From positions 1-34,792 of the forward strand of contig JAJYIA010000004.1 of assembly GCA_021796295.1 (NCBI GenBank): DNA of 34,792 bases, written 5' to 3'. The first letter of the stretch is position 1. Each line of letters opens with the position of its first letter. The position numbers and the translations under genes were made by a program. Below the pieces are notes generated by a model. It was not told the origin of the DNA. It saw only the letters and a program-made list of their open reading frames with translations, and searched no databases. Below are positions 1 through 34,792 of this stretch, piece by piece. This DNA is from Microcaldota archaeon. Its GTDB lineage: Archaea; Micrarchaeota; Micrarchaeia; Micrarchaeales; CABMGC01.

Positions 1-80
1 TCCAATTGGCGTTTGGCATCAGGGTAAAGTCTAAATCTGTATGCTCTTTTGGAATCCATATTCTTTATCTCGTAATCCAT
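1..80 (-). mobile_element. tnpB: 5' end of an IS200/IS605-family TnpB (OrfB) gene, truncated by window edge
   Basis: Reverse complement of 80..1 translates as MDYEIKNMDSKRAYRFRLYPDAKRQL; the AYRFRLYPDAKRQL segment matches the typical TnpB N-terminus (xYKFRLYPxxxQ). Confidence 0.75.
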
Positions 81-116
81 ATTTATATGCTTTTTTGTTC
101 TGCGGTTCGCTTTCAT

Positions 117-137
117 CCCACCCATAAATGGCGTGGG
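117..137. repeat. IS605-type end hairpin (CCCAC CCATAAATGG c GTGGG)
   Basis: CCCACCCATAAATGGCGTGGG folds as two stacked stems with a 1-nt bulge and TAAA/TTTA loop, just upstream of the tnpB start. Confidence 0.5.
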
Positions 138-225
138 ATTTCCCGCCCACGTTGTTAAATCTTTCTAAAAACAGCACTACTATAGTATAAAGAAAGATAT
201 TTAAATCTTCTGGTGACTTGATAAA

Positions 226-428
226 GTCAAGTCAAACTAATATTCATCAATAATGAACTAGGACTGGACGAGTCCGAAGTAACGCTCTTGGAGATATTTG
301 CCTCTGCATTTGAACAGTCATCAAATGTAAGCTGTGTCGTTGAATTGAGAACTAAATTTGTGGTTTTCATAAAGTCACATCGGAAGCCCATGACTTTAGT
401 CGTGGGAGGCTGTCACACAGCCTAATGA
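226..428 (+). pseudogene. Possible 3' remnant of a second TnpB-like ORF
   Basis: Stop-free + frame without a start codon: ...NNELGLDESEVTLLEIFASAFEQSSNVSCVVELRTKFVVFIKSHRKPMTLVVGGCHTA*, ending at an IS605-type hairpin; the tail resembles TnpB C-termini (LGxxESxVTxxEIxA). Confidence 0.35.
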
Positions 429-993
429 CCTTTTTGCTGAAGGATTTGTCATAGCCCTTCAGGTAATCCCTTAGTTTACTCATGCTTATTTTCGGTATAA
501 TCTCTGCCAGAAGCTCGTCCCTTATGTTTTTTTCGAAATAGAGCATGTCTATGAAACTCTTCTCCACATCAGACACCGGAATCCAGAAGTTATAATACTG
601 CAGCAGTTCATAGCCGAAGAACATTCTTTCAGGTATCCTCCTGATCACATAGTTCCTCCCCTTAAACGTCCTTACCCCTGTCCTTACGTTCTTTGTAGTC
701 ATTATGTATGGGTTTGTGCCCTGCTCGGAAAGGCCCCTGATGCTCAATGCATCTTCCATGCCATAATAGAAAGGTCGGTATGCGAAGCCAGCTACTGTTA
801 CATCGTCATGGAAGGTATAAACGCCCCTGGTAATCCGTGTTATCTCCTCTTTCTTCATGAGGCTGTTTACAAGCCTTTTCAGGTAAGCGTCGCTGATGCC
901 CTCTAACCTCAATGCGGTTCTCAGGTCATACAGAGTAAATACTGGGAATTTAGGATCCTTAAAATGCTCCCTTACATATTTGATGTATTTCAT
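367..993 (-). CDS. AbiEi-like type IV antitoxin / winged-helix regulator
   Basis: ORF of 208 aa; N-terminal winged helix (LKRLVNSLMKKEEITRITRGVYTF) and C-terminal 'VSDVEKSFIDMLYF' segment typical of AbiEi; 4-nt overlap with the AbiEii-like gene. Confidence 0.75.
   Translation of the reverse strand: MKYIKYVREHFKDPKFPVFTLYDLRTALRLEGISDAYLKRLVNSLMKKEEITRITRGVYTFHDDVTVAGFAYRPFYYGMEDALSIRGLSEQGTNPYIMTTKNVRTGVRTFKGRNYVIRRIPERMFFGYELLQYYNFWIPVSDVEKSFIDMLYFEKNIRDELLAEIIPKISMSKLRDYLKGYDKSFSKKVIRLCDSLPRLKSWASDVTL
387..406. repeat. IS605-type end hairpin CCCATGAC-TTTA-GTCGTGGG
   Basis: 8-bp stem with TTTA loop in the context GGAAGCCCATGACTTTAGTCGTGGGAGG, characteristic of IS200/IS605/IS1341 right ends. 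Confidence 0.6.
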
Positions 994-1646
994 GAGAATC
1001 TTGACCTCAGGTGGTCCACCATAGATGAGAAGTTAGGTGCGGTGCCTGCGTATACAAGGCCCTCCAGCGCTTTCTCGTTTACAGGAGGCTCTATATCAGA
1101 CAGGAAATCTATCACCTTGGCCCTTATCTTGCTGTTTTCCGGGATGCGGTCGCTGAGCACATATATGTCGTAGATGTCGCGCATGAATCTTCTATCGGAA
1201 TAGGCGCCAATCTTTTCAAGCATAAGGTCTTCTGGTGTTAGGGTGAGCACATTTATGTGAGTTCCGTCAGTCATTTCGAACCCTGTGGATATGGGATTTA
1301 TTTTTTCCTTTTTGTAATTTATCTCGACCCTGAGATAGGAGGCTCCTGAAGAGAATCTTATGAACAGAAGGTTTCCGGTATCCTTGATCTTTTCGACCTT
1401 TATATTGTATTCCTGCGCAGTAGCCTGTATGCCCTTCTTCACCTTTTCGATGGTGGATTGCTGCACTATATAGGCGTCAATGTCGCTTGAAAACCTATTG
1501 CCACCAAAGCATCGCCATACGGCAGTGCCGCCATGCAATACTACGGTGCTATCGGCCTGATATAACATCCTAACTACAATGTCCTGGAAAATGGCTATCT
1601 CCTGTTGCTCCCTCTTCTTGAGCATCTTCATTATTGGCAGCATCAT
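990..1646 (-). CDS. AbiEii/AbiGii-family nucleotidyltransferase toxin
   Basis: ORF of 218 aa with 'VVLHGGTAVWRCFGGNRFSSDIDAYI' (GGT...R.S.DID nucleotidyltransferase motif) and 'LTPEDLMLEKIGAYSDRRFMRDIYDIYVL'. Confidence 0.85.
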   Translation of the reverse strand: MMLPIMKMLKKREQQEIAIFQDIVVRMLYQADSTVVLHGGTAVWRCFGGNRFSSDIDAYIVQQSTIEKVKKGIQATAQEYNIKVEKIKDTGNLLFIRFSSGASYLRVEINYKKEKINPISTGFEMTDGTHINVLTLTPEDLMLEKIGAYSDRRFMRDIYDIYVLSDRIPENSKIRAKVIDFLSDIEPPVNEKALEGLVYAGTAPNFSSMVDHLRSRFS

Positions 1647-1657
1647 TATATTACCAG

Positions 1658-1677
1658 AGTTACATTATAATGTAACT
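1658..1677. promoter_or_regulatory. Perfect 20-bp palindrome, putative AbiE operator
   Basis: AGTTACATTA|TAATGTAACT, 11 bp upstream of the toxin start, next to a TATA-like run (tatatata) at ~1690. Confidence 0.65.
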
Positions 1678-1729
1678 TACGTAGAATAGATATATATAGA
1701 TTATGGCTACATTTAAGTAATGTGCCCTT

Positions 1730-1826
1730 CTACGGGCTAAAGCCCATGGCTTCCCCTAAGGGGGACAACTCCTCGCTACGCTCGGATTTAGCTTCTGGCC
1801 ATTCATCCCTCAGCTGAAGCTGCGGG
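1730..1826. mobile_element. IS200/IS605-derived non-autonomous fragment (MITE-like)
   Basis: Hairpins CTACGGGC-TAAA-GCCCATGG (1730-1749), CCCC-TAA-GGGG (~1754-1764) and CCC-t-CAGC-TGAA-GCTG-c-GGG (1807-1826) flanking 'AACTCCTCGCTACGCTCGG'; no transposase ORF. Confidence 0.5.
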
Positions 1827-1852
1827 CTTTCTGATCTGCAAATGTTAATTTC

Positions 1853-1873
1853 TTTCTGAACTCAGTTCAGAAA
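1853..1873. repeat. Perfect hairpin TTTCTGAAC-TCA-GTTCAGAAA
   Basis: 9-bp perfect inverted repeat with 3-nt spacer downstream of the 2H-phosphoesterase stop codon; possible terminator-like or processing signal. Confidence 0.5.
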
Positions 1874-1899
1874 CCCAGGTTTATACGGGCAGCATAATT

Positions 1900-2427
1900 T
1901 CACTGGATTTCAAAATCCCTTATCTTGTGCCATTTCTCTACGGCACCGCTTGTCGAGTATAGGAAAAGCCGATTTACAGTGAAGACTTTGCAGAAGCCGT
2001 TTCCCACTGAGCTTATTACGGCTTTTTTTTCTGCTTCAGGTATGCTCCCGTAGAGGAGGCTAAGGTGCGGCATGTAGTCACTTTTTCCAATGCCGAATAT
2101 TTTGGTTGCGGCATTGAAGGCGTGCATCACCTCTTTGCTGCGCTCTACGACTGCAAAAAGAGACCTGAAATACTCGGTAAGGTAGCCGAAGCCTGAAAAT
2201 ACTATCGGGTACGGCTCAAGCCCTTCGGCAAGCCTTTCTGTCTTCTGCAGTATGACATCTTCAGGGCCTTGCAGGTTGCCTATAAGAGTAACATGGGGTT
2301 CAAAATCTGGTGTGCCGTATTTCAAGCTTAGGCTTTTTATGGTGCGCTTTATTTCATCAGCAGAACTTTCTTCAGGCATAAGCCAGATAGAATGGCCTGT
2401 CGCCTCTACGGCTTGTTCACCGCTCAT
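1900..2427 (-). CDS. 2H phosphoesterase (2'-5' RNA ligase / cyclic phosphodiesterase-like)
   Basis: Two HxT/Sx motifs: EPHVTLIGNL and MPHLSLLYG, spaced as in the 2H superfamily. Confidence 0.8.
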   Translation of the reverse strand: MSGEQAVEATGHSIWLMPEESSADEIKRTIKSLSLKYGTPDFEPHVTLIGNLQGPEDVILQKTERLAEGLEPYPIVFSGFGYLTEYFRSLFAVVERSKEVMHAFNAATKIFGIGKSDYMPHLSLLYGSIPEAEKKAVISSVGNGFCKVFTVNRLFLYSTSGAVEKWHKIRDFEIQ

Positions 2428-2430
2428 TGA

Positions 2431-3372
2431 TTATCCCCTGAAAAGTGCAGTCAGGCTCTCCACCTCAGATGTCCCAAGAAGAACCTTCTTGTCTAATGCA
2501 ATGCCATCCCTCAGGGATGCCTTGAATACGTACGTCGGCTCTTTGCCTTCCATGAATGATATGTGAGGCACTCCCGGAGGCACTATCACAGTATCGCCTT
2601 TCTCTGCATGGACTCGTTTGAGAGAGTCGCGATCCTGATAGAACAGCCACATTCCTGAGAGCGTTACGAATATTTCATGAAGGTTGTCATGCACATGGAA
2701 ATCCTGTGGCGAAAGTGCGTTGCCTGCCGAGAAGTCGTAATCTGCAGGGCCTATTGTTATCTCTTTCCTGCCTTTTGAGTCGTTTCCCAGAGATCCCTCT
2801 TCCACCTTTATCCAGCCGTTCCAATGGTTAGGCACCATGATCTTAGCATTGCCGTATCTCCGTATGTGGTCGTGGAGGACTTCGTTTTTAAATACAACTG
2901 CGCCGCGGATGGAGCCAAGCTTGCCAGCCCTGTTTTCTTCAGGGCTATATACACCAGGATCCACAAAGGAAACGCTCTCGTTCACGCCCTTTCTTGTGCT
3001 TCCGTAGAAGACATAGAGCCCGTCGTTGGATGCTATGTCGCAGCTTGACGAAGGCGGCAGGATAACGCCGTGCACGTTTTTGAATGCAGTAAGCACCTGC
3101 CGTTTCTCTCTCTCTACATTGGTATGCACATCCATATCTGCTTGGGAGAACGCTATAAGGAAGTCATTCTCTCCGAGCGTGGCCCAAAAATGACCTGCGC
3201 CAACGCGCGTTACCATGAAAAACCTGCCGCTGCCCGCATGTGCAGAATCTGCTGGGCGATATATCTCGGGCATAGCCTTGGGCTGCGCCGAGGAATGCCT
3301 TGCCCTATCCTTCAACAGCATCCCCAATTGCGCGTACACCTCCTGATTATCGATATGTCGCATTGCGTTCAT
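2431..3372 (-). CDS. Cupin-domain protein with uncharacterised N-terminal region
   Basis: C-terminal 'FHVHDNLHEIFVTLSGMWLFYQD...EKGDTVIVPPGVPHISF' is a cupin metal-site pattern. Confidence 0.75.
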   Translation of the reverse strand: MNAMRHIDNQEVYAQLGMLLKDRARHSSAQPKAMPEIYRPADSAHAGSGRFFMVTRVGAGHFWATLGENDFLIAFSQADMDVHTNVEREKRQVLTAFKNVHGVILPPSSSCDIASNDGLYVFYGSTRKGVNESVSFVDPGVYSPEENRAGKLGSIRGAVVFKNEVLHDHIRRYGNAKIMVPNHWNGWIKVEEGSLGNDSKGRKEITIGPADYDFSAGNALSPQDFHVHDNLHEIFVTLSGMWLFYQDRDSLKRVHAEKGDTVIVPPGVPHISFMEGKEPTYVFKASLRDGIALDKKVLLGTSEVESLTALFRG

Positions 3373-3400
3373 AGATTCGCCTGCTTTCTAGACAGCCATA

Positions 3401-3460
3401 AATCATACTAAGTCATATATTATCATATAATATCATACTTTATCTTAATTTATCATAAAT
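3401..3460. promoter_or_regulatory. Six tandem 10-bp repeats (consensus tATCATAnnn), putative RHH operator/iterons
   Basis: aatcatacta|agtcatatat|tatcatataa|tatcatactt|tatcttaatt|tatcataaat; TCATA core at 3403, 3413, 3423, 3433, (3443 TCTTA), 3453. Confidence 0.75.
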
Positions 3461-3506
3461 ATATAAATTTTGCTGCTGCAATTATATACATGTGTAAAAT
3501 GATTCG

Positions 3507-4379
3507 ATGAAAAAAAGGCTTACCATAACGCTTGACGAGGATCTGCTCAAAAAAATAGATGCAAGCGTGGATGGCGTGAACATAAGGAACAGGTCGCATG
3601 CCATAGAGCATCTTCTCGACGCATCGCTTCTGCATATAGCCCCGAAGAAGGCTGTGCTCTTTGCAGGGGGCAGGAAGGTGGAGGTAGACGGCAGGCTCCT
3701 TTACTCACCGATGATACCCATAAACGGCATGCCCATAATGGCGCATGTGCTGAATGAGCTTAAGAGGAACGGCATAACCGACGTGCTTGTGACCATAGGA
3801 AAGGGCAGCGATGACATTGTAGAATATTTCGGCGATGGCTCTTCATTCGGGCTTAAAATAAATTACATAAGGGAGGATGCGCCGAGGGGCACTGAGGGCG
3901 CACTAGAGCTTGTCAACGGGCTTGTCGGAAGAGAGCCCTTCTTTGCGCTTAACAGTGACCACATATTCAGGCTTGACATGGCAGACATGTATCTGCAGCA
4001 TGCAAGCACAAAGGCCATGGCGACCATAGCTCTGACCACATCGATATCAGAATCCAGAATGGGCGTTACAAGGCTTGACGGCTTCAAGATAACAAGCTTT
4101 TCAGAGAAGCCGCAGAAGGGTGAGGCGAAGATCGTGAACGCAGGCATATACCTATTCGATCCTGCTGTGCTGGGCCTTCTTACCCCATCGGCAGAGAGGA
4201 TAATGCTTGAGCAGAGCCTCTTCCCCATGCTTGCCAATTCAGGCAGGCTTTTCGGCTATGTGTTCTCGACGCCGTGGTACTCCATAGACAATCTTGATGA
4301 CATAAAGAAAAGCAAGGCGGAGATGGAGCGCGTTGCAGCCATGATCCAGAAGGAGTCGGCGAGGCCGAGGAAGGCCTAG
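3507..4379 (+). CDS. Ribbon-helix-helix domain fused to sugar-phosphate nucleotidyltransferase
   Basis: N-term MKKRLTITLDEDLLKKIDASVDGVNIRNRSHAIEHLL is RHH/CopG-like; the rest (PMIPINGMPIMAHVLNELKRNGITDVLVTIG...DAPRGTEGALELV...FFALNSDHIF) is NTP_transferase-like. Confidence 0.85.
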   Translation: MKKRLTITLDEDLLKKIDASVDGVNIRNRSHAIEHLLDASLLHIAPKKAVLFAGGRKVEVDGRLLYSPMIPINGMPIMAHVLNELKRNGITDVLVTIGKGSDDIVEYFGDGSSFGLKINYIREDAPRGTEGALELVNGLVGREPFFALNSDHIFRLDMADMYLQHASTKAMATIALTTSISESRMGVTRLDGFKITSFSEKPQKGEAKIVNAGIYLFDPAVLGLLTPSAERIMLEQSLFPMLANSGRLFGYVFSTPWYSIDNLDDIKKSKAEMERVAAMIQKESARPRKA

Positions 4380-4415
4380 CTGGCTTTTTTATAGATTGGC
4401 TTCCATTTATCTACG

Positions 4416-5312
4416 GTGAATATGATGAAACTTCTTAATCCTATGCCGCCGTATACGCTTTTCGGCGTGGATAACCCGGAATACTCTGAGGCAAGGATAG
4501 CCGTGCTGCCTGTGCCCTACGACTCTACAACGAGCTACAAGGCAGGAGCTAGGGACGGGCCGCATGCCATAATAGACGCAAGCAGGAATATGGAGCTATA
4601 CAGCGAGGAGCTAGGCACCGACATAAGCTCAATAGGCATATATACGCTTGACGAGCTTATGCCCAATATAAATTCGGCAGAGGAGATGGTCAGGAGCATA
4701 TCCGCAGAGGTCTCTAACATGCTTGAAAGCGGAAAGGTACCGCTGACATTGGGAGGGGAGCACACTGTTGCTGTAGGGCCTATAAGCGCCATGGGAAAGA
4801 CCAGGAAGGATTTTACTGTGCTGCATTTCGACGCCCATTCGGATTCAAGGGATACATACATGGGCAGCAAATACTCGCATGCATGCATAATGTCAAGGGC
4901 AAGGGAGATAACAGGCAGCGGGTACAGCGTAGGGGTGCGCAGTACAGACGAGGACGGAGCTAAAAGGTACAGCGGCGATATTCTATTCAGGAGGGACATG
5001 CACAATATGGAAAGAAGGGAGATCGTTGAAAATATACTGGAGCACACACGTGAAAAGATATACATCACCATAGACGTTGATGTTCTTGACCCTGGCGAGA
5101 TGCCGAGCACAGGCACGCCCGAGCCTGACGGGCTCTCGTTCCATGAACTCACATCGATACTGAAGGGCGTACTTGCAAGGAGGGAGCTCCTGGGGCTTGA
5201 CTTTACAGAGCTTAGCCCCATAGGAGGCATTGTAGCCCCGAACTTCCTTGTTGCGAAGCTGGCGTATATGACGCTGGGCTATGCATTCTGCATGCCAAAA
5301 GAAACGAAATGA
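4416..5312 (+). CDS. speB: Agmatinase / ureohydrolase family
   Basis: GTG start; GGEHTV, HFDAHSDSRD, ITIDVDVLDPGEMPSTGTPEPDG motifs of the arginase/agmatinase family. Confidence 0.9.
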   Translation: MNMMKLLNPMPPYTLFGVDNPEYSEARIAVLPVPYDSTTSYKAGARDGPHAIIDASRNMELYSEELGTDISSIGIYTLDELMPNINSAEEMVRSISAEVSNMLESGKVPLTLGGEHTVAVGPISAMGKTRKDFTVLHFDAHSDSRDTYMGSKYSHACIMSRAREITGSGYSVGVRSTDEDGAKRYSGDILFRRDMHNMERREIVENILEHTREKIYITIDVDVLDPGEMPSTGTPEPDGLSFHELTSILKGVLARRELLGLDFTELSPIGGIVAPNFLVAKLAYMTLGYAFCMPKETK

Positions 5313-5360
5313 CGAAGCCTATGCCTGGGCTTTCTGAAAGTGAGGAAAGGCTGCACTCTC

Positions 5361-7268
5361 TTATCCAGAACTGCCCGGGGCATCGCAGTATACGCTTTCT
5401 GCAGCATAGAAATATTTGTCTGTGTACACGAAGGCCTCGGCGCACGGGTTTATATCTGAATAGATGCTTATGTTTAGCTCTGCGCTGACTCTATAGGAAC
5501 CGCTGCTCCGGTTGAGTATTATCCTGTTCGGGTTTACGCAGTAAGCTCCGCAGTTTCGTGAAACGTTTATTATGCTTGAATTATAGAAGCCGTAATAGAA
5601 GAGCGAGTATTTCGAGAATGCCAGCATCATAAAGTATACTGTGTTGCTGCTCAGGTTTCCGTAGTGGAGCGTGCCATTATAAAAAAGGCTGTTTCCGCTT
5701 ATATGCGCACTCTGGTTTGCTATGCTCAGGTTGAATGACTTTTCATAGGAGAGATGGTTGCCGTAGATCATTGCTGCCGCGGCAATCAGGGATATTGCAA
5801 GAAGGGCGCAGAATACGGCCTTGTTGTTCTTGAAATAGCCTTCTAGGACCCCGTGGCTTCTTCTCTGCGTCTCGTCAGTAGAAAGCACGAGAAGGAGCAG
5901 TATTGCGAATGTGAAGATGTACGGCGTGGTATGCGACATGAAATAATACGGGGTGAAGCTGAACGCGAATATGTACTCTTTCCTGTTGGCGTAAGCGAAA
6001 ACGAGCGTGAGAATCAGGACTGCAAGCATGAAGAGGTGCGAAAAAAGCGCAAGCGAGGCGTGGTAACTTACAGCAAGGGGGTACCCGAAGGACGCAAGCG
6101 CCGATGGGAATAGCGCCTTTTGCAGCGGCATGAAAACAGCGGCGATATATGCGGAGGGATTTGACAGCATGAAATATGAGTTCAGGATAAGGAAGACTGC
6201 TGCAGCGCCGAGCGCGTCATAGATGCCTCTTTTGAAGCCTTTGTTGTTTATCGAGTATACAACAAGCAGAAGCACCGAAAACCATGCCTCTTCCTGCAAA
6301 GCCAGGGCCAGACCCAAAAACACAAAGGCATACTTCTTGTCCATGTATATGTAGGAGAGAAGCAGGAGGGCCACCATGAGATAAACCTGTGTTGCCGCCG
6401 CGTATTGTATGACAAGGCCCACGAGTATCATTATGAAGGCATTGAATTTAGGGATCTTTTTGCCTTTGGCGAGGAGAATGGCCACTGCAACGAGGAATAG
6501 ATAGCCGTATATGAAGGATTCGCCCTGAAGCGTAGCGTTGATTCTGGCAAAATCGGAGGCGGCGCCTCTCTCTATTAGGTAGAACGGAAGCACTGAGAGG
6601 AAGTAGAGAGCAGGATAATCCATAACGCTTATTATGGTATTGTTTGCAGTAATCGTTAATCCCAGGCTATGCTCTGCATGGTATTTAAGCAGTATGGGCA
6701 GCTGCGAGGTAGTATAGGGATTCGTGCCGTGCATGAGCGAGTTTGCGCTTTCATACGCCAGTACTGTTTCGTCACTGGGCTTGAGGTATTTTATGACGTT
6801 GTGCAGGTAATAAAAGCTCATGAATATCAGGGCCATGGCAAGAAGCATAAGACCCTCGCGCCTCTTGCCCAGCTTGATAAGATAAATTCCGAACGTTGTA
6901 AGGAATACAAGCGGCAGGAACATGAAGGTGTAAGCCGCGAGATAAAAGAAAAAGGGCAGAGAGCCTGCAAGCAGCACCATCATAAGCCTGCCTGAAAGAA
7001 GGAAATTCAAGGCAAAGAGCATTAGGAAGAGCATGAAGAAGGCATTGGATATAAGCAGGGGCCTCTTTTTCAGGCCTTTGGCTTTGCTTTCCACATGTAA
7101 TACCACCATAAGTATGAATACTGCAGTCTCAGCCGCATACACTATCCTCTCTGCGCCGCTTATCTGAAAAACAGGGAAGAATGAAGTGATGTAGAGGAAG
7201 ATAAGAAGCGAGAGGGCAAGCTCAGTATAGGCTATGTCATTCCTTGAGATCTTTGGATGGAATTTCAT
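5361..7268 (-). CDS. Polytopic membrane protein, GT-C glycosyltransferase-like
   Basis: 635 aa, many hydrophobic helices; 'SDETVLAYESANSLMHGTNPYTTSQ...VMDYPALYFLSVLPFYL' resembles the DE...G.NPY...YP loop of GT-C/GT87-like enzymes. Confidence 0.6.
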   Translation of the reverse strand: MKFHPKISRNDIAYTELALSLLIFLYITSFFPVFQISGAERIVYAAETAVFILMVVLHVESKAKGLKKRPLLISNAFFMLFLMLFALNFLLSGRLMMVLLAGSLPFFFYLAAYTFMFLPLVFLTTFGIYLIKLGKRREGLMLLAMALIFMSFYYLHNVIKYLKPSDETVLAYESANSLMHGTNPYTTSQLPILLKYHAEHSLGLTITANNTIISVMDYPALYFLSVLPFYLIERGAASDFARINATLQGESFIYGYLFLVAVAILLAKGKKIPKFNAFIMILVGLVIQYAAATQVYLMVALLLLSYIYMDKKYAFVFLGLALALQEEAWFSVLLLVVYSINNKGFKRGIYDALGAAAVFLILNSYFMLSNPSAYIAAVFMPLQKALFPSALASFGYPLAVSYHASLALFSHLFMLAVLILTLVFAYANRKEYIFAFSFTPYYFMSHTTPYIFTFAILLLLVLSTDETQRRSHGVLEGYFKNNKAVFCALLAISLIAAAAMIYGNHLSYEKSFNLSIANQSAHISGNSLFYNGTLHYGNLSSNTVYFMMLAFSKYSLFYYGFYNSSIINVSRNCGAYCVNPNRIILNRSSGSYRVSAELNISIYSDINPCAEAFVYTDKYFYAAESVYCDAPGSSG

Positions 7269-7368
7269 GGATATACCTGCCTGATCTGCTGGGCTTAGCC
7301 TGGCATTTATACGGTATATTCACCATTATGTTTTTATATGCTCACATACAAAATTCTCTTGAGATTGC

Positions 7369-7824
7369 ATGGCAGGCGATGTCTTTATAGGCAGCGATCA
7401 TGCGGGGTTCGGGCTTAAGAAGGCGTTAGTGGCATTCCTTGCGGAAAAGGGCTATACAGTGCATGATGCGGGTCCTCATTCTTACGATAAAGATGACGAT
7501 TATCCTGATTACGCGTCAAAGACCTGCAGAATGCTCCTTAAGAGGAACGGCAGGGGCATACTCATATGCGGCTCTGGCCAGGGCATGGTAAGGGCAGCAA
7601 ACAAGATAAGAGGCATAGGCGCCGCCCTTTGCTGGAATGAAAGGTCTGCAGAGGCGGCAAGGCTCCACGGGGACACTAACGTATTGTGCATGGGAAGCGA
7701 TTTCATGAGCGAGAGGCTGGCATTTAGAATTGCAGAGACATGGCTCAAGACAGGATTCAGCGGAGAGGCAAGGCATGTCAGGAGGATAAAAAAGATAAAG
7801 GGGCTGGAATGGAGGTCAGGATAG
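7369..7824 (+). CDS. rpiB: Ribose-5-phosphate isomerase B
   Basis: IGSDHAGFGLKKAL, DYPDYA, GILICGSGQGMVRAANKIRGIGAALCW motifs of LacAB/RpiB. Confidence 0.9.
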   Translation: MAGDVFIGSDHAGFGLKKALVAFLAEKGYTVHDAGPHSYDKDDDYPDYASKTCRMLLKRNGRGILICGSGQGMVRAANKIRGIGAALCWNERSAEAARLHGDTNVLCMGSDFMSERLAFRIAETWLKTGFSGEARHVRRIKKIKGLEWRSG

Positions 7825-7825
7825 C

Positions 7826-8707
7826 ATGCTTATAATAGAAGGCACCTCGGGCAATCTTATAGGAAAGGGGCTTGCAAGGCTGGGCAATTTCAATTATGCA
7901 GCAGTGGAATCAAGGATCTTCCCTGACGGAGAATCTTATATTAAGATGCCACGGCTGGATGAGAAGAGCGTTGCCATAGTGCAGTCGGCGTATGCCCCGC
8001 AGGACAAGCACCTGCTCGAGCTTCTCTTCATGGCTTCTGAGCTCAGGGAGCACGGCTGCGACGAGATAGTTGCGATAATACCGTATCTTGCATATGCGCG
8101 CCAGAACAAGAGATTTGAAGACAATGAGGCAGTTGGCATATCCACACTGATGAAGCTCATTAATAGCTCTGGCGTTGATTCGATAATAACAGTGGAGCCG
8201 CACAGGTATGAGATTATGAAAATGTTTGCAGGAAAGTCAAAAATAGTGGAAATGTCAGAGGCGATCTCCCTGGCCATAAAAAACGGTATCGAGAAGCCCG
8301 TAATACTCTCGCCGGACAAAGGCGGAATTGAAAGGGCGAAAAAGGTTGCAGATATTACGGGATGCAGCTACGATTATATAGAGAAGGCGAGGGATTACGC
8401 CACAGGAGAGGTTAGTGCAAAGGCCTCAGTATCTGAAGACCTTCGGGGCAGAAACGTGGCGATAGTTGATGACATCATAAGCACAGGAGGCACTGTAGAG
8501 CAGGCTGCAAGGATTGCAAAGTCCTGCGGCTCGAACAGGGTGATAGCGGCAGCTGCCCACCTCGTCATGGCAAATGGGGCTTATGAAAGGATAAGAAACG
8601 CAGGCGTGTCTGAACTTTATGGAACCAACACCATACCATACAACAGTGCGAAGTTAATAGACATATCTGAATATGTGCTCAGAGCCTTGAATGAGCTGCG
8701 CAGCTGA
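7826..8707 (+). CDS. prs: Ribose-phosphate pyrophosphokinase
   Basis: IIPYLAYARQNKRF, PRPP-binding VAIVDDIISTGGTVEQAARI. Confidence 0.93.
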   Translation: MLIIEGTSGNLIGKGLARLGNFNYAAVESRIFPDGESYIKMPRLDEKSVAIVQSAYAPQDKHLLELLFMASELREHGCDEIVAIIPYLAYARQNKRFEDNEAVGISTLMKLINSSGVDSIITVEPHRYEIMKMFAGKSKIVEMSEAISLAIKNGIEKPVILSPDKGGIERAKKVADITGCSYDYIEKARDYATGEVSAKASVSEDLRGRNVAIVDDIISTGGTVEQAARIAKSCGSNRVIAAAAHLVMANGAYERIRNAGVSELYGTNTIPYNSAKLIDISEYVLRALNELRS

Positions 8708-8710
8708 AGG

Positions 8711-9388
8711 CTATGCCTTTCCTGCCGCCTTCGCGAGGCCTCCTGAAACGCCCTTTGTCCTGAGGAGCAGGTTCGAATAGCGGAGTGCCCTGTCCGAATA
8801 TCTCTTTATGCGCTTAGCGCGCCACGCGCTCTGCTCAGTCAGAAGGCTTATCTCTCCCTTCTTGAAGAAGCGGAAGAAGCTTGACTCCCTCTTTTTAATA
8901 TCGGCATGCAAAAGGCCAAGCCTCTGCTCCTCCCTTTTTGACAAGGCGTTATAGCGCATGCTCTTGCCTTCGACACCCTCGATGAAGCGGTCGAAGTGCT
9001 TCTTTATGGAGAGCAAGTCCCTTGATTTCAGGGTAAGCCCTGCGAGAAAGGTGCTTACGAATTCGTTGTCGAAGCCGTAGGAGTAGCCCGTTGCAAGCAT
9101 CTCGAGGAAATTCAGATAGGCGCGCAGCTCGCCTGTGCTCATGCCTTTTGAATTCGTTATGATATTGGGCACGCAGAGAGCCTCGTAATCAAAGGTTTTG
9201 AGCATCCTGCCCATCTTTGCCGCATGCTCGTTGAGCATGTTGAGCGCTATTGTGTCGGATTTTTTGGTATCCTTCAGCATGACGTTCCAGTTCTCGCGTA
9301 TTACCCTTTTGAGTATGTCCTTTTCAAAGGTTTCGCCCTGGATCTGCGCATTTATTTTTTTTGCATCGTTCTCTTTGCTTAGCAACAT
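8711..9388 (-). CDS. Hypothetical protein (225 aa)
   Basis: Long ORF in a tightly packed region, 17 bp from gltX; no recognised motif. Confidence 0.55.
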   Translation of the reverse strand: MLLSKENDAKKINAQIQGETFEKDILKRVIRENWNVMLKDTKKSDTIALNMLNEHAAKMGRMLKTFDYEALCVPNIITNSKGMSTGELRAYLNFLEMLATGYSYGFDNEFVSTFLAGLTLKSRDLLSIKKHFDRFIEGVEGKSMRYNALSKREEQRLGLLHADIKKRESSFFRFFKKGEISLLTEQSAWRAKRIKRYSDRALRYSNLLLRTKGVSGGLAKAAGKA

Positions 9389-9405
9389 CCCACCGCATAC
9401 CCGTT

Positions 9406-11124
9406 TTATAGAGAAAGAAATGAAAGGCTTTTCTTGATGTCAAGCTTGAAGAAGCCCATGCTGCCAAACTGCACAGTCTCCCCTTCGCTGAGCTGGTTCG
9501 CATACGATTCGACATAGCCCTTGTAGCTTATAATGCTTTCGCTGTTGAAGGATACGCCGTTTAGCAAATCGCCAACCATGTTGATGGTGCACCCCACATA
9601 GTTATTTTCATTCACCCACGCTATCCTTGCACCCTCTGCCGAATTCCCATTCTCATATGCGGCTTCGAGTGCCCCTTTCTCCTTGCCGGTTATCCTTATG
9701 TCGAATGCATCCTTAAGCCGTACTTTCTGGCCGCTCTCTAACCTATTTGCATCATATGCATTTATAAAGAATACGTTGCTCAGCTTGTAGTTTCTATATC
9801 CTAACTCTTCTGTAGGATGAAGCTTTATACTTATGTCCATATGCTCGCCGGGCATGCCGCTGACCTTCAGCCCCACCGGCTCTTTGACAAGGAAAAGCCT
9901 TTTTGAATGCGCATCTATCTCTTTCCTGTTCTCTGATAAAAGCATCTCAATGCCTACGCTGCCCTCTGCCTTGCTCATGCCGAACCTCAGCGCAAGCTCT
10001 CTTATGGCAGCAGGGGTTATCCCTCTGCGCCTCAGCGCCGCTATTGTAACGAGCCTCGGGTCATCGTAGCCTGACACAAGGCCTTTGCTGATGAGCTCGT
10101 TGAGCTTGCGCTTCGACGTTATGTTGTTTCTTATCTCAAGCCTTGATATGCTGTGTATGTGCGGCTTCCTCAGGCCGAGAAGATCCAGGATCTTGTAATA
10201 AAGCTCGTCGCGTAGTTCATACTCTTTGCTCCTTATGGCGTCGGTTATGCCGTGTATTGAATCCATCACAGGTGTATTGAAGTCATAGGTAGGCCACATC
10301 TGGTATTTTGAACCCTGCCTGTAGTGCGGCGATTTTTTTATCCTGAAGAGGGTGGGGTCGCGCATGGCCGTATTCTCGGCCTTCATGTCTGAATGAAGCC
10401 GAAGTATGCCCTCGTTTTGCTCCCTGCCAAGCATCCTTTTCCAGAAACCTTCATTCTCGGCAATGCCTGCTTCGCGGTGCTCGCATGCGCGGCCCTCCTG
10501 CCTGCCCTTTTTTACGTCATCAGGGCCGCAGAGGCATACATATGCATGGCCCTTTTTGATAAGCGATTCGGCATAGGCGTAAAGCCTTTCTATGCTGTCG
10601 CTGGCATAATACTCGCCCTCAAATGATATGCCCAGCCAATTCAGATCGTATTTTATGGCGTCGGCAAAGGCCTGCCTCTCGGCCTCGGGATTTGTATCAT
10701 CGAAATAGAGGAAGAGGCTGCCTCGGTATATTTTAGATACCTCCTGCTCTATGAATGCGGCCTTTGCATGGCCTATGTGCATGTAGCCGTTAGGCTCCGG
10801 AGGAAATCTTGTGGCGAATGCGCCGCTTGAAGCTCCATTCAGCATGTAGCTGTGCCTCCCGCTCCTTGCAGCCTTCTCGGCCCTTTCTGCGCTGAATTCA
10901 CCGGTATACCTCTCCGCCTCCTTCTCGAGAAGCTGCCTTGGCATTGAATTTATCTCTGCAATAATCCTTTCAATATCGGCCGGGAGCGACCTAAGGTCGT
11001 GCTTTAACTCAGGAAATTCTGAAAGGGCCTTGCCCATGACAGCAGAGGCCTTTGCGGTTCCGTAATCAAGCGCATTCTTGAGCGCCATCTTTCTTATTGA
11101 ATTCTCGATCTCTTTTGATAGCAT
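9406..11124 (-). CDS. gltX: Glutamyl-tRNA synthetase, archaeal type
   Basis: FATRFPPEPNGYMHIGHAKAAFIEQE (HIGH region), YFDDTNPEAE, 'ITSKRKL' KMSKS-like loop. Confidence 0.92.
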   Translation of the reverse strand: MLSKEIENSIRKMALKNALDYGTAKASAVMGKALSEFPELKHDLRSLPADIERIIAEINSMPRQLLEKEAERYTGEFSAERAEKAARSGRHSYMLNGASSGAFATRFPPEPNGYMHIGHAKAAFIEQEVSKIYRGSLFLYFDDTNPEAERQAFADAIKYDLNWLGISFEGEYYASDSIERLYAYAESLIKKGHAYVCLCGPDDVKKGRQEGRACEHREAGIAENEGFWKRMLGREQNEGILRLHSDMKAENTAMRDPTLFRIKKSPHYRQGSKYQMWPTYDFNTPVMDSIHGITDAIRSKEYELRDELYYKILDLLGLRKPHIHSISRLEIRNNITSKRKLNELISKGLVSGYDDPRLVTIAALRRRGITPAAIRELALRFGMSKAEGSVGIEMLLSENRKEIDAHSKRLFLVKEPVGLKVSGMPGEHMDISIKLHPTEELGYRNYKLSNVFFINAYDANRLESGQKVRLKDAFDIRITGKEKGALEAAYENGNSAEGARIAWVNENNYVGCTINMVGDLLNGVSFNSESIISYKGYVESYANQLSEGETVQFGSMGFFKLDIKKSLSFLSL

Positions 11125-11127
11125 GCA

Positions 11128-11745
11128 CTAGCCTGCTTTTGTAACATTGATGCTGTAGATGGTGCCGTTTGGCGCGACCAGCGCCGATACCTTCAGCCTT
11201 AGCGTGTTGTTATTCGGAGGGGGCAGAAGCAGAGGCACGGTGTATTCAAACATGTTGTAGGGTATACGCAGTGTATACTGCTGCGAAGCTATTGTGAAAT
11301 TCATTATATATGGAAGGCTTACCATAGCAGAGGATGTGAATTTGAGGCAGTTGCCGATTGTGGTGTTCGATACGCTGCTCAGGCTGCGGTAAAGATCCAA
11401 AATGCCCATGCTGCCGTTTTCCACAGAATAGCCGTTGTTTACCGGATAAAAGTCGAATACAGAGTTGTTTTTCTCAAGCGCATTAAGGGAATTGCTTACA
11501 TAACCGTAGGACTCATTTGAGAGGGTCTTGTTGCTGCATTCAACGCTTATGCCGAGCGCATTTCCGTAGCCTATTATGTTCGCGCTGTAGAATGCAAACG
11601 CATAGGCGCCGAAGCCGGTTGCGGATGTTGTTGCTGATGTCGCGCCCCTGCTGCCGTTGATGTTTGCGAACGAAACATAGGAAGAGATAAAGGCCACTGC
11701 AACGAATATGGAAGCAATAAGCTCTATGAGTCTTTTCTTATCCAT
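11128..11745 (-). CDS. Membrane-anchored extracytoplasmic hypothetical protein
   Basis: MDKKRLIELIASIFVAVAFISSYVSFA N-terminal TM, then Ser/Asn-rich domain. Confidence 0.6.
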   Translation of the reverse strand: MDKKRLIELIASIFVAVAFISSYVSFANINGSRGATSATTSATGFGAYAFAFYSANIIGYGNALGISVECSNKTLSNESYGYVSNSLNALEKNNSVFDFYPVNNGYSVENGSMGILDLYRSLSSVSNTTIGNCLKFTSSAMVSLPYIMNFTIASQQYTLRIPYNMFEYTVPLLLPPPNNNTLRLKVSALVAPNGTIYSINVTKAG

Positions 11746-11952
11746 ATTAACCGCCATACACAACAGCAGGTCATTGGGCCATGATGCAACTGTGTGATCT
11801 GCCTCTGGCGCATGCTGCTGATTCGACCATTCTTATAATCCCGAAAAGCCATAAATATCTTTGTATCCAATAAGAGAATGTTGTACTGTTTACTAAGCAT
11901 ACCGCCCATGTGGCGCGGCAGATAAACGGCATACTTATATGCAGATGATATT

Positions 11953-12669
11953 ATGGGTTTCGCAGAAGGAGAATTTATTGAGATAGAGTACAGCATGTGG
12001 AGGGCTTCGGACAATACGCTGGTAAGCACCACAAGCAGGGAGCTTGCTGAAAAGAACAGCATATATGAGAAGAATGCAAGGTACTCCCCGCAGCTTGTAA
12101 TCGTAGGAAAGGACAATACCCTGAAGGGCATTGTGAATGCGATAAATGGCATGGGCATAGGCGAGACGAAAAAGGTGGAGATGAAGCCTGAGGAGGCATT
12201 CGGCGCGCGGGAGACGAATCTCGTGAAGGTCATGCACCTTTCTGACTTCAGGAAGCGGGACATAGAGCCCGAGCCTGGAATGCGGGTAACTCTGGACGGA
12301 ATCTCAGCCACTGTAAAGAGCGTCAACTCTGGAAGGGTGGTGATAGATGCGAACCATCCGCTTGCAGGGGAGAGGCTGACTGCTGAGATAAAGGTTGTAA
12401 GGAAGATAGATGAGGAGAAGGGCAGGGCGGCAGCACTCGCCGAATCGTACGGCCTGAAGCCGGATAAGATAGAGATTGAGGGAAAGGCCCTGAGGCTTGG
12501 GTTTGGAAGCGGCACAGAAAAGGAGGAAGGATATTTTATGAACAAGAGAGCGCTTGTAGCTGCACTTCTCAGATATATAGGTGCAGAAAGGGTAGTCATA
12601 GAGGAAGAGTATTCAGGCGCTGCGGCAGCGAAAAAGCAGGAAGGAGAGAAGCCGCAGATTCCTGCATGA
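11953..12669 (+). CDS. FKBP-type peptidyl-prolyl cis-trans isomerase (SlyD-like)
   Basis: GEFIEIEYSMWRASDNTLVSTT...PQLVIVGKDNTLKGIVNAINGMGIGETKKVEMKPEEAFGARE. Confidence 0.85.
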   Translation: MGFAEGEFIEIEYSMWRASDNTLVSTTSRELAEKNSIYEKNARYSPQLVIVGKDNTLKGIVNAINGMGIGETKKVEMKPEEAFGARETNLVKVMHLSDFRKRDIEPEPGMRVTLDGISATVKSVNSGRVVIDANHPLAGERLTAEIKVVRKIDEEKGRAAALAESYGLKPDKIEIEGKALRLGFGSGTEKEEGYFMNKRALVAALLRYIGAERVVIEEEYSGAAAAKKQEGEKPQIPA

Positions 12670-12677
12670 AGCCGGAA

Positions 12678-12866
12678 TCAGGTCGTGATGTTCAGGGCGT
12701 AGGTGCCGTTTACCTTAAGGCCAAGCCTTTTTGCAAACTCTGATTTCTCACTGTTAAGCACTATGACATAGCCGTTCCACTTTGTTGTAAGTTCTGAGGC
12801 GCCGCATATGGGGCAGACCTCGCCCTGTGTTATTATGACCTTGCAGTTTTTGCACGCTTTTTCCAT
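12678..12866 (-). CDS. spt4: Transcription elongation factor Spt4 (RNA polymerase subunit E'')
   Basis: ACKNCKVIITQGEVCPICGASELTTKWNGYVIVLNSEKSEFAKRLGLKVNGTYAL; zinc-ribbon. Confidence 0.92.
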   Translation of the reverse strand: MEKACKNCKVIITQGEVCPICGASELTTKWNGYVIVLNSEKSEFAKRLGLKVNGTYALNITT

Positions 12867-12870
12867 ATAT

Positions 12871-13464
12871 TCAGCCCCGGCGCCTTCTATCCTTTAAACG
12901 CTTCTTCTCGACCTTCTTCTCAGACTGCATGGGCTCCTTGATCCACTCGTATTTTCCAAGGCCCTCGGGCCTCATTGTAAGCGCTATCTTGGTGTCCTTT
13001 ATATTGTTCTTCAGGCTTATCGTAGAAACCTTTGCGTATACGACATCGCCCTTCTTTATGTTCCTCTTCGTATTCTTGAGTATGAAGAGCCCTGCCTTCC
13101 TGTCATAATTTATAAAGTCGTTTGTTATCTGAGAAAGGTGTACAAGGCCGTCTATAGGGCCAAGCCTCACAAAGCAGCCGAAGTCTGCAAGCTCTGAGAT
13201 CTCGCCTGTGACTATCTCACCAACCTCAAGATTGAATGCGAGAATATCGAAAGTGAGGCCGTAATGCGTTGATGGATCTCCAGGAAGAATCATGCCCTCG
13301 CTTATGTCACGCACGTTGAAAAGTGCCAGGATTATGCCAAGATCTTTGTCAAGAGTCCTCTCATATTTGGAGCGGAGTATGGACTCTGCTGCGCCCTCAA
13401 CCGCTTCGCCCAGATGCACGGGGGGTATGCTTATCCTGTCCTTGATGGTATATATATAATACAA
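12871..13464 (-). CDS. rpo7: DNA-directed RNA polymerase subunit Rpo7 (E')
   Basis: (TTG)YYIYTIKDRISIPPVHLGE...GEISELADFGCFVRLGPIDGLVHLSQI (S1 domain). ORF-track start at 13632 overlaps the PIN gene; TTG at 13464 fits known Rpo7 N-termini. Confidence 0.9.
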   Translation of the reverse strand: MYYIYTIKDRISIPPVHLGEAVEGAAESILRSKYERTLDKDLGIILALFNVRDISEGMILPGDPSTHYGLTFDILAFNLEVGEIVTGEISELADFGCFVRLGPIDGLVHLSQITNDFINYDRKAGLFILKNTKRNIKKGDVVYAKVSTISLKNNIKDTKIALTMRPEGLGKYEWIKEPMQSEKKVEKKRLKDRRRRG

Positions 13465-13544
13465 AGAACCACCGTGAATGCCGCAGCATGCGATGCCGGG
13501 CGCTGGTATGTATAGAGTATGATAGGGAAAGTTTATATATGCTG

Positions 13545-13913
13545 CTATCTGAGCCGCCCCTCCTTTGTAATCCTGAATGTCTTTATGCCTCTTCTGCGCA
13601 GCCTCGCCTTGAGCGCAGTGTCGTTCGTGCATACCATGCAGCGCCTTCTTACGGCCTCTCTGAATATCCAGGAATCCACATCGGAGCTGTCAAGGGTTAT
13701 CTTTACGCTTGCACTTTTCAGCAGTGAGAGCGCGATCCTTGCATTTCTGCCGGTTGAGCCGTGCCCTTTTTTCAGATGCATGAGTTCACTGAATACGCCC
13801 CTTGAGACAAGAAGAGAGGCTCTCGGCATCTCGTACCTTATCGCGCTGAATACATCCTTCCTGTTGTGCAGAGCAAAGAGTATGGAGCTCGTATCCACAA
13901 TTACGCATTCCAT
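13545..13913 (-). CDS. PIN-domain protein
   Basis: IVDTSSILFALHNRKDVF...CTNDTALKARLRRRGIKTF; upstream of rpo7-spt4 as in many archaea. Confidence 0.85.
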   Translation of the reverse strand: MECVIVDTSSILFALHNRKDVFSAIRYEMPRASLLVSRGVFSELMHLKKGHGSTGRNARIALSLLKSASVKITLDSSDVDSWIFREAVRRRCMVCTNDTALKARLRRRGIKTFRITKEGRLR

Positions 13914-13985
13914 GAAATAGCATATATACTGAAATCTTTTAAGCTTTTTCCGTAGAGAGAGATGCTTATTGATTCAAGCTCTCTC

Positions 13986-14855
13986 TTAGCCTGCGCTAAA
14001 GCCCAGAGGGAAGAGGCTGATTATTATGCCTCCGGCTATAGCTATAATGCCCAGCGCAACTATCAGATATACTATCTTAGCCTTCTTTGCCATGTTCAGC
14101 AGGAAATCTATCAGGAAAAGGCTGACCAATGCAGCTATAACTATGGAGACAAGTATGCCTGTTATCCCGAGACCGGCAACTGCTGAAAATATAACGGCTT
14201 TGCTGAATATGATAGTGACGAAGAACGCTGCTGCAGAGGCGAAGATGCCTATCACGAAAGAAAGGCGAAACGCCTCCTGAGCTTCAACGTTTAACAGGAG
14301 CATAGTGCTTGTGGTTGCGCCTGATCTGCTGACGCCGGGAAGAGCAGCCAGGCCCTGGGCAAAGCCTATAAATACATATTCCTTCAGCCCTATGCTGCCC
14401 AGCGTCCTCCTCTTACTGTCTTCTGCATACTTTGATCTTGAATAGAGTATCACTATGGCGTCAACGAAGAGTATGGCGCCGAGTATTATCATAGGCAGTC
14501 CGATGTTGTAGCCTCCTGAAACCTTATCTGTTATGACATAGAGGGGCACAGCCACTATCCCGGTAACTATTGTCGCCACAAGCACGAACTTGAAGAGCTT
14601 GAATTCCTCGGCGTTGCCTTTGCCTAAGAGAGCCTTGATCAGAGTCCAGACCTCCTTTCTGAAGTAGATTATAGCAGCAAGAACAGTGCCTATCTCCATG
14701 AACAGCCCGAAGGCGTAGGCCTGCTGAAAATTCAGCCCGAGCAGGTAGTGTGATACGATTATTATCTGGGTCTTGCTGCTTACAGGCAGCCATTCAGATA
14801 TCCCCTGCACTATGCCGACTATTATCGAAACTATAACATGACCGATATCAAACAC
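13986..14855 (-). CDS. uppP: Undecaprenyl-diphosphatase (UppP/BacA family)
   Basis: GIVQGISEWLPVSSKTQ and ALPGVSRSGATTSTMLLLN motifs; GTG start at 14855 chosen over the longer ORF, which has no hydrophobic-family N-terminus. Confidence 0.9.
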   Translation of the reverse strand: MFDIGHVIVSIIVGIVQGISEWLPVSSKTQIIIVSHYLLGLNFQQAYAFGLFMEIGTVLAAIIYFRKEVWTLIKALLGKGNAEEFKLFKFVLVATIVTGIVAVPLYVITDKVSGGYNIGLPMIILGAILFVDAIVILYSRSKYAEDSKRRTLGSIGLKEYVFIGFAQGLAALPGVSRSGATTSTMLLLNVEAQEAFRLSFVIGIFASAAAFFVTIIFSKAVIFSAVAGLGITGILVSIVIAALVSLFLIDFLLNMAKKAKIVYLIVALGIIAIAGGIIISLFPLGFSAG

Positions 14856-14996
14856 ATAACCACTCTTCTTTAAGATTATAGGGTTATCCTTTATTCCAGA
14901 AACATAAAAGAGTATAAATAAGGATAAATATTTATATAGATATAGGACATAAAGGCAAAACGCAAAGGCGGCTTGGCATTTAGACGGCTGATAGTT

Positions 14997-15404
14997 ATGA
15001 CAGACCTTAATATATACGCGGAAATTCTTATATCGGCATATGAGCATCCGAAGCATAAGGCAACGGTTAAGGATGCCAATGCCGCCAAGCACGAGGAGAA
15101 TATATCGTGCGGAGACAAGATTGACATCTACCTTAAGATAAAGGATAAAAAGATTGCCAAGGCAGGCTTCACAGGCACAGGATGCATAATATCCATGGGC
15201 TCTGCAGACATGCTGCTGGATGCACTTGAAGGAAAGGGCGTAGCAGAAGTAGTGAAGATGACAAAGAAGGATCTTCTGAGGATCATAGGCATAGATCCGG
15301 GTCCAGTGAGAATGCACTGCGCCACGCTTTCACTCAGAGCCGCAAAGGAGGCGGTATTCGCATATGAGGGAAGGAAGGCCGATGCCTCGGTAAAGGAGCT
15401 ATAG
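14997..15404 (+). CDS. NifU/SufU/IscU-like Fe-S scaffold
   Basis: ENISCGDKIDIYLKIK, FTGTGCIISMGSADMLLD, RMHCATLSL: three conserved Cys positions. Confidence 0.85.
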   Translation: MTDLNIYAEILISAYEHPKHKATVKDANAAKHEENISCGDKIDIYLKIKDKKIAKAGFTGTGCIISMGSADMLLDALEGKGVAEVVKMTKKDLLRIIGIDPGPVRMHCATLSLRAAKEAVFAYEGRKADASVKEL

Positions 15405-15406
15405 CA

Positions 15407-16429
15407 TTATATCTTTTCAAGCCTGAATGCCTGAAGGGGCGCACCGCATCCGTTGGACCAGACCACGGCTATGTCGTACAGGCCGGGTGAGAGCGTTATA
15501 ATGGCATTAGAGCCCATGGTGCCCCTGGACCACAGCGCACCGCTGAAGATGCTGCTCCACGAACCTGAAGAGTCGGACTTGTAATAAACCTCGATTGAGT
15601 TGTCGGTGTATGCACTTACATTGACACTCTGCGAAACAGGCACGTAATACATCGTATATGCGGTTGAGAGCATTGAGTTGTACGGGGCAGTGCATGCAAC
15701 GCTCCTGCCGAGCATAGAGAGCTCCTGCGGATATGAGATAACGCCCATCCCCAGATACTGCTGGCCTAGGAATGCGCCTGAGCCGTAGGCATAGCCGAAT
15801 ACTTTGCTGCTTCGGTTGGTGACCCACTCTCCGTTCTGCAACACAGTGTAGCTTGAGGGCATTGAAGGCTCACCGGGATAGCCTTCGAGAGGCACAGTAT
15901 CGTTGCCCAGACCTGCCGCAGCGCTGAATACAAGTATGCCGCTTTTCGGCGTATATGCTATGAATGCACCTTTGTAGGATACGTTTGAGGCGCACGGGAT
16001 CCCTATGCCCGGTGTGAAGAGGCCGCTGCAGTACCTCGCATTCACAGTATAGAAGCCGCTCCGCATATTTGGAGAGTAGAGGAGCGAAGGCAATATGGCA
16101 GAGCATGTTGCATCGCCGCCCTGGTAAAGCACGTTGGGGATGCAGTTGCCGGTATAGGAGGTGTTGCTTATGCTTATGCTTACGTTGCTTATGTTCAGCG
16201 GCGCATCCTGCGCATTCGCCACAGAGAGCGTCACGAGGGAGTTTCCGCTGCTTGAATTATAATAGAGATCGGCGAAATTGCACATCAGGCCTCCGAACTC
16301 TGTGCACTGCGCAGACGATACGCTTCTTGTAGATATCGCTATAATGACCGCAGTGCCTATGGCAAGCGTTATGAGTATGAGCAGGAAGCTGTAGCTTGAA
16401 AGGAATTCCAGTGATGATTGAAGCTTCAT
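15407..16429 (-). CDS. Type IV pilin-like / class III signal secreted protein
   Basis: MKLQSSLEFLSSYSFLLILITLAIGTAVIIAIS N-terminus (x-Q-S-S-L-E-F-L followed by hydrophobic helix), Ser/Asn-rich ectodomain. Confidence 0.6.
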   Translation of the reverse strand: MKLQSSLEFLSSYSFLLILITLAIGTAVIIAISTRSVSSAQCTEFGGLMCNFADLYYNSSSGNSLVTLSVANAQDAPLNISNVSISISNTSYTGNCIPNVLYQGGDATCSAILPSLLYSPNMRSGFYTVNARYCSGLFTPGIGIPCASNVSYKGAFIAYTPKSGILVFSAAAGLGNDTVPLEGYPGEPSMPSSYTVLQNGEWVTNRSSKVFGYAYGSGAFLGQQYLGMGVISYPQELSMLGRSVACTAPYNSMLSTAYTMYYVPVSQSVNVSAYTDNSIEVYYKSDSSGSWSSIFSGALWSRGTMGSNAIITLSPGLYDIAVVWSNGCGAPLQAFRLEKI

Positions 16430-16487
16430 ATATACCATTTTGCACAATGCTATGCTAGAGAACATATCTATGCTTTTCTTTTTATAC

Positions 16488-16946
16488 CTATTGCATTGCC
16501 TGCCTGATGAACTTCATTATATCGTTCTCATGCCCTGCAGGGCTCACCTTGGGGTATATCTTCACGACCTTGCCTTTGCCGTCTATCACGTATGTCTTCC
16601 TGAGGGTGCCCATCCCGAATACGCCCCTGCTGCCGTATGCGCCGTATTTCTTTATTACCATATGCGACGGGTCTGAGAGCAGAAGGAACCTGAGGCCGTA
16701 CTTCTCTGAAAACCTGCAATGGGAGTCATAATCGTCGCTGCTTACCCCGACAACCTGAACGCCCAGTACGCCAAGATCGTCTAGCCTGGAATTGAAGCCT
16801 TTTGCCTCAATAGTACAGCCAGGCGTATCGTCCTTCGGGTAGAAGTAGAGCACAACATACCTGCCTGCGAATTCCTTCAGGCTGTGCCTCTTTCCGTCGG
16901 ATCCCTGCAGATGAAAGTCAGGGGCCTTTGAGCCCAAATCGACCAA
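16488..16946 (-). CDS. bcp: Peroxiredoxin (Bcp/PrxQ type)
   Basis: VVLYFYPKDDTPGCTIEAKGFNSRLDDL peroxidatic Cys motif. Confidence 0.9.
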   Translation of the reverse strand: MVDLGSKAPDFHLQGSDGKRHSLKEFAGRYVVLYFYPKDDTPGCTIEAKGFNSRLDDLGVLGVQVVGVSSDDYDSHCRFSEKYGLRFLLLSDPSHMVIKKYGAYGSRGVFGMGTLRKTYVIDGKGKVVKIYPKVSPAGHENDIMKFIRQAMQ

Positions 16947-17063
16947 TCAATCACCGCTATCAATACGCATGCAAAAACTATAAATGTTCCAAAGCAGGGA
17001 TTGTCGCAAGGTCTACGGCAGAATGCTTTTATTTATGACATGCTATGGATATGAGGTGAGTAT

Positions 17064-17384
17064 ATGGAGCTTTCTGAATATCAGGCAAACACAAAGACTA
17101 CTGCGGTGTATCCGGGCAGGCTTGACGGCAGATTCTTCTACCCCTCGATAGGACTGGCAGGAGAGGTGGGCGAACTTCTCAACAAGATCAAAAAAATAGC
17201 AAGGGACGGCGCAGATGCAAATATAGAGGAGATAAAGGGCGAGGTCGGCGATGTCCTCTGGTATCTCTCGCAGATATGCACAGAGTTCGGCATAAGCCTT
17301 GACGATGCAGCCGAATACAACCTTAAGAAGCTGAAAAGCAGGGCTGAAAGAGGAACCATAGAGGGCAGCGGGGACAACAGATAG
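17064..17384 (+). CDS. MazG-like nucleotide pyrophosphohydrolase
   Basis: GLAGEVGELLNKIKK...EIKGEVGDVLWYLSQI. Confidence 0.85.
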   Translation: MELSEYQANTKTTAVYPGRLDGRFFYPSIGLAGEVGELLNKIKKIARDGADANIEEIKGEVGDVLWYLSQICTEFGISLDDAAEYNLKKLKSRAERGTIEGSGDNR

Positions 17385-17388
17385 CTTT

Positions 17389-17901
17389 TCAGAAGCGCTT
17401 CAGCTTCATAACTTCAGATATTTTTACAAGAGATATAAGCTCTATGCCATTCTCCCCGAGGAGCTTTTCGCCTCCCTGCTCCCTGTCGACAACAGCGATG
17501 ACCCTTGAAACAGATGCGCCCCTTGAGCGCAGGAGCGAAGCTGCTTTGAGCACCGAACCGCCTGTCGTTATAACGTCCTCTATTATATCCACGTCGCCTG
17601 CGGTAAGCCTGCCTATAACAAGGTCTTTTGTGCCGTGCTCGCGCTCCTTCCTTACGATAAGGTAGGGGATGTCAAGCCTTAGAGCGGTTGCTATAAGCAG
17701 CGGCACTGCACCGAGCTCTACTCCGGCTATGAGCTTTGACCTGACGTTCTTTGAGAGCTCAGTTGCAAGCTCTCCGAGAAGCCTTGGCTGCGTAGAAACC
17801 TCTTTTATGTCGACGTAATAGTTTGACTTCTGCCCTGAGGTGAGGGTAAAGTCTCCGAACTTTATCGCACCGTTGTCAAGAAGAAGCCTGCTTATCATCA
17901 C
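17389..17901 (-). CDS. pyrE: Orotate phosphoribosyltransferase
   Basis: FTLTSGQKSNYYVDIK, VRKEREHGTKDLV, DVDIIEDVITTGGSVLKAA. Confidence 0.92.
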   Translation of the reverse strand: MMISRLLLDNGAIKFGDFTLTSGQKSNYYVDIKEVSTQPRLLGELATELSKNVRSKLIAGVELGAVPLLIATALRLDIPYLIVRKEREHGTKDLVIGRLTAGDVDIIEDVITTGGSVLKAASLLRSRGASVSRVIAVVDREQGGEKLLGENGIELISLVKISEVMKLKRF

Positions 17902-17958
17902 AGCACCACATAATATCTGGGGCGTGGATTTATAAATATAAACCTCTAATTCACATAC

Positions 17959-18423
17959 ATGAAAAAGATAGGCATAGCAGACACGATGTTCTCAAGATTT
18001 GATTATTTCCCGGTCATAAAGGAGGCTCTGGAAAAGAGCGGGAAAGATGTAGAGTACGAAAGGTACACAGTACCGGGAGTAAAGGATCTTCCGGTTGCAT
18101 GCAAAAGGCTCTTCTCTTCAGACTGCGACATCATTATCGCATGCGGAATGGTAGGCAAGACTGATATAGATGAGCAGTGTGCACATGAGGCCAGCACCAG
18201 CATCCAGGCTGTGCAGCTCAGCGAAGGGAAGCACATATTGGAGGTATTCGTGCACCTCAGGGAATCTGACACTGAGAAGGAGATTGTGGACATATGCCGC
18301 AACCGCGTATATAAGCATACGCATAATGCGCTCATGCTGCTCTTTGACCAGGAGGGCATGCAGAAGAGGGCAGGCACTGGGATAAGGCAGGGAAAAGAGG
18401 ACGAGGGGCCGTTTATGGTATAA
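17959..18423 (+). CDS. ribC: Riboflavin synthase, archaeal type
   Basis: MKKIGIADTMFSRFDYFPVIKEALEKSG...YTVPGVKDLPVACKRL...ACGMVGKTDIDEQCAHEAS. Confidence 0.92.
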   Translation: MKKIGIADTMFSRFDYFPVIKEALEKSGKDVEYERYTVPGVKDLPVACKRLFSSDCDIIIACGMVGKTDIDEQCAHEASTSIQAVQLSEGKHILEVFVHLRESDTEKEIVDICRNRVYKHTHNALMLLFDQEGMQKRAGTGIRQGKEDEGPFMV

Positions 18424-18425
18424 CC

Positions 18426-18839
18426 ATGGTGTCAATAGCAATAGTAAGGTCTGAATTCAACAAGGATATTACGTCGAAGATGCATGAGCATGCAAGGGCC
18501 CATGCAAAAAGGCTTGGTATGCGCATCTCTGCTGAGATAGTTGTACCTGGGGCATTTGACATGCCGATAGCGGTGAAGCGCATGCTTGAGAGGAGCGACG
18601 TAGACGGAGTTGCCACTGTGGGAGCTGTTATAAAGGGCGAGACAAAGCATGACGAGCTTATTTCTTACACGCTTGCGAATGCGCTTATAAGGCTTTCATT
18701 GGAGTACGGAAAGCCCGTAGGCCTCGGAGTCATGGGCCCGGGCATAACATACACAAAGGCAAAGAAGAGGATAAGGCAGTATTCTGAGCAGAGTGTTGAG
18801 GCAGTACTCAGGCTTTGCAATGAGCTGAAAAAAATATGA
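18426..18839 (+). CDS. ribH: 6,7-dimethyl-8-ribityllumazine synthase
   Basis: VPGAFDMPIAVKRMLERSDVDGVATVGAVIKGETKHDELI; 2 bp after ribC. Confidence 0.93.
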   Translation: MVSIAIVRSEFNKDITSKMHEHARAHAKRLGMRISAEIVVPGAFDMPIAVKRMLERSDVDGVATVGAVIKGETKHDELISYTLANALIRLSLEYGKPVGLGVMGPGITYTKAKKRIRQYSEQSVEAVLRLCNELKKI

Positions 18840-18902
18840 ACAGATATGCCTCTGGTTTTCGGAAATTCTGCATCTTCAAAGCCTTTCCTTAACATTAAGG
18901 TC

Positions 18903-19009
18903 AGCCCTGAGAGGGTATCGGACCCCCGACCTCTTGTTTTCCTGGATTTTGATAGGACTTTTCTGAAAGTTTTTACAAGACAAGCGCTCTACCACTGAGC
19001 TACCAGGGC
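18903..19009 (-). tRNA. tRNA-Thr(UGU) with ~35-nt intron
   Basis: Minus strand GCCCTGG-TA-GCTCAGTGGTAGAGC-G-CTTGT-CTTGTA[intron]A-ACAAG-AGGTC-GGGGGTCCGATACCCTC-TCAGGGC-T; all four arms pair, intron at 37/38. Confidence 0.9.
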
Positions 19010-19276
19010 CTATGTACTACGCTACCTATTCCTTTCAACGTATAAAAATCTTTTGATAGATGTGGGTGTGGGAGAAGGGTATATATCGCCATATTCTGTG
19101 ATTCATTTTTGATAATTATCTGCATAGAATATGGATATAGACCAAAAAATCCCCAGAGACTTCACAAACGGAACTTACGCGCAGCTGCTTGTGTATATGT
19201 ACTTGAGGGTGCATCTGCTCAGAACTTTATCCTTGCAGTGCAGATCACTGTCAGGAGCGACGGACAGATCGGATGC

Positions 19277-19753
19277 TCAGATGTACATCTGGCTTCTGTC
19301 AGCGGTAAAGACCTGGTGCTTCTCGGGCTTAAGCTTTTTTATGACATGCATGAACCCTGCATGCGGATCAGAGTCCTTCCCGCATGTATAGATGTCGAGT
19401 GTAGCATAATTGTACTCGTTCCATGTATGTAGCGCAAGATGGCTCTCCTCGACCAGTGCTATTACGGAGACTCCTCCCTTCTTGCCTCCGAATGACCATG
19501 CCTTTATCTCCACTAGAGTCATCTTTGCTATAGACACGGCCTCAAGCATTGTCTTCCTGAGGAATTCCCTGTCGTTTATGGCCTTGGGATCTATCTTGTA
19601 AAGATTCCCAAAGACATGCGTTGCAAATATCTTGTCCTCCTCGGCCATGCGGAGATCCGCAGGCCGCTCCATAACCAAAGCCCTGCTCATGCTTTCGATT
19701 TTATCAACCTTTTTATTTAATAGAATATACTCTTCTTTAGGCTTTATTCCCAT
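19277..19753 (-). CDS. speD: S-adenosylmethionine decarboxylase-family protein (AdoMetDC or archaeal arginine decarboxylase)
   Basis: [29 protein letters not shown] contains the ESH pyruvoyl cleavage site. Confidence 0.87.
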
Positions 19754-20056
19754 TTAAACATACCAGAGTAGGTTAGTATTCAGGAAGAGACGCAAAGATG
19801 CAGTATAACCTGCGTTCCTCGGTGCGCATGGGCGCAGAGAGGCATATGAAACCTTTGAAACACGTTTAGTTTGCATATTTACATGGCCTTTTTCATGGAT
19901 TCCTTCTTTTGCTTTAGACCAAATTTTCTGAATTTTAATTTACTTAATACATATAATATTTATATATGTTTATTTTAATTGCTTATAGAGCCTTACAATA
20001 TTTTTCCTTTTTGGGAGAATTTTTATATAAAGGTATAATTTTTAGCAGGGCTATAT

Positions 20057-22150
20057 ATGTTTGTCGAGGAACTTAAAGACGAGGTTCCGAACGAGATAAT
20101 AGAGTCTGCATCTAAGAGGGGGATGCATCTGCTTACCCCGCCGCAGGAGATGGCAGTGAAGAGTGGCGTGCTTGCAGGCAGAAACATTGTGGTCTCGTCA
20201 CCGACTGCCAGCGGGAAGACATTCATAGCTGAGATGGCCATGGCCAAAAGCGTCATGTGGGGCCGCAGGAAGGCAATTTATGTGGCTCCTATGCGTGCCA
20301 TAGTCGGCGAGAAGTACTCTGAGATGGGCAGCAGCTATCCATACCTGGACATGGCAATATCCATAGGCGACCTCGACTCCCGGGATCCATGGCTGGAAAG
20401 ATACGACATAGTATTCGCCTCCACTGAAAAGCTTGACAGCCTTATAAGGCACGGCATAGGCTGGCTCGATTCAGTAGGCTGCATAGTGTTTGATGAGATA
20501 CACATGCTTGGCGAGGCATTAAGGGGCCCTACGCTTGAAATGTTAATAACAAGGATAAGGAGGCTTGCACCGTCTGCGCAGATCATAGCGCTAAGCGCGA
20601 CTATAGGGAATGCCGCGGAAATAGCAGAATGGCTCTCCGCTGAGCTCGTTGAGAGCAACTACAGGCCCGTCAGCCTTGAAAAGGGCATAGTCTACAACGG
20701 CGAGGCATACTACGAAAAAGGACGCGCGAGGCTTCTGGGAAGCAGCAAGGTTGCAGAGCAGAGGATAGCAGAGGACACGCTGGAGAGGGGCAAGCAGCTT
20801 ATAGTCTTTTACTCGACAAGAAGGAATGCAGAGGCAGGGGCGGAGAAGCTCAGGGAGGTCGCTGAGCAGTACATAGGGCAGGAGCAGAGGCAGGCACTTG
20901 ATGGGGTCTCGGATGAGGCGCTTAATGTTCTTGCATCACCTACAGGCCAGTGCACTAAGCTCTCAGGCCTTCTTGGCAGCGGCGTAGCCTTCCACCATGC
21001 AGGGCTTCTCAACCGGCAGAGAGGCATAGTCGAGAACGCCTTCAGGAGAAATGTGCTTAAAATAATATGCTCAACTACGACGCTGGGTCTCGGCGTAGAC
21101 ATGCCTGCCCATACTGTGCTTGTAAGGGACACGACGCGCTACGGTATGAACGGCAGCGAGAGCCTGGGAGTCAATGAGGTAACGCAGCTTTTCGGCAGGG
21201 CTGGCAGGCCCAAGTATGACACCTCGGGCAGGGCGTTCCTCATAGCAAGAAGAAAGGACGATATAGGAAGGCTAAGAAGCGCGTATATGAAGAATGAGCT
21301 TACGCCCATACATTCTATGCTTGGCGTGCTGCCTGTGCTCAGGACGCATCTGCTTGCATTCATAAGCTCTGGCTTTCTCACAAGAAGGGACTCGATGCTC
21401 GGCTTCCTTGAGGAGACGCTCTACGGCCGCGAATACGGAGCAATGAGCCTGCGCAGCATAGTTGAAAGCATACTGGATGAGCTGAAGGAATGGGGATTTG
21501 TCGAGGATAATGCCGAGTCCTATGCTGCCACAAGGATGGGAAAGAGAGTAACCGAGCTCTACATAGACCCGCTCACCGCAAAATGGATCATCGACTCACT
21601 GCCCATAGCTGAAGACGACATATCAAGGCTCTTCATGATAAGCAATACGGCTGAGATGCGGCCCTATTCAAGGGCCAGCGACGAGGTGTGGGACATGATT
21701 GAAAAATATTCGGGCATGCTCAAAAACACAGCGTACAACGAGGAGATGTATGAGAGGGCATTCAGCACTGCGCTCATGCTTAATGCATGGATAAACGAGG
21801 CGGGCGAGGCGGGCATAAGCATAAAATACGGGGAAACTCCAGGCTCGCTCTTTACCAAGCTCAACAATGCCGACTGGCTTCTCTATGCGGGCTCTGAGCT
21901 TGCAAGGCTGACGCGCATGAGCGCGCGCATGCTTATAGAGCTGCGCGTGCGTGTACGGTACGGCATAAAGGCCGAGCTTCTCGACCTTATTTCGCTTGAG
22001 CAGATAGGAAGGGTGAGGGCGAGAATGCTCTTCGACAACGGCATAAGGAGCAGGAAGGAGATGCGCAGCGAGAAGGCGAGGGAGCTTGCATCAAGGCTCT
22101 TCGGCAGCGATGTGGCGAATAGGATATATGCCCAGCCTGCGCTCTCATGA
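20057..22150 (+). CDS. Ski2/Hel308-type superfamily 2 DNA helicase
   Basis: SPTASGKTFIAEMAM (Walker A), VFDEIHML (DEIH), ALSATIGN, VAFHHAGLLNRQRGIVENAF, QLFGRAGRPKYD. Confidence 0.9.
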   Translation: MFVEELKDEVPNEIIESASKRGMHLLTPPQEMAVKSGVLAGRNIVVSSPTASGKTFIAEMAMAKSVMWGRRKAIYVAPMRAIVGEKYSEMGSSYPYLDMAISIGDLDSRDPWLERYDIVFASTEKLDSLIRHGIGWLDSVGCIVFDEIHMLGEALRGPTLEMLITRIRRLAPSAQIIALSATIGNAAEIAEWLSAELVESNYRPVSLEKGIVYNGEAYYEKGRARLLGSSKVAEQRIAEDTLERGKQLIVFYSTRRNAEAGAEKLREVAEQYIGQEQRQALDGVSDEALNVLASPTGQCTKLSGLLGSGVAFHHAGLLNRQRGIVENAFRRNVLKIICSTTTLGLGVDMPAHTVLVRDTTRYGMNGSESLGVNEVTQLFGRAGRPKYDTSGRAFLIARRKDDIGRLRSAYMKNELTPIHSMLGVLPVLRTHLLAFISSGFLTRRDSMLGFLEETLYGREYGAMSLRSIVESILDELKEWGFVEDNAESYAATRMGKRVTELYIDPLTAKWIIDSLPIAEDDISRLFMISNTAEMRPYSRASDEVWDMIEKYSGMLKNTAYNEEMYERAFSTALMLNAWINEAGEAGISIKYGETPGSLFTKLNNADWLLYAGSELARLTRMSARMLIELRVRVRYGIKAELLDLISLEQIGRVRARMLFDNGIRSRKEMRSEKARELASRLFGSDVANRIYAQPALS

Positions 22151-22275
22151 TAAGGCTATGGGCATGTTTATTATATATGGCGCATCTTATCCTCAATGCA
22201 TACGCGCAATACAAAAGTATTTAATAATTAACCCATTAGTAATATTTGATGAAATAATGGTAAATCGGCGATGAA

Positions 22276-22650
22276 ATGGGAGTGTTTAACAAACTGGGCC
22301 AGGCTTTCGGGACAGCGAAGGGCATGAACATTGAAGACTATATGAACTCTGCAGAGATGGAAGAGGTTGACCTTCTGCATGAGCCTGCTGACATGTACGT
22401 AAAGCCTGTAACAATAACAGGCGAGAGCGATGTGGAGCCTATAGAGGAGGAGATATCAAGGAAGAACATCATACTTCTTGACATCTCTGAACTGAACAAG
22501 AGGCCCACAACAAGGAATGCCATAATAACAAGGCTGAAGAGCTACATTGACAAGGTAAACGGGGACATAGGCCAGATAGACGAGAACAGGATCCTTATAA
22601 CCCCGACAAAGGTAAAGATAATAAAGAGGAAGAGGCAGGGAAAGCAGTAG
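22276..22650 (+). CDS. sepF: Cell division protein SepF (archaeal)
   Basis: YVKPVTITGESDVEPIEEEISRKNIILLDISELNKRPTTRNAIITRLKSYIDKVNGDIGQIDENRILITPTKVKI. Confidence 0.87.
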   Translation: MGVFNKLGQAFGTAKGMNIEDYMNSAEMEEVDLLHEPADMYVKPVTITGESDVEPIEEEISRKNIILLDISELNKRPTTRNAIITRLKSYIDKVNGDIGQIDENRILITPTKVKIIKRKRQGKQ

Positions 22651-23328
22651 TCACTTGAATGCAGTGAGGAGCACATGCAGCTCGGGCTCAGTCAGCCCTG
22701 CCCTTCTTATAGTTTTCGCAAAGACATTGCTGACCATGCGCCTCTGCCTTATCCTCTTGCCTGAGATCATTTTTTCGAAAAGGCTTTGGAGGAGCAGAAG
22801 CTCCCTTTTATTTATTGCTCCTCTTACTGCACCATCTTTTTCAGGTCTTTTTGAGGCAGGCGCCATTGCGTAGAGCAGTATGGCAAGGGCATGGGATATG
22901 TTGAGCACAGGATAACCGCCGCTTGAGCCTATGTGCGTCACTATATCGCACCTTTCAAGCTCTTCCCTCCTGAGGCCTGTGTCGTCACGCCCCAGAAGGA
23001 GCGCAATGCTCCTTGCTTTTTTCCCTTTCAGGAAGCGCAGCGTTTCCTCAAGCGACAGCATCTTCGCAAAGCGTATGACTCTTGATATGCCTGTTGTGCC
23101 TATCACCACATCTGAGCCTGAGACTGCCTCGTCTATGCTGTTGTAAACTACTGCGTTTGAAAGAAGGTCATGTGCATGCTTTGAATACATTATAGCCTTT
23201 TTGCCGTGTATGTCGGCCCTGGGCTTCACGAAATAAAGACGATTTACGCCCATGTTTTTTGCTATGCGCGCTATATAGCCTACGTTGAGCTGGTACTTTG
23301 GCCCTACTACGATTACCTTCAGCATCAT
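22651..23328 (-). CDS. SpoU/TrmJ-family RNA 2'-O-methyltransferase
   Basis: VVGPKYQLNVGYIARIAKNMGVNRLYFVKP, ALLLGRDDTGLRREELERCD, YPVLNISHALAILLY (SPOUT knot). Confidence 0.87.
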   Translation of the reverse strand: MMLKVIVVGPKYQLNVGYIARIAKNMGVNRLYFVKPRADIHGKKAIMYSKHAHDLLSNAVVYNSIDEAVSGSDVVIGTTGISRVIRFAKMLSLEETLRFLKGKKARSIALLLGRDDTGLRREELERCDIVTHIGSSGGYPVLNISHALAILLYAMAPASKRPEKDGAVRGAINKRELLLLQSLFEKMISGKRIRQRRMVSNVFAKTIRRAGLTEPELHVLLTAFK

Positions 23329-23336
23329 GCAATCAT

Positions 23337-24215
23337 TTACAAATCAAGGGCGCGCCTTGCAAACTTCACGACGGATGATGCAGTCTCGGCTTCATAGCCT
23401 TCGAACGAATGGCCGGCCCCGTTTATGACACGGCCTGCAAAGAGCCTCGAGGAGCTTCTTTTCTCAAGTATGGAAATATATTTCCCAACAGGCATAAGCG
23501 CATACTCCTCTTTGCTGCCGAAGAGAGCGCATATGGGCGTTTTTATGGAGCCGAATTCGCTGAGAGGGCCGTTGTAATTGAAGAGCCTGGCCTCAGCATA
23601 TGCAAGGTCGGCAACCGAGAGGAACCTGCGCGGGGAGAAGAACGAGGTGCTTTTGCCCCCTATCTCATTGCCGCGCCTTGTCCTTAGATACCTGCGGCAC
23701 TGCTTTACCGTGGCGCTGAACCGTTTGCCGTGCCTCTTTGCCTGCAGTCCATAATCGTCGGCAGGGGCGAGCAGGATAAGCGCAGCTACATTGCCGCTCT
23801 TTTTCCTATACTGGAAGTAGGTTGCCTTCTGGCAGCCTGTGCTGTGCCCGATAAGTACGAATCTCCTGAAGCCCATGGTCTTGGCCGCCTTTATCGCACC
23901 GTCTATGTCAAGCACCGAGTCCTCGAACCTTTCCAGGTCTGTGCCGCCCATCTGCCATTTCTTCGCGCCTTTGGCCATGCTTAACATAGAAGCGGCGTCA
24001 TGACCCCTCGTATTTATTGAGAGAAAGCCCATGCCCGAGCCTACGAAGGCTTTGGCAAGGCCCTCTATCATTTTGCCGCTGTAGAAGTTGCCGTTCATAC
24101 CGTGCACATATATTGCGCACGCTTCGGGCCTGCCTTTCCTGGCAATGAAACCGTGCAGGATGATGTTGTCACTGGTCACAAAACTTATAAGTTTGCAGTT
24201 AAGCAGCATAGGCAT
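23337..24215 (-). CDS. Alpha/beta hydrolase
   Basis: AIYVHGMNGNFYS, VLIGHSTGCQKATYF nucleophile elbow, NGAGHSF catalytic His; start placed at MPMLLNCK (24215) because the longer ORF runs into the NUDIX remnant. Confidence 0.75.
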   Translation of the reverse strand: MPMLLNCKLISFVTSDNIILHGFIARKGRPEACAIYVHGMNGNFYSGKMIEGLAKAFVGSGMGFLSINTRGHDAASMLSMAKGAKKWQMGGTDLERFEDSVLDIDGAIKAAKTMGFRRFVLIGHSTGCQKATYFQYRKKSGNVAALILLAPADDYGLQAKRHGKRFSATVKQCRRYLRTRRGNEIGGKSTSFFSPRRFLSVADLAYAEARLFNYNGPLSEFGSIKTPICALFGSKEEYALMPVGKYISILEKRSSSRLFAGRVINGAGHSFEGYEAETASSVVKFARRALDL

Positions 24216-24406
24216 CACATCGATGCGAAGATGAGTATATGCACACCTCTCTATATAGTTTTGCATGTAATTGACAACTATCAAGAATTGTTTTGATTGG
24301 TGTAAATGTGATAATAAAAAGTGGAAAAATTGTAAAGGGTTTGGAAGAAGATTTCGTACTTGCTCAATATTGTGTGGCATTTTGACAAGCCCGCGCCTCG
24401 CTTCCG

Positions 24407-24792
24407 ATGGCAAAGGTTTTGAGATTTTGGGTTTTACCACAACTTATTGAGCAATCACAAGATTTCTATAGTAAACTTTTGAAAACAGCCATAGCGGAAG
24501 GTATAAAGCGCTTTAGCGTAGGGGCAGTTATATCCGAACGTGAAAAAGTATTGCTTTTAAGAAGAGAGAAAAACGATTTTCTAGGGGCATGTATGAAGTT
24601 CTAGGAGGTGGCGTAGAAGAAGGAGAGTCGATATTAGATTGCCTGAATAGGGAAGTAAGAGAAGAAACTGGACTATCTACTAGCAATAAGATGTTTATTT
24701 GTAGCTGCAGCTGTAGGAAAATTTTTGCTTCTGCGTTCCTGCATTGTGGGGTTCAATTCATCTCCGCCCTGAAGGGCGGGCAGGTTTCTTGA
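24407..24792 (+). pseudogene. Frameshifted NUDIX hydrolase remnant
   Basis: Frame 1 ...IKRFSVGAVISEREKVLLLRREKNDFLG then frame shift to MYEVLGGGVEEGESILDCLNREVREETGL (Nudix box); adding one G in the ctaGGGGcatg run (~24583-24586) rejoins the frames. Confidence 0.75.
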
Positions 24793-24800
24793 ACCCCACA
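24745..24800. repeat. IS605-type hairpin inside a 12-bp perfect inverted repeat
   Basis: TGTGGGGTTCAA (24745-24756) ... CCGCCC-TGAA-GGGCGG ... TTGAACCCCACA (24789-24800). Confidence 0.75.
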
Positions 24801-24925
24801 CCCCTTCACGCTAAATATTGAAAGAGCAACAAAGTATATTAAAGCTCTTGGCTCACCATTATATGTCATATCATTAAAGGAAAAACGATACAGGATGTTT
24901 AATAAACAAAATACAGATTGATACT

Positions 24926-25771
24926 ATGGGAGAAACTACTGAGACAGAAAGCCAACAGCTTCTACTCGAAAAGAAGAAAGAAGCAGTAGGGAAAAAGAAA
25001 ACAAAAGATAATGGAGACGTAAAGAAGATAGATGATGGGAAACCTATTATAGAAGCGACTACGCTATGGGATTATCCAAAACAAAGCTACGGCAAAACAC
25101 CTAAAGGAAATAATAAATATGCAGGTGTAACTCCGGCTTTTATAATTTATAATATGGTTATGAGGTATACACAACCCGGAGATTTAGTTTTAGACCCGAT
25201 GTGTGGGAGTGGCACTACTATTGATGTATGCAAAGAGGAAGGTAGACGCTGTATAGGTTACGATATAGTGCCAACTAGGCCAGATATAATACAAAATGAT
25301 GCGCGAAAGTTACCTTTGGAAAATGAGAGCGTTGATATGATATTCATTGATTCACCTTATGGAGATAACATAAAATATAATGAACATCCTGCCAATTTTG
25401 GTGAAATTTCTGCGGAAGATGAAAATTTCTACAAAGAATTAGAAAAAACTATGGCTGAAAGTTATCGTGTGCTAAAGCCCGGAAAAGTTATTGGTTGGTT
25501 AATTGGAGACCAGTGGGTTAAAAAGAAATTTACACCTGTTGGATTTAAAATTTGGGCGGGATTGTCGAAATATTTTGAAACTGTTGATATTGTTTGTGTA
25601 ACTAGACGCAATCAATCGTCTAATACGGGAGTATGGCACTATCGCGCGGTAAAATGGAATTTTTATCTTAGAGGTTTCAAATATTTATTCATAATGAGAA
25701 AACCATTAACCACTTCAGGTGGACAACCGACAAATGGCGATAAGGTGGCATGGACGCGCTACGATAGGTGA
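24926..25771 (+). CDS. DNA methyltransferase (amino-methyltransferase) of an R-M system
   Basis: LVLDPMCGSGTTIDVCKEEGRRCIGYD (AdoMet motif I) and MIFIDSPYGDN (catalytic motif IV); followed by REase-like gene. Confidence 0.87.
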   Translation: MGETTETESQQLLLEKKKEAVGKKKTKDNGDVKKIDDGKPIIEATTLWDYPKQSYGKTPKGNNKYAGVTPAFIIYNMVMRYTQPGDLVLDPMCGSGTTIDVCKEEGRRCIGYDIVPTRPDIIQNDARKLPLENESVDMIFIDSPYGDNIKYNEHPANFGEISAEDENFYKELEKTMAESYRVLKPGKVIGWLIGDQWVKKKFTPVGFKIWAGLSKYFETVDIVCVTRRNQSSNTGVWHYRAVKWNFYLRGFKYLFIMRKPLTTSGGQPTNGDKVAWTRYDR

Positions 25772-25778
25772 ATGAGGG

Positions 25779-26492
25779 ATGAATAGCGAAGACCTAATCA
25801 GTTTATATGACGAAATGAAAGGTAAATATGGCAAGGAAACTTATAGGCATGTATCGGAGATGCTAAAGAAAGCTAAGGAAATTCATAGAAAAGACTTCAT
25901 AAACAGCGTTACAGCGAAACGCGCCGAAAGCGAAGGAAGAACTCCGGATCACGAACAATCGTGGAGAGCGTTTAAGGGAAAGAATCTGGAAAAACTCATT
26001 ATGCACATAATCGAGGAGGAAGTTAAAAGTATAGGACTTAAAATAATAAACGGAAACGCGCTGGAAAGGACGAATAACGACAACTTATCAGAGGAACTAA
26101 ATATTGTCAAAAGAAATCTGCTTGTTAATTATGGGGAATTTGGATACCATTTACCTGACGTAGATATGATAATTTACAAACCAAAAACGCGGAAAATAAT
26201 AGCTGTATTATCAAGCAAAGTTACACTCAGAGAAAGAATCGCACAGACAGGCTATTGGAAAATAAAATTAGCGAGTGATAGCGCAACTAAGCACATCAAG
26301 GTATTTTTCGTAACACCCGATGAAGATGGAACACTAACTCAAAGAAAACCTGCGAAGAAAGGTAGAGCAATCGTAGAGATAGATACTGATGGTAGTTACA
26401 TACTAAGCGAAACTAAGGTTGAAGAAAGCAGCAAAGTAAAGATGCTTGATAAGTTTATAGAGGATTTAACTGAACTTGCAGAAAAGGCATAA
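25779..26492 (+). CDS. Type II restriction endonuclease, probably BsaWI-like
   Basis: Adjacent to MTase (7 bp); 'HLPDVDMIIYKPKTRKIIAVLSSKVTLRERIAQTGYWKIKL' has a PD-(D/E)xK-like D..SSK core; BsaWI assignment from memory of the family. Confidence 0.65.
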   Translation: MNSEDLISLYDEMKGKYGKETYRHVSEMLKKAKEIHRKDFINSVTAKRAESEGRTPDHEQSWRAFKGKNLEKLIMHIIEEEVKSIGLKIINGNALERTNNDNLSEELNIVKRNLLVNYGEFGYHLPDVDMIIYKPKTRKIIAVLSSKVTLRERIAQTGYWKIKLASDSATKHIKVFFVTPDEDGTLTQRKPAKKGRAIVEIDTDGSYILSETKVEESSKVKMLDKFIEDLTELAEKA

Positions 26493-26520
26493 CTGAATAT
26501 AGTAAGAAATTTTAGGAAAA

Positions 26521-27090
26521 ACTGCCAGTTGGGCATTGCAGCTCGTTGGAGCGGTAGACCTCGTAAGTTGCGTTGGCAACGCACGAGCTGTCGTGGCTAG
26601 GGTTACGGATTACCTAGTTGCAAAACCTTTTTACGAAAAGCTTTACCAAAAAGTCTGGGTGCGTAACCTTTTTGGAAAGGTTAATCGAAAACACTGGGTG
26701 CGGCTATAGCTGGTATTCGCACCGTATCCGTTTATATTTCTAAATGCAGTATGATCTGTGTGCGAAGCACAGATGTTCGCATTTAACGAAAAAAATCTAC
26801 GGTGCTTGAATGAAACAAAAGCTAGACGAGAAAGCTAGGGTCTTCGCACCCGTTCGCAACGGCAAGGTCGCGGGTGCGATTCCCGCTGAGTCCAAGACTT
26901 TTCCAAGCAGGGATTCCGGCGACAAATCCGAAGCGGGTCTGGGTGCGATTACGGTTTGAAAGCCGAAGGTTCTAAAGCCAGGCATCTGCTCCGCGGATTG
27001 GCTAACGTCTTCTGCATGGGTCACTGCATTCCGTTTCAACACTTCGCTGCCTGCCTCTGAGCGCAAGCCCTGATGCATTCATGAGCATGA
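26521..27090. ncRNA. Candidate structured non-coding RNA region (strand uncertain)
   Basis: No credible ORF; CAGCTCGT(26539-46)/ACGAGCTG(26583-90); CTAGG/CCTAG (26597-26617); AACCTTT-TTGG-AAAGGTT (26665-82); TAAATGC..ATCTGTG/CACAGAT..GCATTTA (26741-85); CCGTT-CGC-AACGG (26850-62); GCGGG-TGCGATT-CCCGC (26870-86). Confidence 0.5.
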
Positions 27091-27101
27091 TGTTTCCTAC
27101 A

Positions 27102-27205
27102 TCCCGTTGGGGTGATTTGAACACCCAACCTGCCGGTTTCTTCTTGAACGTTTTAAAGAAGGATTCAGACTACAGCCGGCCGCTCTGCCATTGAGCTACA
27201 ACGGG
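27102..27205 (-). tRNA. tRNA-Tyr(GUA) with ~32-nt intron
   Basis: Minus strand CCCGTTG-TA-GCTCAATGGCAGAGC-G-GCCGG-CTGTAG[intron]A-CCGGC-AGGTT-GGGTGTTCAAATCACCC-CAACGGG-A; archaeal C1-G72. Confidence 0.92.
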
Positions 27206-27258
27206 TATATTGATTTTGTATACTAGGTATTTTATACCTTCTTATATTTTATTACAAT

Positions 27259-29994
27259 ATGCCAGCAAATCAAGCAGCTGCAAAGGGCAGCGGACATGCG
27301 CAGCATAGGGAGCATATAGCAATACCGCTCTCGCTCTACTGGCTTAAGGACATGCTTAGGGAGTTTGTAAGCCACGGGAACTTTCCTGACTCGCTGCTCT
27401 CGGTATTTGCGATGGTCAGCGTAGCGATTGCGTTTCCGCTCTATCCGGTAATTGTGCTTATACCGCTGCTTATCATCACGTTTGCGCTTGCGAGGCTGCA
27501 TCCCCTTATAGGGCTTATGGCCCTTCTCTTCATAACGCTGCCTATGTATGCATATCAGGCCCCGCTTCTCGCATGGCTCTTTTCAGTCTTAGTTAGCGTA
27601 TCTCTCATATTCGGATACAGGCACTACAGGACAATAACATTCGTATACGCAATGGCTGTGCTTCCCTTTTCATACCTCGGCTATTTCCTCGAGGTTCCGC
27701 TGCTTATACTGGGCACGCTTTACATAGGCCTGAAACGCAGCGCTGTTGCGGCAGTTGCCATAGTGATTCTCGTTTCGATGCTCGCTGGGCTTACAGGCAT
27801 ACAGAATACAGCCCCGCTTGTATATAACATGAAGGCGTTCCTGGACTCGGCTGGAAAGAGCGGCGCGCTTCAGTATCTTGAACCGTCAAAGACTGCGCCG
27901 GGACTTAACGGCTTTGCCTCGGGCTTCGGCGGAGCCATAGGAAGCATGTTCAGCTTTGCAGTTGCAGGCCATATATTCGACGGGATCTTCTTAGCGGGCA
28001 TAGCCGTGGCTTCAAACGCGGCTCTTGTCCTCATACAGGCGGCAGTATGGCTGCTGCTCGTATTCAGCATAAGCAGCTATGCCATGAGAAGCAGGTCTTT
28101 TCTGAAGGGTTTCGAGAGCAGCAGCGCTGAAGTGCTTCTCTTCGTGGCCTATGCCGTGCTCTCATATGCGGAAAGGACAACGTTCGACTGGAGGATACTC
28201 ACGGGCTTCATTGTGGCTCCAGCGCTTATCTTCATGCTTGAGTTCAACGACGTTAAAATAGTGAGGTCTCTTGAGGTTATGAAGGAGGATTTCATAGGCA
28301 GGCTCGGCGATTCCTTTGAGGATATAGCCCTGGGCGCAAGGGAGAGCTTTGACGATATAGGCAATTACGATGAGACGAAGAGGGAGGTGCGCGAGGCTGT
28401 CCTTGCGCCAATAGAGCACAGGGAGCTCTCAGGGGCATATGGCATAAAGCCGGCGAAGGGCATTCTGCTTTTCGGGCCGCCGGGCACAGGCAAGACCCTT
28501 CTTATGCGCGCAGTCTCGAACGAGCTGCATGCCCACTTCTTCTATGTGAAGGCTTCTGACATACTCTCGCCGCGCTCAGGGGAGAGCGCGCAGGCCCTCT
28601 CGAGGGTCTTCGAGGCGTCTGCAAAAAGCAGGCCAAGCGTTCTCTTCTTCGACGAAATAGACGAGATAGCCGGAAAGAGGGAGTCGCAGGCAGGCGATAT
28701 CGGCAGACAGCTCATTACAACGCTGCTTTCAGAGATGGACGGCTTCCAGAAGATGGAAGGGGTTGTTGTGGTGGGCTCTACAAACGTGCCTCAGCTGCTT
28801 GACCCTGGCATACTCAGGCCCGGCAGGTTTGACAAGATAATATACATGCCGCTCCCGGACCACAACGGAAGGCTGAGCATATTCAGGCATTATTCAAAGA
28901 GGTACCCCTTCGCCTCGGACATTGATTATGAAGTGCTTGCAGGCGCGACAAAGAGGTTCTCCGGAGCCGACATAGAGAACGCGTGCGCAGAGGCTGCAAG
29001 GCAGGTTGCCGAGCGCGCGATAGAGCAGTCAGAGGCCCTTAAGATAGAGACAGAGGACATAATAGACATGATACATGCCATAAAGCCCTCCACATCGCTT
29101 GCGCAGCTTGAGGCTTATGAGAAATTCAAGGTGGATTACGGGAGAAGGCTGCACCCCGAAGCGCTCGCAGAAGAGAAGATGGCGCCGGGGCTTGACGATG
29201 TGGCAGGGCTCGACGATGCCAAGAAGGCGTTCTACGAGGCCGTAGAGGTGCCGCTTAAGCACCATGAGCTTGCAGAGAAGTACGGTGTGAAGGAGATAAA
29301 GGGCGTTCTTCTTTTCGGGCCGCCTGGCACAGGCAAGAGCATGCTCATGAATGCATTCTCAGAAAGCTTGAAAGGCATAAGCGTATTCAGGGTAGAGGGC
29401 AGCGGCCTGAGCAGGGAGGCGCAGGGCAAAGCCGTTGAGTCTATGAAGGAGATATTCGAGAGGGCAAGGGAGAACTCGCCTTCAGTAATACTCATAGACG
29501 AGATAGACTCGCTCCTGCCGGACAGGGAGAAAGGCTCTGAAGAGGGCGGAATGCTTACAGGAGAGTTTTTTAGGGAATTTGATGCCATAAGCAGCGAATC
29601 AGGTGTCGTGGTTGTGGGCTCGACTAACAGGCCTGATGCGCTTGATCCTGCGGTGATAAGGCCCGGCAGGTTTGACAAGCTCGTATATGCAGGGCCGCCT
29701 GACGCCTCTGCAAGGAAGAAGATATTTGAGCTTAACCTCGGAGGTGCGCAGGTTTCCAAAGACATCGATGCCAAGGAGCTTGCAGAAATCACCGACGGGT
29801 ACACAGGCGCGGATATAGCAAACATATGCAGGCAGGCGAAGATGGAAAGTGTTGAGAAGGCGATAGACACAGGAAGCGACAACGAAATACACAACCAGGA
29901 CATTCTCAGGATTATACACGCAACAAGGCCCTCAGCGCCGAAGATAGTAATAGGCAGGTCTCTTGCATTCCTTTCAGCGCACGGAAGGAGCTGA
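27259..29994 (+). CDS. Polytopic membrane protein with two C-terminal CDC48-type AAA+ ATPase domains
   Basis: N-terminal ~330 aa very hydrophobic with several TM helices; two Walker A/B pairs: GPPGTGKT/VLFFDEID and GPPGTGKS/VILIDEID. Confidence 0.88.
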   Translation: MPANQAAAKGSGHAQHREHIAIPLSLYWLKDMLREFVSHGNFPDSLLSVFAMVSVAIAFPLYPVIVLIPLLIITFALARLHPLIGLMALLFITLPMYAYQAPLLAWLFSVLVSVSLIFGYRHYRTITFVYAMAVLPFSYLGYFLEVPLLILGTLYIGLKRSAVAAVAIVILVSMLAGLTGIQNTAPLVYNMKAFLDSAGKSGALQYLEPSKTAPGLNGFASGFGGAIGSMFSFAVAGHIFDGIFLAGIAVASNAALVLIQAAVWLLLVFSISSYAMRSRSFLKGFESSSAEVLLFVAYAVLSYAERTTFDWRILTGFIVAPALIFMLEFNDVKIVRSLEVMKEDFIGRLGDSFEDIALGARESFDDIGNYDETKREVREAVLAPIEHRELSGAYGIKPAKGILLFGPPGTGKTLLMRAVSNELHAHFFYVKASDILSPRSGESAQALSRVFEASAKSRPSVLFFDEIDEIAGKRESQAGDIGRQLITTLLSEMDGFQKMEGVVVVGSTNVPQLLDPGILRPGRFDKIIYMPLPDHNGRLSIFRHYSKRYPFASDIDYEVLAGATKRFSGADIENACAEAARQVAERAIEQSEALKIETEDIIDMIHAIKPSTSLAQLEAYEKFKVDYGRRLHPEALAEEKMAPGLDDVAGLDDAKKAFYEAVEVPLKHHELAEKYGVKEIKGVLLFGPPGTGKSMLMNAFSESLKGISVFRVEGSGLSREAQGKAVESMKEIFERARENSPSVILIDEIDSLLPDREKGSEEGGMLTGEFFREFDAISSESGVVVVGSTNRPDALDPAVIRPGRFDKLVYAGPPDASARKKIFELNLGGAQVSKDIDAKELAEITDGYTGADIANICRQAKMESVEKAIDTGSDNEIHNQDILRIIHATRPSAPKIVIGRSLAFLSAHGRS

Positions 29995-31062
29995 CCTGCC
30001 ATGGCCTGCGCGCAGTGAGGCGCGGCTCATGAGAGTATGCAGGCCTTTGGAGTTTGAGAAGACGCGGTTTTCTGATGCCCTCCTGAGCCTGTCCATTATG
30101 GCTATGCCTATGCCCTTCTCAGGAAAGGACTCGGCTATTGCGAAATCAGCATGCAAAGAGTCTACTTCTATCAGCGCCTTGAAGAGATTCCTTGCCAATT
30201 CAATGGGGTTATGCCTGCTGCCAAGCGCAAGGGTGCGCACGCCTGATGCCTTCAGAAGAAGCGAGGTCTCGTCAGAACCTATGAATGCAAGCTTTTTATC
30301 ACTGCGGATTATGCGTGGAAGAAGCGCAGGCCTTCCTGCAAAGAGGAAGAGCTGTGTCCTTGGCGAGTAATGCCTGAAGAGCATGCCCGGGCTTCTGGCT
30401 CCGGCAGAGGAGGACTTGGATGCTGTGCTGGGCCTTTTCCCGAACCAGTGCAGTATGTCCTCAGGCGTGAATGCGCCAGGCCTTAGTATTGTGAAGGTGC
30501 GCAGATCAAGAACTGTAGATTCAAGGCCGAAGCGCGTCTCTCCCGAATCTATTATGAAATCTGCAGCATTTCCGAAATACTGCGCGGCATGCGCGGCATC
30601 AGTTGCTGAAGGCCTTCCTGAGAGGTTTGCGCTGGGTGCTGCTATGGGCACTCCGCTTGCCCCTATAAGCGCAAGGGCCACCTTATGCATGGGCATCCTT
30701 ACTGCAACTGTGTCAAGACCTGCTGTTGCGCACATGGCAACAATGCCGCGCGACTTTGCAACCACAGTGAGGGGCGCGGGCCATATCTTTTTGAGTATAC
30801 CCCTGTACTCTGCAGGTATATGCGCTACAGCATCTGCCATTTGCATATTGTTTACATGCACTATGAGAGGATTCTTCTTATGTCGGCCCTTTGCTGCAAA
30901 GATGCGCAGGCAGGCCTCTTCGGAGAGTGCGTTGGAGCCTATGCCGTATACTGTTTCTGTGGGAAAGACAACAAGCGAGCCGCGCCTTACAGCCTTGGCT
31001 GCCATGACTATCTTTTCCCTTGCAACATACTTCTCGTTTATCCTGAGCAGAACTGCGCGCAC
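29974..31062 (-). CDS. sua5: L-threonylcarbamoyladenylate synthase (Sua5)
   Basis: VVFPTETVYGIGSNAL, KGRHKKNPLIVHV, PSANLSGRPSAT, plus C-terminal Sua5 domain; GTG start at 31062 avoids overlap with the channel gene; 3' end overlaps the AAA gene by 21 nt. Confidence 0.88.
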   Translation of the reverse strand: MRAVLLRINEKYVAREKIVMAAKAVRRGSLVVFPTETVYGIGSNALSEEACLRIFAAKGRHKKNPLIVHVNNMQMADAVAHIPAEYRGILKKIWPAPLTVVAKSRGIVAMCATAGLDTVAVRMPMHKVALALIGASGVPIAAPSANLSGRPSATDAAHAAQYFGNAADFIIDSGETRFGLESTVLDLRTFTILRPGAFTPEDILHWFGKRPSTASKSSSAGARSPGMLFRHYSPRTQLFLFAGRPALLPRIIRSDKKLAFIGSDETSLLLKASGVRTLALGSRHNPIELARNLFKALIEVDSLHADFAIAESFPEKGIGIAIMDRLRRASENRVFSNSKGLHTLMSRASLRAGHGRSAPSVR

Positions 31063-31087
31063 AGCATCATCAGATTTTACACACTGA

Positions 31088-31837
31088 TTAGAGCTCCATG
31101 ATCCTTTTGGAGAGTATGTCAGAAGCAATGCTGGGCGGGTTTATTATGCCTATGCCTGCGCTCAGGTTCCTCACGTTCCTCTCTTCTTCGCGGTTGTGCG
31201 CTACAGTCACAACGCGGGAGTCCCTTGCAAGGTTCCTTATGACAAGCAGCGCGTATATCATGCGTGACTTGTCGCGCATGTCTATGATTATGGACTTGGC
31301 CCTCCCGAGCTCGAACTTTTTCATGGTGTTTTCATCGGTCTCGTCTGCGAAATAGGCCCTGTAGCCGCTGCTCCTGAGCGTTTCAAGCGTAGCCTTGTCA
31401 GCTGTAAGTATTATAAACCTGACGCGCTTCTCCTTGAGCTTCTCTGCAAGCCTGATGTTGACAGTATCGGTGCCTACAAGAACAATATGGTTCCTGAGGA
31501 AGCGGCGCTCAAGGTTCGTTATCCCACCTGAAAATTTTTCTATTCTAGAATTCACAAAATCACCACCTACCACTGTCACTGCGCTAAGAAAAATGCCGAG
31601 CCCGCCTATGATAAGGGCCATAACAAAGAGCTTTGCAGTGCCCGTGACCGGGACTATGTCGCCATATCCGACTGTTGAGAGTGTAATGACAGTGAAGTAT
31701 GCCGCGTCTATCGGGCCCTTTATCTTTATGTTGAAGCCGTTGCCGTAGTGCCCTAATATGTACGTGCCTGTTGCACCGAATGTGAAGATGAACACTATCG
31801 CAATTATGTACATTATTATTTTTATTGACAACCGCAT
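31088..31837 (-). CDS. Two-TM potassium channel with RCK/TrkA-N domain
   Basis: FTVITLSTVGYGDIVPVT selectivity filter; HIVLVGTDTVNIRLAEKL Rossmann/RCK domain. Confidence 0.9.
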   Translation of the reverse strand: MRLSIKIIMYIIAIVFIFTFGATGTYILGHYGNGFNIKIKGPIDAAYFTVITLSTVGYGDIVPVTGTAKLFVMALIIGGLGIFLSAVTVVGGDFVNSRIEKFSGGITNLERRFLRNHIVLVGTDTVNIRLAEKLKEKRVRFIILTADKATLETLRSSGYRAYFADETDENTMKKFELGRAKSIIIDMRDKSRMIYALLVIRNLARDSRVVTVAHNREEERNVRNLSAGIGIINPPSIASDILSKRIMEL

Positions 31838-31906
31838 GCATCCACATCTTGATTATAGGCACGCTTCACTTTATATACTTTTATATTTCATTATAATCGT
31901 GGTTAA

Positions 31907-32293
31907 ATGGCCAAAAAGAGGCTTCTGAAGGAGATGCCGAACACAGCTTTTGCGCTGGTCTTGGCGGGTGGAGTGCTGATTCTGATAGGAGGGTTTGTCA
32001 TGGAAATGCTCACTGTTGTGCTGCCCTTCACAGGCATGATGATGGGAGGCATACAGTACTTATCCATAGGCTGGAGCGCAGCCATAGGCCTTGTTGGGAT
32101 CATCTGCGGCATAATAGTCATCATATCTGCGATTATAATGCGCACCAGGGACGCGAACAGGCTGATGACATGGGCAATAATAGCCCTTGTGGCGTCAGCT
32201 GTAAGCGTGGTGGGCAGCGGAGGCCTCGTGATAGGCTTCGTTCTTGCGCTTGCGGGAAGCGTGACAGGGCTTATGCAGAGCAGCAACAGCTGA
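31907..32293 (+). CDS. Small four-TM membrane protein, unknown function
   Basis: 128 aa, four hydrophobic segments, ATG shortly after TATA-like sequence. Confidence 0.65.
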   Translation: MAKKRLLKEMPNTAFALVLAGGVLILIGGFVMEMLTVVLPFTGMMMGGIQYLSIGWSAAIGLVGIICGIIVIISAIIMRTRDANRLMTWAIIALVASAVSVVGSGGLVIGFVLALAGSVTGLMQSSNS

Positions 32294-32370
32294 GCGCGGC
32301 AGTGAGGAAAATGCAGGCATTGGAGGAAGGCCTTGCGATATAAGCAGTGCAGCGGGTGCAGTATATGAGT

Positions 32371-33126
32371 ATGAGGTTCAGGTTTCTCGCTTACCTTGCT
32401 GCAATGGTCATTGTGGTGCTTTTCGGCACAGCAGGCACATATATGCTAGGAAGCAGGGGCGCATTCAGCGAAAAGATCTCGTCCCCGATAAGCGCCCTCT
32501 ATTTTACCATAGTGACGCTCTCGACAGTAGGCTACGGCGACATATATCCAGTGACAGACACAGCGAGGATTTTCGTCATGATACTGATAATATCGGGCCT
32601 GAGTATCTTCCTCAGCGCGATTACTGTTTTGTCAGGTGATTTTTTGAGTTCCAGAATAGAGAGGCTTTCAGGCGGCCTTGCAGGCACAGAGAGGAGGTTT
32701 TTCAAGAGGCATATAGTGCTCATAGGCTACGACACTGCGAATGCGCTTCTGGCCGAAAAGCTGAATGCAGCGAGAAGGCGCTTCATAGTCGTGACAGTAG
32801 ACAAGAGCGTCGCAGACCAGCTAAGGAACCGCGGCTACCTTGCGTATGTTGCTGATTATACGCTGCGTGATGACATGGCGAGGTTCGGGCTCGAGCGCGC
32901 AAGCGAGATAGTGATAGACCTCAGGGACAGCTCAAAGGCCGTGTATGTGGTGCTTGTGGTGAAGAAGCTTGCGAAGGGCGTAAGGCTCTCGGTGGTTGCA
33001 CCGACGCTTGAGATAGAGGCGCATCTATCGGATTTAGGCATAGACAACATAATAAACCCGACAAAGATAGCGGCTGACAGATTATATGGACTTTTCACAG
33101 CAAAAAAGGAAGATAGACGCAGCTAG
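32371..33126 (+). CDS. Two-TM potassium channel with RCK/TrkA-N domain (paralogue)
   Basis: FTIVTLSTVGYGDIYPVT, HIVLIGYDTANALLAEKL; start MRFRFLAYL aligned with the paralogue's MRLSIKIIM (ORF track begins at 32347). Confidence 0.88.
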   Translation: MRFRFLAYLAAMVIVVLFGTAGTYMLGSRGAFSEKISSPISALYFTIVTLSTVGYGDIYPVTDTARIFVMILIISGLSIFLSAITVLSGDFLSSRIERLSGGLAGTERRFFKRHIVLIGYDTANALLAEKLNAARRRFIVVTVDKSVADQLRNRGYLAYVADYTLRDDMARFGLERASEIVIDLRDSSKAVYVVLVVKKLAKGVRLSVVAPTLEIEAHLSDLGIDNIINPTKIAADRLYGLFTAKKEDRRS

Positions 33127-33917
33127 AAGCGTATGGCTGTGCAGGGCACATCCATGCCGAGCGCAGCCCTGTAAAGCCTGCCAGGAACCTTTGCATTGAG
33201 TATCATGCATGAAGAATGCGTCTTCGTGGCTATTGAATAAAGGGCCTTAAGCTTCAGGGCCATGCCCCCTGTGACATCTATTTTATGGGAATCTGAGGCC
33301 TGCCCAAGAGCCTCGCTGATGTTGTGGCGGTCTATATGCCTTATCAGCCTGCCGCTGACCGCACCAGAATAGCCCACATATACGCCGTCGACATCAGTGC
33401 CCATTACAGTAAGCGCGGGCTTCAGCCTCAATGCAACATACCTGAGCGCTTCTTCTGTGGACACTATGGCAACGCCCTGCCCCGAGTCCATTGTGACATC
33501 GCCGTGCACAACTGGAAGGAAGCCGTGCCTCAGAGCAAGCATGATGGGCTTGAGATCCCATGAGCTTATAATGCCGTTTCTGCTCACAGCTCCGCCTGAA
33601 GGCGGAAATGAGACGGGGTTTGCGCCTTTCCTAAGAAGCTCATGCATAAGTATGCGGTGGAGCCTTGCCGCTGCATCCTGCGTCAGCGAAGCGCCGAATG
33701 CGCTGCCCTTGTTTATAAGGCCGCGGCCTACGCCGTAGCGCTTGGCAGGTATATGCGCAAAAGAGCCGCTGCCGTGGCCAAGGATCAATGGCCTCTTCTC
33801 CTTTATCTTTTTTATCTCAGCAGAAAGCCTAGAGATAGAATCCATGTCAGGGGTATCCTGCTTTTTTATATCAGTGATTACGCTGCCGCCTATCTTTACA
33901 ATGACAAGATTGCGCAT
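33123..33917 (-). CDS. Isopentenyl phosphate kinase
   Basis: MRNLVIVKIGGSVITDIKK, LILGHGSGSFAHIPAKRYG, VVHGDVTMDSGQG, DVTGGMALKLKAL. Confidence 0.9.
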   Translation of the reverse strand: MRNLVIVKIGGSVITDIKKQDTPDMDSISRLSAEIKKIKEKRPLILGHGSGSFAHIPAKRYGVGRGLINKGSAFGASLTQDAAARLHRILMHELLRKGANPVSFPPSGGAVSRNGIISSWDLKPIMLALRHGFLPVVHGDVTMDSGQGVAIVSTEEALRYVALRLKPALTVMGTDVDGVYVGYSGAVSGRLIRHIDRHNISEALGQASDSHKIDVTGGMALKLKALYSIATKTHSSCMILNAKVPGRLYRAALGMDVPCTAIRF

Positions 33918-33936
33918 AAAAATCAGATATGCATTT

Positions 33937-34479
33937 TCAGATCCTGCGTATGCCTGCGAACTCAGAGAGTATGTGCTCGTCAACGGGAGTGAACTCCTTG
34001 TTTCTAAGCATATTTTTCATCTGGCTTACGCTGACAAGCTTCTTGCTGCCTCTGACGGCTTCGCCGCTTTCGCGTATAAGAGAGAAGACACCTACATCCA
34101 TAACCATAACATATACGGCCCTTATATGCACGCCTAGCCCTGTCTTCTGGTCTTCGAAATAGGAAGCTCCTAGCTCGCGCAGCGTGTAATGCCTCTCGGC
34201 AAGGCCGAGCTCTTCGAGTATGCCACGCCTAGCCGCATCTATAGCATTCTCGCCCTCATTTATATGTTCAAGCACATGGTTGAACTTGCCCCTGTAGTAG
34301 TGCTCGCTGCGGTGCCTGCGCGTAACTACGTGCGCAACCGAGCCGTCTTCACGCTTGGCCTGCGGGAATATGCATACTACATTGTGCATCTCAAGTGGTG
34401 CATGCATCTCAAGTGGTGCAGCGCGGGCATTCTTCATGATAAGGTTCACGCAATCAATTATTATAGGAAAGGACATCAT
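33937..34479 (-). CDS. NUDIX hydrolase
   Basis: HINEGENAIDAARRGILEELGL resembles a Nudix box; adjacent to isopentenyl phosphate kinase. Confidence 0.75.
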   Translation of the reverse strand: MMSFPIIIDCVNLIMKNARAAPLEMHAPLEMHNVVCIFPQAKREDGSVAHVVTRRHRSEHYYRGKFNHVLEHINEGENAIDAARRGILEELGLAERHYTLRELGASYFEDQKTGLGVHIRAVYVMVMDVGVFSLIRESGEAVRGSKKLVSVSQMKNMLRNKEFTPVDEHILSEFAGIRRI

Positions 34480-34671
34480 TTAAAAGCCTGAGTTACAAGT
34501 TCGTTGCATGCCTATATTCCAAGGCAGCCATAGCCTACCGGGGCAGCATAGCAAGGGCGCAGGCAGAAGGCAGTAGAACGAAACAGCGCAGCCTGCAGGG
34601 CGGTATGAAAGAGGAAAAAAGCAAAGATGCAAAAGGCAAATAGAAAATGATAGGGAAGAAGAACGGAAAGA

Positions 34672-34792
34672 GATGAAAAGAAAGACATGAAAAAGGAAGA
34701 GAGACGAAAGTAAGGAAGAACGAAGAGAGATGAAAAGAAAGACATGAAAAAGGAAGAGAGACGAAAGTAAGGAAGAACGAAGAGAGATGAAA
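34672..34792. repeat. 57-bp tandem repeat in a polypurine tract, running off the window
   Basis: gatgaaaagaaagacatgaaaaaggaagagagacgaaagtaaggaagaacgaagaga repeats at 34672, 34729 and 34786 (period 57). Confidence 0.85.

Follow-up and report, generated by a model that had tools for sequence, protein, structure and literature searches.

A run of six decamers spaced exactly 10 bp apart precedes a gene that joins a ribbon-helix-helix (RHH) domain to a nucleotidyltransferase (NTase)-like domain, and this array is very likely the operator of the neighbouring fusion protein. Judged from sequence comparison, we are quite confident that the array would serve a regulator that controls its own gene and acts in both directions; its degenerate NTase domain would be the sensor of a sugar phosphate or a nucleotide-sugar. 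The analysed stretch of 34,792 nucleotides (34.8 kb), referred to as the window, is part of a 0.79-Mb genome that is 84% complete. The features at this locus are as follows.

1900..2427, minus strand: gene for a 2H-superfamily phosphoesterase, downstream of the cupin gene.
2431..3372, minus strand: divergent cupin-domain gene; 31 bp separate its start from the core of the first iteron.
3401..3460, plus strand: six-iteron 10-bp array, with a full unit of about TATCATACTT.
3461..3469, plus strand: A/T element ATATAAATT, read by eye, directly abutting the array.
3507..4379, plus strand: RHH-NTase fusion gene (290 aa), with an N-terminal ribbon-helix-helix at about residues 2-43 and a degenerate NTP_transferase domain at about residues 48-268.

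The array lies between the cupin start (3372) and the RHH-NTase start (3507), with the flanking genes as the original prediction described them. By eye, ATATAAATT could serve the fusion gene as a TATA box. The immediate neighbours of the fusion gene are the cupin, 2H phosphoesterase, and arginase-family genes. The cupin gene is a conserved partner of the fusion, with 11 loci in its homology cluster, and the 2H phosphoesterase gene recurs at 8 loci. Elsewhere in the window, an AbiEi-like/AbiEii toxin-antitoxin pair was located at 367-1646 on the minus strand, and a similar pair is present in the relative G091 (L077). The contig end carries an exact 18-bp tandem duplication (34385-34420) and a 57-bp tandem repeat with a 97% match (34658-34792).

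Sequence reading placed TCATA cores at 3403, 3413, 3423, 3433, and 3453 and a TCTTA core at 3443. Re-reading returned the same coordinates for the six phased decamers as originally claimed (3401-3460), and 29 of their 30 core letters match. The intergenic region (3373-3506) is 134 bp long and 75% A+T, a composition that would favour a chance periodicity in an A+T-rich promoter, such as phased TATA-like or curved DNA. We compared the array with dinucleotide-preserving shuffles of this region. None of 20,000 shuffles was as good as 29 of 30 core letters (shuffle maximum, 23), and none contained five exact cores (shuffle maximum, 3). When the core could be any 5-mer and its period anything from 7 to 12 bp, the observed five was still matched by none of 2,000 shuffles. 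Tandem Repeats Finder reported a period of 10 at 3413-3457. The pattern TCATA-N5-TCATA-N5-TCATA, with up to two mismatches, was found in the 34.8-kb window at the array only, as four overlapping matches against 0.09 expected.

Conservation was examined in a set of 45 fusion genes from 32 genera, consisting of the window gene, 26 genes from its order, and 18 from other families of the class Micrarchaeota. TCATA direct repeats on either strand were counted in the 200 bp upstream of each gene. Repeats at exactly 10 bp were present in 21 of the 45 fusion promoters and in 16 of the 32 genera, as expected from the original prediction that orthologous fusions would be preceded by periodic TCATA; the strict TCATA doublet was absent from 24 promoters. 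A spacing of 20 bp was found in 10 fusion promoters, and all remaining spacings from 6 to 24 bp occurred zero or one time each. Exact TCATAC pairs occurred 17 times at a spacing of 10 and twice at 20, with none at the other spacings tested. Shuffled fusion promoters gave a mean of 0.07 and a maximum of 1 (200 rounds), and only 1 of 361 other promoters at the same loci contained a TCATA pair at 10 bp. The pooled array units read TCATAC (T 73/73, C 68, A 65, T 68, A 72, C 56), although these letter counts are partly selected by the search itself. The C at core position 2 and the 10-bp spacing are thus kept across genera, which, together with the shuffles and the control promoters, makes the probability of a chance periodicity practically negligible.

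Within the family of the window, TCATAC reads in the same direction as the fusion gene and lies approximately 60-115 bp ahead of its start, whereas in other families GTATGA is usually co-directional. Most relatives have two units only, at promoters and in some cases over start codons. At L133, L134, and L136, the fusion gene's ATG falls inside the last GTATGA unit, indicating an overlap of operator and start. These locations ahead of or over the fusion start suit repression. Among the fusions found after the motif had been fixed, G219 carries GTATGAAAAAGTATGA, and G239 shows a TAATAC repeat with a spacing of 10 bp. A separate related-locus search of contigs yielded one truncated relative.

The distribution of the array was analyzed at the genome level. 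Because the 17-bp doublet with one mismatch was near background across genomes (39 matches against 33 for the reversed control), exact matches were counted. By hand count, exact TATCATAN3TATCATA was present in 9 of 19 fusion carriers in the window's family, compared with 1 of 60 other genomes; the lone non-carrier is a 62%-complete genome from a carrier genus. The reversed control used for GTATGA doublets is no independent one, as it coincides in part with real arrays, and most of the GTATGA doublets inspected in non-carrier genomes were inside coding sequence. The window's own genome, 84% complete, yielded no second array; there, the 17-bp doublet (with at most one mismatch) occurs at this locus only and other TCATA pairs are coding or unremarkable. 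The regulon of this genome may therefore be this locus alone.

The proposed scan for further arrays, empty elsewhere in the window's genome, was productive in carrier relatives, where doublets lie ahead of sugar and central-carbon genes. In three genomes of genus g4 (G029, G047, and G054), the fusion gene has no array and is located behind purine genes, as read by eye, and doublets precede a canonical sugar NTase gene (L068-L070); a doublet before such an NTase gene was also found at L095. A doublet is located ahead of a bifunctional phosphoglucose/phosphomannose isomerase (PGI/PMI) gene at L084, assigned above the NCBIfam cut-off, and at L085, assigned by similarity. In G061 (L096), the doublet is flanked by a cupin-like/2H pair on one side and an NTase-PGI/PMI pair on the other. 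Among distant-family carriers, doublets precede genes for GlpX FBPase (L182), type II GAPDH (L175), GAPDH-PGK (L192), and dihydrolipoyl dehydrogenase with E2 (L190), or lie between PMM/PGM and NTase genes (L184 and L216). As in the three g4 genomes, the fusion gene has no array of its own in the genomes of L084, L085, L095, L096, and L216. Some trans matches were uninformative: L178 lies within a gene, L187 lies near a transposase-like gene, and L218 and L219 have no clear target gene. Sugar-nucleotide and central-carbon genes appear to be under the control of the fusion family across the class. Two further observations concern individual loci. G207 has GTATGA/GTATTA arrays of 3-4 units at L218 and L219, and its own fusion gene has no array. 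A single frame at L138:2247-3617 matches FBPase_3 (residues 6-117) and DUF2090 (residues 150-444), and is either a fusion or an assembly artefact.

A variant group of divergent RHH-NTase paralogues, likewise found after the motif had been fixed, occurs in G198, G213, and G216 (L162, L163, and L164). These genes have the inverted site TAATAC-N4-GTATTA, which occurs exactly once in each of the three genomes, at the paralogue gene. They adjoin epimerase/dehydratase, reductase, and RmlA-like NTase genes, in what by eye are dTDP-rhamnose-type clusters. Their RHH strand reads RVS instead of RLT or RIT, a difference that fits a predicted shift in operator specificity.

The RHH_1 profile of Pfam matched the fusion protein with E=0.0029 and 18 bits, slightly under the cut-off, in the protein scan, and with 22.2 bits, above the cut-off, in the genome scan. 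The closest solved RHH domain is that of E. coli NikR (PDB 1q5v, E=0.0022), followed by CopG. The similarity to NikR is evident in the strand and following residues (RVTITLDDDLL in NikR and RLTITLDEDLL in the fusion), and the first nine residues, MKKRLTITL, are identical in CopG and the fusion. The operator of E. coli NikR is GTATGA-N16-TCATAC (PMC7055735), and the array core TCATAC/GTATGA is letter-for-letter the same as this published half-site. The recognition element is thus a NikR-type hexamer instead of the omega heptad WATCACW, with which the array had originally been compared. By sequence, the RHH_1 and NikR matches place the fusion N-terminus in the RHH (MetJ/Arc/CopG) superfamily, whose hallmark is a beta-alpha-alpha domain of approximately 45 residues with a T/R-rich N-terminal strand. 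The AlphaFold single-sequence model of the fusion was unusable (pLDDT 32). NikR and CopG contact bases through Arg and Thr of the N-terminal strand, which in NikR are R3, T5, and T7. R4, T6, and T8 of the fusion align with these residues. In some distant orders, the DNA-contacting strand is K-A-S instead of R-T-T and the site is still GTATGA; the recognition code is therefore not simply that of NikR.

The NikR half-site in the array core, along with NikR_C proteins encoded by 9 of 26 carrier genomes, would suit an operator that belongs to another regulator, either a true NikR or a different DNA-binding protein, with the fusion gene merely adjacent. However, the NikR_C search found no such protein in the window's genome or in nine relatives (G022, G011, G029, G047, G201, G183, G215, G227, and G170), all of which have arrays or doublets. 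The fusion is also the only RHH_1 protein detected in the window's genome at 84% completeness. Furthermore, the doublets track fusion carriers, and the targets are sugar genes and not nickel genes. We consider a separate regulator quite improbable and assign the array to the fusion protein.

The C-terminal part of the window's fusion protein matched NTP_transferase with E=2.5e-27. Its profile relatives are mannose-1-phosphate guanylyltransferases and UTP-glucose-1-phosphate uridylyltransferases (e.g. PDB 7x8j and 8x7s), with E values of approximately 4e-36. The fusion shares the sequence family and most sugar-binding motifs with these enzymes; it differs from them in being joined to an RHH domain and in lacking the GxGTR loop of the GxGTR...PK signature, which is missing in all aligned fusions (28 orthologues and 17 distant fusions). 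The Arg column of this loop is R in 2 of 43 fusions and in 23 of 23 canonical neighbours, a comparison that is partly circular in that the canonical set was picked by a pattern including the Arg; the Lys and Asp columns are free of this circularity. The PKP lysine is present in 27 of 43 fusions and in all 23 canonical proteins. The first metal Asp is kept in 43 of 43 fusions, the EKP lysine in 39 of 43, and D or E at the second metal position in 14 of 43. In a tree, all fusions lie to one side of a weakly supported branch (49/70), which is compatible with a single origin.

The profile match, the kept metal Asp, and the PKP lysine of many fusions could mean that the protein combines sugar nucleotidyltransferase activity with binding to its own promoter. 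PutA, in which an RHH domain is fused to an enzyme and which acts between divergent genes (PMC5879082), is a precedent. Against this stands the loss of the loop; in the window protein, neither the PKP lysine nor the second metal Asp is present (SPM, WYSIDN). Separate genes moreover encode canonical NTases. An active enzyme therefore seems unlikely, and the word "enzyme" used for the fusion in the original prediction is doubtful because none of the aligned fusions has the signature NTase loop. The domain is probably no longer catalytic and would have kept the sugar-phosphate pocket.

From the observed array, its spacing and conservation, the half-site identity with NikR, the target context, and the loop loss, we infer physical binding, cooperativity, repression, and a ligand in the following model. 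Each decamer would hold one NikR-like hexamer site (TCATAC, or GTATGA on the opposite strand) bound by one RHH dimer, and the dimers would be stacked on a single face of the DNA, one per helical turn. Six units would allow cooperative coverage of 55-60 bp, reaching both promoters. The array would thereby control the fusion gene, by autoregulation, and the divergent cupin/2H operon. Because the array touches or overlaps both promoters, the fusion protein would most likely act as a repressor. The NTase domain would be the sensor of a sugar-1-phosphate, a hexose phosphate, or an NDP-sugar, and ligand binding would alter DNA binding. The comparative data strongly support the earlier proposal that the RHH domain binds the array and controls its own and the cupin/2H genes. 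Genomic context and domain type also support the suggested coupling to sugar-nucleotide state.

The alternative suggestion of a centromere-type partition site for a ParR-like RHH protein draws on the 10-bp repeats that ParR-type RHH proteins bind (PMC5016525). No partition motor gene was found among the immediate neighbours of the fusion gene, and the setting is chromosomal. In relatives, the array has mostly two units, at promoters and even over start codons, and sites precede several different metabolic operons. The suggestion is thus unsupported and most improbable; the arrays are promoter elements, often doublets, before sugar-metabolism genes.

Compared with known systems, the fusion shares with NikR the closest RHH sequence, the GTATGA/TCATAC half-site, and the presence of a C-terminal sensor domain. 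It differs in that its C-terminus is NTP_transferase-like and not the NikR_C metal domain, its sites are 10-bp direct repeats (six here) in place of a single inverted pair with an N16 spacer, and its targets are sugar genes and not nickel uptake. Like PutA, it joins an RHH domain to an enzyme fold, has its site between divergent genes, and, in the working model, is controlled in its autorepression by a metabolite. Unlike PutA, it has no proline dehydrogenase domain; its enzyme fold is unrelated, the catalytic loop is lost, and the operator is another one. The fusion is therefore similar to NikR and PutA in its working and a member of neither. With CopG, omega, and ParR it would share RHH dimers on tandem, helically phased repeats, and with CopG also its first nine residues. 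The latter are small proteins encoded on plasmids, and they have no metabolic domain; moreover, the omega heptad is not the repeat unit here, and the partition genes of ParMRC/ParR do not adjoin the fusion gene.

A literature search, with incomplete coverage, found nothing relevant on an archaeal RHH-nucleotidyltransferase regulator. We lean towards the view that the fusions represent an undescribed, class-wide transcription-factor family of Micrarchaeota. In this family, a disabled sugar NTase joined to a NikR-like RHH domain would be the sensor in charge of sugar-nucleotide synthesis; in several families, its reach would extend to central carbon metabolism (FBPase, GAPDH, PGK, and dihydrolipoyl dehydrogenase). 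A paralogue group with the shifted operator TAATAC-N4-GTATTA would act in dTDP-rhamnose-type clusters. Control of transcription in the tiny DPANN archaea is almost unexplored, and the present analysis provides a predicted regulator with an exact predicted operator and conserved targets, and points to sugar phosphates or nucleotide-sugars as the candidate signal. The family may exemplify how gene fusion turns an enzyme fold into a sensor, and how the DNA word of NikR can be put to use with another signal and in another arrangement of sites.
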